Below are positions 1 to 62,644 of a stretch of 62,644 nt of DNA, piece after piece. Location: NCBI GenBank assembly GCA_937902985.1, contig CALFNG010000455.1, forward strand, positions 1 to 62,644. The letters are read 5' to 3'. The DNA is from an uncultured Myxococcales bacterium. GTDB taxonomy: Bacteria > Myxococcota_A > Polyangia > Polyangiales > Polyangiaceae. Made by a program: the position numbers and the translations under genes. The notes below the pieces were generated by a model. That model worked only from the letters and a program-made list of their open reading frames with translations, made no database searches and was not told where the DNA came from. Numbering within the stretch: position 1 is the stretch's first letter; every line of letters starts with the position of its first letter.

Positions 1-2
1 CG

Positions 3-1250
3 CAGCTGGCACCCCCGGACGCCGCGGCGGCCATCCCCGCCGCGGCTCGAGCCGCCGACCTCGACGTCGCGCGCATCGGCGCCGCGTCGGCCAGCACGGG
101 AAGCCCCGTCGTCGCCCTGGTCGAGGCCCTGCGGGCCGCGGTGTCGAGCGACGCCGCGGCGACCGTCCATCGCGGGGCGACGAGCCAGGACGTGCTCGAC
201 ACCGCGATGATGCTCATCGCGAAGCGGGCCGGGGCGATACTCCTGAAAGACCTCGCCGCGGCGGCCGATGCGGCGGCCCTGCTGGTCGAGCGGCACCGCG
301 GCGCGGTCATGGTCGGGCGCACGCTCCTGCAGCAGGCGGTGCCGGTGACCTTCGGTCTCAAGGCCGCCGGATGGCTCACCGCGCTGGACGCCGCGCGCAC
401 GCGGCTCGCCGACCTCGTTCGCGCGCGCCTGCCCATCCAGTTCGGTGGAGCCTCGGGCACCCTGGCTTCCCTGGGCGATCGTGGCGTCGACGTGGCGGCG
501 CTGCTGGCCGAGGAGCTCGGCCTCGCGATGCCGGTGGTCCCGTGGCACACGCTTCGTCTGACCGTGTTCGAGCTCGCCAGCGCGCTCGCGGGGGTCTCGC
601 TCGTCCTCGGAAAGACCGCCCGCGACGTGACGCTGCTGGCCCAGTCCGAGGTGGCCGAGGTCAGCGAGGCGGGCGACGCGGCCCGAGGCGGCTCGTCGAC
701 CATGCCGCAGAAGCGGAACCCCGTGGCGGCGGTCGCGATCCTCGGCTGCGCCCGGCGTGTCCCCGGGCTGCTCGCCACCCTCGCCGCCGCGGGCGAACAG
801 GAACACGAACGGGCGGCCGGTGCCTGGCACGCCGAGTGGGAACCCTTCGCCGACCTCGTACGGCTCACCGGCTCCGCGGCTGCCTGGAGTCGCGAGCTAC
901 TCGAGGGACTAAAGGTGGACCCTGCGCGCATGCGGACGAACCTCGAGGCCGCCGGGGGCATTCCGCTCGCGGAGCATCTGAGCGCGTTGCTCGCTCCGAC
1001 GATGGGCCCGCCGGCGCTCGATCTCGTCAAGGAGGCGGTCGCGCGGGCCCGGCGGTCGGGTCGACCGCTGCTCGACGCCCTCTTCGATCACCCAGCGACC
1101 GCCACGGCGCTCGCAAACGCGAACCTGGATCGAACGAAGGTGACCCGGGCACTGGAACCCGAGAGTTACCTGGGCAGCACGCAGACCTGGATCGATCGAG
1201 CGCTCGCGGCGCACGGGGCGTTGCGCGCGCGTGAACGCGTAACGCCATGA
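3..1250 (+). CDS. pcaB: 3-carboxy-cis,cis-muconate cycloisomerase, 5' end outside window
   Basis: The frame is open from the first bases of the window, so the start codon lies upstream and about 415 codons are visible. The product belongs to the fumarase/aspartase superfamily. The signature GSSTMPQKRNP is encoded near 689-721, and an HRGATSQD motif near 168-192 matches the second conserved region of the family. PcaB lactonises 3-carboxy-cis,cis-muconate to 4-carboxymuconolactone in the protocatechuate branch of the beta-ketoadipate pathway; it is cytoplasmic and homotetrameric in known members. Family membership is certain from the signature. The choice of PcaB over adenylosuccinate lyase rests on the next gene, which encodes the following two pca steps. 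Its stop overlaps the next start as ATGA at 1247-1250, indicating translational coupling. Confidence 0.9.
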   Translation, partial: QLAPPDAAAAIPAAARAADLDVARIGAASASTGSPVVALVEALRAAVSSDAAATVHRGATSQDVLDTAMMLIAKRAGAILLKDLAAAADAAALLVERHRGAVMVGRTLLQQAVPVTFGLKAAGWLTALDAARTRLADLVRARLPIQFGGASGTLASLGDRGVDVAALLAEELGLAMPVVPWHTLRLTVFELASALAGVSLVLGKTARDVTLLAQSEVAEVSEAGDAARGGSSTMPQKRNPVAAVAILGCARRVPGLLATLAAAGEQEHERAAGAWHAEWEPFADLVRLTGSAAAWSRELLEGLKVDPARMRTNLEAAGGIPLAEHLSALLAPTMGPPALDLVKEAVARARRSGRPLLDALFDHPATATALANANLDRTKVTRALEPESYLGSTQTWIDRALAAHGALRARERVTP

Positions 1251-4123
1251 CCGACGCCATGACCGCGGTCATGAACCACGTCGTGGAGGGTCCCGCGGAC
1301 GCCCCCGTCCTCGTGCTGGCGGGCTCGCTCGGCACGACGCTGGCGTCGTGGGAGCCGCTCCTGCCGGAGCTCTCGCGGGTCTTTCGAGTCGTCCGCTACG
1401 ACCATCGCGGTCACGGCGCCTCGAGAGCGCCCCCGGGTCCCTACGCCATGTCGGACCTGGGCGGCGACGTCCTGGCGTTGCTCGACCACCTGGCGATCGA
1501 CCGCGCGTCGTTCTGCGGGGTCTCGCTCGGCGGAATGGTGGGCATGTGGCTCGCGGTGCACGCGCCCAGCCGCATCGACCGCCTCGCTCTGGTCTGCACG
1601 TCGGCCTTCCTCCCCACGCGCGAAGCCTGGCAAGCGCGCGCCGCGACGGTCCGTGCGCAGGGGACGGAGGCCATCGTCGACGTCGTTCTCGCGCGCTGGT
1701 TCACGCCGTCGTTCGCGATCCGAGAATCAGGCCTCGTCGGTCGGGTCGCCCTGGCGTTCAAGCGAGTCGACCCGGAAGGGTACGCGGCGTGCTGCGAAGC
1801 GATCGGCTCGTGGGACCTTCGCTCGCACCTCGGAGCGATCACGGCGCCCACCCTGGCGATCGCGGGCGGCAAGGACCCCGCGACGCCTCCCGCCCATGCC
1901 TACGCGATCGGCGCGGGCATTCCCGGCGCGCGCGTCGCCGTTGTCGAAGACGCGGCGCACCTCGCCGCGATCGAACAGCCTGCCGCGGTCGGGCGGCTCC
2001 TGCTCGAACACCTGACGGGCCTCTCGCAGTTCGACCCGAACATCGACACCTACGAGGCGAACCGGGCGCAGAAAGGCTTCGATGGGGACGCCGAGCGGGC
2101 GCGCCGCGGCGAGGCGGTTCGTCGGGCCGTGCTGGGCGACGCGCACGTCGATCGAGCGCGCGCCTGGGCCACGGCGTTCTCGGCCCCCTTCCAGGAGCTG
2201 GTGAACCGGTTCCCCTGGGGCGACCTCTGGACCCGTCCGGGTTTGTCGCGCGCAGAGCGGAGCATCGTGACCCTGACGGCGCTCGCCGCGCTCCACCACG
2301 ACCATGAGCTCGCGATGCACGTCGTCGCGGCCCTCCGTAACGGCCTCACGCCGGAGCAGATCCGCGAGGTCCTCCTGCACACCGGCGCCTACGCAGGCAT
2401 CCCCGTGACGAACCGCGCCCTCGCGGTCGCCGAGGAAGCCCTGACGAAGGCGGGCGCGCTCTCGGTCGGCCCCGGCGAGCTGGGAGCCTCGGAACTCTCG
2501 CGGCCCCCGGCCGCAGCAAGGTCAACGCCCATGATCCAGCTCGACACGCCGCGCGTCCACTGGCAGCCCGGGGACGACATCGCCTCGATGGTGAGCCGCC
2601 ACGCGGAAGAGACTCCCGATCGAATCGCGCTCGTGCAGGGCGAGCGGTCGCAAACGTGGGCCGAGCTCGAACGGAGCGTCGAGCGGGTGGCGGGCGCGCT
2701 CGTCGCGTCCGGGTCGCAGCCGGGGGACCGGATCGCGCTGCTCGCGGCAAACTCGCCCGAGTACGTCGAGGTCTTCCTCGGCGCGCTACGCGCAGGGGCC
2801 TGCGTCGTGCCGCTTCCCACGATGGCGTCGGCCGAATCGCTCGCGGCCATGCTGGTCGACTCGGCCGCCAGGGCGCTCTTCGTCGACACGGACCATCGCG
2901 CCGCAGGCGAGGCGATCGCCGGCGCGGCCGTCACGCTGCGCGTGAACCTCGACGACGAGGCCCCCGCCGTGGCGGGAGGTTTTCGCTCGTACGTCGCCTG
3001 GCGCGACGCCGCCACGATGACGACCGCGCGCGCCCGCATCGCGGCCGTCGACGCGTTCGACGTCATCTACAGCTCCGGGACCACTGGCGTGCCCAAGGGC
3101 ATCGTCCACAGCCACGGCGCGCGCCGCGCCAGCTACGGCGGCGAGCGCGCCCGGTACTTTTCGCGCGAGAGCGTCAACATCGTGGCGACGCCCTTCTACT
3201 CGAATACGACCAGCGTGACGTGGCTGCTCACGACCGCGCACGGTGGCACGAACGTGCTCCTCGGGAAGTTCTCCGCTGAGGCGTTCATCGCTGCCGTCGA
3301 GAGGCATCGGGCGACCCACGCGATGCTCGTTCCCGTGCAGTACGATCGCATCCTCGCCTCCGAGCGCTTCCGCGGCGCCGATCTCGCGAGCCTGCGCTAC
3401 CTCTTCTCGACGAGCGCCCCGCTCCGGGCGGAGAGCAAGCGCCGCATTCTCGCCGAGACGAGCGCCGAGCTGATCGAAATCTACGGCCTGACCGAGGGGG
3501 GACCCGTGACGGTGCTCGAGGCCCGCGCGCATCCCGACAAGCTCGCGAGCGTGGGGCGCCCTTCGGGCGGGTGCAAGGTGCGCATCGTCGACGAGGCTGG
3601 GGGTGACGTGCCGCCGGGGCAGGTCGGCGAGGTGATGGGGCGATCCGCGAACATGATGAGCGGCTACCTCAATCGGCCCGGCGACACCCAGGCCCTCCTC
3701 GTTCGTGATCCGTCGGGGGAGCTCTACTTCCGAACGGGCGATCTGGGCCGCTTCGACGAAGACGGGTTCCTCTATTTGCTCGATCGCAAGAAGGACATCA
3801 TCATTTCGGGCGGCTTCAACGTCTACGCGAGCGATCTCGAGTCGGTGCTCGCGTCGCATCCGGGGGTGGTCGAGGTCGCGGTCATCGGTATTCCGAGCGA
3901 ACGGTGGGGCGAGACCCCGCTCGGCCTCGTGGTCGCGCGGGCAGGCGCCGAGGTGACCGCGGAGGAGCTCCGCGATTATTGCAACGCGCGCGTGGGCAAG
4001 ATGCAGCGCGTCTCGGCCGTCGAGTTGCGCCCGGCGCTACCGAAGAACAGCATCGGGAAGGTTCTCAAACGCGAGCTCCGGGGCCCCTATTGGCAAGGCC
4101 TGCCCGGCGGCAAGACGACGTGA
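1247..4123 (+). CDS. pcaL: PcaD-PcaC fusion (PcaL) continued in frame into an AMP-forming acyl-CoA ligase
   Basis: One uninterrupted 958-codon frame. Residues 1-258 are an alpha/beta hydrolase like 3-oxoadipate enol-lactonase, with nucleophile elbow GVSLGG (Ser93), Asp210 in GGKD and His238. Residues about 259-405 match 4-carboxymuconolactone decarboxylase (AhpD-like), including DLWTRPGLSRAERSIVTL and the ALHHDHELAMH segment. After a linker of about 22 residues, residues 429-958 form an acyl-CoA synthetase: P-loop-like YSSGTTGVPKG (608-618), YGLTEGG, YFRTGDLG and a C-terminal Lys938 in KNSIGKVLKREL. PcaD-PcaC fusions (PcaL) are known; the appended ligase is unusual. I infer it could activate 3-oxoadipate with ATP and CoA in place of the PcaIJ transferase. 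An ATG at 2531 with a weak AAGG upstream could start a separate ligase polypeptide. The ligase substrate cannot be read from sequence and could instead be an aromatic acid. Confidence 0.88.
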   Translation: MTDAMTAVMNHVVEGPADAPVLVLAGSLGTTLASWEPLLPELSRVFRVVRYDHRGHGASRAPPGPYAMSDLGGDVLALLDHLAIDRASFCGVSLGGMVGMWLAVHAPSRIDRLALVCTSAFLPTREAWQARAATVRAQGTEAIVDVVLARWFTPSFAIRESGLVGRVALAFKRVDPEGYAACCEAIGSWDLRSHLGAITAPTLAIAGGKDPATPPAHAYAIGAGIPGARVAVVEDAAHLAAIEQPAAVGRLLLEHLTGLSQFDPNIDTYEANRAQKGFDGDAERARRGEAVRRAVLGDAHVDRARAWATAFSAPFQELVNRFPWGDLWTRPGLSRAERSIVTLTALAALHHDHELAMHVVAALRNGLTPEQIREVLLHTGAYAGIPVTNRALAVAEEALTKAGALSVGPGELGASELSRPPAAARSTPMIQLDTPRVHWQPGDDIASMVSRHAEETPDRIALVQGERSQTWAELERSVERVAGALVASGSQPGDRIALLAANSPEYVEVFLGALRAGACVVPLPTMASAESLAAMLVDSAARALFVDTDHRAAGEAIAGAAVTLRVNLDDEAPAVAGGFRSYVAWRDAATMTTARARIAAVDAFDVIYSSGTTGVPKGIVHSHGARRASYGGERARYFSRESVNIVATPFYSNTTSVTWLLTTAHGGTNVLLGKFSAEAFIAAVERHRATHAMLVPVQYDRILASERFRGADLASLRYLFSTSAPLRAESKRRILAETSAELIEIYGLTEGGPVTVLEARAHPDKLASVGRPSGGCKVRIVDEAGGDVPPGQVGEVMGRSANMMSGYLNRPGDTQALLVRDPSGELYFRTGDLGRFDEDGFLYLLDRKKDIIISGGFNVYASDLESVLASHPGVVEVAVIGIPSERWGETPLGLVVARAGAEVTAEELRDYCNARVGKMQRVSAVELRPALPKNSIGKVLKRELRGPYWQGLPGGKTT

Positions 4124-4149
4124 CGCAGCGAGGGCACGGCCTGCGAGCG

Positions 4150-4335
4150 GCTGCGTCCGCTACGCCCTGGACGGTGATAGACGGCGACTCGGAGTGCCTC
4201 GCCACCAATCCCAACGGGACGCCTACAGGAGCCAACGACGAAGGCAACGATCCGTCGTGCAGCGGTCTACTGACCTTCGGCCAGCATTTCTGGAACATCC
4301 CGCCCGCGACGCAGTCGTGCGAACTCACGCCCTGA
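4150..4335 (+). pseudogene. C-terminal remnant of a Cys-containing protein
   Basis: In one frame, about 60 codons ending at TGA 4333-4335 read like a genuine protein C-terminus (low Arg, mixed composition, motifs such as TPWTVIDGDSECLATNPNG and LTFGQHFWNIPP, three Cys). This is unlike the Arg-rich shadow translations around it. No start codon or ribosome site belongs to it, because the same frame upstream is an out-of-frame reading of the ligase gene. I read it as the tail of a secreted or lipoprotein-type gene whose front was lost. The family is not recognised. Confidence 0.35.
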
Positions 4336-4383
4336 GAGCCGGATGGGTCGAGCTCGCGCGCGCTCCTCGGCTCGCGCTCGAGA

Positions 4384-4420
4384 GCGAGATTGGCCGCGGA
4401 GGCGCAGAGGGCGCAGAGAT
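4384..4420 (+). repeat. dispersed repeat, copy 1 (CCGCGGAGGCGCAGAG type)
   Basis: Contains GAGATTGGCCGCGGAGGCGC followed by AGAGGGCGCAGAG. The same motif recurs at 22411-22437 and 25326-25361, and inverted at 22550-22577 and 25531-25575, always outside intact genes. It is a short dispersed non-coding repeat of unknown role. Confidence 0.75.
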
Positions 4421-4736
4421 GAGGGGTGCGGTCGCTTGCGTGACGGGATGCGCGCGGCCTTGGCGTGGAGGCCGGCGCCCGTTCGCGCAACGGGGATCAT
4501 TTCGGGCTCGGGGCCGGTGCATCCTCCCCAGTGGCGGACCGTATTGTGCGGACGGACGACGCGCCCATGACGCATGGTCTGCGCGCCGATCCCGCCGGCG
4601 GACCCAATCGCGAGGCAATCGTTCGGGACAATCCCCCGTCGATCCTCTGCGCCGCGCTCATCAACGCGCGAAACAACGAGCAGGGGGCCGCGGCGCGCTG
4701 AGAGGGCCAATGCCGCTCGCTACCCTAGTTTAGTTT

Positions 4737-4776
4737 AGTCTACAGCGCTGTTCCTCCGGAAGGAAAGTGCTCTACC
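4737..4776. repeat. small hairpin with GTAGAGCACTTTCCT end
   Basis: The segment can fold into an imperfect hairpin: CTACAGCGCTGTTCCT at 4740-4755, CCGG loop region, then AGGAAAGTGCTCTAC at 4761-4775. Its right end, read in reverse complement, is GTAGAGCACTTTCCT, nearly identical to the left terminus of the larger palindromic element at 38340-38467. It lies directly before the TonB-dependent receptor start and could affect its expression, but no uridine run follows to make it a clear terminator. The rest of the 4124-4786 gap shows no supported gene. A perfect 8-bp stem (4122-4129 with 4150-4157) follows the ligase stop. Confidence 0.5.
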
Positions 4777-4786
4777 CTCCGGGCCC

Positions 4787-7312
4787 TTGGGGTCGTCGGA
4801 TCATCCCCGCCGCTGGAAGGCTCTCTTCGCCTCCCCGCTGCTCCTCATTGCGCTCGCGACGCGCGTCGCGTCGGCGCAGATGCCCGCGCCTGCCGCCACG
4901 GCCGGCGCTGCCGCCGCGACCGGCGCCGCAGCCGCGACCGACGTCACTCCGCCGGCGCCCATCGACGTGGGCTCGGTCGCGTATCCGCCCGATGCGCGAG
5001 GGGACGCGACCGTGATGCTCGAAGTCACGATCGACGTCGTGGGTCGCGTGTCGAGCGCGCGCGCGCTCGACGGCGTCGAGCCGTTCACGTCCGCGGCCGT
5101 CGAAGCGGCGCTCGCGTGGACCTTCGTGCCGGGGCAGCGCGCGGGAAAGCCCGTCTCGACGCGCGTTCACCTGCTCGTGGAGTTTCACGCGCCAACCCCG
5201 GCGCCGCCTCCCGCCGGCGGCCCGCCTGTCACGGGCGGCGCGACCGGCGCGACCCGGCCGAGCCCGGCCGAGCCCACGGCCGTGACGCCCGTCGAAGAAG
5301 TGAACGTGCGCGGCAACCGGTCCGAGATCGCGACGACGCGGCTCGGCGGGGTCGAGGTCCGTCAGCTCCCCGGCGCCTTCGGCGACGCGTTCCGCGCCAT
5401 CGAAGCGCTGCCCGGCGTCACGCCCATGGTGAGCGGATTGCCCTTCTTCTTCGTGCGCGGCGCGCCGCCCGGGGACATTGGTTACTTCATCGACGGCGTT
5501 CGCGTCCCGCTCCTCTATCACCTCGCGCTCGGGCCGAGCGTCGTGCACCCGGGGCTCATCGATCACGTCGACTTCTATCCCGGCGGCTATCCGGCGCGCT
5601 TCGGGCGCTACGCGGGGGGTATCTTGGCCGGCGAGACGCTGCCCCCGGCCACGAAGGCGCACGGCGAGGCGAACGTGCGCCTCTTCGACGCCGGCGCGCT
5701 GGCCGAGGCGCCGTTCGACGAAGGACGGCTGACGGCGCTCGTGGCGGGCCGCTACAGCTACACGGCGGCGCTCGTGCAGCTCTTCGCGAAAGACACCCGC
5801 GTCGGATACTGGGACTACCAGACCCGAGTCGCGTATCGACTGACACCAAAAGACCGTATCTCCTTCTTCCTCTTCGGCAGCTTCGACGAGATCGACAACC
5901 GCAACCGTCAGAACGTGTTCGACGGCGAAGTCTCCACCCAGACGTTGAGCGACTTCTATCCCATCTTCAAGACGGAGTTTCATCGCCTCGATCTCCGCTA
6001 CGACCACGACACGGCGCGCGGGCACCTGCGCCTCGCCGCGACGCTCGGCGTCGAAGACTCGCTCGCGGGCTCGAGCCCGACCGACCGCACCGCCGTGATC
6101 GCGCACAGCCTCGGCCTCCGCACCGAGGGCGAGGAGCGGCTCAGCGCCGAGCTGAAGCTCCGCTACGGCGCCGACGTCGACCTCTATCACTATTCGATCG
6201 ACACCGGTCAGAGCACGATGCTCGACGTCCGATCGCTCTACCCCGATCGCAACGACGTGATGGTGGGCGCCTACGCCGACACCATCTGGAAGGCCAGCGA
6301 CCGCGTCGAGGTCGTGCCCGGGCTCCGCGTCGACGCGTTCACGTCGCGCCTCGCTTCGCCGGCGCCGGAGGGCCCCTCGAACGACAGGACGACCGCGCTC
6401 CCGGGAGCGCTCTCGAACGCGACCGCGACCCTCGGCGTCGACCCGAGGGTGGCGACGCGGGTGGCCACGTCGCGCCGCGTGACGTGGGTAACGACGTTCG
6501 GCGTGTCGCATCAACCGCCGAGCCTCTTCGTGCCCATTCCCGGTCTGACGCTCGGGCGCCTCAACAGCGGACTCCAGACCTCGCTCCAGGCGAGCCAGGG
6601 GTTCGAGTGGGCGCTGCCCCTCGACTTCACGCTGACCACCACCGCGTTCTTGCACGACTACCTCGGCCTCACCGACGCCACGGCGACGTGCCTCGGCAAC
6701 AGCTCCGATCTCTCGCAGGGCTCGAACGACTGCCTCGCCGAGCGCGTGAGCGGCCGTGCGTTCGGCGTGGAGCTCCTCGCGCGACGCGATCTCACCAAGC
6801 GCTTCACGGGCTGGCTCTCGTACACCCTCTCGCGAACGACGCGCGACACCCACGGCCTCATCGGCCCGGCGCCGACGTTCTTCGGCCAGGGCGTTCCGGC
6901 GCCCAGCCCGAGCCTTCAGGAGATTCCTTCGGAGTTCGACCGCACCCACGTGCTCAACGTCATCGGCGCGCTCGATCTCGGCAAGGGCTGGCGCGCGGGC
7001 GCGCGCGTCGTCTTCTATACCGGCAGGCCGTACTCGCCGCAGGTGGAAGGCGTGCCCATACCGCCCTTCAATTCGCTTCGCCTGCCGGCGTTCTATCGAA
7101 TCGACGTTCGACTCGAGAAGCGCTGGCGCGCGTTCGGGAACGGCGAGATGGCGTTCGTCCTCGAAGGGATGAACGTGACCCTCCACAAGGAGGCCATCGC
7201 CATCACTTGCCAGAACAATGGCTCGCTCGCGCCCTTCAAGCTCGACGCGTGCGCTCCAGAGTACATTGGCCCGGTGAGCGTGCCGAGCATCGGCTTCGAA
7301 GGGGCCATCTGA
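4787..7312 (+). CDS. TonB-dependent outer-membrane receptor with N-terminal TonB-like domain
   Basis: An 841-residue protein starting at TTG 4787; an in-frame stop at 4736 and no ATG leave this or CTG 4748 as starts. Residues 13-30 form a signal peptide ending near ASA. Residues about 65-133 resemble the TonB C-terminal domain (YPPDARGDATVMLEVTIDVV, VEAALAWTFVPGQRAGKPVS). A Pro/Ala/Gly linker (134-165) leads to a TonB-box-like EEVNVRG (171-176) and a plug domain with FFVRGAPPGDIGYFIDGVRV. From about 280 on there are alternating beta-strand segments of a 22-strand-type barrel. The cargo is unknown. Carrying a TonB-like domain on the receptor itself is a pattern I associate with myxobacteria. 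No transporter genes lie next to it; the gene ends convergently against the FAD oxidoreductase. Confidence 0.85.
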   Translation: MGSSDHPRRWKALFASPLLLIALATRVASAQMPAPAATAGAAAATGAAAATDVTPPAPIDVGSVAYPPDARGDATVMLEVTIDVVGRVSSARALDGVEPFTSAAVEAALAWTFVPGQRAGKPVSTRVHLLVEFHAPTPAPPPAGGPPVTGGATGATRPSPAEPTAVTPVEEVNVRGNRSEIATTRLGGVEVRQLPGAFGDAFRAIEALPGVTPMVSGLPFFFVRGAPPGDIGYFIDGVRVPLLYHLALGPSVVHPGLIDHVDFYPGGYPARFGRYAGGILAGETLPPATKAHGEANVRLFDAGALAEAPFDEGRLTALVAGRYSYTAALVQLFAKDTRVGYWDYQTRVAYRLTPKDRISFFLFGSFDEIDNRNRQNVFDGEVSTQTLSDFYPIFKTEFHRLDLRYDHDTARGHLRLAATLGVEDSLAGSSPTDRTAVIAHSLGLRTEGEERLSAELKLRYGADVDLYHYSIDTGQSTMLDVRSLYPDRNDVMVGAYADTIWKASDRVEVVPGLRVDAFTSRLASPAPEGPSNDRTTALPGALSNATATLGVDPRVATRVATSRRVTWVTTFGVSHQPPSLFVPIPGLTLGRLNSGLQTSLQASQGFEWALPLDFTLTTTAFLHDYLGLTDATATCLGNSSDLSQGSNDCLAERVSGRAFGVELLARRDLTKRFTGWLSYTLSRTTRDTHGLIGPAPTFFGQGVPAPSPSLQEIPSEFDRTHVLNVIGALDLGKGWRAGARVVFYTGRPYSPQVEGVPIPPFNSLRLPAFYRIDVRLEKRWRAFGNGEMAFVLEGMNVTLHKEAIAITCQNNGSLAPFKLDACAPEYIGPVSVPSIGFEGAI

Positions 7313-7360
7313 AGAGTCGCCCCCTCGGGTCCGGCTCGTCCGCGCGGGCTCGATCCTCGC

Positions 7361-8806
7361 TCAATCCTCCAGAAAGGTCCGCTTGTCGAAGACGCGATGC
7401 AGCGCCGTCCTGGCCGCGAAGTAGCCGCACATGCCGTGAACGCCGCCGCCGGGCGGCGTGGAGCTCGAGCAGAGATAGACGTCTCGCGCGGGCGTGGCGT
7501 AGGGGTTCGCGCGCGCCACGGGCCGCGCGAAGAGCTGCCGGACGTCGCACGATCCACCCGCGATGTCGCCCCCGACGTTGTTCGGATTGTAGGCCGTGTA
7601 CTGGGCGGGCGACATGGTGTGGCGAGCGACGATGCAGTCGCGGAAGCCGGGGGCGAACCGCTCGACCTGAGCTTCGATGGCCGCGGTCCGATCGACCGTC
7701 GAGCCCCACGGGACGTGGCAGTAGGCCCACCCGGTGTGCGCCCCCGGCGGGGCGCGCGACGCGTCGGCGACGCTCTGCTGGGCGAGGAGCACGAACGGTC
7801 TCGGATGGTGCTCGCCGCGCCCGACCGCCGCCTCGCTCGCCTCGAGCTCTTCGAGCGTGCCGCCGACGTGAACCGTGCCGGCGCGGCGCACGCCGTCGTT
7901 CGCCCACGGGATGGGACCGCGGAGAGCCCAGTCGACCTTGAAGACACCGTGCGCGTGGCGGTACCGGGCGAGGCCCGCGAGGTACGAGGCGGGCAACCGG
8001 TCCACGGCGATCCGCGCCAGCGCGTGCGGAAAGACGTCGAAGAGATAGGCCTTCGCCACGGGGAGATCTCGCATCGAGGCGACCGTTCGACGGATGACGA
8101 TCTCGCCCCCGAGGGCCGTGAAATACGAGGCCATCGCGTCGGCGATGCGCTGCGATCCGCCCCGCGCGCAGGGCCAGCCGACGGCGTGTCCGGCGACGCC
8201 GAGCATCAAGCTGAACGCGGCGGTGAACGGGGCCTCGAGGGGAAGAAACGAGTGGGCGCCGCACCCGGCGACGAGAGCGCGCGCGGGCGCGTCGTTGAAT
8301 CGAGCTCGGGCCCACGCGCTGGTCGAGCGCATGCCCTGGAGGCCAAACCGGGCCAGAAGGACCGGGTGGCCCGGGAACCGAAGGGGCGCGAGCGCGTCGG
8401 CGTAGAGCGCCAGGGCATCACGGACGAACGGCGCGAAGGCTCTCTCGTAGGCCGGCCCGTCGCTCTCCAGGGTCCGCCCGGTATCGGTGAACGAACGCTC
8501 GAGGAGCGCGGCGCGCCCCTCGTCGAGGGGATGCGCGAGGGGCACTTCGGGAAAGGCCCAGGCGAGGCCATGGTCGGCGAGGGGCAGCCTCTGGAAGAAG
8601 GGCGAGACGAGCGCCAGCGGATGGATGGCGGAGCACACGTCGTGCACGAAGCCCGGCAACGTGAGCTCCGCGGAGCGCGCTCCGCCTCCCACGGTGGGAG
8701 CGCCCTCGACGAGCAGAACCGACAGTCCGGCGCGCGCGCAGGTGATCGCCGCAGCGAGGCCGTTCGGGCCGGCGCCGACGACCACGACGTCGCGCGGCCC
8801 GCCCAT
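7361..8806 (-). CDS. FAD-dependent phytoene-desaturase-like oxidoreductase
   Basis: A 481-residue protein of the COG1233 type. The N-terminus carries the dinucleotide-binding fold VVVVGAGPNGLAAAITCARA with the acidic end of strand 2 in VLLVEGAPTVGGGARS. The C-terminus has the second FAD-contact region (DVYLCSSSTPPGGGVHGMCG). Such proteins oxidise carotenoid-like or other hydrophobic substrates with FAD; the substrate here is not defined. The ATG at 8806 lies two bases after the treZ stop, so the two genes form one operon. There are no carotenoid synthesis genes around it, so a role in carotenoid metabolism is not supported by context. Confidence 0.82.
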   Translation of the reverse strand: MGGPRDVVVVGAGPNGLAAAITCARAGLSVLLVEGAPTVGGGARSAELTLPGFVHDVCSAIHPLALVSPFFQRLPLADHGLAWAFPEVPLAHPLDEGRAALLERSFTDTGRTLESDGPAYERAFAPFVRDALALYADALAPLRFPGHPVLLARFGLQGMRSTSAWARARFNDAPARALVAGCGAHSFLPLEAPFTAAFSLMLGVAGHAVGWPCARGGSQRIADAMASYFTALGGEIVIRRTVASMRDLPVAKAYLFDVFPHALARIAVDRLPASYLAGLARYRHAHGVFKVDWALRGPIPWANDGVRRAGTVHVGGTLEELEASEAAVGRGEHHPRPFVLLAQQSVADASRAPPGAHTGWAYCHVPWGSTVDRTAAIEAQVERFAPGFRDCIVARHTMSPAQYTAYNPNNVGGDIAGGSCDVRQLFARPVARANPYATPARDVYLCSSSTPPGGGVHGMCGYFAARTALHRVFDKRTFLED

Positions 8807-8808
8807 TT

Positions 8809-10599
8809 CTACGAGGGCCGGCGCGCGATGAGCAGCGCCGCTCGCGGCGGCACCATTTGCCCGTTCACCGGCCAGTGGCTCGAGAGCAGCACGTCTCCGG
8901 CAGCGTAGTCGAAGGGCGCGGCTGAATCCCCGGAATTGAAGACGAGCCAGCGCTCCTCGGAATCGCGCCACCGGCGCGCGATCAGGAGCGGACCCCGGGC
9001 TTCGCATGCGAGGTGTTCGCGCGATGGCACGGAGAGCACCGGGTCGCTCCGGCGGAGGCCGATCATGCGCTTGTAGATGGCGAGCACTCGAGCGTGGGCC
9101 GGCTGCTCGCGCTCGGACCACACCAGGCGCGACCGCTCGAAGGTCGACGCCGCCTGGGGGTCGGGAATCTGCGGGCGCGGCGCCTCGTTCGAATGGGGAT
9201 TCGAGAACTCCTGAAAGTGGGCGAACTCTTCGCGTCGTCCGGCGGTGATCGCCTCGCCGAGCGTGGCTTCGTGGTCGGTGAAGTAGAGAAACGGCGTCGA
9301 CGCGGCCCACTCGTCGCCCATGAAGAGGAGCGGCACCATCGGGAGAAAGAGAAGGAGCATCGACGCCGCGCCGAAGACGTCGATGCCGGCTTCGTGCGAG
9401 AGGCGCGTGCCGAGCGCGCGGTTGCCGATCTGGTCGTGATTCTGGATGCAGTACACGAGGCTCGAGGCGGGCAGCGCCCCCGCGGGGCGGCCCCGCGGCT
9501 TCTTCGTCAGGGGCGAGAGTTGGCCCTCGTAGAGCCAGCCGCGCGTGATCGTCCGCGCCAGCTCTGCGGCGTCGGGCCGATAGTTGGCGTAGTACCCGTC
9601 GCGCTCGTTCGTCAGGAGCACGTGGACGCCGTGGTGAAAGTCGTCGGCCCACACGGCGTCGAGCTCGTGGTCCGTCACGAGCGCGGGATCGTTGCGCTCG
9701 TCTTCGGCGATGAGCACGCGCGGAGGCACGAGGCCGCGCGCCAGGGTCGAGAGCTCGAGGAGGATGTGCCGCGCCGAGTCGTCGTGGATGGCGTGCGTCG
9801 CGTCGAGGCGAGCGCCGTCGAAGCCGTAGTCTTCGAGCCAGCTGCGCACGACCTCGAGGGCGAGCGCGCGCATATGGGGCTCGGCGTAGTCGGGCGCCTC
9901 GCCCCACGCGGTCCCGTGGCGCGACGTGAAGTACGCCGGCGCGTACGCGGTCAGGTAATTGCCGGCCGGCCCGAAGTGGTTCAAGACCACGTCGACGAGC
10001 ACGGCGATGCCCCGCGCGTGGCACGCCTCGACGAAGGCCCGCGCGTCATCGGGCTCGCCGTACCCCGTGAAGGGCGCGAGGAGCGCGGCGCCGTCGTAGC
10101 CCCACCCGCGCGCCCCGTCGAAGGCGGCGATCGGCATCACTTCGATCGCGTTCACCCCGAGCTCCGAGACCCGATCGAGCTTCTCGAGGGCGGCTCGCCA
10201 CGTTCCCTCGGGCGTGAACGTGCCCAGGTGCAATTCGTAGATGACCCAGCTCGAGAGCGGGGCCGCGGCGAACGGTGCGCGCGGCGGCGGCGCCGGTTCC
10301 ACGCGCGCCGGTCCGTGCACGCCGTGCGGCAGGAAGCGCGCGTAGGGATCAGGGACCTCCCGGTCGTCGAGCACGAACATGTAGAGTGCACCCGGCCCGA
10401 CGCCGCGCACGACCGCGTCGAACAGGCCCTCGCCCCGGGCCGCCAGCGGGACGGTGCGAAGGAGCTCGCCGGGGGCGGCATAGAGCCTCACGCCGGCGGT
10501 CGTGGCGGTGGTCGACCACAGCGCGAACTTCACGGCGGAGTCGATCGCGACCGCCCCGAGCCGCGCATCTTCGCGCGCGTGAGCGTGAGATGGAGGCAC
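8809..10599 (-). CDS. treZ: malto-oligosyltrehalose trehalohydrolase
   Basis: A GH13 enzyme of about 596 residues that releases trehalose from maltooligosyl-trehalose in the TreY-TreZ pathway. An N-terminal beta-sandwich begins at VKFALWSTTATTAGVRLYAA. The barrel carries all GH13 signature regions: DVVLNHFGPAGN, FDGARLDATHAIHDD (nucleophile Asp), VLIAEDERND (acid Glu) and YCIQNHDQIGN (stabilising Asp). The insertion TPFLYFTDHEATLGEAI is typical of TreZ. The start is uncertain: GTG 10599 is chosen, GTG 10638 is possible, and a longer frame to 10905 would overlap the divergent gene. No treY or treS lies in the window, so the partner enzyme must be elsewhere. It is followed two bases later by the FAD oxidoreductase. 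Confidence 0.88.
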   Translation of the reverse strand: MPPSHAHAREDARLGAVAIDSAVKFALWSTTATTAGVRLYAAPGELLRTVPLAARGEGLFDAVVRGVGPGALYMFVLDDREVPDPYARFLPHGVHGPARVEPAPPPRAPFAAAPLSSWVIYELHLGTFTPEGTWRAALEKLDRVSELGVNAIEVMPIAAFDGARGWGYDGAALLAPFTGYGEPDDARAFVEACHARGIAVLVDVVLNHFGPAGNYLTAYAPAYFTSRHGTAWGEAPDYAEPHMRALALEVVRSWLEDYGFDGARLDATHAIHDDSARHILLELSTLARGLVPPRVLIAEDERNDPALVTDHELDAVWADDFHHGVHVLLTNERDGYYANYRPDAAELARTITRGWLYEGQLSPLTKKPRGRPAGALPASSLVYCIQNHDQIGNRALGTRLSHEAGIDVFGAASMLLLFLPMVPLLFMGDEWAASTPFLYFTDHEATLGEAITAGRREEFAHFQEFSNPHSNEAPRPQIPDPQAASTFERSRLVWSEREQPAHARVLAIYKRMIGLRRSDPVLSVPSREHLACEARGPLLIARRWRDSEERWLVFNSGDSAAPFDYAAGDVLLSSHWPVNGQMVPPRAALLIARRPS

Positions 10600-10822
10600 G
10601 GCCGACGGGGCGCGGCCGGCGGCCGGCGGGGGAGACACGCTGGCCGCAACTGCAACGCGTGTACCGTGCCGAAGCGTGACGGGCGCGTAGCGCTCGGGAG
10701 CGCGAGCCTTTTCCCCCGGCTCCCCCTGGCTTGCCCTGCTGGCCCTGGCTCGCGCTTGCCCTCGCTTGGCGTGCACCGGCGCGGGATGAGCTCTGGCGCT
10801 GCAGTTGCATGGCCCGGCTCGC

Positions 10823-11755
10823 ATGCGCGCTCCGGGCCTCCAGTCCCTCCCGCTTCGGCCGGCGACATCCGTGGAACTCCAGCGCGCGCTCGACGCCTTC
10901 AACAAGTGGCGATTCGGCTACGGCCTGTCGCCGCGCGACGACGACGGGGACGACCGCAACGAGGTCGAAAACCGAAACCGCGAGCTACGTTACGTGGAAG
11001 GCGAGCGCGCCCGGGTGGGCCACCGGGCATGCGAGTCACCGGACGACCCGGACGCCTTCGTCGCCTGGTTCGACGCGCTCGAAACGAGCGGTCCGGGGCA
11101 GCACGACCCGCTCTTCGACTGGCTCGAGAAGGCCGCCTCGCTCGATCAGCTGACGTGGGTACTGAGGCAAGAGATCGCAGGCGAGGCAGGTTTCGACGAT
11201 CTCGCCACGCTCGCGCAAGTGAAGGGGCCCGGCCGCCCGCGCCTCTCACTCGCCGGAAACATCATGGAAATGGCGGGTGGCGGGACAACGACCCGGTCGG
11301 GCGGCGCGATGCTTTCGCAGCTCGCAGCTGGCCTCGGCGTCGCGCTGCCCGCGCCTGCCGAGATCGTCCCCGAAGCGCTCGCGCAGGCGAACCTCCTGTC
11401 CGCCCTGGCGGCCCACCGCCGCTACGCGTACCCGTCGATCGGCGCGCTCGGGGTGATCGAGCTGACGGCGCCAGGACGCGTCGCCAAGTTCTGCGCGGGA
11501 CTCGAGCGGCTCGGGCAGGGGACGCTGGAGGAAATCGTCAGCAAGCTTACGATCGACCTCCGCCCCGGCCCGCCGCATCCTGCAACGGATCGCGCGACGC
11601 GCCCCGAGGCCTGGAACCGCGACGTCCTTCGCGCGCTCGTCGCCGCCGATCCTCGGGTAGCGCGCCCGCTCGCCGAAGGGGCGCTCATGCGCCTCGAGGC
11701 CGGCGCGCGATGCTTCGATCGTTATCGCTGGGACCTCTGGGGCGCGACGGTCTGA
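10823..11755 (+). CDS. iron-containing redox enzyme family protein (haem-oxygenase-like fold)
   Basis: A 310-residue protein starting at ATG 10823 (a TTG at 10805 is in frame). After an Arg- and Asp-rich N-terminus, the segment LDQLTWVLRQEIAGEAGFDD, the Glu-containing helix around NIMEMAGGG, and the late segment YAYPSIGALGVIELTAPGRV resemble the haem-oxygenase-like di-iron family often named iron-containing redox enzyme. Family members oxidise or cleave varied small substrates using two metals; the substrate here is unknown. It is divergent from treZ and overlaps the 3' end of the next minus-strand gene by 34 bases. Assignment is from pattern recognition only. Confidence 0.6.
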   Translation: MRAPGLQSLPLRPATSVELQRALDAFNKWRFGYGLSPRDDDGDDRNEVENRNRELRYVEGERARVGHRACESPDDPDAFVAWFDALETSGPGQHDPLFDWLEKAASLDQLTWVLRQEIAGEAGFDDLATLAQVKGPGRPRLSLAGNIMEMAGGGTTTRSGGAMLSQLAAGLGVALPAPAEIVPEALAQANLLSALAAHRRYAYPSIGALGVIELTAPGRVAKFCAGLERLGQGTLEEIVSKLTIDLRPGPPHPATDRATRPEAWNRDVLRALVAADPRVARPLAEGALMRLEAGARCFDRYRWDLWGATV

Positions 11756-12510
11756 CCCCATCCGAGGGCGCGCGCGAGGAGGTGCACTCGCACCTCGACC
11801 CCCACGTCGCTCAGCTGCGGGGAGACCGGATCGTTGTCGCGCACGCGCGCCTCGGCGTGACGGATCAGAGGCTGCGCGACGAAGCGCTCGTCGTAGCCGG
11901 CGTGCGGCGCGCGTTCGCGCAAGAGCGCGAGGGTGACCAGGAAGTTCTCGATGGCGGTTCGCTTCAGCGCCGGGCCCAGCGACAGGTACCGCGCCTCACC
12001 GGCGCGGAGAACCCACGGCGCGCCGTCGCCGCGCGCGAAGACGAACAGGGCCTGCTCGACGGTACGCTCGGCCCGCGTGTGAGTGACCTCTACGATCACG
12101 CCCCTCCCGTGCATCGAGGGGAGCTCCTTCTCGCGCGTCGTGCGCCAGATTGACGTCTCGGCGGCGACGCGGACGATGGCCCCGATCGCCTCGTACGCCA
12201 GCGTGGGCCCCAGCGTATCCGCGCGCAGAGCGGTCGCGTCGAGCGCGACGCGGTGGATGGGCACCATGCGCTCGATGGGCACGACGTCGGCCAGGTCGAC
12301 GGCGACCGCCACGAGCCCGACGGACGCCAGAGCGCGCGCCGCCGCGTCGGCCCGCTCGCGCGAGGGCGTGCGAAAGAGCACGCTCGGCAGCGTGGCCGAC
12401 AGGGCCAGGCGCACATCGAGCGCCGTCACGCCCGCGCCGAGCGCGCGCGCCAGCGCCTCGGGGTCCGCGGGCGCGCCGGGAGGCGCTTCGACGATCGCGA
12501 CGACGTGCAC
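11722..12510 (-). CDS. conserved hypothetical protein, N-terminal L7/L12-like segment
   Basis: 262 residues from GTG 12510. The first 75 residues (MHVVAIVEAPPGAPADPEAL, then a DVRLALSATLPSVLF strand and a second VGLVAVAVDLADVV strand) have the helix/strand spacing of small alpha-beta domains resembling the L7/L12 C-terminal fold. I treat this as a guess. The middle (ERMVPIHRVALD, VRVAAETSIWRTTREKELP) and the C-terminus (IENFLVTLALLRERAPHAGYDERF) are soluble. There is no signal peptide or membrane segment. It resembles a class of myxobacterial hypothetical proteins in layout. Its 3' end overlaps the haem-oxygenase-like gene convergently. Function unknown. Confidence 0.6.
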   Translation of the reverse strand: MHVVAIVEAPPGAPADPEALARALGAGVTALDVRLALSATLPSVLFRTPSRERADAAARALASVGLVAVAVDLADVVPIERMVPIHRVALDATALRADTLGPTLAYEAIGAIVRVAAETSIWRTTREKELPSMHGRGVIVEVTHTRAERTVEQALFVFARGDGAPWVLRAGEARYLSLGPALKRTAIENFLVTLALLRERAPHAGYDERFVAQPLIRHAEARVRDNDPVSPQLSDVGVEVRVHLLARALGWGQTVAPQRSQR

Positions 12511-12554
12511 GGGCCTCGGCCCATCTTAGCCGCATGGGGCCCGACCGCGCAGCG

Positions 12555-13047
12555 TCATGCTCGAGAGCGGGCCCGGACGAGCGGCGTGTCGACGAGGTGC
12601 TCGCTCACGAACCAAACCTGCCTCTCGTTCGTGCGAATCACGTCGCTGACGAGCAGATCGTTGGTCCCGTCGTCTCCAAGCTCGGTCGCGCGCCGGGCCA
12701 GCGTCCGCGCCGCAATGAGGATGTGCTCGTGCGCTTCCAGGAGGCGAGAGAGCTGCACCGGCACCTCCTCGCGCCCTGGAGGCGGCAGCTCGATCTTCGT
12801 CATCTCGGCGACGTGCCCCGCCATCGCGAAGGCGACGCCACCGAGCATCTGGACCCGCTCGGCCAGCGCGTCGACGAGCTCGGTCTGCTCGTCGGCGTGC
12901 TTGTCGAAGAGGAGGTGCAGCGAAGGAGAGCAGGGCGCTGTTGTCGCGGAAGAGCTCCCGCAGCGCCGAGCCCTGGTAGTCCTCGGACGGGCGAATCTCG
13001 TGGATGATGAGCCTGCAGATGCCTGGCGCGTCGACGAACTCGCGCAT
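12555..13047 (-). pseudogene. dps: Broken dps (ferritin-like DNA-protection protein): C-terminal two-thirds only
   Basis: From 12920 down to 12555, one frame gives an excellent Dps C-terminal part: LHLLFDKHADEQTELVD, AERVQMLGGVAFAMAGHVAE, PVQLSRLLEAHEHILIAART, GDDGTNDLLVSDVIRTNE, then QVWFVSEHLVDTPLV. The N-terminal helix that normally precedes LHLLFDKH, which holds the first ferroxidase His and the KKHHWQV-type motif, is absent. Upstream, a different frame (ATG 13047 to about 12926) encodes MREFVDAPGICRLIIHEIRP and about 20 further residues of an unrelated protein. The distance and sequence do not fit one simple indel inside a normal dps. I therefore call it a truncated gene fused to foreign sequence. 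An internal ATG at 12848 could still give a short non-functional product. Confidence 0.7.
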
Positions 13048-13110
13048 GTGGCGGCATGATGAGCGAGCTCGTTGTCGGGTGCCTCCTGCTCGAGGGCGCC
13101 GCGATCGCTG

Positions 13111-13143
13111 TTCAGCTAGAGCGAGCGGAGGCCAAGCCGAACG
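13111..13143 (+). repeat. 33-bp direct repeat, copy 1
   Basis: Begins TTCAGCTAGAGCGAGCGGAG and differs at one position (C for T) from the copy at 13189-13221. The two are 78 bases apart, start to start. Two copies only, with no array. Confidence 0.85.
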
Positions 13144-13188
13144 AGATGGCCAAGAGCTCAAACCACTCTAGGACCTCTCTCCAGGCCG

Positions 13189-13221
13189 TTCAGCTAGAGC
13201 GAGCGGAGGCTAAGCCGAACG
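13189..13221 (+). repeat. 33-bp direct repeat, copy 2
   Basis: Second copy of the 33-bp repeat. Its CTAGAGCGAGCGGAGG core (13194-13209) is also the left arm of the palindromic element ending at 13321. Confidence 0.85.
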
Positions 13222-13321
13222 GGCCCCTATCGGCGCTCGCCGCGCGGAAACGCACTTCCTGTGCGTTGAGCACGGCGAGCGTCGAGACGGACCCGTTCCG
13301 CGACGCCTCCGCTCGCTCTAG
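13194..13321. repeat. 128-bp imperfect palindromic element A
   Basis: Outer arms CTAGAGCGAGCGGAGG (13194-13209) and CCTCCGCTCGCTCTAG (13306-13321) are exact inverted repeats. Inside are CGAACGGGCCC, TCGGCGCTCGCCG, a central hairpin ACGCAC-TTCCT-GTGCGT, GCACGGCGAGC and GGACCCG. The internal part is shared with the element at 38340-38467, whose central loop is inverted relative to this one. The right arm supplies the stop codon of the epimerase gene (TAG, 13318-13320). It could act as a terminator for the minus-strand operon. Confidence 0.75.
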
Positions 13322-14313
13322 AGCCAGCCGTTGGCGCGGTACCAGGCCACCGAGCGCTCGATCCCCTCCAGCCAGGGGACCTTGGGCTCCCAGCCCAGAT
13401 CTTTGCGCGTAGCCTCGGACGAGCAGATCCAGTGCTGGAGGAGCATGTTGGCCTTGTCGCGCGTGAGCATGACGGCGCGGTTGGTGATGCGGCCGAACAC
13501 TTCGATGCCCCGCGCCACGGTCATGAGCACCGGAACGGGGAGGCTCGCGCGGAAGCGCGCTTTCCGCCCCAGGGCGCGCTCGGCGTCGGCGAAGAGCCTG
13601 TTCTGATCGATGGCTCCGCACCCGTCGTCGACGAAGTAGACGCTCCCGCTCGGCACGTCGGAGTCGATCGCGCGGAGGCACGCCTCGGCGCAGTCGGTTG
13701 CATAGATCCAGACGCCCTTGGCTTCGCCGCCGCCGACCAGGGGCAGGACGCCGCGCTGGATGGTCTTGAAGACCTCGAGGATCTCGCCGTCGCGCGGGCC
13801 GTAGATCGCGCCCGGCCGCAAGATGACGACGGGCAGCTCGTCTTTGGCGGAGAGCACGACCTTCTCGGCGGCGAGCTTGCTGCGGCCGTACGCGGTAACG
13901 GGGTTCTCCTGGTCGGGATGCACGGGCAGCCCGTCGGCCGAGGGGCCACACGCCTCGAGGCTCGAGACGAAGACGAAGCGCTTCACGGTGCTCGCGCGGC
14001 CGCGCGAGCCGCTCCGCGCCGCCTGCACGAGGTTCGACGTGCCGCCGACGTTGACGGCGAAGAACTCGTCGGTGCTGCGGGCCTTCGTGAGGCCCGCGGC
14101 ATGGACGATCGCGTCGACCCCGTCGACCGCTTCCCGCACGCGCTCGACGTCCTCGACGCCGCCCTCGAAGAGCTCGACGTTCGCGAGCTTCTCGAGGTGC
14201 TTCTTGTTCGACGTCTTGCGCACGAGCGCTCGTACGCTGTCGCCGCGCGCCGAGAGAAGCTCGGCGACGTGGCCGCCGAGAAAGCCGCTTGCGCCCGTGA
14301 CGAGGACCTTCAT
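13318..14313 (-). CDS. NAD-dependent epimerase/dehydratase (extended SDR)
   Basis: 331 residues. A Rossmann start MKVLVTGASGFLGGHVAELL is followed by an NAD-binding Asp-type region, VHAAGLTKARS, the catalytic Tyr-Lys pair in AYGRSKLAAE, and LRPGAIYGPRDG. This is the extended short-chain dehydrogenase architecture, acting on nucleotide sugars, sterols or flavonoid-like substrates. The WIYATDCAEACLRAI segment is close to 3-beta-hydroxysteroid dehydrogenase-like members, but the substrate is not defined. The start ATG (14313) overlaps the stop of the upstream acetyltransferase-like gene by four bases, implying coupling. The stop lies inside palindromic element A. Confidence 0.85.
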   Translation of the reverse strand: MKVLVTGASGFLGGHVAELLSARGDSVRALVRKTSNKKHLEKLANVELFEGGVEDVERVREAVDGVDAIVHAAGLTKARSTDEFFAVNVGGTSNLVQAARSGSRGRASTVKRFVFVSSLEACGPSADGLPVHPDQENPVTAYGRSKLAAEKVVLSAKDELPVVILRPGAIYGPRDGEILEVFKTIQRGVLPLVGGGEAKGVWIYATDCAEACLRAIDSDVPSGSVYFVDDGCGAIDQNRLFADAERALGRKARFRASLPVPVLMTVARGIEVFGRITNRAVMLTRDKANMLLQHWICSSEATRKDLGWEPKVPWLEGIERSVAWYRANGWL

Positions 14314-15458
14314 GTCGAGGGTGCGCCGTTCGTGAGGGGTTTCTCGTAAACGCGGTACGTCTTGTACTTCTTCGCGCCCATGAGTTGGATGCCCGCGTTG
14401 ACGCGACCGTTGTCTTCGAGCGTCCAGCCGAGCTCGCCCTCGCGGATGCCGATCTTGCGGCCGCCCTCGTTCATCTCGGCATACATGAACGCGCTGACGC
14501 CCGCGTACTTGCGGTTGTGGCGCCACTTCTTGCGGATGCCGAGGACGATGAGACGCGCGGTCGTGGGCCCGCGAACCTTCAGGCGCCAGAGGAGCTTGGG
14601 GAGGCCGGACGGAAAGAGCTTTCCGTCGAGGTCTCCGATCAACTCGTTCAGGTTCGGCAGCGCGACAGCCACCGCAGCCGGTTCGCCGTCGATCGAGACG
14701 ATACGCGTGATCTCGGGCATGAGGAGCAGGCGAAAGTCGGCCGCCATCTTCGCGAGCTCCCGCTGCGTGATTGGCAGAAATCCCCAGTTGTCGCTCCAGG
14801 CGTCTTTGTAGATGTCGACGAAGAGCTCCACGTCGGAGGCGATGTTCTTGAGCGAGATCTCTCGCGACGTGACCTCGGGCATCGCCGCGATCTCGGCGTG
14901 CGCCTTCTTCACGCGCGCGTTCGGTTCGCCGACCTTGTACTTCCAGGCGAAGAAGTCCTTCGTCTTCGCGTAGCCGGCCTTCTCGATGAGACCGCCCTGG
15001 TACGCTCGGTGGTGCGGCATCATGAGGTAGGGGGGCGTGTCGAACCCTTCGACGAGGCAGCCCGTCTCTTCGTTGATGTTGAGCGAGAACGGCCCGCGCG
15101 CGTGCTTCATCCCCTTGCCGCGAAGCCAGCTCTCGGCCCGCCCGAGGAGCTCACGCGCGACCTCTTCGTCGTCGATCGTGTCGAGGAAGCCGAAGAACCC
15201 GGTCGCGTCGTTGAAGCGGTCCAGGTGAACCCGGTCGATCTGGGCCGTCACGCGGCCGACGCACTGCCGATTCCGGTATGCGCAGAAGATGGCGCCCTCA
15301 CCGTGGTCGAAGAACGGATTCTTCTTCGGGTTCAGGCGCTCTTTGAGCTCCAGGTCGAGCGGGCGCACGTAGTTCGGGTCGCCGCGATAAATGTCGTCGA
15401 CGACGTTCAAGAAGTCGTTGACGCGCCCCCCCATCGGAGTCTGCCGGATGTCCACCAT
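14310..15458 (-). CDS. GNAT-like acyltransferase family protein
   Basis: 382 residues starting MVDIRQTPMGG. Recognisable segments are YVRPLDLELKERLNPKKNPF, IFCAYRNRQCVGRVTAQID, GPFSLNINEETGCLVEGFD and PPYLMMPHHRAYQGGLIEKA, and the end MGAKKYKTYRVYEKPL resembles a GNAT final strand. Many bacteria carry this protein annotated as a GNAT-type N-acetyltransferase or as hypothetical; the substrate is unknown. There is no signal peptide or membrane segment. It is 56 bases downstream of the HtrA-like protease and coupled by ATGA to the epimerase, so all three are probably cotranscribed. Confidence 0.7.
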   Translation of the reverse strand: MVDIRQTPMGGRVNDFLNVVDDIYRGDPNYVRPLDLELKERLNPKKNPFFDHGEGAIFCAYRNRQCVGRVTAQIDRVHLDRFNDATGFFGFLDTIDDEEVARELLGRAESWLRGKGMKHARGPFSLNINEETGCLVEGFDTPPYLMMPHHRAYQGGLIEKAGYAKTKDFFAWKYKVGEPNARVKKAHAEIAAMPEVTSREISLKNIASDVELFVDIYKDAWSDNWGFLPITQRELAKMAADFRLLLMPEITRIVSIDGEPAAVAVALPNLNELIGDLDGKLFPSGLPKLLWRLKVRGPTTARLIVLGIRKKWRHNRKYAGVSAFMYAEMNEGGRKIGIREGELGWTLEDNGRVNAGIQLMGAKKYKTYRVYEKPLTNGAPST

Positions 15459-15514
15459 GGCCGGGAGAGCGGTACCACGCCCCGGTTCTTTGGGGGAGCG
15501 GCTCGCGCTCGAGT

Positions 15515-17008
15515 TTACTTCTTCAAGGCGGCGTAAAAGTACGAGTCGGCTCGTTTGACCCGGAGGAGCAGCGAGCCGCCCTTTGCGAACTCGGCGACCT
15601 GGGCCGAGTTCGGATCGGGGGTCCCGTTGGCTTCGATGATCACGTCGCCGATGCGCAGCCCCGAGCGATCGGCCGTGGAGCCGGGGGCCACCTGCGTGAG
15701 GACCGGGAGCGGCTTCGCCGGGAGTCCCATCTGGACGGCTTGATCGGGCGAGAGGTCGCGGACGATGAGGCCCATGCCCTTCTGGGGTACGGCCGCCTGC
15801 TGCGCGGGCGTGGCTTCGACCGCGGCTTCGGGCCGCTCGGAGAGCGTGACGCTCGCTCCGTAGTGCTGGCCCCCGCGGATGATCTCGAGTGCGATCGACT
15901 GCCCGACCTCGCGCGCGATCGTCTCGCGAATGAGATCGTGCGCCTCTTTGAGGGGGTGACCGGCCACGACGGCAATGACGTCGCCCGCGCGCAGGTTCGC
16001 CTTGAAGGCCGGGCCGTCGGCGGCCACGTTGTTCACGAGCGCGCCCGAGCCAGGCGTGAGCTTGAGCGCCGCGGCGATCTCGGGACTCAGGTCCTGCACC
16101 GACACCCCGAGCCACGCCCGCGAGACGTGCCCGGTCTTCAAGAGCTGGCCCGCGACGCGCTGCGCCAGGTTGCTCGGGACCGCGAAGCCGATGCCCTGGC
16201 CGCGGCCGACGATCATGGTGTTCACGCCGAGCACGTCGCCCTGCAGATTGCAGAGCGGACCGCCCGAGTTGCCCGGGTTGATGCTGGCATCGGTCTGGAG
16301 GTAGTCCTCGATCGCGTTCATGCCGAGGCCGCCGCGGCCCTTGGCCGATAGAACGCCGGCCGTCACCGTGTAGCCCAGGCCGAAGGGCGACCCGATCGCA
16401 ACGACCCACTCGCCGACGCGCGCCGCGTCGGAGTCGGCGAACTTCGCAGGTGTGAGGCCCGTGGCCTCGATCTTCACAACCGCCAGGTCGGTGGCCGGGT
16501 CGCGGCCGACGAGCTTCGCCGGCAGATAGCGCCCGTCACGCAGGCGCACGTTGATCGTCAGCGCCTCTTCGACGACGTGGTTGTTCGTGAGAATGGCCCC
16601 GTCGGCCGTGAAGACCACCCCCGAGCCCATGCCTCGCGCGATGGGCTCGTCGCGCCCGGCGTGACCGAGGAAGTGCGAGAGCAGGTCGGCCTTCTCGTCG
16701 CGTGCGGTCACGTCGATCTGGACGACGCTGGGGCTCGCCCGCTCGGCGACCGCCACGAAGCCCTCGGACAGGCGCCTGGCCTCGGCGGTCGACGCCTGCA
16801 CCTGGGCGGGCGTGGGAATCGGCGGCTCGGGGGGGGCTTTTGGCGGTGGCGGCGAAGGCGTGACCGGCGCCGCGGGGGCCGCGGCCTGCGCGAAGGCAGG
16901 CGAAGCGAGCGGGCCGAGCGCGCTGCCGAACGCGAGGGTGAAGGCGCCGAGAGAGACGAACGTGATCCGGACGGCGGCGGCACGAGCGGCACGAGGCAAT
17001 TGACTCAT
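15515..17008 (-). CDS. HtrA/DegP-type periplasmic serine protease with two PDZ domains
   Basis: 497 residues with a signal peptide ending near ASPAFAQA (residue 41), then a Pro/Ala linker. The trypsin-like domain carries the triad His144 (TNNHVV), Asp174 (ATDLAVVKI) and Ser248 (NPGNSGGP), with a regulatory-loop segment between. Two PDZ domains follow: one from about 295 (RAWLGVSVQDLSP, FKANLRAGDVIAVVAGHPL), the second near 415-490 (MGLIVRDLSPDQAVQMGLPA, DRSGLRIGDVIIEANG). These proteases degrade or refold damaged envelope proteins. The gene starts 22 bases after the preceding GNAT stop, so it is in the truA-GNAT-protease run. Confidence 0.93.
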   Translation of the reverse strand: MSQLPRAARAAAVRITFVSLGAFTLAFGSALGPLASPAFAQAAAPAAPVTPSPPPPKAPPEPPIPTPAQVQASTAEARRLSEGFVAVAERASPSVVQIDVTARDEKADLLSHFLGHAGRDEPIARGMGSGVVFTADGAILTNNHVVEEALTINVRLRDGRYLPAKLVGRDPATDLAVVKIEATGLTPAKFADSDAARVGEWVVAIGSPFGLGYTVTAGVLSAKGRGGLGMNAIEDYLQTDASINPGNSGGPLCNLQGDVLGVNTMIVGRGQGIGFAVPSNLAQRVAGQLLKTGHVSRAWLGVSVQDLSPEIAAALKLTPGSGALVNNVAADGPAFKANLRAGDVIAVVAGHPLKEAHDLIRETIAREVGQSIALEIIRGGQHYGASVTLSERPEAAVEATPAQQAAVPQKGMGLIVRDLSPDQAVQMGLPAKPLPVLTQVAPGSTADRSGLRIGDVIIEANGTPDPNSAQVAEFAKGGSLLLRVKRADSYFYAALKK

Positions 17009-17030
17009 GCCGCGAAGCCTAATCGTGTGG

Positions 17031-18086
17031 CTAGGGCGGGCAAGGAACCGGCACTTCTCGGATCACGACGCGCGACCAGGGCGTCGCGCCCAGCGAGAGC
17101 GCCGCGTCGTAAAGGGCCGAGGCCGGCGCCGAGAGATCCGTCAGTTCGACGCGCGCGGCCCCACGCGCGACGGCAAAACGGCAGCCGGCCCTGACGAGAG
17201 GACCGACGAGCGCGGCCGTGGGGCAAGCCGGGTCCAGGGCGAAGCGCCCCACCAGCGCCCGCCGCACCGGAACGAACGGCGGCTCGAGGGTCTGCACGAT
17301 GACGCTCGCAGCCCCGCGGACAGCGCCGGTCTTGTCGACGACGACGAGGGTGCCCGAGTCGCCTTGCTCGCGAGCCTCGGCCGCCAGATGAGCGCCGATG
17401 ACGGCCAGGAGCGTCGTGTCGAGCGCGCGCGGCGGGTCGAACCGAACGTCGCCCCGCTCGCGCCGGCGCGCCGAGAGCACGGTCTCGAGGCGCGCTACAG
17501 CGGCCGCGTCGGCCGCGAGGGCGGCGCGCGCGACGTACGATCCGGTGCGCGCCTGCGCTCCAGCGTTCGGGTCGAGGCGAACGCTCCACGCGACAGGCGC
17601 GAAGCCGGTTCGGGCGTAAAAGGCGTGCGCCGGATTCGGCTCGAGCACCTCCGCGGCGAGCACGCAGCGGACGCCCGGCGCGGAGGACCGGGCGGCCTGC
17701 GCCAGGGTGTCGAGGAGCGCGCGCCCGAGGCCGGACCCGCGCGCGCGGGCTCCAACGATGAGGGAGCGCACTTCGCACGTGAGGGGCGCGGCCGCTCCGA
17801 GGCCGTGCCGTTCGAGCCAGCCCTCGACCTGTCCGCATGGAACGCCGCCGCGCTCGGCGACGAGGTGGACGTGGCTGCCGAGCAACGGGCGGCCGCCGCG
17901 GACGCGGGCGTCGTCGTCGAGGCGGACCGCGAGCTGGGCATAAACGGCCTCGTCGCTCGAGCCGGCGTAGCCGCCCCAGTCCTGGTGGGCGTCCCAGAGC
18001 TCGTGCCAGAGCGCGGCGATGGCGAACCCCTCGCCGGGAATCGCAGCGCGCACGCGCGCGGCCATCGGGCGCGTCAGGGCGGCCAT
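17031..18086 (-). CDS. GNAT acetyltransferase with two GNAT-like halves
   Basis: 351 residues. The N-terminal half has a good acetyl-CoA pyrophosphate loop region (EVRSLIVGARARGSGLGRAL, with R-x-x-G-x-G/A in RARGSGLG) and ends in a YARTGFAPVAWSVRLDP strand. The second half (RTGSYVARAALAADAAAVAR to PWSRVVIREVPVP) has similar length and looks like a degenerate GNAT unit without a clear loop. ATG 18086 is preferred because GGAGAGG lies 7 bases upstream; ATG 18065 has no ribosome site. The start overlaps the truA stop by 13 bases. The substrate is unknown. Confidence 0.75.
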   Translation of the reverse strand: MAALTRPMAARVRAAIPGEGFAIAALWHELWDAHQDWGGYAGSSDEAVYAQLAVRLDDDARVRGGRPLLGSHVHLVAERGGVPCGQVEGWLERHGLGAAAPLTCEVRSLIVGARARGSGLGRALLDTLAQAARSSAPGVRCVLAAEVLEPNPAHAFYARTGFAPVAWSVRLDPNAGAQARTGSYVARAALAADAAAVARLETVLSARRRERGDVRFDPPRALDTTLLAVIGAHLAAEAREQGDSGTLVVVDKTGAVRGAASVIVQTLEPPFVPVRRALVGRFALDPACPTAALVGPLVRAGCRFAVARGAARVELTDLSAPASALYDAALSLGATPWSRVVIREVPVPCPP

Positions 18087-19009
18087 CGGTCGGCCTCTCC
18101 GTCCGGCAAGTCGACCTCGACGCGCTCGAGAACGAGACCATGCGCGGGCGCCGTCGTGCCCGCACGGCGACGGTCGCGCGACTCGAGCGCGCGACCCACG
18201 GCCCCCGGTTCGAGGCGGCCGCGACCGACGTCGATCATCGTGCCGACGAGGATGCGGACCATGTTGTAGAGGAACGCGTTGCCCTCGACGATCACCGACA
18301 CGAGCCGCGAGTTCGCGTCGTGCTCGACGTCGATCCGCGACAGCGTGCGCACGGTATAGTCCCGTTCGTCGCCCGACGAGCGAAAGGCGACGAAGTCGTG
18401 GGTGCCCTTCGCGTCCTCGGCCTCGCGAGCCATCGCCGCGACGTCGACTTCGGAGACGCGCCACGCGCGCGTCCGCCAGATCGGATCGCGAACGGCGTCG
18501 ACCAGCACGCGATAGCGATAGCGCTTGCCCCGGGCCGCGAAGCGCGGCGAGTACCCGACGGCGACCGGGCGGGAAGCGCGGACGGCCACGTCGTCAGGCA
18601 AGTGCTGGTTCAGGCCGAGCACCCAGCCGCGCGGGGGGATCGCGCGGCTCGTGTCGAAGGCGACGAGCTGTCCCTCGGCATGCACGCCGGCGTCGGTGCG
18701 GCTCGCGCCACGCAGCGAGCGAACGCGGGGATCGAGGGCGGTCACGGCTCCGAGCAGCGTTTCTTCGACGGCGCGGGCGTTCTTCTGCGCGGCCCAGCCG
18801 TGATACGCGGTGCCGTCATAAGCCACCTCGAGTAGCACGCCATGTCGAAGGACGCCGGCCGCGCCGGCGCCCGTCCCGGGGTCGCCCGGCTGCGCGGCGA
18901 CGCGGTCGTTCACACCGTGGCGCGCGCTGTCGCTGATGCCGTCGCGGGTGGTCTCAGCCGGCTTCTCCGGCGTCGGCGATGGCGTCGGAGGGTCCGTCGG
19001 TCGGTGCAT
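18074..19009 (-). CDS. truA: tRNA pseudouridine(38-40) synthase
   Basis: 311 residues as drawn. The conserved core starts VLLEVAYDGTAYHGWAAQKN. The catalytic Asp is in LRGASRTDAGVHAEGQ, followed by YSPRFAARGKRYRYRV and FLYNMVRILVGTMIDVGRG, all TruA hallmarks. It isomerises uridines 38-40 in the anticodon arm of many tRNAs. The first 57 residues are a Pro/Thr/Gly-rich extension that overlaps the 3' end of the lipoprotein gene by 56 bases. GTG 18913 or GTG 18838 would give a more usual N-terminus, so the start is uncertain. It sits in a minus-strand run with the GNAT and HtrA-like genes. Confidence 0.93.
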   Translation of the reverse strand: MHRPTDPPTPSPTPEKPAETTRDGISDSARHGVNDRVAAQPGDPGTGAGAAGVLRHGVLLEVAYDGTAYHGWAAQKNARAVEETLLGAVTALDPRVRSLRGASRTDAGVHAEGQLVAFDTSRAIPPRGWVLGLNQHLPDDVAVRASRPVAVGYSPRFAARGKRYRYRVLVDAVRDPIWRTRAWRVSEVDVAAMAREAEDAKGTHDFVAFRSSGDERDYTVRTLSRIDVEHDANSRLVSVIVEGNAFLYNMVRILVGTMIDVGRGRLEPGAVGRALESRDRRRAGTTAPAHGLVLERVEVDLPDGEADRWPP

Positions 19010-19409
19010 CGGAGTGACCTGCGTCTACAACGTCTTCGCTCGCGTCGCCGGGCCCAACGGTCATGGCGTCCGGTTCGGGTTCGCTGGCCTCGACAGGGCC
19101 GTCGTCTGTCGGCGTCGTCGCGTCTGGCGGCACGACCACCGATCCGTCCCTGGCCGCGGCCTCGGCGGGGGCGTCGGCGGCCGCTTCGACGATTGGCGTG
19201 TAGGGAGTGGCGAGCAGCGGCGGCGTGGACGCGCAGAGAAGCTGGGCGCACACGCCGGAGATGCAGTCCTGGTCCTTCAAGCAGGCGCCGCCGATCGCGC
19301 TGCGCTGCTCTGTACACGCGCTCGCGAGCGCAAGCCCTACCAACGCCGGGGCGATCAACGCGACGATCCGGGGGACGGCGCGCGCGCGCCCGTCCGTATT
19401 ACGCACCAT
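18954..19409 (-). CDS. Asp/Ala-rich lipoprotein with short Cys motif
   Basis: 151 residues. A signal peptide with lipobox LASAC places the lipidated Cys at 32. It is followed by GGACLKDQDCISGVCAQLLC, a short disulfide motif common in myxobacterial secreted proteins, and then about 90 residues rich in Asp, Ala, Pro and Thr with no visible fold. Probably an outer-membrane-anchored lipoprotein exposed at the surface or in the periplasm; function unknown. It is preceded 35 bases upstream by a similar lipoprotein gene, and its end overlaps the annotated truA start. Confidence 0.75.
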   Translation of the reverse strand: MVRNTDGRARAVPRIVALIAPALVGLALASACTEQRSAIGGACLKDQDCISGVCAQLLCASTPPLLATPYTPIVEAAADAPAEAAARDGSVVVPPDATTPTDDGPVEASEPEPDAMTVGPGDASEDVVDAGHSDAPTDGPSDAIADAGEAG

Positions 19410-19444
19410 ACTTCCAAGGTATCACCCTCGGGGGATACGGTCTT

Positions 19445-19846
19445 TTATTCCGGCGCGCCGTCGGGCCTTGCGTCGGCGTCGGCGTCGGGGCTCGCGACCG
19501 CATCGAGGCTCGCGCTCGCGTTGGCATCGGCGCTTCCGCCGCTCGCGTCGGCGCTGCCGTCTTCGTCGGCCCCCGAGGCATCGGCCGCGTCACCTCCGCT
19601 CGCGTCATCTCCGTTCGCGCCGTCTTTGCCCGCCTCTGTGGCCTCGACGACCACCTGGCACTGCGCGTCGGCACAGTCGGGGGTGGTTCCGTCGGTGCAA
19701 GCCGTGGCCGCGAAAACGAGGGCGAAAACGAGGGCGAAAACGAGGGCGAAAACGAGGGCGAGGGCGCCCAACGAGGCCAGCGCGGGTGCCAGGAGAGGCG
19801 CGAGGAGAGGAACGAAAGCCGCGCGGTTCGACGGCCGCGCCGGCAT
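19445..19846 (-). CDS. Low-complexity lipoprotein with repeat-built signal peptide
   Basis: 133 residues. The hydrophobic core of the signal peptide is a tetrapeptide repeat, ALVFALVFALVFALVFAA, encoded by four perfect 12-bp units, followed by TACTDG (a less canonical lipobox, A-T-A-C). The mature part has a short Cys segment (TPDCADAQCQVVVE) and a tail rich in Asp, Ala, Gly and Ser. The start ATG overlaps the stop of the AgmX-domain gene by one base (TGATG), so translation is coupled. Function unknown; the neighbouring gene at 18954-19409 has the same general layout. Confidence 0.7.
   Translation of the reverse strand: MPARPSNRAAFVPLLAPLLAPALASLGALALVFALVFALVFALVFAATACTDGTTPDCADAQCQVVVEATEAGKDGANGDDASGGDAADASGADEDGSADASGGSADANASASLDAVASPDADADARPDGAPE
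19710..19757 (+). repeat. 12-bp tandem repeat, four units, inside a signal-peptide coding region
   Basis: Four perfect copies of GCGAAAACGAGG, followed by a degenerate GCGAGGGCG. On the coding (minus) strand each unit adds four residues of the VFAL type to the lipoprotein signal peptide. Copy-number change would stay in frame. Confidence 0.95.
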
Positions 19847-20460
19847 CACTGCCCCTGCGGAACGAACGAGAGGGGGACGGCCAGCTCGACGCAGCCACCC
19901 TTGGGCTGCGGATACGACTGGTTCGCGCGGAAGATGTTGGCAGCGCAATTGGCGACGCCGGGCGAGCCCATGTCGTTCGACGTGACGTTGGCCGCGCAGA
20001 GATTGCCCCCGGAGCCGACGCGGACCGTGATTTGCACGCGGCCTTTGAGCTGTGAGTCGAGCGCGAGGGCCTGGTTATAGCAGCGGCGCGTCTGTGCCCC
20101 GCGGATCTGCAGGGCCTGCTCGAGCTCGTTCGTCAGCGTACCGTTGCACTTGCCGTCGCACCCGCCGTTGGCAGGCATGTAGACCAGCTTCGGCGGCGGC
20201 CCGGCCTCGGGCTTCTGTTCGACCGGGGGCGGGAGCGGGATGTCGTCGAGCTTCGAGTTGGTCGACGCGGTGGCCGTCTCGGTCGCCGTGACCGACGGCA
20301 TGGGGGTCGCCACATCGCCGTGGCTCGAGCAGCTGCGCCACGCGAAAAGCGCGCCGGCCGCGCCCACCATGAGGAGTGCGACAAGCGCATACTTCGCGTT
20401 GCCCGAATCGGGAACGCCCGCGGGGCGATTGGACGGAGGGCTCGAAGAGGGGGAACTCAT
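19846..20460 (-). CDS. AgmX/PglI C-terminal-domain protein, single-pass membrane
   Basis: 204 residues. A short cytoplasmic Ser/Pro N-terminus and one membrane segment (ALVALLMVGAAGALFAW, about 25-41) are followed by a Pro-rich periplasmic linker. The C-terminal domain is TonB-like: IRGAQTRRCYNQALALDSQL, KGRVQITVRVGSGGNLCAAN and ANIFRANQSYPQPKGGCVEL. This matches the AgmX/PglI C-terminal domain, named after gliding proteins in myxobacteria, where it occurs in many envelope proteins. Its exact role here is not known. It starts 21 bases after rsmD and is coupled to the next lipoprotein gene, suggesting an envelope-related operon. Confidence 0.75.
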   Translation of the reverse strand: MSSPSSSPPSNRPAGVPDSGNAKYALVALLMVGAAGALFAWRSCSSHGDVATPMPSVTATETATASTNSKLDDIPLPPPVEQKPEAGPPPKLVYMPANGGCDGKCNGTLTNELEQALQIRGAQTRRCYNQALALDSQLKGRVQITVRVGSGGNLCAANVTSNDMGSPGVANCAANIFRANQSYPQPKGGCVELAVPLSFVPQGQ

Positions 20461-20481
20461 TCTGAGATGGCCTGCGCTCTC

Positions 20482-21108
20482 TTACTGGCGAAGCGGGCCG
20501 AGTATAGCGGGTTTGTAGAATGTAAGGGCAGTGTCGCCATAGCGACGCGTATCAAGCCGGAGCAGTCCGTCGACGTCGAGCGGAATCGTCCGAGACGAGT
20601 GCTCGAGGACCACGCGGCCCTCGGGGGCGATGCCATTTTCGCGAGCCAGCTCCGACAGGGCGGCGACCGGCTGACCGCCTTGGCCGGCGTCGAGAAGGAC
20701 CCACGGCGGGTCTGCGAAAACGAGGTCGAAGGCCTGCGGCTCTTCGCGCTGGCCGTGGAGCGGCTCGTGGCCGCGGCGCACGAGCCGGCGGGCGGCCTGG
20801 GACACATCGCCGGCGATGACTCGCGCGCGGTCGTCGAGCTTCAGCGCCGCGATATTCGCCCGGAGGGCCACCAGGGCCTCGCGCGAAGACTCGACCAGAA
20901 CGGCGCTCGCGGCTCCGCGCGACAGGGCCTCGAGGGCGAGCGCTCCAGTGCCGGCATAGAGATCGAGGACGCGGGCGCCCTCGACGCCTCCCGTCGAGGT
21001 CAAGATGCCGAAGAGCGCCTCGCGGACCCTGTCCGTGGTGGGCCGGGTGGCGCGCCCGCTGGGCGCGCGAAGAGACCTCGAGCGGTACGTGCCCCCGGTG
21101 ATACGCAT
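20482..21108 (-). CDS. rsmD: 16S rRNA (guanine966-N2)-methyltransferase
   Basis: 208 residues from ATG 21108 (MRITGGTYRSRSLRAPSG). Recognised by RPTTDRVREALFGIL, the SAM-binding ARVLDLYAGTGALALEALSR and the catalytic motif FADPPW, where most RsmD have DPPY. It methylates N2 of G966 of 16S rRNA during 30S assembly. The C-terminal VVLEHSSRTIPLDVDGLLRL region is also typical. A coaD gene, often adjacent in other bacteria, is not visible. It heads the minus-strand run toward the AgmX-domain gene and is divergent from the PEGA-like gene, 103 bases apart. Confidence 0.93.
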   Translation of the reverse strand: MRITGGTYRSRSLRAPSGRATRPTTDRVREALFGILTSTGGVEGARVLDLYAGTGALALEALSRGAASAVLVESSREALVALRANIAALKLDDRARVIAGDVSQAARRLVRRGHEPLHGQREEPQAFDLVFADPPWVLLDAGQGGQPVAALSELARENGIAPEGRVVLEHSSRTIPLDVDGLLRLDTRRYGDTALTFYKPAILGPLRQ

Positions 21109-21175
21109 CGCGCCGCAGACTACATGTCGCGTACGCAAATCGCAGGGTCGAAGGCCCGCGCAGGACATTGCGTCT

Positions 21176-21205
21176 TTGCGGGGAGGCGCGCTCAGGCGTT
21201 ATTCT
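21176..21205 (+). promoter_or_regulatory. Candidate promoter, probable leaderless start
   Basis: TTGCGG (21176-21181), an 18-base spacer and TATTCT (21200-21205) lie directly before ATG 21212. The -10 hexamer ends six bases before the start codon, and there is no Shine-Dalgarno sequence, which fits a leaderless mRNA. Confidence 0.5.
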
Positions 21206-21211
21206 AGCGGT

Positions 21212-22387
21212 ATGGTTCGCGTCTTCGCGCTCGCGCTCCTGGCCCTCGCGGCAAGCTTCGTGGTTCGGTCGAAGCCGGCCTGGGCGGAGCCTGCGAACGG
21301 CAAGGCCACGCCCGTCTACGTTCTCTCGGTGTGGACGAACGACGTCGACGATCAGGCCGACGCGCTGACGCAAGCGCTGCGGTCGCGCGTACGCCTGGCG
21401 CCGGGCTGGTCGCTGACGGAGTCGAACCAGTCGTTCGAGACGCTCTCGATCGCGCTCCGCTGTCCACCGACGCCCAACCAGGCGTGCCTCGACCGAATCG
21501 CCGATCAGATCCATGCGGACCACTACATCTGGGGCACGATGTCGAAGGAGCGTCCCGGCGAAGTGACCGCCGAGCTCCGTCTGTGGACGCGCGGCAAGCC
21601 CCAGATCGAAGCGAACGAGTCCTATAACGAGAACCTGAAGGACCCGAGCGACGACGCGCTTCGCGCGGTGGCGGGCCGGCTGATCGCGAAGCTCACGAGC
21701 AACGGGATCACGGGCACGCTCCTCGTACACGCGGGGAACGCGAATGGCTCGGTGCTGATCGACGGCGCGGCGAAGGGTCGGCTCAAAGATGGCATCGCGC
21801 GGCTCTCGGTCCCCGAGGGGTCGCACACGGTGCTCCTTCGCGTCGACGGGTTCACCGCGCCGTCGCAGACGATCTCGCTCACCGACGGCGGCGACGCAGA
21901 CGTGAGCTTCGCGCTCTCGCCGGCCGTGGAGGCGCCGGTCGCGGAGGCCGCGCCCGAGCAGCCGCCAGGGCCGGGCAAGCCCTTTCCCACCCGCAAGGTG
22001 ATCGGCTACACGGTCGTCGTCATCGGAGCAGGCTTTCTCGTCGCCAGCGGGATCGAGGGCGCCGGCTGGCTCTCGGACAAGAGCGACAGCGACCAGGACC
22101 GAAGCAGCGTCCCGACCACGGTGACCGACGTGTGCGCGACCCCCGTCAACGCGGCCGCCGCGGATGCCTGTCAGAAGAGCAAAGACGCGTCGAGCGCGGC
22201 CACGCTCGGTTGGGTCTTCGCAGGGATCGGCGCGGTCCTTGCGGGTACCGGCATCTTTCTCGTGGTCGGTGACCACAGCGGAGAGGCGTCGACCGAGACC
22301 GCCGCCGCGCCCACCAAGCCCAAGTTCGATCTCCTCCCCTCGCTCGGAGCCCACGCCGGAAGCCTCGACGTCCGGATGACGTTCTAG
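21212..22387 (+). CDS. Secreted PEGA-like protein with C-terminal membrane segments
   Basis: 391 residues. A signal peptide ends at SKPAWAEP. Residues about 35-155 form a domain (VYVLSVWTNDVDDQADALTQ, CPPTPNQACLDRIADQIHAD, YIWGTMSK) that looks like a sugar- or nucleotide-sensing alpha/beta fold common in myxobacterial proteins. Next comes a PEGA-like beta domain (GTLLVHAGNANGSVLIDG, LSVPEGSHTVLLRVDGF), a Pro-rich linker, and two hydrophobic segments (VIGYTVVVIGAGFLVASGI and GWVFAGIGAVLAGTGIFLVV). The arrangement is typical of envelope proteins of unknown function in this group. It ends in a repeat-containing gap convergent with dapB. Confidence 0.65.
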   Translation: MVRVFALALLALAASFVVRSKPAWAEPANGKATPVYVLSVWTNDVDDQADALTQALRSRVRLAPGWSLTESNQSFETLSIALRCPPTPNQACLDRIADQIHADHYIWGTMSKERPGEVTAELRLWTRGKPQIEANESYNENLKDPSDDALRAVAGRLIAKLTSNGITGTLLVHAGNANGSVLIDGAAKGRLKDGIARLSVPEGSHTVLLRVDGFTAPSQTISLTDGGDADVSFALSPAVEAPVAEAAPEQPPGPGKPFPTRKVIGYTVVVIGAGFLVASGIEGAGWLSDKSDSDQDRSSVPTTVTDVCATPVNAAAADACQKSKDASSAATLGWVFAGIGAVLAGTGIFLVVGDHSGEASTETAAAPTKPKFDLLPSLGAHAGSLDVRMTF

Positions 22388-22410
22388 CGCTCGCCCGCGG
22401 CGCTCGAGCG

Positions 22411-22577
22411 AGATTGGCCGCAGAGGCGCAGAGACGCTGAGAACAAGAGGGGCGAAGAGCTCCAACCTGCAAGGTCGATGAAGCCTTGGGGACCTGAGCC
22501 CGTACCGGTCGGCGGGTCACCCCTCTTCGGCCGCTTATCTTTGCTATGCGCTCTCTGCGCCTCTGCGGCCAATCTCC
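22411..22577. repeat. Inverted pair of the dispersed CCGCAGAGGCGCAGAG repeat
   Basis: AGATTGGCCGCAGAGGCGCA and a few further bases at 22411-22437 face an inverted copy at 22550-22577 (GCTCTCTGCGCCTCTGCGGC followed by CAATCTCC). The arms flank about 110 bases that include a second, shorter inverted match (AAGAGGGGCGAAG and CCCCTCTTCGG). The unit lies between the convergent PEGA-like and dapB genes. It could form a large stem-loop or be a mini mobile element. Nothing else is seen in 22388-22695. Confidence 0.75.
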
Positions 22578-22695
22578 TGCTAGTGGCTGCGTCTTCACCT
22601 TGAAGGGGTGGTCCTCCATGAACTGCCAGACCCATGGGAGGATCTGCGGCGGACCGCTGACGTGCCAGCTCAGGACGGGGCGCGCGCGCTCTGAA

Positions 22696-23475
22696 CTACA
22701 ATCCGAGGACGTCGCGCAGCGAGTAGGCCCCGGCGGGCTTGCCGGCGATCCACATGGCAGAGCGCACGGCGCCGTGTGCGAACACGTCGCGATTCGTTGC
22801 GCGGTGCGTGAGCTCGATGCGCTCGGCGCCCCCCAACAGGTGCACCGTGTGATCGCCGATCACGTCGCCGCCGCGAAGCGCGTGCATCCCGATCTCGCCC
22901 GTGCTGCGCGCGCCGGGCTTGCCCTGACGCCCGTGCACGAGGCGCGTCGCGTCGGCGCGCGCGCGCTGCGCGACCTCGGCGAGCCGGAGGGCGGTGCCGC
23001 TCGGGGCGTCGATCTTGGCGCGATGATGCGTCTCGACGATCTCGATGTCCCAGTCAGCGAGCAACCCCACCGCCTGCGCGACCAGCTGCGAGAGCGTGTG
23101 CACGCCGAGGCTCATGTTCGGCTCCCACAGCACAGGGACGCGCTTCGCGGCGAGCGCGAGCGCCTCGCGTCCCTCGTCCGTCAGCCCCGTGGTGCCGCTG
23201 ACGACGGCGCACTTCGCCGCCGCGGCGATGGGCGTGAGGGCGAGCGTGACGGCGGGCGCGGAGAAGTCGATGACCACGGCCGCCCGCGCGTGCTCGAGCG
23301 CCCCGACGCTGTCGGTGACGCTGGTGCCGATCGCGCCCACGCCCGCGAGCTCGCCGGCGTCGCGGCCCATGTCGCTGGCGCCGATGGCACAGACGATCTC
23401 GGCGCCGGCTTCGCGCGCGAGACGGACGACCGCGCGACCCATGCGGCCGCTCGCTCCGACGATCGCCAGCCGCAT
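22696..23475 (-). CDS. dapB: 4-hydroxy-tetrahydrodipicolinate reductase
   Basis: 259 residues. N-terminal NAD(P)-binding MRLAIVGASGRMGRAVVRLA; AVVIDFSAPAVTLAL; catalytic region VETHHRAKIDAPSGTALRLA with the conserved His-His and Lys; and SGTTGLTDEG. It reduces HTPA to tetrahydrodipicolinate, the second dedicated step of lysine/diaminopimelate synthesis. The start overlaps the dapA stop by one base (TGATG), so the two are translationally coupled. The length is normal for the family. Confidence 0.97.
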   Translation of the reverse strand: MRLAIVGASGRMGRAVVRLAREAGAEIVCAIGASDMGRDAGELAGVGAIGTSVTDSVGALEHARAAVVIDFSAPAVTLALTPIAAAAKCAVVSGTTGLTDEGREALALAAKRVPVLWEPNMSLGVHTLSQLVAQAVGLLADWDIEIVETHHRAKIDAPSGTALRLAEVAQRARADATRLVHGRQGKPGARSTGEIGMHALRGGDVIGDHTVHLLGGAERIELTHRATNRDVFAHGAVRSAMWIAGKPAGAYSLRDVLGL

Positions 23476-24374
23476 CAGCGCGCCTCCCGCGAGAACGCCT
23501 CGAGCGCCGTGGCGATCGCGGCGCGCGACGCCTCGGAGGGCGTGAAGATGGGCGAACGGACGGCGTCTTTGATGACGCCCCGGAGCGCCAGAGCCGCCTT
23601 CACGGGCGCAGGATTCGCCTCGATGAACATCGCGTCGTGCACCGGCAAGAGCGCCAGGTGAGCGCGGCGCGCTTCGTCGAACCGACCGTCGAGGGCCAGA
23701 CGCGTTGCGCGCGAGACCTCGGCCGGCAGGACGTTCGACGTGACGCTGATGACGCCACGGGCTCCGCACGCGATCATCGGCAAGGTGAGCGCATCGTCGC
23801 CGCTGAGGACGGCGAGACGGTCGCCCAGGGTCTGTACGAGGCGCTGGGCGCGCAGCACGTTGCCGGTCGCCTCTTTGATGGCGACGACGTTCGCTGCGGA
23901 GGCCACGATGCGCGCGACGGTCTCGGGGAGCAGATCGACCACCGAGCGCCCGGGGATGTTGTAGAGCACCACGGGCAGCCGCGTGTGCGACGCGACCTCG
24001 ACGAAGTGCCGGTAGAGGCCCTCTTGCGAGGGCTTGTTGTAATAGGGAACGACGAGCATCACGGCGTCGGCGCCGGCGCGCTCGGCGTGCTCCACGAGGC
24101 CCACGGCCTCGCGCGTGGAGTTCGAGCCCGCGCCCGCGATGACCTGCACGCGCTTGCCCGCGCGCTTCACGGTGCGCTCGACCACCTGCGCGTGCTCTTC
24201 GTGCGAGAGCGTCGGGCTCTCGCCCGTAGTGCCGCAGGGCACGAGGCCCGTCACGCCACCGACGATCTGCCCGTCGATCAGCGCGTCGAGCGCGGCCCAA
24301 TCGATGGGTTGACCCGGCTCGTCTCGAAAGGGGGTGACGAGCGCCGTATACGTTCCTTCGATGCGCAGCGACAT
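23475..24374 (-). CDS. dapA: 4-hydroxy-tetrahydrodipicolinate synthase
   Basis: 299 residues. TIM-barrel lyase with CGTTGESPTLSHEEHAQVVE (Thr-Thr pair), LYNIPGRSVVDL (Tyr) and the Schiff-base Lys in VVAIKEATGN. It condenses pyruvate with aspartate semialdehyde and sits directly upstream of dapB in one operon. Unusually, its 5' side abuts a truncated GH57 gene only about 90 bases away, so its original promoter region may have been replaced. No promoter is obvious in that junction. Confidence 0.97.
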   Translation of the reverse strand: MSLRIEGTYTALVTPFRDEPGQPIDWAALDALIDGQIVGGVTGLVPCGTTGESPTLSHEEHAQVVERTVKRAGKRVQVIAGAGSNSTREAVGLVEHAERAGADAVMLVVPYYNKPSQEGLYRHFVEVASHTRLPVVLYNIPGRSVVDLLPETVARIVASAANVVAIKEATGNVLRAQRLVQTLGDRLAVLSGDDALTLPMIACGARGVISVTSNVLPAEVSRATRLALDGRFDEARRAHLALLPVHDAMFIEANPAPVKAALALRGVIKDAVRSPIFTPSEASRAAIATALEAFSREAR

Positions 24375-24465
24375 GGCGCGCGCAGGCTAGCACCGCCACC
24401 GCTCTTGACGACCCCACCCCCCACACGTCGTGTCCTCCGAAGAGAATGAACAGGAAAGCGTCGCG

Positions 24466-25215
24466 CGACCAGACCTGGCGGCTCGACTCGAGGTCGCGCC
24501 CGAAGAAGGCGACGCCGCTCGGGCTACAGAGGGGCGCGTGGACGCCGAAGGGCGGCCGGGGTCGCGCGTTGAGGACGCCGTGCGTGTCGACGATCGTGTA
24601 GCCAATGCCGGCTCGCGCGATTTCGGCGTCGAAGCTCGGGTGGTACGCGCACTCCGCGAGCCACGCGCCCGTGGGCTTGCGGCCGACGATTCGCTCGAAA
24701 CCGGTGACGCCGAGCGCGAGTTGCGGCCGGATGCCTTCCGCCGCCGGGAGCAATCCCGGCAAGTAGCAGTGGGTCGCCGAGCATGTCATGAGCTCGATGC
24801 GACCCGCGTCCCAGTGCTTCACGAAGCCAGAGAGCACGTCGCCGCCGTACCGGTCCCACACCGCGCGCATGTGGGCGAAGTGGTCACGATAGAAGGTCGC
24901 GACCGGCGCCAGGCGGCCGTCGCCATAGAGCCGCCGCATCTCGCGCTCTGCCAGCCGCTCGAGTCGGGCGAGGTGGTCGTGAAATCGGCGCCGCAAGAGC
25001 TCGTCGCGCATCATCGCGGCGAGCGGCGTCACGCTCATGGTGACCGCGAACGGCACCCCGTCGCCGGCGAGCCGGTCGAAGGCATCGAGGAGCGGCAGGT
25101 AGCACTCGATGAGCGCCTCGTAGAACCACCGCTCTTCGAGGTGCCGCGCGTGCTCGGGATGGCGAACGAACGGGAAGTGAGCGTGAAGGACCAGCGCGAG
25201 GTAGCCGTCAGCCAT
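24466..25215 (-). pseudogene. GH57 glycoside hydrolase/branching enzyme, 5' half only
   Basis: From ATG 25215 the first 250 codons are a clear GH57 N-terminal half: GYLALVLHAHFPFVRHPEHA, ATFYRDHFAHMRAVW, LMTCSATHCYLPGL, and the nucleophile-containing GAWLAECAYHPSFDAEI. The order matches 1,4-alpha-glucan branching enzymes of about 500-560 residues. Homology stops at DLESSRQVWS (about 24466). The following codons are out-of-frame and then antisense-like. The second half, with the proton-donor Asp and the helical C-terminal domain, is missing. There is no stop at the break: the frame runs on across dapA out of phase and enters dapB in phase. The truncation therefore reflects deletion or rearrangement rather than a point mutation. 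Confidence 0.8.
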
Positions 25216-25325
25216 CGTTTGAAGGTCGGATAAAGCAGCAGAAGTAGCCGAGGTAGGCCATCGGTCGAGCCAGCCTGCGGTCTGCCTCGCGCGTTCTGGC
25301 CTCGCGCGTTCTCGATGAGGAGAGA

Positions 25326-25361
25326 GGAGATTGGCCGCGGAGGCGCAGAGAGCGCAGAGCA
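25326..25361 (+). repeat. Dispersed repeat, copy near rplU (left)
   Basis: GGAGATTGGCCGCGGAGGCG followed by CAGAGAGCGCAGAG. It forms an inverted pair with 25531-25575 around the 10-bp tandem array. Confidence 0.8.
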
Positions 25362-25390
25362 GGCAAGTAGGGAGAGGCAGAGTAGAGTGG

Positions 25391-25450
25391 AGCAAAGTAG
25401 AGCAAAGTAGAGCAAAGTAGAGCAAAGTAGAGCAAAGTAGAGCAAAGTAG
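25391..25450 (+). repeat. 10-bp tandem repeat, six units
   Basis: Six perfect AGCAAAGTAG units, preceded by degenerate AGTAGAGTGG. The array is markedly A-rich for this genome and lies in the non-coding gap between the GH57 remnant and rplU. Confidence 0.97.
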
Positions 25451-25530
25451 AGAGTGGGCCGAAGACTGGCGGCGTGCTGCCAATCGGGGGGAGGTGGACT
25501 GGGACGAGCGAGTCGCTCTCTTCCGCCCGA

Positions 25531-25575
25531 CCCTCTGCGCCCTCTGCGCCCTCTGCGCCCTCTGCGGCTATTCTC
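25531..25575 (-). repeat. Dispersed repeat, copy near rplU (right, inverted and expanded)
   Basis: Inverted copy containing CTCTGCGCC three times in a row, then CTCTGCGGCTATTCTC. It expands the CTCTGCGCC unit seen once in other copies. Confidence 0.8.
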
Positions 25576-25617
25576 GTTCTCTTCTCGCACGCGGTGAGCC
25601 GCGGGGGGGCTTCGGGC

Positions 25618-25645
25618 TTTACAAGGCAGGTTTGCCCACTATAGT
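25618..25645 (+). promoter_or_regulatory. rplU-rpmA promoter
   Basis: TTTACA (25618-25623), a 16-base spacer and TATAGT (25640-25645), a near-consensus sigma-70-type promoter in an otherwise GC-rich region. Transcription would begin near 25652 and give a leader of about 77 bases. Confidence 0.75.
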
Positions 25646-25682
25646 GCCGCGGCTCGCGAGAGCTGTGCGACTGAGACTCCCC

Positions 25683-25707
25683 GCCGCGGCCTCTTGCGAG
25701 GCGCGGC
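25683..25707 (+). promoter_or_regulatory. Leader hairpin before rplU
   Basis: GCCGC-G-GCCTC, loop TTGC, GAGGC-GCGGC: a 10-bp stem with one bulged base in the rplU 5' leader, 22 bases before the start codon. Ribosomal protein leaders often carry autoregulatory hairpins. A match to the known L21 leader class was not testable here. Confidence 0.45.
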
Positions 25708-25728
25708 TATCCGAAGAGGGCTGAAGCA

Positions 25729-26037
25729 ATGTACGCGGTGTTCAAGACGGGCGGGAAACAGTACCGGGTCGCCTCGGGCGACCATCTCCGGGTCGAGAAG
25801 CTCCCCGGAAACGTCGGCGACGCCATCGCCTTCGACAACGTGCTCCTCGTGGCGGGCGAGACCGTGAAGCTCGGCAAGCCGCTGGTCGGCGGCGCGAAGG
25901 TCGAAGCGAAGATCGTCAGCCAGGGCCTCGGCCCGAAGATCATTGTCTTCAAGTTCAAACGCCGGAAGAACTTCCGGCGAAAGACTGGCCATCGCCAGCC
26001 GTACACCGCGCTCGAAATCACGAACATCGTCAGCTGA
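25729..26037 (+). CDS. rplU: Ribosomal protein bL21
   Basis: 102 residues. [20 protein letters not shown], the central [12 protein letters not shown] and the basic end [20 protein letters not shown] are diagnostic. Binds 23S rRNA in the 50S subunit. It is the first gene of the conserved rplU-rpmA pair, 37 bases before rpmA. Confidence 0.98.
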
Positions 26038-26074
26038 CGCGGCCCCGCACGCTAAACCAGGAACCGGAATCGCC

Positions 26075-26332
26075 ATGGCTCACAAAAAGGGTGCAGGAAG
26101 CACGCGCAACGGGCGGGACTCGAACTCGCAGAAGCGCGGCGTGAAGGTCTACGGGGGCGAGCAAGTCTCGGCCGGTAGCATTCTCGTTCGGCAGGTCGGA
26201 ACGACGATCCACCCCGGCCGTAACGTCGGCCTCGGCAGCGACTTCACGCTGTTCGCGCTGGTCGACGGCGTCGTGAAGTACGAGTGGCGCACGCGCACGC
26301 AGCGCAAGGTCTCGGTCTACGGCGGGGGCTGA
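26075..26332 (+). CDS. rpmA: Ribosomal protein bL27
   Basis: 85 residues beginning [20 protein letters not shown], the conserved N-terminus that reaches the peptidyl-transferase centre, and continuing [20 protein letters not shown] and VSVYGGG. There is no N-terminal leader peptide of the Firmicutes type. obgE, which often follows, is not adjacent. A T-rich tract (26338-26346) follows the stop. Confidence 0.98.
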
Positions 26333-26373
26333 GCGCCTCTTTTTTCTTTCGCTCGCTCACCGCTCGCCCGCTC

Positions 26374-27228
26374 GTGACGACCCCCAAGAGACTTCTCGCG
26401 GTCGATCTCGACGGCACGCTGCTCGATACGACCGGAGCTCCTCACGCGACCGACGTGCGAGCCGTGCGTGCCGCGCTGGCCGAGGGCATTTCGGTGAGCA
26501 TCGTCACCGGACGGCTCTATTCGGGCAGCCGCGCGGCGGCCGAGATCCTCGGCCTGCAAGGCGCGGTCGGCTGCGCCGACGGCAGCCACGTCGTGCGTGC
26601 GCTCGACCACACGACGCTCCTCCATCTGGGTGTCGGGGGTGCCGAAGCGCTCGCGGTGAAGGGTGCGCTCGCGAAGGCCGGCGCCGCGACGTTCGTCTTC
26701 GCGCGCGACGCCATCGGCCACGACGCGAACGGCGCGCCCTACGTGCGGTACGTCTCTACGTGGTCGAACGACGTGCGCATCGCCGCCGATGTCTTCGAGC
26801 ACGAGCTCTGGAATGCATGCGAGGGCGTCACCGCGATCGTCGCCCTCGGCGACGAACATCGCCTGGCCGCGGCGGCTCACGAGCTCGAGCGCGACTTCGC
26901 CGGGGTGCTCGCCGTGGTGCTCTTTCCGCTGAGTCGCGGCCCGCATGCCGGCATGTGGGCCGTCATGGTGCGCGCGTCCGGCGGCACCAAGGGAACGGCC
27001 GTTCGATGGATCGCCGCGGAGGCGGGCATCGCGCTCGAGGACACGGTCTGCGTGGGCGACTGGCTCAACGATCTCCCCATGTTCGCCGTCGCCGGGCGCT
27101 CGTTCGCGATGGGCCAGGCGCCCGACGCCGTGAAGTCGAAGGCCACCGACGTGCTCGTCGAGACCGTCCACGAAGGCGGCGGCGTCGCGACCGCGATCGC
27201 CGAGGCCTTCGGCATCCGGGTCGACTAG
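26374..27228 (+). CDS. HAD-IIB (Cof-type) phosphatase
   Basis: 284 residues from GTG 26374. Motif I is LLAVDLDGTLLDTTG (nucleophile Asp), motif II is SIVTGR, and motif IV is TVCVGDWLNDLPMFAVAG followed by FAMGQAPDAVKSKATDV. A cap domain lies between, as in Cof-type phosphatases that dephosphorylate sugar or nucleotide phosphates; the substrate is unknown. A conserved Lys is expected in ASGGTKGTAVRWI. It follows rpmA by 41 bases and could be part of that transcript. Confidence 0.85.
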   Translation: MTTPKRLLAVDLDGTLLDTTGAPHATDVRAVRAALAEGISVSIVTGRLYSGSRAAAEILGLQGAVGCADGSHVVRALDHTTLLHLGVGGAEALAVKGALAKAGAATFVFARDAIGHDANGAPYVRYVSTWSNDVRIAADVFEHELWNACEGVTAIVALGDEHRLAAAAHELERDFAGVLAVVLFPLSRGPHAGMWAVMVRASGGTKGTAVRWIAAEAGIALEDTVCVGDWLNDLPMFAVAGRSFAMGQAPDAVKSKATDVLVETVHEGGGVATAIAEAFGIRVD

Positions 27229-27362
27229 CACCCGCGCGAGCAGCGGGGCGGCCGGCGGGCGCGCACTTGCGGCCCCCGGCGCCGCGTGGCTCAAGCTCGC
27301 GAATAAACAGGGGGGACGGCTTGTCCGCCGGACCTTTCTGTAGCATCCTAGTGACGTCGAAT

Positions 27363-30185
27363 ATGACTTTCAACTTCGAGGGTGTGCCGGGCGTCTCGAA
27401 GGAGACGGTCCCCTCGGCCGTGACCGGGCACGGCGCGCACCTGCTCGAGGACGACTCGAGGCCTTGCCGTCGCGCGTTGCTGGTCGGCCAGCCGAACGTG
27501 GGCAAGAGCGTTGTGTTCGGTGCGCTCACGGGCACCTACGTGACAGTGAGCAATTACCCGGGCACGACCGTGGAGATCACACGCGGCCGGACGCGCCTCG
27601 GCGATCAGGTCTGGGAGATCATCGACACGCCAGGCACGCACAACCTCGTGCCCATGAGCGAAGACGAGGCCGTCACGCGCGACATCCTCGTGTCGGCACC
27701 GCACGACGCGCTCGTACAGGTGGGGGACGCGAAGAACCTCATCCGGACGCTGCTCCTGTCTCTCCAGATCGCAGAGCTCGGGATCCCTTTCTGCCTCGAC
27801 CTCAACATGCTCGACGAGGCGCGGGCGCGAGGCCTCTCGATCGATCTCGAGGCGCTCGAGCGCGAGCTGGAGGGCGTGCGCGTGAACGCCTCCACCGCGA
27901 CCGAGGGCGAAGGCCTCGATGCGGTCCGCGGCTACCTCGTCACCTCCGCGCCGGTGCTCGAGGGCGTGCATCCAGCGCCGCGACCCCTGGCCTGCGCGCC
28001 GAACTTTCCCGAGGAGATCGAAGCGGCGATAGCCGACATCTCGGCCCACCTCGACGGCTCGCTCCCGGTCGCGAAGCGCGCGATCGCCACCATGCTCCTC
28101 GCCGGCGAGCGCGGCGTGGGCGGCACGTTGGCCGCGGTCGCGAACGTCGGGCCCGAAGCCGTACGGGTGGCCAGGGAGCGCGCGCTGTCGCTCTCCCGAA
28201 CCCAGGGCGTGCCCATGTTCGCGCAGCTCAGTCGCCTGCGGCTCGTGCGCGCGCAGGCCATCGTGCGTCTGGTCCAGAGGCGAACCGTCTCGACCGACGC
28301 GCGAAGCCATGGCGGCCAGGTCGGGTGGGTGCCATCGATCGCGCTCGCCGCGGTCGCCGCCCTCATCGGAGCCATGGTCTACGACGGCGCGCTCTCGCGC
28401 ACGGCCATCCCTTCGGCGACCGATCCGCTGACGTCGTTCGGGTTCTTCGACATCGTCGGTCGCCTCTTCTCGCGCGACCTCTTCGCCGGGTGGAGCGCGC
28501 CCGCGCTCGCCTTTCTCGCGGGCGGAGCCGCGCTGGGCGTCACGCTCGTGCGCCGGCAAGCGCGCTTTCGGGCGGGCGGCTGGAAGCTCGTCGCCTCGTT
28601 CGCCGCCGGCTGGGCCGGGTACTCGATCGCGTCGATCGTCGAGTGGCTCGCCGTCCGGGCTCACACGTCGACGCCCGTTCACGTGGGGGCGGCCGTGGGC
28701 GTGCTCGCGATGCTCGTCGCGGCCCGCGTGGGCGACACGCGCGACGCGGCGGTCTCGCAAGCGGTCGGTCGCTGGGCCACGGACCCCGTCTGGGGTTTGC
28801 CGATCCTCGCCGTGGTCCTGGTCCTTGCGTACAAGGTCGTCGGAGTCTTCGGCGCCGGGACGGCGGTCGACTTCGTCGAGAAGCGCATCTTCGGGAGCGC
28901 GCGGGCCCAGACGTCGCTGGCGGCCACGCCGCCCGAGGTCCTCGCCACCGAAGACTTCGCCGCCGACGGGACCGAGCGACTCGTCGTCACAGCCGAAGGA
29001 CCGACGAGCGTCCGCGTCGCAGCGCAAACGAAGCGAGGCGGCGCGTACGTGGCCGATCCGGACGCGCGCATCGACGTCTACCCGAGCTCCCTCCGCGCTG
29101 CGGCCGGCGCCGACGGCACGTCGCGCGTCGACGGTCCTCCCGAAGCGCTCGGCAAGGCCGAAGCGCGCGTGTGGAGCGGCGCGTTGAACCGCTGGGCCTA
29201 CTCGTTCTTCGCGTGGATCGGCGTACCCCTCGTCACGTCGTTCTTCGTCGGCCAGTACGGGCTCATCACGATGGGCGTGACGTACGCGGTCGCCATCGTC
29301 CTCCCGGTGGTGACCACGTTCTTCTTCGTCTTCTCGATGCTCGAAGACTCGGGCTACTTGCCGCGGCTCGCGGTCATGTCGAACCGGATCCTTCGCGGCA
29401 TGGGGCTCAACGGCAAGGCCGTGCTCCCGATGGTCCTCGGCCTCGGGTGCGACACGATGGCCACGCTCACCGCGCGTATCATGGAGACGCGCAAGGAGCG
29501 CATGCTCGTCACGCTGCTGCTCGCGCTGGGCATCCCCTGCTCGTCGCAGCTCAGCGTGATCTTCGCGCTCATGCAGCGCACATCGACGGCGGCGACCCTC
29601 GTCTGGCTGGCGGTCGTCATCGGGACCCTCCTCGGCGTGGGGTTCGTGGCAGCGCGCGTGCTCCCGGGCGACAAGAGCGACTTCTTGCTCGAGATGCCTC
29701 CCATTCGCGCGCCGATGGTGCCCAACATCGTCGCCAAGACGATGGCCCGCATCGAGTGGTACCTGAAAGAGGCGGTCCCTCTGTTCCTGGCCGGCACCGC
29801 GCTGCTCTTCGTGCTCGACACGTTCCACCTGCTCGTCTTCGTGCACCGGGCCGGCGAGCCGATCGTCCACTACGTGCTGGGGTTCTCGAGCCAGGGTGGC
29901 GTCTCCGACCGCGTGAGCGAGGCGCTCCTCGTCGGCTTCCTCCGCCGCGACTTCGGCGCGGCGGGTCTCCTCGACCTCGCGCGCGCGGGCCGGCTCTCGC
30001 CGGCCGACGTGGCGGTGTCAATGGTGACGATTACCCTCTTCATTCCGTGCATCGCCAACGTCTTCATGATCGCCAAGGAGCGCGGCTGGAAGGTGGCGGG
30101 GATGATGAGCGGCTTCATCTTCCCCTACGCCGTCGCGATCGGCGCGATCGTGCGCGTGGGCTTCCGTTTCTTCGGTGCGAGCTGA
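27363..30185 (+). CDS. feoB: Fe(II) transporter FeoB with extra membrane module
   Basis: 940 residues, against about 700-800 in most FeoB. The cytoplasmic G domain has G1 GQPNVGKS (42-49), the switch region YVTVSNYPGTTVEITRG, G3 DTPG (88-91) and G4 NMLD (148-151). The pore part has SMLEDSGYLPRLAVMSNRIL, GLNGKAVLPMVLGLGCDTMA and ALGIPCSSQLSVIFAL. Two additions stand out. About 155 residues with four hydrophobic segments (326-456) precede the usual first membrane helix (WGLPILAVVLVLAY). A roughly 100-residue soluble loop (510-607) follows it. ATG 27363 is chosen; GTG 27351 is in frame. First gene of a feo operon. The 134-base gap upstream contains no certain promoter or Fur box. Confidence 0.93.
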   Translation: MTFNFEGVPGVSKETVPSAVTGHGAHLLEDDSRPCRRALLVGQPNVGKSVVFGALTGTYVTVSNYPGTTVEITRGRTRLGDQVWEIIDTPGTHNLVPMSEDEAVTRDILVSAPHDALVQVGDAKNLIRTLLLSLQIAELGIPFCLDLNMLDEARARGLSIDLEALERELEGVRVNASTATEGEGLDAVRGYLVTSAPVLEGVHPAPRPLACAPNFPEEIEAAIADISAHLDGSLPVAKRAIATMLLAGERGVGGTLAAVANVGPEAVRVARERALSLSRTQGVPMFAQLSRLRLVRAQAIVRLVQRRTVSTDARSHGGQVGWVPSIALAAVAALIGAMVYDGALSRTAIPSATDPLTSFGFFDIVGRLFSRDLFAGWSAPALAFLAGGAALGVTLVRRQARFRAGGWKLVASFAAGWAGYSIASIVEWLAVRAHTSTPVHVGAAVGVLAMLVAARVGDTRDAAVSQAVGRWATDPVWGLPILAVVLVLAYKVVGVFGAGTAVDFVEKRIFGSARAQTSLAATPPEVLATEDFAADGTERLVVTAEGPTSVRVAAQTKRGGAYVADPDARIDVYPSSLRAAAGADGTSRVDGPPEALGKAEARVWSGALNRWAYSFFAWIGVPLVTSFFVGQYGLITMGVTYAVAIVLPVVTTFFFVFSMLEDSGYLPRLAVMSNRILRGMGLNGKAVLPMVLGLGCDTMATLTARIMETRKERMLVTLLLALGIPCSSQLSVIFALMQRTSTAATLVWLAVVIGTLLGVGFVAARVLPGDKSDFLLEMPPIRAPMVPNIVAKTMARIEWYLKEAVPLFLAGTALLFVLDTFHLLVFVHRAGEPIVHYVLGFSSQGGVSDRVSEALLVGFLRRDFGAAGLLDLARAGRLSPADVAVSMVTITLFIPCIANVFMIAKERGWKVAGMMSGFIFPYAVAIGAIVRVGFRFFGAS

Positions 30186-30216
30186 TGAGAGCGAGAACTG
30201 ACATGCCGAGGGAGCC

Positions 30217-30411
30217 ATGATCGATTGCGGCATGTGCGGTCACGCCTTCACCCAGCAAGAGGGCGCGGCGTGCCGGAGCGGCTGCCCGGTGGCGGGGAGC
30301 TGCGGCATGGTCACGTGCCCCGCGTGCGGCTACGAGTTTCCGCCCGAGTCGAAGCTGCTCACGCTCCTGACGAACCTGGTGCGCCGCAAACCCGAGGCCG
30401 CCACGCGATGA
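30217..30411 (+). CDS. Small Cys-rich (zinc-ribbon-like) protein in feo operon
   Basis: 64 residues with seven Cys (MIDCGMCGHAF, ACRSGCPVAGSCGMVTCPAC), arranged as CxxC at both ends, which suits binding of zinc or an iron-sulfur centre. There is no membrane segment. A good ribosome site GAGGGAG precedes ATG 30217, 31 bases after feoB, and its stop overlaps the feoA start (ATGA). I do not recognise it as FeoC, which is a winged-helix protein. Its position suggests a role in FeoB function or iron sensing; this is inference. Confidence 0.8.
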   Translation: MIDCGMCGHAFTQQEGAACRSGCPVAGSCGMVTCPACGYEFPPESKLLTLLTNLVRRKPEAATR

Positions 30412-30665
30412 TCTCCCCCAGACTGAGCCTCGACAAGTGCCGCGCCGGCGACCGTGTCGTCGTCGGGTCCGTCGAGGGCGCGCCGGGCCGGATCGATCGG
30501 CTCGCGGCCGTCGGCATCCTGCCGGGGGTCGAGCTCCGCGTTCAGCAAACGCGCCCGGTCGTGGTCGTCGAATCCGACGAGACGGTGCTCGCCCTCGAGC
30601 GCGAGATCGCCGCCGGCGTCGTCGTGGTGCCGGTGTCCATCGATGCGCGAAAGGCGGCCGAGTGA
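30408..30665 (+). CDS. feoA: FeoA-domain protein
   Basis: 85 residues with the SH3-like FeoA pattern: LSLDKCRAGDRVVVGSVEGA, RLAAVGILPGVELRVQQTRP, VVVESDETVLALEREIAAGV. FeoA is a small cytoplasmic partner needed for FeoB activity. It is placed after feoB here, coupled at both ends (ATGA with the Cys-rich gene, GTGA with the cytochrome gene). Confidence 0.92.
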   Translation: MISPRLSLDKCRAGDRVVVGSVEGAPGRIDRLAAVGILPGVELRVQQTRPVVVVESDETVLALEREIAAGVVVVPVSIDARKAAE

Positions 30666-30967
30666 TCCGGCCGCGATTGGCCCTGGTGGGAGCCTTGGCC
30701 TGCCTGGCCGTGCCCGGCCTGGTGGCATGCGCTGAGGCGCCCCCCCCGGGAACGTCGGCGGAGAGCGCCGAGCGTGAGATCGCCGCGCTGCACACGCGCA
30801 AGTGCGGCAGCTGCCACACCGCGCCCGCGCCCAAGACGCGCTCGCGCGAGCACCTCGAAGACGCTTTCTCGCGACACAAGAAGCGCGTTCGGCTGACCGG
30901 CGAAGAATGGGCCGAGCTCACCGACTACCTTGCCCTCCCCGAAGGCAAGACCGCGCGCCAGCCGTAG
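30662..30967 (+). CDS. Mono-haem c-type cytochrome lipoprotein
   Basis: 101 residues from GTG 30662. A signal peptide with lipobox GLVAC is followed by one haem-binding motif CGSCH (TRKCGSCHTAPAPKTRSREH) and a charged helix ending in LTGEEWAELTDYLALP, as in class I-like cytochromes. A possible distal ligand Met is not obvious. Translation is coupled to feoA by GTGA overlap. A lipid-anchored periplasmic electron carrier in a Fe(II) uptake operon suggests a part in ferric reduction or in sensing redox state. That is inference. Confidence 0.8.
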   Translation: MIRPRLALVGALACLAVPGLVACAEAPPPGTSAESAEREIAALHTRKCGSCHTAPAPKTRSREHLEDAFSRHKKRVRLTGEEWAELTDYLALPEGKTARQP

Positions 30968-30983
30968 CGGCCGCGCGTGGCAA

Positions 30984-31352
30984 TCAATCGCGCGTCGCGA
31001 CCAGCTCGACGACGGCGCGGTCGACGGCGTGTGACGTCGGCACGCGAAGCTTCGTGGTCGATACGCGCGCCTGCAGGGCGGGCGTTTCGCGCATCAGGCG
31101 TTCGATGAGGCGCTGCGCGAAGGTCTCGAGGAGTCGATAGTTCTCGGCCTGCCCCTCTTCGACGACCATGTTCGCGACGGCGCCGTAGTCGAGCGCGTCG
31201 CGGCGCACGTCGCGCTTCGGGAAGGCCGACAGCGGCAGCGTCAGCTCGACGTCGACGACGATCTCTTGCGGCAGGGCGCGCTCCGAGTGCGAAACGCCGA
31301 GGTTCGCGCGAAAACGGACGCCGTGCAGTCGCATGGTGTACTCGCGGAGCAT
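30984..31352 (-). CDS. folB: Dihydroneopterin aldolase-type protein
   Basis: 122 residues. LHGVRFRANLGVSHSERALP and the strand QEIVVDVELTLP, with DALDYGAVANMVVEEGQAEN, ETFAQRLIERLM and VSTTKLRVPTSHAVDRAVVE, follow the FolB/T-fold pattern. FolB cleaves dihydroneopterin in folate synthesis; epimerase or dihydromonapterin activity cannot be excluded. Starts at 31370, 31352 or 31334 are all possible. No other folate genes are near. It is convergent with the cytochrome gene, 16 bases apart. Confidence 0.85.
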   Translation of the reverse strand: MLREYTMRLHGVRFRANLGVSHSERALPQEIVVDVELTLPLSAFPKRDVRRDALDYGAVANMVVEEGQAENYRLLETFAQRLIERLMRETPALQARVSTTKLRVPTSHAVDRAVVELVATRD

Positions 31353-31425
31353 CGGCCGAGGGTAGTCCATCCCCCGAGGGCCGGTCGCGCTCCATCGGTT
31401 CGCTTCTGCTCGATGGTTCGCTAGC

Positions 31426-31452
31426 GTGATCGAGGTGATCGAGGTGATCGAG
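31426..31452 (+). repeat. 9-bp tandem repeat across the kinase start
   Basis: Three GTGATCGAG units in a row followed by GTGAACGCG. Each unit offers an in-frame GTG start, so copy-number change would alter only the extreme N-terminus (VIE repeats). Confidence 0.95.
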
Positions 31453-33000
31453 GTGAACGCGTCGCCCGCCCCCACCGCCCACGCCCCGCCTGCCGCCTCG
31501 ACGCGGCTCGGCGGTGAGCGCCCGCCGAGGCGGCCCCGTGTGCAGTCCGGGTTGAGGCTGCAGATCGTGCTCGCCCTGGCGGGGCTCATGATCCTCGCGT
31601 TCGTGCCGCTCTTCTTCGCCGTGGCGAGCTTGACCCGCGCGACGATCCTGGGCGCACGCGAGCAGGCGGCGCGGCTCGTCGGAAGAGCCGTCGCCGCCCA
31701 CGTGGCAGGAGCGGGCCCCGCCGTCTCGGACGCCCTCGCGAGGCAAGTCGGTACGGGCGGGGTCGACTCGGCCTGCGCCTTCGGCGCCGACGAGGCCGCC
31801 GTCGCCTGCGAGGGGTCCCCGGCCGACGTTGCCGCCATCCGCGCGGCGTCGCGCGCCTTCGGGACCTCTTCGGCGGAGCGCGTTCACGGCGCGACCGGGC
31901 ACGCGCTCCTGGTCTTCGCGCCCGCGGGGGCCATGACGGTCGTCGCGCGCGTGAACGTCGACGCGGCCGCCGATCGGGGGCCGCCGCTCGTCCGGCTGGT
32001 CGCCCTCTACATGATCGTGTTCGCGCTGGCGCTGCTCGTCTTCGCGTACTTCGCGCTCACTCGCCTCATCGTGCGCCCCGTCGAGCACCTCGTCGACGCG
32101 GCCGACCGGGTCGCGAACGGCGCGCGGACTCTGCGCGTCCGGAGGAGCGGCGCGCGTGAGCTCGCCGAGCTGGGCGCCAGCGTGCAAGCCATGGCCGAGA
32201 AGCTCATCTCCGAAGAGGCGACCCTGCTCCTCAAGGTCGAAGAGCTCACCGACACGACGAAGCGGCTCACCGATACGCGCGCCCAGCTCGTGCGAAGCGA
32301 ACGGATGGCGAGCGTCGGTCACCTCGCCGCCGGCCTCGCGCACGAGATCGGCAACCCCATCGCCGCCCTGATGGGAATGGAAGACCTGCTGCTCGAAGGC
32401 GACCTCGACCCCGACGCGCAGCGCGATTTCCTGCGCCGCATGCGGCAAGAGACCGATCGCATCCACCTCGTGGTCCGCGACCTGCTCGACTTCGCGCGGC
32501 CCGAAGGCACGGCCTCCGCCGATCGCGAGACGCCGGCGCCGGCGAACGTCGGCGCGGTGATCGACGATGTCGTGGCGCTGGTCCGGCCACAGAAGCACTT
32601 TCGCGAAGTCCACGTCGAGGCGGAACCGGCGGGTGCGCTCGAGGTCGCCCTGGCGGCGTCGAAGTTGACCCAGGTGCTGCTGAACCTCGTCCTCAACGCG
32701 GGCGCGGCGGTCGTCGCGGCGAAGCGGGAACCAGGGAGGGTCCTGGTGCGCGCGCGAGCGCAAGGCGCCGGGCACGTACGGATCGAAGTGGAAGACAACG
32801 GACCGGGGGTGTCGCCAGAGGTCCGCGACCGTATCTTCGAGCCCTTCGTGACCACGAAGCCCGTCGGCGAAGGGACGGGCCTCGGCCTGGCCGTATGCCG
32901 GGGTCTCGTCGAGTCGGCCGGGGGCGAGATCGGCCTCGATGCGTCGCGCGAGGGCGAGGGCGGCGCTCGCTTTTACGTCGTGCTCCCGGCGCCCGTCTGA
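31426..33000 (+). CDS. Membrane sensor histidine kinase
   Basis: 524 residues. Membrane helix 1 (LQIVLALAGLMILAFVPLFF, about 45-65), a periplasmic sensor of about 120 residues with two Cys, helix 2 (VALYMIVFALALLVFAYFAL), and a HAMP linker (LIVRPVEHLVDAADRVANGA). A coiled segment leads to the phospho-acceptor His in GHLAAGLAHEIGNPIAALMG. The ATPase part has N (LLNLVLNAGAAVVAAK), G1 (VEDNGPGVSPE), F (FEPFVTTKP) and G2 (GEGTGLGLAVCRG) boxes. No receiver gene is adjacent, so it is an orphan kinase. The start could be any of the GTGs at 31426, 31435, 31444 or 31453. The 3' end overlaps the deacetylase gene by 28 bases. Confidence 0.92.
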   Translation: MIEVIEVIEVNASPAPTAHAPPAASTRLGGERPPRRPRVQSGLRLQIVLALAGLMILAFVPLFFAVASLTRATILGAREQAARLVGRAVAAHVAGAGPAVSDALARQVGTGGVDSACAFGADEAAVACEGSPADVAAIRAASRAFGTSSAERVHGATGHALLVFAPAGAMTVVARVNVDAAADRGPPLVRLVALYMIVFALALLVFAYFALTRLIVRPVEHLVDAADRVANGARTLRVRRSGARELAELGASVQAMAEKLISEEATLLLKVEELTDTTKRLTDTRAQLVRSERMASVGHLAAGLAHEIGNPIAALMGMEDLLLEGDLDPDAQRDFLRRMRQETDRIHLVVRDLLDFARPEGTASADRETPAPANVGAVIDDVVALVRPQKHFREVHVEAEPAGALEVALAASKLTQVLLNLVLNAGAAVVAAKREPGRVLVRARAQGAGHVRIEVEDNGPGVSPEVRDRIFEPFVTTKPVGEGTGLGLAVCRGLVESAGGEIGLDASREGEGGARFYVVLPAPV

Positions 33001-33803
33001 ACGGCGCTCGTGGGCATCGCGCCGGGGATCCATCCGGAGAGCGGAACGACCTCGAAGCGCTTTGCGGCAATCGCGTCGAGGATCGCCGGAAGGGCGCGCA
33101 CCGCGGCGGGTTCGCGCTCGCCGCGCTCGGGCGCGTCGTGAAGGAGCACGATCGCCCCGTCGTGGAGGTCGCGGCGAACGCGCGCGACGACGTCCGCCGG
33201 GCGGGCTCGCGCAACCCCGTCGCGACCGCCGATCGTCCAGCCGACCACGATGAGATCGAGGGCCTCGACGACACGCGCGATGGTCGGGTTCGTGTGCCCG
33301 ATGGGCGGTCGAAAGAGCCGCGGACGCTGACCCAACGCGCGCTCGAGAGCCGCGATGCCGTGCTCGAGATCGGCCCTGACCCGGCTCTCCCGGCGAAGAG
33401 AAAACAGGCGATCGTGCGCGTAGGAGTGCAGCCCGATGGCGTGTCCCGCCTCGGCAATGGCGCGCACGACTTCGGGGTGTTCGTCGACCTTGCGCCCGAC
33501 GACGAAGAAGGTCGCGCTCACCCCGTGCTGCCCGAGGACCTCGAGGATGCGCGGAGTCCACTTCGGGTGGGGACCGTCGTCGAACGTGAGCGCGATGCCC
33601 CGCGATCCCCGCGGACCCCGGACAACGGCGTCGACGAAGACCCGCCATCGCAAGACGAGCACCCCCGAGAGCAGGAGCGTCACGTAGCCGACGAGGATCA
33701 GCGCGGACCACTCGGACGGCGGCGCCTGCCGCAAGACGGCGTATGCCGTGATCGCGAGGACGCCGGCGGTCGCCGCGTACAGGGCGAGCCGTGCCGGGGG
33801 CAT
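32973..33803 (-). CDS. Membrane-anchored polysaccharide deacetylase (NodB domain)
   Basis: 276 residues. Two hydrophobic segments lie at the N-terminus (LALYAATAGVLAITAYAVL and ALILVGYVTLLLSGVLVL). The NodB domain has motif 1 IALTFDDGPHPKWTP (metal Asp pair), motif 2 HAIGLHSYAHDRLF (two His), motif 3 RLFRPPIGHTNP and a late VVLLHD-like IVLLHDAPE. Members remove acetyl groups from chitin-like or peptidoglycan sugars in the envelope. It starts one base after the preceding membrane-protein gene ends, so they form one unit. It overlaps the kinase gene tail-to-tail. Confidence 0.9.
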   Translation of the reverse strand: MPPARLALYAATAGVLAITAYAVLRQAPPSEWSALILVGYVTLLLSGVLVLRWRVFVDAVVRGPRGSRGIALTFDDGPHPKWTPRILEVLGQHGVSATFFVVGRKVDEHPEVVRAIAEAGHAIGLHSYAHDRLFSLRRESRVRADLEHGIAALERALGQRPRLFRPPIGHTNPTIARVVEALDLIVVGWTIGGRDGVARARPADVVARVRRDLHDGAIVLLHDAPERGEREPAAVRALPAILDAIAAKRFEVVPLSGWIPGAMPTSAVQTGAGSTT

Positions 33804-33804
33804 G

Positions 33805-34341
33805 TCAGCGCTTCGCGCGTCGCGCGGCGGATTCGCCTTCGTCGCCGGCGTCGGCCTCGGCGACCTGCGACCTTGCACCCGGCCTGGCGTCGGCCGTGGC
33901 CACGCGCTTGCGCGCGCGCGGCCCCTCGTCTTTCGGCGGCTCGCTGGTGTTGTCGAGGCCGAAGAGGGCGCCCAAGACACCGGCGATGAGCGGGAGAGAC
34001 ATCGGGAGCTCGGCGACCGGCGTGACGCCGTCCCCTCCGAGAGCGCTCAGGTTCGGCGACGTGATCCCCGTGCCCCAGCGCTGCAACGCGAACATCGCGC
34101 CGACTGCGAGGACGGCTCCGAAGAACGACTTCAGCCCCGCTTCGATCTTCGCGCCTGCCGCCCAGATGGGCTTTCCGGCGACGGCGCCCGTGAGCGCGCC
34201 CGCCACCGCAGACGAGAGGTACGCGATCGCCGCGCCGCCGCCTGTCGTGAACGACGTCGCGCCGAGTTGAACGAGACCGAAGGCCACCGCGCCGCCGACG
34301 ATCAGGCCGAACACCAAGCCGAGAATCAAGCGACGGAGCAT
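33805..34341 (-). CDS. Small membrane protein of unknown function
   Basis: 178 residues. The N-terminus has GxxxG-type hydrophobic helices (RLILGLVFGLIVGGAVAFGL, AAIAYLSSAVAGALTGAVAG), then FFGAVLAVGAMFALQ and LPLIAGVLGALFGL. A charged cytoplasmic tail follows, rich in Lys, Arg, Glu and Ala. The repeated small-residue helices resemble glycine-zipper membrane proteins. It is cotranscribed with the deacetylase and lies 66 bases downstream of recD2. No family recognised. Confidence 0.65.
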   Translation of the reverse strand: MLRRLILGLVFGLIVGGAVAFGLVQLGATSFTTGGGAAIAYLSSAVAGALTGAVAGKPIWAAGAKIEAGLKSFFGAVLAVGAMFALQRWGTGITSPNLSALGGDGVTPVAELPMSLPLIAGVLGALFGLDNTSEPPKDEGPRARKRVATADARPGARSQVAEADAGDEGESAARRAKR

Positions 34342-34407
34342 CGGTTCCTCACAGGGTGGCCATGGCGACGCAAGACGTCAACGCAGGCGTGGCAGACGTG
34401 GTCCAAG

Positions 34408-36705
34408 TCAGGTCGCCGCCAGCCGCTCTCTCAGCCGCAGAGCAAGCCGCGTTCGCCTGGCTTCGTCGCCACCACGGCGCTGGCCGTCGCCCGCAGCCCG
34501 ACCGGTCGACAGGGCGAGCGTGAGCGCGCGCCGATCGCAAACCAGCACGACGAGGCGCTTTCCCCGGGTCACCGCGGTGTAGAGGAGGTTCTTGGAGAGC
34601 ATGACGAAGTGGGTGGTCAAGAGCGGGATGACGACGGCGGGATATTCGCTTCCCTGGGACTTGTGCACGGTGCAAGCGTACGCGAGCACGAGGTCGTCGA
34701 GATCGGACGCCTCGAACGCGACGTGGCGCCCGTCGAAGCGCACGGTCATCGCGACTTCTTCCGGATCGATGCTCGCGACCAGGCCGACGTCGCCATTGTA
34801 GACGCCCTTGTCGTAGTCGTTGCGGAGCTGCATGACCTTGTCACCCACCCGGAAGGCGCGCGCGCCTCGAACGAGGGCGACGCCCGCCGGGTTGAGCGCC
34901 GCTTGCAACGCCTGGTTGAGCGCAACGGCTCCGGCGGGGCCGCGGTTCATCGGGGTCAGCACCTGGATGTCGCGGACCGGGTCGAGCCCGAACCGATCGG
35001 GAATTCGCGACGTCACGAGCTCGATCACGGTCGCGCGCGCGCTCTCGGGGTCACGACGCTCGACGATGAAGAAGTCGGCGCCGGCCGGGGCGTCCGGCGC
35101 AAGCCCGCTCGCTCCAGAAACCGGCGCACGCCCGCTCGCTCCAGAAACCGGCATCTCGCCTTCGTTGATGCGGTGCGCGTTCGTGACGATGAGGCTTCGA
35201 GCCGCCTGGCGAAAGATCTGTCGGAGACGCACGCACGGAACGACCCCGGAATCGATGACGTCGCGCAGGACCGCGCCCGGCCCCACGCTCGGGAGCTGAT
35301 CCACGTCGCCCACGAGCAGCAGTCGAGTGCCGGGCGCGATGGCCTGCGCGAGCGAGTCGGCCGTGGGCAAGTCGAGCATCGACGCCTCGTCGACGACCAC
35401 AGCGCCGGCTTCGATCGGACGGTGCCGGTCCCGCTTGAACGTGGCCGACTTGGGATCGAAGTCGAGCAGGCGGTGGAGCGTCGTGGCCTCGGCGCCCGTA
35501 GTGTCCGAGAGGCGCTTCGCGGCGCGCCCGGTAGGCGCGGCGAGGCGCACGACGATGCCCGCGCGCACGAGGGTCGCCAGAATCGCCCGGACGATCGTCG
35601 TCTTGCCCACGCCGGGGCCGCCCGTCACCACGAGCACCTGCCTTCGCGCCGCCTCTTCGACCGCGCTCCGCTGCTCGGGCGCGAGCTCGACGCGCGCGCG
35701 CGACTCGAACTCGGCGACGGCGGTCGCCACGCCGTCGAGGGGAGCGGGACGTGCGGTCGCGAGCTCGGCCAGGCGACCCGCAAGGCGCACCTCGGCCGCA
35801 TGCATCTCCGACGCGAACACGGCCCGGCCGTCGTCGCTCTCGGGCGCCGCTTCGATGACGACGCGGCCCATCTGGACGCAGGCCTCGAGGGCGCGCTCGA
35901 TACGCTCCCGCACCGCCGCCTCGTCGACGGCGGCGGACTCGGCGGCCTCGAACCCGAGCATCTTGGCCGCGCGCGCTGTCACTTCCGAGCGGGCGGTCCA
36001 CGTGTGACCCGCGTCGGTCAGATCGTGAACGACCTGCAACGCCCCCGCCTGCATTCGTTGGGGCGAATCCGGCAAGACCCCGATGGCGGCGGCGATGCGG
36101 TCGGCGGTCTTGAAGCCGACGCCCCAGACGTCGAGGGCCAGGCGGTACGGCTCGCGCGACACGACGTTCATCGCGTTCGGTCCGTACCGCCGCACGATCC
36201 GCGTGGCGAGCGCGGGGCTCGCTCCGTGCGCCTGGAGAAAGACCATCACGTCGCGCATCGAGCGCTGCTCGCGCCAGGCGCGCGCGAGGGCGGCGCGGCG
36301 CTTCTCGCCGAGCCCCTCGACTTCGCGCAGGCGATCGACGTCTTCCTCGAGCACACGCATGGCATCGAGACCGAAGGTCGCGACGATGCGCTGCGCGAGC
36401 TTCGGTCCCACTCCTTTGATGAGACCGGAGGCGAGGTACCGCTCGAGTCCGCCGAGCGTCTCCGGCGCGAGCTCGATCAGCGACTCGACGCGGAGCTGCT
36501 CGCCGTGCTTTCGGTCTTGCTCGAGCACTCCGCGGATCCGCACACGCGCGCCCACCGGCGTCGGCGGAAAGCTGCCCACCGCGGCCAGGCGCTCGGCGCG
36601 GCCTTCGACGGCGAGCTTGATGATCCGGAAGCTCGAAGCCGCGCTCTCGAACGTGATCCGCTCGACGACACCCTCGAGGCTGACTTGGAGCGGTTTGGTG
36701 GTCAC
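34408..36705 (-). CDS. recD2: RecD2-type ATP-dependent DNA helicase
   Basis: 765 residues, the expected length. The N-terminus has an OB-like region (VSLEGVVERITFESAASSF) and helix-hairpin-helix repeats (SGLIKGVGPKLAQRIVATFG, EGLGEKRRAALARAW). The helicase core has Walker A VVTGGPGVGKTTIVRAIL, motif Ia LAAPTGRAAKRLS, Walker B VVVDEASMLDLP, motif III LLLVGDVDQLPSVGPG and the C-terminal YACTVHKSQGSEYPAVVIPL and LYTAVTRGKRLV. It unwinds DNA 5' to 3' in repair without RecBC. Residues around 510-530 contain a tandem nine-residue duplication (VSGASGRAP, VSGASGLAP). Confidence 0.96.
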   Translation of the reverse strand: MTTKPLQVSLEGVVERITFESAASSFRIIKLAVEGRAERLAAVGSFPPTPVGARVRIRGVLEQDRKHGEQLRVESLIELAPETLGGLERYLASGLIKGVGPKLAQRIVATFGLDAMRVLEEDVDRLREVEGLGEKRRAALARAWREQRSMRDVMVFLQAHGASPALATRIVRRYGPNAMNVVSREPYRLALDVWGVGFKTADRIAAAIGVLPDSPQRMQAGALQVVHDLTDAGHTWTARSEVTARAAKMLGFEAAESAAVDEAAVRERIERALEACVQMGRVVIEAAPESDDGRAVFASEMHAAEVRLAGRLAELATARPAPLDGVATAVAEFESRARVELAPEQRSAVEEAARRQVLVVTGGPGVGKTTIVRAILATLVRAGIVVRLAAPTGRAAKRLSDTTGAEATTLHRLLDFDPKSATFKRDRHRPIEAGAVVVDEASMLDLPTADSLAQAIAPGTRLLLVGDVDQLPSVGPGAVLRDVIDSGVVPCVRLRQIFRQAARSLIVTNAHRINEGEMPVSGASGRAPVSGASGLAPDAPAGADFFIVERRDPESARATVIELVTSRIPDRFGLDPVRDIQVLTPMNRGPAGAVALNQALQAALNPAGVALVRGARAFRVGDKVMQLRNDYDKGVYNGDVGLVASIDPEEVAMTVRFDGRHVAFEASDLDDLVLAYACTVHKSQGSEYPAVVIPLLTTHFVMLSKNLLYTAVTRGKRLVVLVCDRRALTLALSTGRAAGDGQRRGGDEARRTRLALRLRERLAAT
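35103..35152 (+). repeat. 27-bp tandem duplication inside recD2
   Basis: GCCCGCTCGCTCCAGAAACC plus GGC at 35103-35125 recurs exactly at 35130-35152. The 27-base period keeps the recD2 frame and adds nine residues in a surface-like linker before the second RecA-like domain. Confidence 0.9.
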
Positions 36706-37004
36706 GCGGGTCGTCGCGGGTCGCGGGTCACGTCGCGCGGGTCAAGTCGCGCTCACTTGCCGGGCGGCGGCGCCATGCCGCGCTGGGCGTAACAGAAGAG
36801 AAGCCTGAGTTCTGCCGGCTTTGACTATTTCCCGGCAGGCTCCGTCCAAAGCTCGCGATTTGCGGTGTCGAGGCAAAATGGACCCTTTTGAGACCGCTGC
36901 ACAGGTGTTGGGCCTTGTCCGGGGTGTCTCGTGAGCATAAGGTGCCCCCACCTGGGGAAAGGGATGCGCACGTTGGCGCGTTCATCGCTAGGCGAGAGCC
37001 CGAA
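36706..37004. other. Non-coding gap between recD2 and GT2 gene
   Basis: Divergent intergenic region of 299 bases. The recD2-proximal part has four short CGCGGGTC repeats (36708-36743). The middle (36790-36940) is less GC-rich than its surroundings (TTTGACTATTTCCCGGCAGG, CAAAATGGACCCTTTTGAGA) and could be a mobile-element relic, but no transposase frame or terminal repeats are visible. A ribosome-site-like GAGAG lies before ATG 37005. No promoter was identified with confidence. Confidence 0.5.
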
Positions 37005-38339
37005 ATGAAGAGGAGAAAATCCCCTGCTCGCCGAGCCGCGCTCGGCGCCATCGGGCTGCTCCCGCTCGTGGGAGCGTTGATCAGCATTTTCTGGATGCTG
37101 CTTATCCGCGCACGCCCCGAGACGTGGACGGCTGCCCTGGCTGTGATCGAGTCGTGGCTCCTCGGCTGCGTCACCTCGCTACTCGGCGCGATCGTGCTCA
37201 TGCAGGCCCTTTATACCGGTCTGCAGAGCTTGCTCTGGCAGCGGTACCGGCCTTTCAAGCGGCCGAAGCGCCCCGAGTGGCCGCGCGTGAGCGTCGTCAT
37301 TCCGGCCTTCAACGAGGGGCCGATGGTCGAGCGCAGCATCCGCTCGGTGACGAAGTCGATCTACCCGAGCGATCGTCTAGAGATCATCGTCGTCGACGAC
37401 GGCTCGCGCGACGACACGTTCTTTCACATGCAGCGGCTCCGGCGTGAGTTTCCGTCGCTCGTTCGTCTGATTCGCTTCTCGAGCAACCGCGGCAAGCGCG
37501 CCGCGCTCGAGGCGGGATTCCGCGACGCCACGGGTGAGATCGTCGTCACCATCGACTCGGACAGCGAGGTCGAACCGAAGACCATCGCCGAGATGGTCAC
37601 GCCGTTCCTCGTCGACCCGCAGGTCGGCGGCGTCGCGGGCCGGGTCACCGTGCTCAACCGAGACACGACCATCAGCCGCATGCTCGAAGTTCAGTATGCG
37701 CTGGCGTTCGACTTCGGGCGCGCTGCGCAATCGGCTTATCGAACGGTGGCCTGCTGCCCCGGCGCGCTCTCGGCGTTTCGCCTCTCGACCATCTTGCCGC
37801 ACCTGACCGAGTGGACCCACCAGACGTTCCTCGGCCGGCCGGTGGGCCACGGCGAAGACCAGGCGCTCACCAACATCGTGCTCCGCCAAGGCTACGACAC
37901 GGTCTACCAGCGCACGGCCGTCATCCACACGCTGGCGCCCACGACCTACCGGCAGATGTCGCGCATGTACCTGCGCTGGGACCGCAGCTACATCGTCGAG
38001 GGCCTCAGCTTCGCCAAGTTCATGTTCACGCGGTACCGGAAGAAGAACCGGCTCCTGCCGATCGTCTCGTTCGTCGTCTCGAACCTGCGCCTCGTGCTCT
38101 TCTTCTGGGGCCTCGTCGAGCTCCCGTTCGTGTTCACGGAAGACGCGGGCGCCCACCTGCACGCGGCCATCGCGCTGACCCTCGGGGCCCTCTTCACGGC
38201 GGCCTACTACCTCCGCATCGAGCGGAGCTTCCGCTTCGTTTACGGTCTCCTCTACGCGATCTACAGCGTGCTGTTCCTCCAATGGATCCTGCCCTGGGCG
38301 CTCATAACGGTACGCGACGAGCGATGGGGCACCCGCTAG
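37005..38339 (+). CDS. Processive GT2 glycosyltransferase (chitin/hyaluronan-synthase-like)
   Basis: 444 residues from ATG 37005. Two N-terminal membrane segments (LGAIGLLPLVGALISIFWML, LLGCVTSLLGAIVLMQALY) precede the GT-A domain. That domain has VSVVIPAFNEG, IIVVDDGSRDDT, IDSDSEVEPKT (the DxD equivalent), GHGEDQALTN (ED) and RMYLRWDRSY (a QxxRW-like site). Further membrane helices follow. This layout is that of NodC/HasA/IcaA-type synthases that polymerise N-acetylglucosamine-like sugars and export the chain. The polysaccharide deacetylase at 32973 is close by, which fits a GlcNAc polymer, but this is inference. A large palindromic element follows the stop immediately. Confidence 0.88.
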   Translation: MKRRKSPARRAALGAIGLLPLVGALISIFWMLLIRARPETWTAALAVIESWLLGCVTSLLGAIVLMQALYTGLQSLLWQRYRPFKRPKRPEWPRVSVVIPAFNEGPMVERSIRSVTKSIYPSDRLEIIVVDDGSRDDTFFHMQRLRREFPSLVRLIRFSSNRGKRAALEAGFRDATGEIVVTIDSDSEVEPKTIAEMVTPFLVDPQVGGVAGRVTVLNRDTTISRMLEVQYALAFDFGRAAQSAYRTVACCPGALSAFRLSTILPHLTEWTHQTFLGRPVGHGEDQALTNIVLRQGYDTVYQRTAVIHTLAPTTYRQMSRMYLRWDRSYIVEGLSFAKFMFTRYRKKNRLLPIVSFVVSNLRLVLFFWGLVELPFVFTEDAGAHLHAAIALTLGALFTAAYYLRIERSFRFVYGLLYAIYSVLFLQWILPWALITVRDERWGTR

Positions 38340-38467
38340 GTAGAGCACTTTTCCTCGTCGGCGATCGGGCCCGTCTCGGCGCTCGCCGTGCTCGACGTAC
38401 AGGAAGTACGTCTGCGCGCGGCGAGCACCGAGCCGGACCCGCTCACCTTAGAGGAAAAGCGCTCTAC
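38340..38467. repeat. 128-bp palindromic element B with GTAGAGC ends
   Basis: Left end GTAGAGCACTTTTCCTC (38340-38356) and right end GAGGAAAAGCGCTCTAC (38451-38467) are inverted repeats. Inside lie CGATCGGGCCC, TCGGCGCTCGCCG, a central hairpin ACGTAC-AGGA-AGTACGT, GCGCGGCGAGCACCGAG and CGGACCCG. The interior matches element A at 13194-13321, except that the central loop is reversed (AGGAAG here, CTTCCT there). It sits directly after the GT2 stop codon, where it could serve as a terminator. Confidence 0.75.
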
Positions 38468-38535
38468 ACGCGTCTGGAGGGGGAGAGGGCGCGTTGGGGA
38501 GTGGCCTCGTGGGACGCGTGGGGGGCTTCTCGGGC

Positions 38536-38874
38536 GCCTGACTGCGGTCAGGGACGCCTGAATGCGTGCGTTCAGGAAGCGCCGGACCGCGGTCCTCCAG
38601 CGCCCGAATGCGGTGAGGGGGCGCCTGAACGCGATCCTCCAGCGCCTGAATGCGTTCAGGAAGCGCCGGACCGGGGTCCTCCAGCGCCTGGATGCGGTCA
38701 GGGGACGCCGGACCGCGCTCCTTCAGCGCCTGGATGCGCTCAGGAGACGCCGGACCGCGGTCCTCTCGCGCCCGAATGCGTTCGGGCGGCTCATGAATAC
38801 CGTCAGGCGGCTCCTGAATGCTGTCAGGGGACGCCTGGGTGCGCTCAGGCGGCTCTTGGGACGATCCCCGCGGG
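38536..38874 (+). repeat. 21-bp tandem array, about 16 units, with alternating palindromes
   Basis: Contiguous 21-base units (one 20, one 25) from 38536 to 38874. Type A is like GCCTGAATGCGGTCAGGGGA plus C, type B like GCCGGACCGCGGTCCTCCAG plus C. A and B units tend to alternate between 38581 and 38769. Each unit is an imperfect palindrome (CCTGA...TCAGG, or GGACCGCGGTCC). Because 21 is divisible by three, all frames stay open. From ATG 38562 one frame reads as heptads such as RLNAFRK, RRTAVLQ, RLDAVRG. No convincing ribosome site precedes it and it runs into the antisense of the next gene, so I do not call a gene. The array fills the gap to the NTPase gene end at 38890. Confidence 0.9.
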
Positions 38875-38889
38875 CGTTTGGCGGGTCGG

Positions 38890-41800
38890 TCAGGGGTCGG
38901 GGGTTAGCTCCGGTTGCTTCGCGACCAGGGGGCGCGGTGCCAGCACTCTGCGAATCGCGCCCTCGACGAGCTCGTAAGCTTCGGGGGTGACCGGATCGCC
39001 GATCGGAGCGAGGAGGCCGGTCTCTCCGATGAGGCGAAGCAGGACGCTCCCCGCCTCTTGTGCGCGCCGCTGAACTTCTTCGGCGGTCAGGCTGTCCATC
39101 ACGCCGCTCGACGCGAACTGCGCGAGCACGCCACGCTCGGCGATGCGTCGCAGCGCGGCGACCGACATCGGCTTCCCGGCGGCGAGCGCGCGGAGCACGG
39201 CACCCGCGGGACCCGCCGGCTCGGCGATCTCCGACTCGACCCAGACACGCAGCGGAGACCCTTCGCGCTCTTCCCGGGCGACGGCCTCGCGCGCGCCCTC
39301 GATGCCCACGTTCACGGCTCCGAGGCTGCCCTGCCGCGCGTGATCGGGATCGTAGAGCTCGAGAACGGAAGTCCCGATCCGACGCAAGAGGAGCGGGACG
39401 CCCTGCGACTGGTTCACGATGAAGTCGAGCGCCTCGTCGGTGAAGCGGATGCCTTGCCGCCCGCCGAGACCTCGCATCATCGACGACGCCGCCTCGGGCG
39501 AGAGGCACGGGACGCACAGGGACGGAAACGCGCCCATGATCGACTGCTGGCCCAACGTGCGGAGCGGCGCCCAGAGCAGCGGATGCAGCGCGCCGCACAG
39601 GAGAACGCCCACGGACGCGGCGCCACCCTCCGAAGGACTCTCGCCGAGCGCGTTGCGAAGCCGGCCGAGCAAGATCGCGAGGACATCGAGGGCCTGTCCC
39701 GCTCGCGACGAGGCCTCCATTCCGAGGGCCTGCTCGAGCTCGTCGAGCACGAGGAGCATGGGCGGTGGACGGCGCCCCTCGGCGAACGGCGCGCAGGCCG
39801 AGCAGAGCTCGCGGATGACGCGCGTGAGGGCCGCCGCGTCGACCTCACCCACCGGAGCGTCGGGCACCGGGGCTCTCGGATACCGCGAGCGCGCGGAGTC
39901 GATGAGGCGCGCGCACACTGAGCGCAAGATCGCGTCGACCGCGAGCGAGGGATCGGGACCGAACGCGATCTCGTGGTGGAACCCGGCGAGGTCGACGTAG
40001 GCCGAGAGGCCCGGGAGCCGACGCGCAACCTCGAGCGCCAGCGAAGACTTGCCGAAGCGCCGGAGCCCGGTGACGACGCTCCAGCGGCCGGCGCGCGTCT
40101 CGGCGAGCAGCCCCGAGACGAGGCGCTCGCGATTCCAGAACTGGCTCGACGACGTGATGCGCCCCCGCACCTCGAAGGGGTTGCCGCGGAGGGAGGTCTC
40201 TTCGACGAGGTCGAGCAAGTCGCTCGCGCCACGAGCCCACTCGAGGCGCGATACGGCGAGAGGAAGCACGTGCACCGTCCGCGCCCCGCCGCGGCCCGCC
40301 CAGTCGAGCACGGCGCGCACGGCGCCGAGGTCGAGCGATGCGCTGTCGTCGTGCAAGAGGAAGGCGACGCGAGCACCGAGGCGCTGGCTGACCTGGACGG
40401 CGTGATGGACGTCGTGCTCCTGCACCTTGACCGGATCGAGCACGCGAACGACGGCGGCCTGGCTCCCCCATCGTTCCCACGCGGCGTCGGTGGGCAGATC
40501 GATGCGGAGCGAGTCGTTGCGCGAGGGCAAGATCGCGCGCATCGGGTCCGGGCGCGCCGGCAGGTCGAGGGCATCGAGCCGGTCGCGCGTCTCCTTGGAC
40601 CACGGGGTGAACGACCGACGAGCGCGCACCATGCGCAAGCTCCAGATGACGAACCCGACGAGCGCGAAGAAGATGCCCGTCGCGGCGGCGGTCACGCGCT
40701 GGTGGTGCGCCCACCGCTGCTCGAGCCGGCGGTCGAGGTCGCAGTCGTAAAACGTGTCCGGCGCGGACGCCCCGCAGCGCTCGCACCGCACGTCGGAGAT
40801 GCCGAGAGCCCGGCACGCCGAGTCGCGGGCGGTGACGTGCTTCACCCACCCGTCGAACGTGGAGGCCTCGTCGAAGCGCGCGGCCTCGACCGGCTCGCCC
40901 GTCCGCGGGTCGGCGCGCCAGGGTGCGGCCTCGGGCGACTCGCCGAAGCCACGCGCGATGCTCGACAGCGAGGCGAGGGCGGCCGGGAATGAGTCGGGCC
41001 TGCCGCGTCGATCGTCGCAGGCGGTCCTCAGGTCGGCGAGCGCGGTCGCCTGCGCGCGCTTGTCGAGAGTCAGCATCGTGTCCGGGGTCGGAGGGCGTGC
41101 GAACGAGCCGGCGACGCTGACGGCCTCTCCGAGCCAGAGCATCTCGGCGTATCGCGAGCAGACGTTCAACGGGATGCTCGCGTCGTCGCCCGGTCGCCCC
41201 TGCGCGGCCCAGCGAGCGATTGGACCGCCGGTGTCGACCGGGAGCGCCGCGCACCGCGGCGGCGCCGGGACCCGCTGCAACGCCCGCACCGCGCGGCTGC
41301 ACACGTCGAGGGGTGCGTCGTCGCGCGCGCCCGCGCGGATGTCGTCGACGCGCGGGAGAGAGCGCAGATCGAGGGCCTTGGGGCTCGGCAGGATCTTGTC
41401 GAGCCAGGCGTGAAACGATGGCTCGGTGTCGCCCTCCGAGTCGCCGATGAAGCAGGTGAAGAGCTTGGCCTGAGCGTCGCGCGCGACCTCGGAAAAGTCG
41501 CCCGACGACGCCGCGGCTTGCGGCGCGGGGAAGTCTTGCACCCACGCGAGCACCGTTCCCGGCGTGACGTTGCGGCAATCGGCCGCCCAGATGTCTTCGA
41601 CGCGTTGCCGCAACAAGAGGGGCGTCGTCGACTCGAAGGTCTCCTGCAGCTGCCGAGCTCGCCGGCACGCGCTCGTCGGCTTTTCGTCGCTGCACTGCGC
41701 GACGAGCTGGTAGGCCCTCACGAGGTGCAAGGCGGCCGACAGCGAAGGGCCTCGCTGACCCGTGGCCGCGTTGACGCGCTGGGCCTCCTCGACGAGCTTC

Positions 41801-42459
41801 GAGTCGAGTGGATCCGACGACGCGAACCAGGCTTCGACCTTGGGCGGTCCCCCGGCGCGGATCTGTTGCCACGCGCGCGGCGCCGTCAGCCGGACGGCTT
41901 CCGTCAAGAGCCTTCGATAGAAGAAGGGCTCGCGCTGCGGACCGAGGAGTCGCGCGACCAGGCGCTCGGAGGCGGTCGAGCCCGCGAGCGTCGGCAGGCC
42001 GTCGCTCTCGCCGGCGCCGAACTCGGCGAGCTGGCCGAGCGCCTTCGACGCGTTCTCCCAGTCGTCGATCGACTGCCGTAGCCTGACCTGCGCCGGGCCC
42101 GGAACGCAGGACCCCACGTTCGTCACTTTGCCGTCGACGAGCTTCTGCGCGAAGGCCGCAGCCTCCGAGCACAAGGTATCTCTCGACGCCTGGCAGGCCT
42201 CGACGCGCGATTGCGTGGCAGAGAGCTTCTGGGACGCCGCCGACAGGTCGTCGACGCACGTGGAGCGATCCGCGGCCACGGCCTCACGGTCCGCCTGACA
42301 GGCGTCGAGGGCGCGCTGCGCCTGATCCGCCCGCTGCTCGACCGCCGCACAGCTCACGACCGGCGGCGACGCAGGGGGGCCGGCGGCCGCCGGTCCGCCC
42401 GTGAGCGCAAGCACGGCGACCACCGCGCAGACCTTCAGCGACGCGCGAACACCGAGCAT
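38890..42459 (-). CDS. Membrane-anchored STAND-like NTPase with large extracytoplasmic domain
   Basis: 1189 residues from ATG 42459 (a GTG at 42516 is in frame). A signal peptide (VCAVVAVLALTGGPAAAGPP) is followed by about 550 exported residues: first a Cys-containing coiled-coil-like region (EQRADQAQRALDACQADREA), then a helical domain with many Cys. One membrane helix (TGIFFALVGFVIWSLRMV, about 590-612) follows. The cytoplasmic part has a short alpha/beta region (AAVVRVLDPVKVQEHDVHHA, LGARVAFLLHDDSASLDLGA) and an NTPase with P-loop TGLRRFGKSSLALEVA (near 795), Walker B LLVLDELEQALG (near 900) and a sensor-like FIVNQSQGVPLLLRRIG, resembling ATPase_2/STAND proteins. Its C-terminus has no recognised effector. 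Function unknown; it may transmit an envelope signal. It overlaps the upstream gene by 25 bases. Confidence 0.75.
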   Translation of the reverse strand: MLGVRASLKVCAVVAVLALTGGPAAAGPPASPPVVSCAAVEQRADQAQRALDACQADREAVAADRSTCVDDLSAASQKLSATQSRVEACQASRDTLCSEAAAFAQKLVDGKVTNVGSCVPGPAQVRLRQSIDDWENASKALGQLAEFGAGESDGLPTLAGSTASERLVARLLGPQREPFFYRRLLTEAVRLTAPRAWQQIRAGGPPKVEAWFASSDPLDSKLVEEAQRVNAATGQRGPSLSAALHLVRAYQLVAQCSDEKPTSACRRARQLQETFESTTPLLLRQRVEDIWAADCRNVTPGTVLAWVQDFPAPQAAASSGDFSEVARDAQAKLFTCFIGDSEGDTEPSFHAWLDKILPSPKALDLRSLPRVDDIRAGARDDAPLDVCSRAVRALQRVPAPPRCAALPVDTGGPIARWAAQGRPGDDASIPLNVCSRYAEMLWLGEAVSVAGSFARPPTPDTMLTLDKRAQATALADLRTACDDRRGRPDSFPAALASLSSIARGFGESPEAAPWRADPRTGEPVEAARFDEASTFDGWVKHVTARDSACRALGISDVRCERCGASAPDTFYDCDLDRRLEQRWAHHQRVTAAATGIFFALVGFVIWSLRMVRARRSFTPWSKETRDRLDALDLPARPDPMRAILPSRNDSLRIDLPTDAAWERWGSQAAVVRVLDPVKVQEHDVHHAVQVSQRLGARVAFLLHDDSASLDLGAVRAVLDWAGRGGARTVHVLPLAVSRLEWARGASDLLDLVEETSLRGNPFEVRGRITSSSQFWNRERLVSGLLAETRAGRWSVVTGLRRFGKSSLALEVARRLPGLSAYVDLAGFHHEIAFGPDPSLAVDAILRSVCARLIDSARSRYPRAPVPDAPVGEVDAAALTRVIRELCSACAPFAEGRRPPPMLLVLDELEQALGMEASSRAGQALDVLAILLGRLRNALGESPSEGGAASVGVLLCGALHPLLWAPLRTLGQQSIMGAFPSLCVPCLSPEAASSMMRGLGGRQGIRFTDEALDFIVNQSQGVPLLLRRIGTSVLELYDPDHARQGSLGAVNVGIEGAREAVAREEREGSPLRVWVESEIAEPAGPAGAVLRALAAGKPMSVAALRRIAERGVLAQFASSGVMDSLTAEEVQRRAQEAGSVLLRLIGETGLLAPIGDPVTPEAYELVEGAIRRVLAPRPLVAKQPELTPDP

Positions 42460-44285
42460 GGCGACGATCTGCAGTGAAAGAGTTTCAGGAATCGCTCCGG
42501 TTTTTGGTTCAGCCACTCCCCGGTCGGGCTGTGGTCCGCGACGGCGACGACGCGAACGTTCTCCCGATCGAGAAGGGCCTCGACCGCCTGGGTCGACACG
42601 AGGCTATCGGGGATCCAGACGGCCCTGTAGCGGAGGTCGCTCTCCCAGGCCAGATAGGGCAATTCCATCGATTGGTCGAACGCGAACGTCTCGCCGGGGG
42701 CCACCATCGTCCGGGCCATCATGAACGGGCCCGGCGGTCCGTCTGCCCCCACCGCTCCGGCTCGCTCGGTCTCGGGCATTCGCCCATACGCGACGAGCGG
42801 AGGCCCGTCTCCGGTGAGCCCCGGGAGTGCATAGACGATCTGCGCGACGCCCAGCGCCCCGACCAGCGCGCCCAGCCACGGACGCAGGCGACGGGGTACG
42901 GCCATCGCGCAAGGCGCGGCGAACGCGAGGAGCAGCGCCGGAAACGCGAGGACGTACCGCGCGACGGAGGGGTCGGGCGCGACGACCGAAGCGACGAGCG
43001 CTCCCCACATCACGGGATTCTTGCGCCGCGTCAGCGAGACCACGGCGCAAGGCGCGGCGCCGAGAACCAGCGTGCCGAAGCCGCCGATGCGCATATCGAA
43101 CACCGGCGGCGAGGTCACCGAGGTCCACGACTGGACGATGCGCCACGGGAGAGGCCCGTGGAGGTGGGGAGCCGCAGCTCCGGAATCGAGGAGATGCTGC
43201 ATCGACGTCTTGCCGTGGAGCAAGAACGGTCCGACCTTCACCTCGACCGGCCAGACGGGATTGCCGTAGTGGATCGTGTTCGCAATGAACGGCGCGCAGC
43301 CGAGAAGGACCAGGAGCATCGCCACCACGACGGCCGGCGCCTGCTTGGCGCGAAGCCCGACCCAGGCGAGGAGCGCCGCGACGATCGCGGCCGACGGCGG
43401 CGCGTTCGGCTTGGTGCCCACGTAGATGGCGAGCGCGAGGCCGGCCAGGAGGACGTGCCTTCGCACGGCGGGCGCGCTCGACGTCCTCGCGTCGACCCCG
43501 CCCGCCGCGCCGGCCGCGCTCGACGCAGCGAGCACGAAGTAGATGGCCGTCAGGAAGAACGCGGCCGAGGCGACGTCGACGTAATCGGTCGGCATCTGCA
43601 GGAACACCGCGGGCGCCAGGATCCACGCCGACCCGGCGGCGAGCGCCGTCGGCCGGGAGGCGCCTCCGAGACGGCCGATTCCCGCGGTCGCGAGCGCGCC
43701 GGCGAGCGCGAACGGAATCTGCGCCGCATCGACGAGACGGTCGTCCGGCAACATCGCTCGCAGCGCGATGATGAGCGTCTCGACGACGTGCGGGTACGTC
43801 GACACGTAGGGCATGTCGTCCGGAACCCCGTCGAAGCCGTGCGCGACGAGCGCGAAGTCGACGTAAGGCAAGTGATAGCCGAGCGCGTCCCACTGCCACA
43901 CGGGAAGCCAGACCGCGGCGATCACGGCGATGCTCACGGCCGCCGCGGCCGCGACGAGCAACGGCGCGGTGTCTCGCGTCGCGAGCTGCAGCACGGATAG
44001 CCTGCGCGTCAGCGCCGGAGACGGCTTGCCGACGAAGCGCCCCGTGACGAGCGCGGAGACGAGGAGCGTCGAAATGAGCGCTCCACCCGTCAGGCCGTGA
44101 ACGGTCCCGAGGACACGCACTGCGACGATCGTCAGCGCGGCCGACAGGAGGAACCCGGCCAGCGCCCGGTCCGAAGCACGACCCGCCGGAAAGACATGCC
44201 GGCCCAGTCGCACCGCGATGAACAGGGCGCTCGGTACCGCGATCGGGAGGAATCCCCAGCGACCCAACATGGGGACGGAGGCCAT
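42435..44285 (-). CDS. GT-C-type membrane glycosyltransferase (family 39/83-like)
   Basis: About 616 residues with some twelve hydrophobic segments. The first extracytoplasmic loop carries WQWDALGYHLPYVDFALV, with the acidic residue typical of GT-C enzymes using lipid-linked sugars. A soluble C-terminal domain (RTMVAPGETFAFDQSMELPY to WLNQKPERFLKLFHC) follows the last helix. Such enzymes add mannose or arabinose-like sugars to lipids or proteins in the envelope. Start ATG 44285 or 44270; neither has a clear ribosome site. The gene is coupled to the NTPase gene by overlap. Confidence 0.7.
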   Translation of the reverse strand: MASVPMLGRWGFLPIAVPSALFIAVRLGRHVFPAGRASDRALAGFLLSAALTIVAVRVLGTVHGLTGGALISTLLVSALVTGRFVGKPSPALTRRLSVLQLATRDTAPLLVAAAAAVSIAVIAAVWLPVWQWDALGYHLPYVDFALVAHGFDGVPDDMPYVSTYPHVVETLIIALRAMLPDDRLVDAAQIPFALAGALATAGIGRLGGASRPTALAAGSAWILAPAVFLQMPTDYVDVASAAFFLTAIYFVLAASSAAGAAGGVDARTSSAPAVRRHVLLAGLALAIYVGTKPNAPPSAAIVAALLAWVGLRAKQAPAVVVAMLLVLLGCAPFIANTIHYGNPVWPVEVKVGPFLLHGKTSMQHLLDSGAAAPHLHGPLPWRIVQSWTSVTSPPVFDMRIGGFGTLVLGAAPCAVVSLTRRKNPVMWGALVASVVAPDPSVARYVLAFPALLLAFAAPCAMAVPRRLRPWLGALVGALGVAQIVYALPGLTGDGPPLVAYGRMPETERAGAVGADGPPGPFMMARTMVAPGETFAFDQSMELPYLAWESDLRYRAVWIPDSLVSTQAVEALLDRENVRVVAVADHSPTGEWLNQKPERFLKLFHCRSSPCSVFARR

Positions 44286-44346
44286 ACCAGGGGGACCCGC
44301 GGGGGGCCAACCGGTCGGCACGCGGGTCAGAACGAGACGGGAGCGT

Positions 44347-44577
44347 TCAGAACCTGAGGAGCGCGCTCGCGGGCTTCGCCGGGGCCGCGGTAGGCGGCGA
44401 GCCCAAGGCGGGATGGGCCTCATCCACGCCTCCGAGCCAGAGGTCGACGCTCCACGCGATGGCCAGCCCGGCGATCGCTCCGATCGCATCCCAGGCGAGG
44501 TCCTTCCACGAGGCGTCGGCGCCGAATAGGCCCGTCGCGTCCACGATCTCTTTGCCGGCGCCCACGGCGAGGGCCAA
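44347..44577 (-). pseudogene. YfiM/DUF2279-like membrane protein, C-terminal remnant
   Basis: About 77 codons reading LALAVGAGKEIVDATGLFGA, SWKDLAWDAIGAIAGLAIAW, SVDLWLGGVDEAHPALG. The G-K-E-x-x-D and SWKDLAWD..G signatures fit small periplasmic or membrane proteins of the YfiM type. Full-length members have an N-terminal DKxxHF segment of 40-60 residues, which is missing. The only in-frame start is TTG 44577, and upstream codons read low-complexity sequence. Either an N-terminally truncated gene or a very short variant. Confidence 0.5.
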
Positions 44578-44660
44578 CCCGCCTCCGAGGACGAGGGCTT
44601 GCCGAACCTGACTTTGGGATTGCGTGTTTGTTTCCGTAGTCGGCGGCGAACTTAAAGCTA

Positions 44661-44692
44661 AAGGCCCCGCGAGTCTTCACCCGCGGGGCCTT
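44661..44692 (-). terminator. groESL intrinsic terminator
   Basis: AAGGCCCCGCG (44661-44671) and CGCGGGGCCTT (44682-44692) form an 11-bp stem. Reading the minus strand, a T-rich tract (TTTAGCTTTAAG) follows. It is placed 140 bases after the groEL stop. The remainder of 44578-44831 shows no gene. Confidence 0.8.
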
Positions 44693-44831
44693 CTGCTTTC
44701 GCTGGGCTCTACCGTTCTGCTTTCGCAGGGGCTTGCCCAGCCGATCGATCGAGGGGACTAGCAGCGGCGGCGCAGCCGTCCGCGTCCTGGGAAGTCACGA
44801 CGGAGGCGGTCGCGCTATGCGCGACGGCCTC

Positions 44832-46484
<1,653 letters not shown>

Positions 46485-46566
46485 TCAGGTAAAAAGTCTT
46501 CGTTGCCGCGTTGCGGCTGGGGGGGGTTGGCTCGCGGGTTCCACGGCGGTTGCCGCGGGAGCGCCG

Positions 46567-46860
46567 TCACTTCTCGAGCACGCCGAGGATGTCGTCCTCG
46601 CGGAGGATGAGGCGATCTTCGCCGTCGACCTTGACCTCGGTCCCGCCGTATTTGCCGAAGAGGACGCGATCGCCAACCTTCACGTCGAGCTTGCGAACCG
46701 TGCCGTCTTCGAGAACTTTGCCGTTGCCGACGGCCATGACTTCGCCCTCGATCGGCTTCTCTTTGGCAGTATCGGGGATGATGATTCCGCCCTTGGTCTT
46801 TTCCTCTTCTTTGACGCGCTTGACGATCACGCGGTCATGAAGCGGACGAATGTTCGACAT
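46567..46860 (-). CDS. groES: 10 kDa co-chaperonin GroES
   Basis: 97 residues, with [20 protein letters not shown], the mobile loop [13 protein letters not shown] and [20 protein letters not shown]. It caps the GroEL cavity. First gene of the operon, with AGGAGAGA upstream of the ATG and a CIRCE operator about 150 bases upstream. Confidence 0.99.
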
Positions 46861-47007
46861 CTGGGTTCTCTCCTCTAGTGGTCTTGCTTGGGATCTTCGT
46901 TCGTGAAGGCCGCGGGCCCGGCGAGCCTGGTGAACTCAGCCTGAACGGCCGAGCCCCCCGCGGAAGTGGCCCCGTCGCAAAGCGACGGCACTGCCTCATG
47001 CGGATTG

Positions 47008-47034
47008 CTGGCACTCGGGTCAGGTGAGTGCCAA
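47008..47034 (-). promoter_or_regulatory. CIRCE operator (HrcA-binding) of groESL
   Basis: CTGGCACTC, nine spacer bases, GAGTGCCAA: the CIRCE inverted repeat with exact N9 spacing and one mismatch between arms. It lies just downstream of the -10 hexamer, where HrcA binding would block initiation of groES-groEL. Confidence 0.9.
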
Positions 47035-47046
47035 CTGCCGCGGGCG

Positions 47047-47074
47047 AAAGTAACGCCGCGGGACCGCCCGTCAA
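47047..47074 (-). promoter_or_regulatory. groESL promoter
   Basis: On the minus strand TTGACG (47074-47069), 16 bases, TACTTT (47052-47047). The CIRCE operator follows immediately, as expected for an HrcA-controlled sigma-70-type promoter. Confidence 0.65.
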
Positions 47075-47235
47075 GGCCCGCGCGCGCGCTTCACGGCCAT
47101 TTCACAAGGCATCGAAAACTATCGGGGTTCTGGTGTCGAGGCCCACACTGATCGTCCGGCAAGCACTTGAGCCTGCCGACTGCCAGCCGTGTTCGCTGAG
47201 CGGCCCTGAGCGGCTGACCACGCCTCCGAACGAAA

Positions 47236-47264
47236 TTGCGAAGGTGCAGGTAAATGCTTACAAA
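47236..47264 (+). promoter_or_regulatory. Candidate promoter of the 47288-50325 operon
   Basis: TTGCGA (47236-47241), a 17-base spacer and TACAAA (47259-47264) in an AT-richer patch, 23 bases before ATG 47288, whose ribosome site is GGAGGG. It points away from the groESL promoter. Confidence 0.5.
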
Positions 47265-47287
47265 ATTGAGGATCGCTGGAGGGCCTC

Positions 47288-47905
47288 ATGACCATCTTGG
47301 CTGCGCACTCGGTCTCACACTTCTTCTACGAAGCGGTCGAGGACTCGCTGCGGCTCCAGCGAATTGACGCGACCGATGGTGCGATGCGCTATCTCGTCGC
47401 GCTCCTCGGGGATTACGTCCACCCGGATCGGCGAACGGGCGAGACGCTCGAGCGCCCGCTGACGCTCCTCTTCGACGAGGCCCTACGCTCGCCCGACCCC
47501 GCCGACAGGTTCCAGCGTTTGCGCGTCATCGGAGACGGCATCCTCTACGGTTGCGGCTTCTTCGGAGACCACTTCGAGGCTCGCGGCGTCGACTCTAAAT
47601 ACCTGTGCGGTCTCGGAACGCGGGCCTACGGGGAAGCCGGCTCGATGCTCCGGCGTCCAGCGTCAGAACGCACGGTGAGCGAGGGCGCGCCGGATCTCTT
47701 CGCGGAGCTCGCCACGAACTTCGATCGCTTCGTCAGCGTGCTCGCCGACGTCGCCGACGCCACGGTGGCCACGGGGGTCGAGACGTCGCGTGGCCTGCTC
47801 AAGGTGTACGAACGCTGGTTGAAGACCGGCAGCGAACGACTCGCCAGCGCCCTGACGTCTCGCGGCGTCGTGCCGACCCGCGGGACTCGAGGTGTCCTCC
47901 AGTGA
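47288..47905 (+). CDS. Conserved hypothetical protein, helical
   Basis: 205 residues (ATG with GGAGGG ribosome site). The protein begins TILAAHSVSHFFYEAVEDSL and continues DGAMRYLVALLGDYVHPDRR, LRVIGDGILYGCGFFGDHFE, LFAELATNFDRFVSVLADVA. It is predicted all-helical and soluble with no signal peptide. No known family is identified. Its stop overlaps the next start (GTGA), so the two products are probably made together. Confidence 0.7.
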   Translation: MTILAAHSVSHFFYEAVEDSLRLQRIDATDGAMRYLVALLGDYVHPDRRTGETLERPLTLLFDEALRSPDPADRFQRLRVIGDGILYGCGFFGDHFEARGVDSKYLCGLGTRAYGEAGSMLRRPASERTVSEGAPDLFAELATNFDRFVSVLADVADATVATGVETSRGLLKVYERWLKTGSERLASALTSRGVVPTRGTRGVLQ

Positions 47906-48555
47906 ACGCCCCCCCAGGCGGCCGCGCGGGTGACCGCGCCCGCCTCGCGCGCGTCCGCTCCCTCGCCGTGCGGGTCCAGGAGGCCCTCGAGCGCCTCTAC
48001 CGGCTCGATCGTGTCGCGAACGTCGAAGACTTCGTGCGGAGCGCGGCGTCGGGCGAACGCGAAGCGCTCTTTCTGCGCGAAGGACCCGACGGGGATCTTG
48101 AAGTCAGTGTGAGGCTGCCCCCGCTGCCCGAGCTCGGCGAGGATCCGACGCTCGACACGCTGTGCCAGATCATCGAAGGGGTCAGCCACTTCGTGTACGT
48201 CGTCGAGAGAGCCCGCCTCGGGAGGGGCGCCACGCAGCTGGAACTCGAGCTCCAGGCCGAGGTCGACAAGTGGGTCGTGCTCGCGGCGTCGATGCGCTCG
48301 TTCGATGCCCTCGGGAGCGCGAAGCTCCGCGCACGCCTCTACGAGGAGTTCGTTTTCATACACGACCGGGGAAACGAGGCGGAGCGTGAGCTGGCCGAGC
48401 GTTACCGCGTGGCCAACGATGCCGCACACGGCTTCGTGCGCCGACTGGAGCGCCAGTACGTCGGTCCCGCGCGCTTCGGCGAGCTGCACGCCGAGCTATG
48501 GCGGTTCTTTCACATCGGCCAAGAAGGAAAGCTTCGCCTCGGCCGCGCCGCCTGA
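47902..48555 (+). CDS. Conserved hypothetical protein, helical
   Basis: 217 residues from GTG 47902. RVQEALERLYRLDRVANVED, LDTLCQIIEGVSHFVYVVER, ELELQAEVDKWVVLAASMRS and LHAELWRFFHIGQEGKLRLG suggest a helical soluble protein of unknown function. The His/Glu positions (EGVSHF, HAELWRFFH) might bind metal, which is only a guess. It is coupled to the preceding gene and 28 bases before the acyltransferase gene. Confidence 0.7.
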   Translation: MNAPPGGRAGDRARLARVRSLAVRVQEALERLYRLDRVANVEDFVRSAASGEREALFLREGPDGDLEVSVRLPPLPELGEDPTLDTLCQIIEGVSHFVYVVERARLGRGATQLELELQAEVDKWVVLAASMRSFDALGSAKLRARLYEEFVFIHDRGNEAERELAERYRVANDAAHGFVRRLERQYVGPARFGELHAELWRFFHIGQEGKLRLGRAA

Positions 48556-48583
48556 AGGCCATTTCGCGCTATTGTCGCGCTCT

Positions 48584-49408
48584 GTGCGCATCGACAAACA
48601 GGTTCGCGAGGCCGTCGACCGCCTGGAGCTGCCGTTCAACGATCTCGGGATCGACCCCTTCGGCGTCGCCAAGGCCGACCTTCGGATCTGGGGCACGATG
48701 GTCGCCGCCTTCTATCGCTATTACTTCTCGGTCCGGACGCAGGGTATCGAGAACGTGCCGACCCGCGGACGCGCGATGCTCGTCGGCAACCATTCGGGTG
48801 GAATCGCCATCGACGCCGCGATGGTCGCCGTCTCGTGCTTGCTCGAGATGAACCCGCCGCGCCTCGCGCAGGGCATGGCCGAGAGGTTCATCAATCGCGT
48901 GCCGTTCCTCGGGTCGTGGGCCAGCCGCACCGGTCACCTCACGGGGCTGCCGGAGCATGCCGAGCGCCTCCTCGAAGACGACCGACTCCTCATGGTCTTC
49001 CCCGAGGGAGCCCGGGGAACGGCGAAGCTCTTCAACGAACGCAACTCGCTCGTCGAGTTCGGCTCTGGATTCGTTCGCCTCGCCCTCAAGACCAAGGCGC
49101 CGATCGTACCGTTCGCGGTGCTGGGCGGCGGCGAAGCGTTTCCGACGATCGCGAACGCGTACAAGCTCGGAAGGGCCTTCGGGCTCCCTTACATTCCGGT
49201 CGTCGCCTACGGGATCCCGCTGCCGCTGCCGGCCAAGATCGAGATCGAGTACGCGGCTCCGATGCACTTCAGCGGCACGGGCAACGAGGACGACGCGGTG
49301 GTCCACGGCTACGTCGAGAAGGTGAAAGAGGTCATCGCGGGGATGATCCACGCCGGCGCCGGCCGCCGCCGGGGCGAGCCCGCTCAGCTGACCGGGGGTC
49401 GATCGTGA
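48584..49408 (+). CDS. PlsC-like lysophospholipid acyltransferase
   Basis: 274 residues from GTG 48584 (TTG 48572 is in frame). Acyltransferase motif I is VGNHSGGIAIDAAM (NHxxxxxD), with later VFPEGARGTAKLFNERN (FPEG) and APIVPFAVLGGGEAFP (block IV). Such enzymes transfer an acyl group to the sn-2 position of lysophosphatidic acid or related acceptors at the membrane. The N-terminal RIDKQVREAVDRLELPFNDL segment resembles myxobacterial paralogues of unknown acceptor. The stop overlaps the next start (GTGA). Confidence 0.85.
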   Translation: MRIDKQVREAVDRLELPFNDLGIDPFGVAKADLRIWGTMVAAFYRYYFSVRTQGIENVPTRGRAMLVGNHSGGIAIDAAMVAVSCLLEMNPPRLAQGMAERFINRVPFLGSWASRTGHLTGLPEHAERLLEDDRLLMVFPEGARGTAKLFNERNSLVEFGSGFVRLALKTKAPIVPFAVLGGGEAFPTIANAYKLGRAFGLPYIPVVAYGIPLPLPAKIEIEYAAPMHFSGTGNEDDAVVHGYVEKVKEVIAGMIHAGAGRRRGEPAQLTGGRS

Positions 49409-50325
49409 GGATCCTCATCCCGGGCGCGGCCGGCGCCATCGCGCGCAAGGTGGCCCTGCGGCTGAAAGACGAAGGGCACGAGGTCGTGGGCCTCGACCGG
49501 CGCCCCTGGGTCGACCCTCCGATTGAGTTTCACGAAGTCGACATCCGGAAGCGCGCGGCGGAAGACGTGTTCCGCAAGGTCCGACCCCAGGCCATGGTCC
49601 ACATGGCGACCGTGACGTCTCTCGTGGTCACCGGCGAAGAGCGCTATCAGATCAACCTCGGCGGGACGCGCGCGGTCTTCGAATACGCGCGGGAATATGG
49701 CGCCGAGCACTGCATCTTCGTCGGGCGCCACACCTTCTACGGGGCAGGCCCCGACTCGCCGCTCTTCCACAAGGAAGACGAGCCTCCTCTCGAGCTCAAT
49801 CGCTTTCCCGAGCTCGCAGACCTGGTTGCGGCCGATCTCTACGCGGCCGCAGCCCTCTGGCGATCGCCCCTCCTCGCGACGACGGTCCTGCGTTTCTGTT
49901 ACACGCTGGGCCCGAGCAGCCACGGGACGCTCGCCGGTTTCCTTCGCGGCAAGCGCGTGCCCCTGGTCCTGGGCTTCGATCCGCTCTTCCAGTTCCTTCA
50001 CGAAGACGACGTCGTGCGCGCCATCGTGCTCACCCTCGGCAAGCGGCCTCGCGGGGTCTTCAACGTGGCCGGCCCTCAGTCCCTCCCGCTCTCGCGCGTG
50101 ATCAAGGAAGCCGGCCGAACCCCTGTCTCGTTGCCCGAGTTCGTGCTCTCGGGAATGCTGGGGCGCTTCGGATTCCCGAAGCTGCCCTCGGGGGCGGTGA
50201 CGCACCTCAAGTACCCGGTCGTGGTCGACGCGCGGGCCTTCCGCGAGCAGACGGGCTTCGCGCATCAGCACGACGAGATCGAGACCATCCGCGCCTTCCG
50301 CGAGGCCGTGCCGCCTCCGCCGTGA
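49405..50325 (+). CDS. NAD-dependent epimerase/dehydratase family protein
   Basis: 306 residues from GTG 49405. VRILIPGAAGAIARKVALRL gives an atypical GxxGxxG loop (GAAGAIA). Later come EVVGLDRRPWVD and LVHMA-like MVHMATVTSLVV. The expected active-site Tyr-x3-Lys is not clear: the region reads FVGRHTFYGAG, with no Lys after a Tyr, and DLYAAAALW lies where the YxxxK would be. It may be a non-catalytic or modified member. Last gene of a four-gene coupled operon and convergent with the acyl-CoA dehydrogenase gene. Confidence 0.75.
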   Translation: MRILIPGAAGAIARKVALRLKDEGHEVVGLDRRPWVDPPIEFHEVDIRKRAAEDVFRKVRPQAMVHMATVTSLVVTGEERYQINLGGTRAVFEYAREYGAEHCIFVGRHTFYGAGPDSPLFHKEDEPPLELNRFPELADLVAADLYAAAALWRSPLLATTVLRFCYTLGPSSHGTLAGFLRGKRVPLVLGFDPLFQFLHEDDVVRAIVLTLGKRPRGVFNVAGPQSLPLSRVIKEAGRTPVSLPEFVLSGMLGRFGFPKLPSGAVTHLKYPVVVDARAFREQTGFAHQHDEIETIRAFREAVPPPP

Positions 50326-50335
50326 CCGGCCCCGC

Positions 50336-51505
50336 TCAGAGCCCCATGAGCTTCGCGACGTAGTACCGCATCGTCTCGGTGGTGCCGCCGCCGATCCGGA
50401 AGAGGCGCTGGTCTCGCCAGGCGCGCGCGATGTGGAACTCTTCGATGTAGCCCCAGCCACCGTGAAACTGCAGGCACTGGTCGGCGATCTCGGTCGCGAC
50501 GTCGCCCACGAAGATCTTCGCCAGGCTGATGAGCCTCACCGACTCCATCGAGACGTTTTCTTTTCGGACGTACTTGTCCTCGTTGTAGGCCTCGGCGCCC
50601 CGGTACGTGAGCGCCTTGGCCGCTTCGAGCTTGGCGGTGAGGTCGACGAACTTCTGCTGCCAGTACTCCCGCTTGATGAGCGGTTTGCCGAACGCCTTGC
50701 GGTCTCGACCGTAGGCGATCGACTCTTCGAGCATGCGCTCGCAGCCGGCGGTGGCGCTGCAGCACGCGATGATGCGCTCGCTCTGGAAGTTTTGCATGAG
50801 GTACATGAACCCCATGTTCTCCTCGCCGAGGAGGTAGCCCTTCGGAACGCGCATCTCGTCGAAGTGCAGCTCGGCGGTGTCGCTCGAATGGTTGCCGATC
50901 TTCTTTAGCTTCCTGGTGACGTGGAAGCCCTTGGTCTTGGTGGGCACGAGGAAGAAACTGCACCCGTGCGAGCCCGCTTCGGGCTGCGTCTTGACGAGCA
51001 GCGTCACGAAGTCGGCGCGGGTCCCGTTCGTGATGAACGTCTTCGAGCCCGAGATCACGTAGTCGTCGCCGTCGCGCCGGGCGGTGGTCTCGATCCCGGC
51101 GACGTCGCTGCCCGCGTTCGGCTCGCTGATGCCCAGGGCGGCGATCTTCTCGCCTCGGATCGCCGGCTCCAGGAACTCGGCCTTCTGTTCGCGGGTCCCC
51201 AGGTCGTTGATGACCGGGGTCGCCATGTCGGACTGCACGAGGAGCCCCATCCCGACGCCGCTCATGAGGCACCGCGGTAGCTCTTCGGCCTTGGCGACGC
51301 TGAACCAATAGTCGCCGCCCGCGCCGCCCACCTCTTCGGGGTAGTGCGCGCCCAAGATCCCGAGCTCGCCGGCACGCTTGAACACCCAGTTCGGGAACAG
51401 CTCGTCCCGTTCCCATTCATCGACATGGGGAGCGAGCTCTTTCTCGCAGAACTGGCGGACCGTCTTACGGAACTCGAGATGGTCCGGCGTGAACGGGCTC
51501 GGCAT
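50336..51505 (-). CDS. Acyl-CoA dehydrogenase
   Basis: 389 residues, normal length. FAD-binding and substrate regions AALGISEPNAGSDVAGIETT and YVISGSKTFITNGTRADFV are present, as are SERIIACCSATAGCERMLEE, YGRDRKAFGKPLIKREYWQQ and a C-terminal LQFHGGWGYIEEFHIARAWR with GGTTETMR. The catalytic base Glu is in GGTTE. It forms the first double bond of fatty acid or amino acid-derived acyl-CoA degradation; chain specificity is unknown. A 26-bp palindrome lies 58 bases upstream. Confidence 0.93.
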   Translation of the reverse strand: MPSPFTPDHLEFRKTVRQFCEKELAPHVDEWERDELFPNWVFKRAGELGILGAHYPEEVGGAGGDYWFSVAKAEELPRCLMSGVGMGLLVQSDMATPVINDLGTREQKAEFLEPAIRGEKIAALGISEPNAGSDVAGIETTARRDGDDYVISGSKTFITNGTRADFVTLLVKTQPEAGSHGCSFFLVPTKTKGFHVTRKLKKIGNHSSDTAELHFDEMRVPKGYLLGEENMGFMYLMQNFQSERIIACCSATAGCERMLEESIAYGRDRKAFGKPLIKREYWQQKFVDLTAKLEAAKALTYRGAEAYNEDKYVRKENVSMESVRLISLAKIFVGDVATEIADQCLQFHGGWGYIEEFHIARAWRDQRLFRIGGGTTETMRYYVAKLMGL

Positions 51506-51837
51506 CGGGATCCCTCGCTTGCTCTGGCAAACGCCTCGCGACCGAAGCGAGACGGGCCATCACGAATGATTCGTACACGAAGCATTCGCATCTGCAAGGA
51601 AACGCATCGGGCCGCGGCTCCGACGCGGCCGGGACCCACACGGGAATCCCCGACCTCACCGGCTGGCACACGCTCGCCCGAAAGCGAAGGCCAAGCACCC
51701 GCTCGGCCTTCCATCGGGGCACGCCGACCGTCATACGGCAGCTAGCTAGCCGCCGTTCGACGACGAGGGCGTGCACCCCGCGCGAGAGAAATCCCCCCTC
51801 GCGCGAGAGCAACCTCAGAGCAAAGAGGTCGAGAAAG
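51506..51837. other. Non-coding gap upstream of acyl-CoA dehydrogenase
   Basis: 332 bases between two minus-strand genes. It holds the palindrome at 51563-51588, a GGCAGCTAGCTAGCCGCC self-complementary stretch at 51732-51753 and a repeated CGCGAGAG (51780-51810). The last two may form the terminator of the receiver gene. No protein is supported. Confidence 0.5.
51563..51588. promoter_or_regulatory. 26-bp palindrome, probable operator
   Basis: CGAATG-ATTCGT-AC-ACGAAG-CATTCG: two 12-base arms around AC with one mismatch between arms. It is placed 58 bases before the acyl-CoA dehydrogenase start, on an AT-richer patch. Size and symmetry suit a TetR- or FadR-type dimeric repressor. No such regulator is encoded in the window. 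Confidence 0.6.
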
Positions 51838-52509
51838 CTACTTCTTCTTCGCCTTCTTCGCGGTCTTCTTCGCCTTCTTCGCGGTCTTCTTCGCTTTCTT
51901 CGCAGCCATGGTCTTCTTTCCTTTCTCCTCCGCCTTCGCGGATCTTTTTTGCTTCTGCTTGGTGACGTGCCGACTCGCCGGTTTGGCTTTTCGCGACTTC
52001 GAAGCCTTGGAAAGCTTCGCGGACGCTGCCTTTGCCGGCCCGCCCACCCCGTTGCCGACCTGCGGAGAAGCAGACCGCTTGGTCATCAGGGGACGGGGGA
52101 CTGCTTCTCGTTGAGCAGCTCGCCGAGCGAGCACGCCCTTGACCTTCTCGTCGAGTTTCTCGAAATCGAATGGCTTGTCGATGTACTCGTCGGCGCCGAA
52201 GAGCGGGCTCGTGGCCTCGTTGAGGCTCTCGCCGATCCCCGTCAGCATCAGCACACCGGTATGGGCGAGCGCCGCGTCCTGACGGATCTTGCGGCACACC
52301 TCCCACCCGCTCATGCCGGGCATCATCACGTCGAGCACGACGAGGTCGGGCAAGCGCTCGCGCGCGAGACGCCAGGCCTCGTCCCCATCGGACGCTTCGA
52401 TTACTTCTAGTTTCGGCTCGATTGACCGCAGGTGGCGGGTGACGAGCTCCAACATCGTCGGCTCGTCATCGGCGACCAGCACCATCGGCGGCGCCGCGTT
52501 CGCATTCAC
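51838..52509 (-). CDS. Response-regulator receiver domain with histone H1-like C-terminal tail
   Basis: 223 residues from GTG 52509. Residues 10-125 form a receiver domain: LVADDEPTMLE (acidic pocket), phospho-Asp in LVVLDVMMPGMSG, LMLTGIGES (Thr) and EYIDKPFDFEKL (Lys). Instead of an output domain there is a flexible Ser/Pro/Ala-rich stretch and then a Lys/Ala-rich tail: KLSKASKSRKAKPASRHVTK and a terminal AKKAKKTAKKAKKTAKKAKK repeat. The tail is like bacterial histone H1-like proteins and should bind DNA non-specifically. I infer a phosphorylation-controlled nucleoid or DNA-binding factor. No partner kinase is adjacent. Confidence 0.85.
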   Translation of the reverse strand: MNANAAPPMVLVADDEPTMLELVTRHLRSIEPKLEVIEASDGDEAWRLARERLPDLVVLDVMMPGMSGWEVCRKIRQDAALAHTGVLMLTGIGESLNEATSPLFGADEYIDKPFDFEKLDEKVKGVLARRAAQREAVPRPLMTKRSASPQVGNGVGGPAKAASAKLSKASKSRKAKPASRHVTKQKQKRSAKAEEKGKKTMAAKKAKKTAKKAKKTAKKAKKK

Positions 52510-52711
52510 GATGACGATGATCGAAGAACTCGACTGCTTTGGTCAAGTTCTGTCTTTCATCGGACGCGTGATTGATCACACATCGGTAGGAGGTTCACTC
52601 CATTCCGATCGCCGCCGGAGTCGTCGTCGGGCCGCTTCGAGGCGCGTGAGGAGCTCGTTCGCCCCACGTATCGGCTCGCCGAGGTCTCTCCTCGGGGCGC
52701 AAATGGCGCGC

Positions 52712-53167
52712 TTACTCGTCGATGAAGAGCGTCGGTACGCGAGTCGTCGCCTCGACGAGCTCCTTGTTCGAGGTCACGTACTTCACCATCGTCGGCATGT
52801 GACCCTTAGCCAGCTTGAGCTTGTTCTGCATCATCCCCTTCGTGGGATCGAGGAGCTTTCGGATCACTTCCTTCCAGCGCGAGTACGAGGCGACGAGCAC
52901 GAACGCCGCCTTGTCGGCCTCCGCGCGGGAGACCAGCGTGCAGGCCCGGCACTCGCCCTGGTGCATGTCGAGCCACATGGCCATGTCCTCGGGGAGGCCG
53001 ATCGCGGGGTCGGCGGTGACGACCATCGCGACCGCCCCGTGGGTCCAATCCTTCGCGGCGGCCCTGTAGCCGGGGCTGGCGTTGATCGCGTCTCGATAGG
53101 CCGTGCACCATTCGGCGGACGGGAAGCGGATGGGCGCTGAGCTCGGAGCGTTGGGGCCTGCAGTCAT
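52712..53167 (-). CDS. SCP2-like sterol/lipid-binding domain protein
   Basis: 151 residues. FPSAEWCTAYRDAINASPGY, WTHGAVAMVVTADP and the C-terminal DPTKGMMQNKLKLAKGHMPT with VTSNKELVEAT follow the SCP2 pattern, in which a hydrophobic tunnel binds sterols or acyl chains. A Cys pair (GECRACTLV) is present. Cytoplasmic, standalone domain. It lies near the acyl-CoA dehydrogenase gene, so a lipid-handling role is plausible but not proven. Confidence 0.75.
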   Translation of the reverse strand: MTAGPNAPSSAPIRFPSAEWCTAYRDAINASPGYRAAAKDWTHGAVAMVVTADPAIGLPEDMAMWLDMHQGECRACTLVSRAEADKAAFVLVASYSRWKEVIRKLLDPTKGMMQNKLKLAKGHMPTMVKYVTSNKELVEATTRVPTLFIDE

Positions 53168-53299
53168 GAGGCGCGAGAAGGTACCCGAGGGGGGCGACCT
53201 GGCAAGGGTGCGGTCCGGAGAGAAGCCCAGCGCCGATCAAGCGGAGATGGCGCCCGCCTGGGCACGCGGCGATACTCACGACGCTTAGGAGGCCCTCCA

Positions 53300-54727
53300 A
53301 TGGCTCGGCGGATCGCACCCACGGTCGGGCCTCGCGTTCATGAGCGAGGCAACAAGCGGCTCGATGGGGTCCTCGACTTCGTGGCCTTCGCCGCTCGGCC
53401 GATGCCCCTCCTCACGCTGCTCGACGAGGCGCCTCGCCGCATCGTGTCGCTCCTCGAGGCCGAGGTCTGCTCGCTCTATCTCCTCGAAGGAGACAAGAGC
53501 GAGCTCGTCATGCGCGGCAACGTCGGCCTGTCGAACGCCGCCATCGGGCAGGTGCGTCTGCGCGTCGGCCAGGGGATCACGGGCGAATCGATCGAGTACA
53601 TGCGCCCCATCTCCACCGAGACCGCAGAGCAGCATGGCGCGTACAAGCACTTCGCGGGCATCGGCGAAGAACGCTTCCCCGTCTTCCTCGCCGTTCCCTT
53701 CCGCGGCAAAGCCGGACCGCTCGGCGCCGTCGTCGTCCAGCGCAGCGCGGTTCCCTTCACCGAGGCCGACATCGAGCTGCTGGCGCTCGTCGGCGGCCTC
53801 ATCGCGGCGGGAAGCCGTCACGCGGAGCTCGTAGACGAAGCGCGCGAGCGCCGAGCGCGCAGAACGGGGGGCGGGACGCGGAAGGTGACGCTCGCGGGGC
53901 GTCCGGTGGTGGTGGGTCGCGCCCTCGGCGCCGTGGCCGCGCTCCGCAGACCTCCGCGCCGCCCCGAAGAACGTCCGAACGTGCCCGAGGGGACCGACGC
54001 CGACGCCGACGTTCGCAGGCTTCGCGGCGCGTTCGACGTCGCCGAGAAGGCCATCCATGGTTTGCGCGAGCGAGCGGGCAGCATCGGCCTCGCCGCCGAC
54101 GCCCAGTTCCTGTCGACCTACGTCGAGATCCTCGAAGACATGCGATTCCGGGAGCGCGCGACCGAGCTCGTTGCCAGCGGGGCCGGCGTGGCGCAAGCCC
54201 TCTCGAAGGTCGCGCGCGCCGTGACCCGGGCCGCCGCTTCGGTCACCCGCGACTCGTTCCTCGAGGAGCGCGCGCGTGACATCGAAGACCTCTGCGACGC
54301 CCTGACGATGCTGGCGGATACGGATCGACGCTCGGCCTTGCCCAGCAAGGCGGTGCTCCTCGGCGACACGCTGACTGTGTTCGACCTCCTCGTGAGCACG
54401 CGGTCGATGCCCACGGGAATCGCGTTGACCGAGCGTGCGTCGGGCCCGCGCACCCGGGTGCTCCTCAAACTGATGAACATTCCAGCCGTAGCCGACGTGA
54501 AGGGCCTGTTCCGGTGGGCGACGGACGGCGACATCGCCTTGCTCGACGGCGATCACGGCCTTTTCATCATCAACCCGAGCAAGAGCGAGGTGGCGAGCCT
54601 GCGCGAGGACAGGCGATCGTCGCAGGGCCCGGCTCGAGAGAAGGGCGACCGGCCGAACGCGGGCGAGGGCGCGGGCAAGGGAAAGGTCGAGGGCAAGGGC
54701 GCGAGCCGCGCCCCCGTGTCACGCTGA
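53300..54727 (+). CDS. GAF sensor fused to degenerate PTS enzyme I-like domains
   Basis: 475 residues with GGAGG ribosome site. Residues about 20-175 are a GAF domain (LLTLLDEAPRRIVSLLEAEV, GLSNAAIGQVRLRVGQGITG, LAVPFRGKAGPLGAVVVQRS). Residues about 190-345 resemble the swivelling/HPr-binding N-terminal part of enzyme I (FLSTYVEILEDMRFRERATE, SFLEERARDIEDLCDALTML). Residues 350-435 resemble the mobile phospho-His domain (VLLGDTLTVFDLLVSTRS, LLKLMNIPAVADVKG). In enzyme I the active His lies in GGRTSHTAI; here the aligned stretch is SGPRTRVLL (381-389), with Arg384 in place of His. The C-terminal PEP-binding barrel is absent. It therefore cannot be a working PtsP-type enzyme and is more likely a signalling protein. 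Confidence 0.75.
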   Translation: MARRIAPTVGPRVHERGNKRLDGVLDFVAFAARPMPLLTLLDEAPRRIVSLLEAEVCSLYLLEGDKSELVMRGNVGLSNAAIGQVRLRVGQGITGESIEYMRPISTETAEQHGAYKHFAGIGEERFPVFLAVPFRGKAGPLGAVVVQRSAVPFTEADIELLALVGGLIAAGSRHAELVDEARERRARRTGGGTRKVTLAGRPVVVGRALGAVAALRRPPRRPEERPNVPEGTDADADVRRLRGAFDVAEKAIHGLRERAGSIGLAADAQFLSTYVEILEDMRFRERATELVASGAGVAQALSKVARAVTRAAASVTRDSFLEERARDIEDLCDALTMLADTDRRSALPSKAVLLGDTLTVFDLLVSTRSMPTGIALTERASGPRTRVLLKLMNIPAVADVKGLFRWATDGDIALLDGDHGLFIINPSKSEVASLREDRRSSQGPAREKGDRPNAGEGAGKGKVEGKGASRAPVSR

Positions 54728-54745
54728 GGCCATGAGGAGGCCGAC

Positions 54746-55375
54746 GTGATCCCGAGCGCACCGTCCCCCGAAGAACACGTTCTCCCCGGCCTCGTCGACG
54801 ACGACGGCGATCGACCCAGCGTCACCGAGGTGAACGGCACGATCGCGCGCTTCGAAATGACGTACTCGCCTCCGGGCGACGGGCAGGGCCGCGTGAAGTT
54901 CGGGCCGCCGCTGAAGGCGCGGATCCCGTCGGCCATCTATCTGGCCGCCGCGCTCGTGTTCGGAGCGCTCGTCCTCTACGCGTACACGGCCGCCTCTTCG
55001 AGCTCGCTCCTCTTCGTGTGGGTGGTCGAGAGGGACCGCGGTCGCTACCTGCCGGCGAATGTGCTCACGACCATCGTCGTCGCGAGCGCCATCGGGACGG
55101 TGCTCCGCACGCACATGCGAGGGGTCGTCCTGAGCGAAGACTGGATCGAGGCCCGTACTCTCCTCCTCCTCGGAATTCCGCGCGCTCGGCGGTGGGCCTG
55201 GAGCCAGGTGCTCCGGGTCGTCGTGGACGACATGCGCGTGGCCCTCGAGCTCTGGGACGGGAGCTTCGAGAGGTTGCCCGAGGTGGCCAAACGACGCGAG
55301 TTCGCTGACTACATCCAGCAACAGGCGCAGCGCCGGCGGATCGACGTCACGTATCTCGACCGACACCCTCGATGA
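54746..55375 (+). CDS. Small membrane protein with PH-like C-terminal domain
   Basis: 209 residues from GTG 54746, preceded by perfect AGGAGG. Two hydrophobic segments (SAIYLAAALVFGALVLYAYT and NVLTTIVVASAIGTVLR) are followed by a soluble domain (VVLSEDWIEARTLLLLGIPR, WAWSQVLRVVVDDMRVALEL) that looks like the bacterial PH-like fold of small membrane proteins. No specific function is recognised. Its stop overlaps apbE (ATGA), so it could assist ApbE or an FMN-bearing partner. Confidence 0.65.
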   Translation: MIPSAPSPEEHVLPGLVDDDGDRPSVTEVNGTIARFEMTYSPPGDGQGRVKFGPPLKARIPSAIYLAAALVFGALVLYAYTAASSSSLLFVWVVERDRGRYLPANVLTTIVVASAIGTVLRTHMRGVVLSEDWIEARTLLLLGIPRARRWAWSQVLRVVVDDMRVALELWDGSFERLPEVAKRREFADYIQQQAQRRRIDVTYLDRHPR

Positions 55376-56529
55376 GGTCGTGGGTGGAGGTGTCGGTGAT
55401 CGCGGCCGCAATCGTCGGGGCGGTCGGCGCATGCCACGACGACACTCCGACCCAGGCCGGTCCACTCGTCGCGCCCACACCGAGGCCCGTGATTCCTCCG
55501 CCGGTCGGGGCTGCCGCGCCGCTGGCGCCCGCTGCCGAGAGCGCCGCGACCGTGTTCGTTCCCGAGAAGATCGCGGGCGAGGGTCACGCGATGGGGACCC
55601 ACCTCGCGTACGCGGCGTTCACCACTCCGGCCGTGAACGAAGCCAAGGTCCGCGCCCTCTTCGACGCGGCGACCGCCGAGATCGTCCGCCTCGAGAAGCT
55701 GATGACGACCTGGGACGCCGAGAGCGAGGTCTCGCGGATCAACGCGGCCGCAGGAAAGGCTCCGGTCGTCGTGGGTCCGGAGACGTTCGACGTCATCCGC
55801 GAGGGGCTCCATGCGAGCTCGATCAGCGATGGCACGTTCGACATCACGTTCGAGACCCTTCACGGACTCTGGAAGTTCGACCAGGATCTCGACCCCCATC
55901 CCCCCACCCCTGCCGCGGTCCATGCGCTCGTGCGTTACGTCGGCTTCCGGCACGTGAAGCTCGACGCGGCGGCGAGCACCGTCTTCCTCGACGAACCTCA
56001 CGTTCGCATCGGGCTTGGCGGAATCGCCAAGGGTTACGCAGTCGACCACGCGGCGAAGGTCCTCCTCGATGGAGGACTCATGACCTTCTACGCGCAGGCT
56101 GGCGGAGATCTCTACACCCACGGGTCGAAGCCCGACGGCTCACCCTGGATCGCGGGCATTCGCGACCCCCGCGGACCGGAGAACGACTATTTCGCCACGA
56201 TGGCGATCAACGACCACGCCTTCAGCACCGCGGGCGACTATGAGCGCTCGTACGTCGTCGATGGCAAGCGATACCACCACATCATCGACCCACGGACCGG
56301 CTACCCCGCGACGGCTTCCCGCAGCGTGACGATCTGGGCACCGACGGCGCTCGTGGCCGACGAGATCGACGATGCCGTCTTCATCCTGGGCCCGGAACGC
56401 GGGCTGGCCCTCGTCGAATCGATCGACGGCGTCGGCGCCGTGATCGTCGATGCCCACAACCGCGTGTGGACGAGCCAGCGTCTCGAGGGTCACGTGCACC
56501 CCATTCACCCGCCGACCGACGCGCTCTGA
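55372..56529 (+). CDS. apbE: FAD:protein FMN transferase (ApbE), lipoprotein
   Basis: 385 residues. Signal peptide with lipobox AVGAC (Cys20). The ApbE core has VFVPEKIAGEGHAMGTHLAY, LMTTWDAESEVSRINAAAG, the FAD-binding GLGGIAKGYAVDHAAK and the late HHIIDPRTGYPATASRSVTI. It transfers FMN from FAD to a Thr of target membrane proteins, such as NqrB/RnfG-type subunits, using Mg2+. No rnf or nqr genes are in the window, so the target is unknown. Third gene of the 53300-56529 run. Confidence 0.93.
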   Translation: MRSWVEVSVIAAAIVGAVGACHDDTPTQAGPLVAPTPRPVIPPPVGAAAPLAPAAESAATVFVPEKIAGEGHAMGTHLAYAAFTTPAVNEAKVRALFDAATAEIVRLEKLMTTWDAESEVSRINAAAGKAPVVVGPETFDVIREGLHASSISDGTFDITFETLHGLWKFDQDLDPHPPTPAAVHALVRYVGFRHVKLDAAASTVFLDEPHVRIGLGGIAKGYAVDHAAKVLLDGGLMTFYAQAGGDLYTHGSKPDGSPWIAGIRDPRGPENDYFATMAINDHAFSTAGDYERSYVVDGKRYHHIIDPRTGYPATASRSVTIWAPTALVADEIDDAVFILGPERGLALVESIDGVGAVIVDAHNRVWTSQRLEGHVHPIHPPTDAL

Positions 56530-56587
56530 GCGACGCACCGCATGGTAAGCGGATCTTAAGAGTTGGAACCGCCGCGCTCGAGGCGAG

Positions 56588-58012
56588 TCAGCGGCCGGCC
56601 ATGACGAGCCGGCGCGCGGCCCGCTCGAGATCCCTCGCGCACGACACCTCGTACACGGCCGTGCAACGCGGGGCATACCGCGCCATCGCGCTGTCGCCGG
56701 TGCCCCAGAGACCGCGCGGCTCGGGGCATAGCCAGAGGAGGGCCCGCGACCGCGCGCGGATCCGGTCGAGGGCCTCGGGCGCAGCGTCGTGGAAGTTCGT
56801 GCGTCCGTCGCCCAGAATGACGACGGTCGTCGCGCGATCGAGCTCGTGCAAGTGGAGGGTCTCGAACTGCCGGAGCGCGCGGCCGTAGTTCGAGTTCTCC
56901 CCCGCGCGAACGACCCCCCCCCGCCAGGCGCGGTCGATGGCGGAGCGGGCGGGCTCGTGCTCGAAGAGGTGTGTCGTCTCTCCGAGCTCGCTAACGAAGA
57001 CGAACGTCCGCGACCGGTGGAATAGCTCCTGGGCCGCATAGGTGAACTCGAGCAGAAAGCCTGCGGCCGTGAGGACCGAATCGCTCACGTCACAGAGGAC
57101 GAACACCTTGGGTCGGTCTCTTCGCCGCGACGTACGCACGATGCGGAAGGGTACGCCCCCGGTTCGCAGGGCCCGCCGGAGCGTTCGATGCGGCTCGAAC
57201 CGACCCCGCCGGGCGTGTCGGGCTCGGACCCGAGCCGCGCCGCCTAGGCGCTCGGCCAACCGCCGAACGGCCCGGCGTACGTCGTGGATCTCGGTGTCGC
57301 TGAGCGCGGAGAACGGGGTGGTTGCGAGGCGGTGCTGACCGCGCTCTCGCTCGAGATCGGCCACCTTGCCCTCGTGCGCGCGCTTCACGAAGGCCCGGAT
57401 CGCTTCTTCGGTCGCTTCGAGCTCCTCGGCCAGAGCGTCCCCGAGGGCACGTCCACGCTCGCCCAGCGCATCGGCGAGTCCGGGTCGCAAGCTCGCGAGC
57501 GTCTGGCGTGCTCGCCCGACCCCGGTTTCCCCGATCACGCGGTGGGTCAGGTAGCCCAGCATCAGGCCGCTGTGCGCGTCGACCGTCCGGGCGATCGTCG
57601 AGTTCGCCAGGAGGCGATCGAGGTCGGCGGCGCGATCGAGCAGAGCCTGCATCGAAGCAAGTCCGTCCGCACCGGCGGCCGCGAGCTGCCCGAGGAGCGC
57701 GCTGAGCGCGTCGAGCTCGTGGGGCGCGAATCCACGCGCCTCGAGCCGTTGCCAGAGCGTTCCCCTCGAAGCCACCAGGCCCGGCTCGAAGAATCGGCCG
57801 AACGAGGCGTCGAACCGGGCGCGCTCCCCGGCCCGCCGGACGACGAGGCAAGCGATCGCCTCGCGAACACGGTTCCTCCGCCCCAGGCCGACGGCTTCGA
57901 CGGCTCGGGCGACGTCGATCGCCTGCGCCGTCGAGATCTCGAAGCCGTCGCGGCGGAGCGCCCACAAGAGCTCGTCGAGTACGCGGACGACGGCTCGATG
58001 ATTAGCCGGCAT
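56588..58012 (-). CDS. VWA domain (CoxE-like) protein
   Basis: 474 residues. A helical N-terminus (RVLDELLWALRRDGFEISTA) contains an Arg-rich middle with SALSDTEIHDVRRAVRRLAE. The C-terminal VWA domain has the MIDAS motif VFVLCDVSDSVLTAAGFLLE (DxSxS), a Thr-containing VVILGDGRTNFHD, and YGRALRQF. CoxE-like proteins act with MoxR AAA ATPases in maturing metalloenzymes. No MoxR gene is adjacent here. It starts two bases after the PDZ-thioredoxin gene ends, so they are cotranscribed. Confidence 0.85.
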   Translation of the reverse strand: MPANHRAVVRVLDELLWALRRDGFEISTAQAIDVARAVEAVGLGRRNRVREAIACLVVRRAGERARFDASFGRFFEPGLVASRGTLWQRLEARGFAPHELDALSALLGQLAAAGADGLASMQALLDRAADLDRLLANSTIARTVDAHSGLMLGYLTHRVIGETGVGRARQTLASLRPGLADALGERGRALGDALAEELEATEEAIRAFVKRAHEGKVADLERERGQHRLATTPFSALSDTEIHDVRRAVRRLAERLGGAARVRARHARRGRFEPHRTLRRALRTGGVPFRIVRTSRRRDRPKVFVLCDVSDSVLTAAGFLLEFTYAAQELFHRSRTFVFVSELGETTHLFEHEPARSAIDRAWRGGVVRAGENSNYGRALRQFETLHLHELDRATTVVILGDGRTNFHDAAPEALDRIRARSRALLWLCPEPRGLWGTGDSAMARYAPRCTAVYEVSCARDLERAARRLVMAGR

Positions 58013-58014
58013 GC

Positions 58015-58878
58015 TCAGTCCGTGGGAGTCTGCTCCGCGAGCAGCGAGCGCACGCTGGCGTCGAGCCGCGCGTCTTCCGACGAGTCGTATCCGATGGCGA
58101 CGTCACGCACGACTCCGCGCTTGTCGATCACCACGAGGGTGGGCAGGCTCATGACGCCATAGGAGCGAGTGGTCTCCGCATGCTTGTCGCTCGCGACCGC
58201 GTAGCGAACGGCCATCTTCTGGGCGAAGAGCGCAACCTCCTGCGGGTCTTCGGTCGAGACGCCCAGAACGCTGAGGCCTTGCGCACCGTATCGCGCCTGC
58301 AAGGCGCCGAGCTTGGGGATGACGATCCGGCAGGGGCCGCACCACGTGGCCCAGAAATCGAGGATCACGACGCGACCCCGCATCGCGCCGATGGATGGCG
58401 GAAAGCTTCCGCTCACGGACTCGACGCCTTTCCACGTCGGCGCGAAGGTGCCGACGAGGTCCATCCGCACCATGTCGTCTTGAGTGGGCAGCGCGGTGAA
58501 GGTGACGCGGGCGTTTTGCTCCTTGCCGGCCCGCACGAAGGCGATCTCGGTCGAATCGCCGACCGCGAACGTGGCCACGGCGTGCACCACGTCTTGACCG
58601 CGTGCGACGGTCGCCGACGCCACGCGGAGGATCCGATCACCTTCGCGGAGCCCGGCTCTGTCGGCAGGAGAGCTGCGGATGACGTGTCCGACCCGCACGC
58701 CTTGTCCGGGCTCGTCGGAGTCCATCGCGATGCCTAGCCAGGGACGCGAGGCAGCAGACTCCGCCTGAGCATCCGTCGGTACCAAGAGGGGCAGCCCCGG
58801 GATCACAAGCCCGCCCAAGACGACGCAGAGCCGGAGCGAGAGACCACGTCCGAGCGGGGCCATGCTCTTTTTTAGCAT
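58015..58878 (-). CDS. Exported PDZ-thioredoxin fusion (TlpA-like)
   Basis: 287 residues from ATG 58878 (58863 is possible). A signal peptide (LSLRLCVVLGGLVIPGLPLL) is followed by a PDZ domain (RPWLGIAMDSDEPGQGVRVG, GLREGDRILRVASATVARGQ) at about 45-130, then a thioredoxin-fold domain with FWATWCGPCRIVIPKLGA (redox CxxC), cis-Pro in GVMSLPTLVVIDKRG and a STEDPQEVALFAQKMAV insert typical of TlpA/ResA. This suits a periplasmic thiol reductase or oxidoreductase whose PDZ picks partners. It precedes the VWA gene in one unit. Confidence 0.88.
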   Translation of the reverse strand: MLKKSMAPLGRGLSLRLCVVLGGLVIPGLPLLVPTDAQAESAASRPWLGIAMDSDEPGQGVRVGHVIRSSPADRAGLREGDRILRVASATVARGQDVVHAVATFAVGDSTEIAFVRAGKEQNARVTFTALPTQDDMVRMDLVGTFAPTWKGVESVSGSFPPSIGAMRGRVVILDFWATWCGPCRIVIPKLGALQARYGAQGLSVLGVSTEDPQEVALFAQKMAVRYAVASDKHAETTRSYGVMSLPTLVVIDKRGVVRDVAIGYDSSEDARLDASVRSLLAEQTPTD

Positions 58879-59420
58879 GGGGCGGCCGCATCTCGGGCAC
58901 GGGGCCCGATCGCGAGCGGCCCGAACGCCACCGACGTCGTCGGCCCACAAAACGCCGCAGCGCGCCCTCCGATGGTGGAGGCGCGCGCCGCGTAAAGGCC
59001 AGAGGGGCTGGCCAAGTCAGTAAGTCAGGTGAAGATGAAGAAAGGTGAAGCCAAGCTAGGGCGCGAATCGGAAAGCAAGCCGAGCAAAGTCAAAAAGGCC
59101 GGCATCGGGCGAGACGTAGACACCGGGGACTTGGAAGGGAATCGAAGCCCCGGCACGAGAACTGGCCGTACGAGCCGCAGCCCGCGACGCGTAAGGCGAA
59201 AACGATTCGCCGACCGGCAGCCTCACCTAGAGCAGCGCGCATGCCATCGTCGTCGACAGCGTCTCGTCGGCCGCCAACCATTGAAGATGCCTTGGAATTC
59301 CAGCCATTCCAGGGGGTCGGATCGCGGACCCTTGCGATCGAGGACGGCGGTCCGATCGTGGATCAGGGGGCAGGTTGAAATGTTTGCGGGCCTCGGTTGG
59401 TTGCGAGTTTTTCTCCGACG
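58879..59420. other. Non-coding gap before tRNA-Arg
   Basis: About 540 bases with no supported gene. The open frames here are Lys/Arg-rich shadows. The start has two AAGTCAG repeats near 59013-59026, and base composition between 59030 and 59140 is lower in GC than elsewhere. No repeat family member and no promoter except at 59421. Confidence 0.6.
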
Positions 59421-59448
59421 TTGACAGGGCGGACCCCGCGAGTATCGT
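59421..59448 (+). promoter_or_regulatory. Promoter of tRNA-Arg(ACG)-tadA
   Basis: TTGACA (59421-59426), a 16-base spacer and TATCGT (59443-59448); a near-consensus -35. The predicted start is about 15 bases before the tRNA 5' end. Confidence 0.75.
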
Positions 59449-59469
59449 CGCGAGCCCTCGACGGCTCAG

Positions 59470-59543
59470 GCGCCCATAGCTCAGCTGGATAGAGCACTGG
59501 TCTACGGAACCAGGTGTCGGAAGTTCGAATCTTCCTGGGCGCG
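59470..59543 (+). tRNA. tRNA-Arg(ACG)
   Basis: 74 bases folding as a complete cloverleaf: acceptor GCGCCCA/TGGGCGC with discriminator G, D-arm GCTC/GAGC, anticodon arm CTGGT-CTACGGA-ACCAG with anticodon ACG, variable GTGTC, T-arm GGAAG-TTCGAAT-CTTCC. CCA is not encoded (CCT follows). Its A34 is the known substrate of TadA, whose gene begins 28 bases downstream. Confidence 0.97.
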
Positions 59544-59571
59544 CCTCCTCCATCACCCGAGTGCACCGGAC

Positions 59572-60057
59572 TTGGACCCCGCTGATCTCGCCCGCGACAC
59601 GGCCTGGATGGCGGTCGCGCTCGCAGAGGCCGATGCGGCAGCAGCCGAGGGCGAGGTGCCGGTCGGATGCGTCGTCGTGGACGCCCATGGGAGTGAACTC
59701 GGGCGCGGGCGGAACGCGCGCGAGGCCCTCGCGGATCCGACGGCACACGCGGAGACGATCGCGATACGTGCCGCGGCCGGAAAGATCGGCGGCTGGAGGC
59801 TCGAGGGCGCAACGGCCTATGTCACGCTGGAACCGTGCGCGATGTGCGCCGGCGCCCTCGTGCTCGCGCGAGTCGCGCGAGTCGTGTACGGCTGCGCCGA
59901 CCCGAAGGCGGGCGCCGTCGCGACGCTCTATTCGATCGGGCGCGACGCGCGCCTGAACCATCGCTTCGAAGTCGTCGCCGGCGTGCTCGAGGCCGAATGC
60001 AGCGACAGACTCCGCCGTTTCTTCGCCGCTCTCCGCGCCCTTCACACGAATGACTAG
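59572..60057 (+). CDS. tadA: tRNA-specific adenosine deaminase
   Basis: 161 residues from TTG 59572 (an internal ATG is at 59608). Zinc-binding deaminase motif with the catalytic Glu in PTAHAETIAIRAA (HAE) and PCAMC in YVTLEPCAMCAGAL, plus the N-terminal EVPVGCVVVD. TadA converts wobble A34 of tRNA-Arg(ACG) to inosine so that one tRNA reads CGU, CGC and CGA. The gene follows tRNA-Arg(ACG) by 28 bases with no promoter between, so the substrate tRNA and the enzyme are probably on one transcript. Its end overlaps the convergent GT51 gene by four bases. Confidence 0.96.
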   Translation: MDPADLARDTAWMAVALAEADAAAAEGEVPVGCVVVDAHGSELGRGRNAREALADPTAHAETIAIRAAAGKIGGWRLEGATAYVTLEPCAMCAGALVLARVARVVYGCADPKAGAVATLYSIGRDARLNHRFEVVAGVLEAECSDRLRRFFAALRALHTND

Positions 60058-62432
60058 CGCGACGGCGCGTCGAGGGGCGGTGCCGTGCCCACGTCGTCGG
60101 TGTCACCTTCGAGCTCCGTCCGTGCACGCACGGGGGGACGCGGCGCAGGCTTGTCACCTCCGTGCCAGAAGACGACCGGCTCTTTCTTGGCCGCTTCGAG
60201 CTCCGCGTCCGTGATTCGCCCGTAGTGATGGGCGATCTGCATGAGATTGCGGAGCAGATGCATCCAACCCTCCGGGACCTCGCCGTTGTCGCGCATCGCG
60301 CCATAGCGAAGGGGCGCAGGAAGGAGCGAAGAGAGGAAGAGGCATTCCCCCAGGTTCAGCTCCGCCGGCGTGCGTCCGAAGTAGTGATCGGCTGCGGCGG
60401 TTATCCCGTACACCGCCGGACCGAATTCGATGACGTTCAAGTAGAGCTCCATGAGCTCGTCCTTCGAGAAGGTCTGCTCGAGGTACTCGGTCAAGATGAC
60501 TTCTTCGAGCTTGCGGGAGAGGGTCTTGTTTCGCGAGAGAAAGAGGTTCTTCGCGAGCTGCATCGTGATGGTGCTCGCGCCGCGCGCGAATCGACGGGCC
60601 TTGAGGTTGGCGATCAGGGCCAGGCGGATCGACGCGCGGTTGAAGCCGTGGTGCTTGGGAAAGCCGCCGTCCTCGGTCGTGAGCACCGCCACCTGCATGT
60701 ACGGACTGATCTCGTCGAGAGGCGTCCAGTTGTCGGTCCCCGGACCCGTGGTCTCTTCGGCGATCGTTCCGTCGGGAAGGTAAACGCCGTGCGAGAAGGC
60801 CTGTTCGAACCGAGCACGCGCGAGCTCGGGCGGAACTTCCATGACCCGGCACTCGTCCTGAACGTCGTACGTGAGCTCGAGCGCATCGAGATTCCGCGTG
60901 TCGAATGCGAAGCGACCGCGCGCCCCGAAGGCCCCGGCGATCCGCATCCCTTGCAGCGCGGGTAGGAGTGCCGAAGGGAGGCTGTCGAGGAGCGACTCGC
61001 AGTTGCCTCTCGGGACGTCGAAGTGGAAGGCCCCGGACACGTGGTCTGGTTTCTGATCGAGCGTTCCGCCCGCGGCGAGATGAAAGGCTCCGACGCTTGC
61101 CGCGAGGTCGTCGAGCCGGAGCTCGCCGTCGGCGGCGGTCGCGCCGCGCGCGTGAAACTGAAGGTCGAGACCCCGAACGACATCGAGGGCGAGACGGGGG
61201 TTGGAGATCGACAGGTCCCGCGCCCCGCCCTCGCCGTCGAAGGTCAGAGCGCTCCCGTCTTCGGCGAGAACCAGGCGCGCCCGGCCCGTGATCGTGGTGT
61301 GGGCAACGTCGACCAGCCCTCCCCCTCGTTCCTGAACGCCAAGGAGCAACAGAGACACAGGCCCCCCTTCGAGAGAGATCGTCGCGTCGCCGGCCCGAGG
61401 CAGCCATCCGCGGACGGCCAGGGGCGTGCTCGCGACGCGTGGGTCGGTGGAGTACTTAATCTCGAATCCGCCATCCGTGCGGGCGATCGTCACCGGCCCG
61501 GGCCCGAGGGTGAAGGGAACGGCTTCACCCGCCCGCGCGATCCGCCAGGTCAGAGCATCGACCCCGACGTCGGCGCCCTCCCGCAGCCGCTCGGAAAGGA
61601 GACTCGACAGAATCGCGAGCTCCTCGCGAAGGGCGTGGGTATCCGGCAGAGGGATGACGGGCGCACCGGGGTCCGCCGGCGCGACCGATCCTACCGAGGC
61701 GGGAACGTTCGAAGCGATGCGCTCGCCATGCCCGGGGTCGTCCACGCCGGCCAGGTCGACCACGAACGCGGAAGCTCGTGCTCGAACGACGCCACCGCGC
61801 CGATCGAGCTGCCCTTCGCCTTCACTCAGGGAGGCCTCGGCCGAATCTGCCCGGAGTCGCGCCGAGCCGGCGCGCCACCGGAGACCGTCGCGGTCCCACG
61901 TGGCCGCGACGGCGTCGAGCTCGCCCGCAGGTCTCGGGGAGTCGCCGTCCCGCCAGCGCAGCGAAAGACCGTCGACGGCGACGATCGGGCCGGGGCTGGA
62001 CGTCACGGTTGGCGCCGATGCTGCGGTCGAGAGGTCGTGCCAGGCGGCGAACTGGCTCCGGATCTCCGTCGTGGCCCCGCGAACGTCGACCATAACGCCA
62101 TCGAGATCGAGTCGCTCGATGCCGAACCCGAGCGTCAATCCGGCGCGGACCTCATCGAGTCGCACGACGATTGACGGCATCGACTCGGGCCGTACGACGA
62201 CGTCGCGTAGGCGCACTGCGAACCAGGCCGGTCGAACGCTACCGATCTCGAGCGTCAGATGGCGTCTCGTCGCCGTCGCTCGCGCGACGGACCGGACGAG
62301 CGGCCCAAAGCTGAACGCCGAGAGCAGCAAGGTGGCAGAGGCTGCCCCGGCAACCCAGGTGGCGCGCCTGCGCATGACGCGCGCGACCGCCCTGGCGAGC
62401 AAGGCGGCCCGTCGGCGCAGGCGAGGGTCCAT
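60054..62432 (-). CDS. GT51 peptidoglycan glycosyltransferase with large AsmA-like N-terminal domain
   Basis: 792 residues from ATG 62432. After a basic start and one membrane helix (WVAGAASATLLLSAFSFGPL) comes about 470 residues of AsmA/DUF-like beta-rich periplasmic sequence (LEIGSVRPAWFAVRLRDVVV, GVMVDVRGATTEIRS, GPVTIARTDGGFEIKYSTDP). The C-terminal GT51 domain has VAVLTTEDGGFPKHHGFNRA (catalytic Glu), ARGASTITMQLAKNLFLSRN, KLEEVILTEYLEQTFSKDEL and YLNVIEFGPAVYGITAAADH. It polymerises lipid II without a transpeptidase domain. The N-terminal extension is unlike the short MtgA proteins. It may position the enzyme or bind lipid; that is inference. Confidence 0.85.
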   Translation of the reverse strand: MDPRLRRRAALLARAVARVMRRRATWVAGAASATLLLSAFSFGPLVRSVARATATRRHLTLEIGSVRPAWFAVRLRDVVVRPESMPSIVVRLDEVRAGLTLGFGIERLDLDGVMVDVRGATTEIRSQFAAWHDLSTAASAPTVTSSPGPIVAVDGLSLRWRDGDSPRPAGELDAVAATWDRDGLRWRAGSARLRADSAEASLSEGEGQLDRRGGVVRARASAFVVDLAGVDDPGHGERIASNVPASVGSVAPADPGAPVIPLPDTHALREELAILSSLLSERLREGADVGVDALTWRIARAGEAVPFTLGPGPVTIARTDGGFEIKYSTDPRVASTPLAVRGWLPRAGDATISLEGGPVSLLLLGVQERGGGLVDVAHTTITGRARLVLAEDGSALTFDGEGGARDLSISNPRLALDVVRGLDLQFHARGATAADGELRLDDLAASVGAFHLAAGGTLDQKPDHVSGAFHFDVPRGNCESLLDSLPSALLPALQGMRIAGAFGARGRFAFDTRNLDALELTYDVQDECRVMEVPPELARARFEQAFSHGVYLPDGTIAEETTGPGTDNWTPLDEISPYMQVAVLTTEDGGFPKHHGFNRASIRLALIANLKARRFARGASTITMQLAKNLFLSRNKTLSRKLEEVILTEYLEQTFSKDELMELYLNVIEFGPAVYGITAAADHYFGRTPAELNLGECLFLSSLLPAPLRYGAMRDNGEVPEGWMHLLRNLMQIAHHYGRITDAELEAAKKEPVVFWHGGDKPAPRPPVRARTELEGDTDDVGTAPPLDAPSR

Positions 62433-62495
62433 CGCTGGTCTGAGAGTAACGCGGCGAACGTGCCGACCGCATCCCGGAGAACGACGGTCGGAGGA

Positions 62496-62526
62496 CAAAA
62501 AAAGAGCCCGCAAAGCGCGGGCTCTT
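62496..62526 (-). terminator. rRNA operon terminator
   Basis: AGAGCCCGC (62503-62511), loop, GCGGGCTCT (62517-62525). On the minus strand a run of eight T follows, then TGTCC. It ends transcription coming from the 5S gene to its right. Confidence 0.9.
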
Positions 62527-62547
62527 CAATCTCTGCTGCAAAAAAAT

Positions 62548-62644
<97 letters not shown>

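Follow-up and report, generated by a model that had tools for sequence, protein, structure and literature searches.

An in-frame fusion of PcaDC to an acyl-CoA ligase at the end of a predicted protocatechuate operon in a myxobacterium-like genome

Introduction

Can the last steps of a protocatechuate branch, up to and including the activation of 3-oxoadipate, be carried by a single polypeptide? The question is raised by a gene in the 62,644-nucleotide stretch of DNA analysed here (the window; contig C455), which comes from a single soil myxobacterium-like MAG that is 96% complete. According to the original prediction, this gene joins an enol-lactonase, a carboxymuconolactone decarboxylase and an AMP-forming CoA ligase, and the ligase would replace the CoA-transferase PcaIJ. 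The activation of 3-oxoadipate has been described as a CoA-transferase step (PMC10406623), and a search of open-access literature found no mention of a 3-oxoadipate CoA ligase.

Results

The fused gene is a 958-codon ORF on the forward strand (1247–4123) that is open throughout and ends in TGA, and its start ATG overlaps the stop codon of pcaB (ATGA, 1247–1250). It comprises a complete PcaDC (3-oxoadipate enol-lactonase/carboxymuconolactone decarboxylase; residues 1–400, 1247–2446, +), a linker (residues 401–428, 2447–2530, +) and a complete AMP-forming acyl-CoA ligase (residues 429–958, 2531–4123, +), and the uninterrupted frame of the original prediction, with both domains complete, was thus confirmed. 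The Ser-Asp-His triad of the lactonase (Ser93, Asp210 and His238) is complete; these residues and Lys938 of the ligase were located where they had been placed, and the YSSGTTGVPKG motif is present.

Residues 9–400 match the NCBIfam model bifunc_PcaDC (NF051488) at 489 bits (cut-off, 390) over profile positions 2–374 of 375, with the lactonase first (residues 9–256, approximately) and the decarboxylase, CMD, second (residues 315–397; Pfam Abhydrolase_1 and CMD). The likeness to PcaDC/PcaL therefore covers the whole profile, and it extends to gene order, as the gene follows pcaH, pcaG and pcaB as in Streptomyces. In contrast, the known protein stops after the decarboxylase, whereas the present frame runs on for 558 more residues through a linker and a CoA ligase. 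Because NCBIfam already holds a model for the PcaDC fusion, the novelty claimed for a trifunctional protein falls away for the PcaDC portion, which is of a known kind, and stands for the attachment of the ligase, which, judged from sequence, is alone new within everything searched. Approximately 16 extra residues (274–289; window about 2065–2112) lie between the lactonase and the decarboxylase and are missing from the PcaDC proteins of three genomes of the order (G022, G156 and G157).

In the second half, residues 445–951 form a complete AMP-forming acyl-CoA ligase, with AMP-binding (PF00501, 263 bits) at residues 450–808 and AMP-binding_C (PF13193) at residues 864–938. The ANL motifs are present (YSSGTTGVPKG, 608–618; YGLTEGG, 746–752; TGD, 830–835; catalytic Lys938), and Lys938 and the core motif residues are invariant among the aligned ligase orthologues. 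The fused ligase has all core motifs and both Pfam domains in common with Class I adenylate-forming ligases (ANL superfamily, PRK06187-like), whereas its subclade carries motifs of its own, TPxYSNTT and LVPVQYxRI. No curated equivalog matched the ligase part above cut-off, and its pocket shows no clear substrate signature. Arg701, a position occupied by Arg in all orthologues aligned, corresponds to MatB Arg255/Arg236, which a published analysis placed near bound methylmalonyl-CoA (PMC6122825). A pocket like that of malonyl-CoA synthetase (MatB) was nevertheless ruled out: of the RpMatB contacts Arg255, Arg299 and His209, Arg701 matches the first, and the other two aligned positions are neither Arg nor His, so that one of the three malonate-contact residues is kept (PMC6122825).

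The window starts inside pcaB (3-carboxy-cis,cis-muconate cycloisomerase; 1–1250, +) at the end of contig C455, and the truncated protein matches PRK09053 at 396 bits and TIGR02426 at 332 bits. The reversed end of contig C460 overlaps window positions 1–47 (L103 1–47) with 4 mismatches in 47 and carries the missing pcaB start; from this overlap and the gene content we infer that C460 joins C455. The mismatches themselves suggest either strain variation in the MAG or an error at the contig ends. Across the join, the operon would run feruloyl-CoA synthase, SDR, CouO-like hydrolase, pobA, pcaH, pcaG, pcaB and PcaDC–ligase, and pcaIJ and pcaF are absent from this reconstructed operon. The feruloyl-CoA synthase-like ligase matches PRK12582 at 774 bits, just under the cut-off of 777, and its plasmid homologues are annotated as feruloyl-CoA synthase; the CouO-like amidohydrolase is 67% identical to a protein annotated as 4-hydroxyphenyl-beta-ketoacyl-CoA hydrolase. 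A divergent MarR gene heads the cassette on C460, beside the feruloyl-CoA synthase-like ligase, and is directly followed by a MetE-like methyltransferase gene (L103 6931–8049, C460; PRK06520, 450 bits).

In having a feruloyl-CoA synthase, an SDR, a CouO-like amidohydrolase and a divergent MarR gene upstream, the cassette resembles the cou/ferulate operons (CouL, CouN, CouO and CouR); unlike them, it continues into pobA-pcaHGB-PcaDC-ligase, and a crotonase was not found among the cassette genes. A Streptomyces plasmid operon has the order pcaIJF-HGB-L-pobA, and the same HGB-L block occurs here, minus IJF and plus the attached ligase. The operon is thus, by its predicted gene content, a route from hydroxycinnamate through protocatechuate to 3-oxoadipate in which the fused gene comes last.

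Several other features of the window were recorded. A gene for a TonB-dependent receptor (4787–7312, +) encodes a TonB C-terminal domain (residues 67–134) ahead of the plug and barrel. Two 37-nt direct repeats, 95% identical and with starts 78 nt apart, lie at 13107–13143 and 13185–13221, and a search of the window that tolerated up to 3 mismatches gave no third copy of the repeat core. At 38567–38780, a 42-nt (84-nt) unit is repeated in tandem in 5.1 (2.5) copies, and degenerate 21-nt copies follow.

The case for a single gene rests on two complete domains that are read in one frame with no intervening stop. The 28-codon linker contains no in-frame stop, and the claim that none lies between residues 406 and 429 is upheld by the assembly. 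As a stop-free run of 28 codons is expected by chance with a probability of about 0.66 at the local base composition, the missing stop is by itself weak evidence for one gene. Alignment with G022, G156 and G157 indicates that the linker is absent from relatives whose PcaDC stops there; across the three codon positions its GC content (0.75/0.75/0.82) varies less than that of the flanking domains, and it has no structure in a weak AlphaFold2 model of the full chain (mean pLDDT 55 from a 7-sequence alignment). An AAGG (2518–2521, +), by sequence a possible ribosome-binding site, precedes ATG 2531 by 9 nt, and this internal start could possibly release free ligase as a second product. The two halves might even act separately, with the ligase made mainly from ATG 2531 or the chain cut, in which case the fusion would be functionally meaningless. 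The AAGG and the flat codon composition of the linker fit such an arrangement, as does the closest ligase orthologue (same-genus G001, 70% identity), which has a GTG start at the residue matching Met429 and overlaps the preceding gene. However, no PcaDC stop precedes the ligase, so that each fully translated PcaDC chain bears a ligase, and we consider separate action improbable.

No other three-domain fusion was found among 184 genomes of the order, in a 379-genome phylum sample or on plasmids, and the domain order that the original prediction proposed to seek in related genomes was therefore not seen in them. A PcaDC query of the 184 genomes returned just three other PcaDC fusions (G022, G156 and G157), each of which stops at the point where the linker would start, together with matches to the lactonase alone in G003 and G176; plasmid records gave no match covering 80% of the query. 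The scan of genome contigs relied on exact short patterns from one sequence, which distant fusions outside the phylum could escape. Ligase orthologues, at 43–70% identity, are standalone in every case examined and occur in genomes of the order, Halieaceae, a Desulfobacteraceae MAG and Paracoccus, and on plasmids of Skermanella, Cupriavidus, Sphingopyxis and Mameliella. Every homologue found is thus split at the linker, a pattern that had been set against the prediction from the outset; it confines the fusion to a single MAG but does not make it false. Such a singleton, with all relatives split, could reflect an assembly or consensus error that hides a real stop between pcaDC and the ligase gene in the organism, and the mismatches in the contig-end overlap do indicate some strain variation or error. 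Yet a single contig carries both domains in one unbroken frame, and a substitution error exactly at the stop codon is unlikely; we regard an error of this kind as very improbable.

No dedicated PcaIJ was found among the CoA_trans profile matches in the assembly, although, in a genome 96% complete, such a pair may conceivably have been missed. The three matches in the genome amount to one A/B pair broken across contigs C410 and C376. This pair belongs to the PcaI/ScoA and PcaJ/ScoB subfamilies, in which membership does not tell one function from the other. Of 58 genomes searched (own genome counted), 44 gave a match to the A subunit, mostly at 70–84% identity; they include G001 and G002, in which pcaGH was not found. 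All four pcaGH-bearing relatives (G003, G022, G156 and G157) have PcaIJ adjoining pcaGH, and two of them, G003 and G022, carry the common 3-oxoacid CoA-transferase in addition to the cluster PcaIJ. A PcaIJ hidden elsewhere in the genome was rejected, as the sole pair is a transferase that most relatives share and is at most 62% identical to pca-cluster PcaI. The expected absence of pcaI and pcaJ thus holds for a dedicated pair, which the pcaGH-bearing relatives keep, but elsewhere the genome does encode a PcaI/ScoA-subfamily transferase. This resident transferase could by analogy act on 3-oxoadipate, because the fungal enzyme for the step, KstA, is SCOT-like (56% identical to human SCOT; PMC10406623). 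Contig C459 encodes a PcaF-like thiolase that scores 544 bits against a cut-off of 597, a value that none of the control genomes attained.

At the loci examined, no pca genes were found beside the ligase orthologues; their neighbours are MaoC/SDR, cytochrome P450 or panB genes. Orthologues also occur in G001 (77% complete), G102 and G105, genomes without any intradiol dioxygenase match. Because of these settings, the ancestral substrate of the ligase family was probably something other than 3-oxoadipate, and the ligase would have had a different role before its recruitment. It is therefore conceivable that the fusion is real and that its ligase activates another acid from the operon (aromatic, hydroxycinnamic or short acyl), with the resident SCOT-type transferase handling 3-oxoadipate. 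The occurrence of the family elsewhere without pca context and with neighbours resembling those of beta-oxidation is in keeping with this, as are the PcaI/ScoA-subfamily transferase in the genome and the SCOT-like fungal enzyme. Feruloyl-CoA synthetase is likewise among the best PDB matches of the ligase, but the match level is generic to many acyl-CoA ligases. Moreover, a feruloyl-CoA synthase for hydroxycinnamate entry is already in the operon, and G003 and G022 keep PcaIJ although both have the same SCOT. On this balance, activation of another acid appears rather doubtful, though far from negligible.

Discussion

Two CoA-dependent activations would be needed on the operon route, one of hydroxycinnamate and one of 3-oxoadipate. 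Because the feruloyl-CoA synthase of the operon already covers hydroxycinnamate entry, 3-oxoadipate would be left for the fused ligase, an argument by elimination and not a proof. Comparable cassettes in Rhizobium and Terrarubrum have feruloyl-CoA synthase as their ligase and no second ligase beside it. A hydroxycinnamate ligase (the CouL role) was also weighed for the fused ligase and lowered, as feruloyl-CoA synthase heads the same operon. We infer both 3-oxoadipate as the ligase substrate and the synthesis of the whole chain, and we judge it nearly an even call that the fused gene encodes a tethered enzyme for the closing steps of the beta-ketoadipate pathway in its protocatechuate branch, with a predicted ligase step from 3-oxoadipate to 3-oxoadipyl-CoA in place of PcaIJ. 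Genomic context gives this replacement good support. The fuller proposal, that an ATP-dependent 3-oxoadipate:CoA ligase displaced PcaIJ and was joined to PcaDC, so that 4-carboxymuconolactone would be carried to 3-oxoadipyl-CoA on one chain, is possible but leans towards the doubtful.

If the ligase does act on 3-oxoadipate, the PcaC domain would decarboxylate 4-carboxymuconolactone, hydrolysis of the enol-lactone by the PcaD domain would yield 3-oxoadipate, and the ligase would adenylate this product and transfer it to CoA, giving 3-oxoadipyl-CoA, after which the PcaF-like thiolase would finish the pathway. The tether could hold 3-oxoadipate close to the ligase, a putative form of channelling. 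As for its origin, a standalone ligase of the genus was probably placed behind pcaDC, and the intervening stop codon would then have been lost. The proposed step is that of PcaIJ (3-oxoadipate:succinyl-CoA transferase), a two-subunit enzyme, whereas the fused ligase belongs to an unrelated family with ATP-to-AMP chemistry and no need of succinyl-CoA. PcaIJ takes CoA from succinyl-CoA, and the thiolase gives succinyl-CoA back; with a ligase instead, each turn would cost the conversion of ATP to AMP.

A natural ligase of this kind, if the assignment is true, would represent a second solution to 3-oxoadipate activation, with a different energy cost and without a requirement for succinyl-CoA. In that case, a single-chain catalyst of three steps could also serve in the conversion of lignin-derived aromatics.
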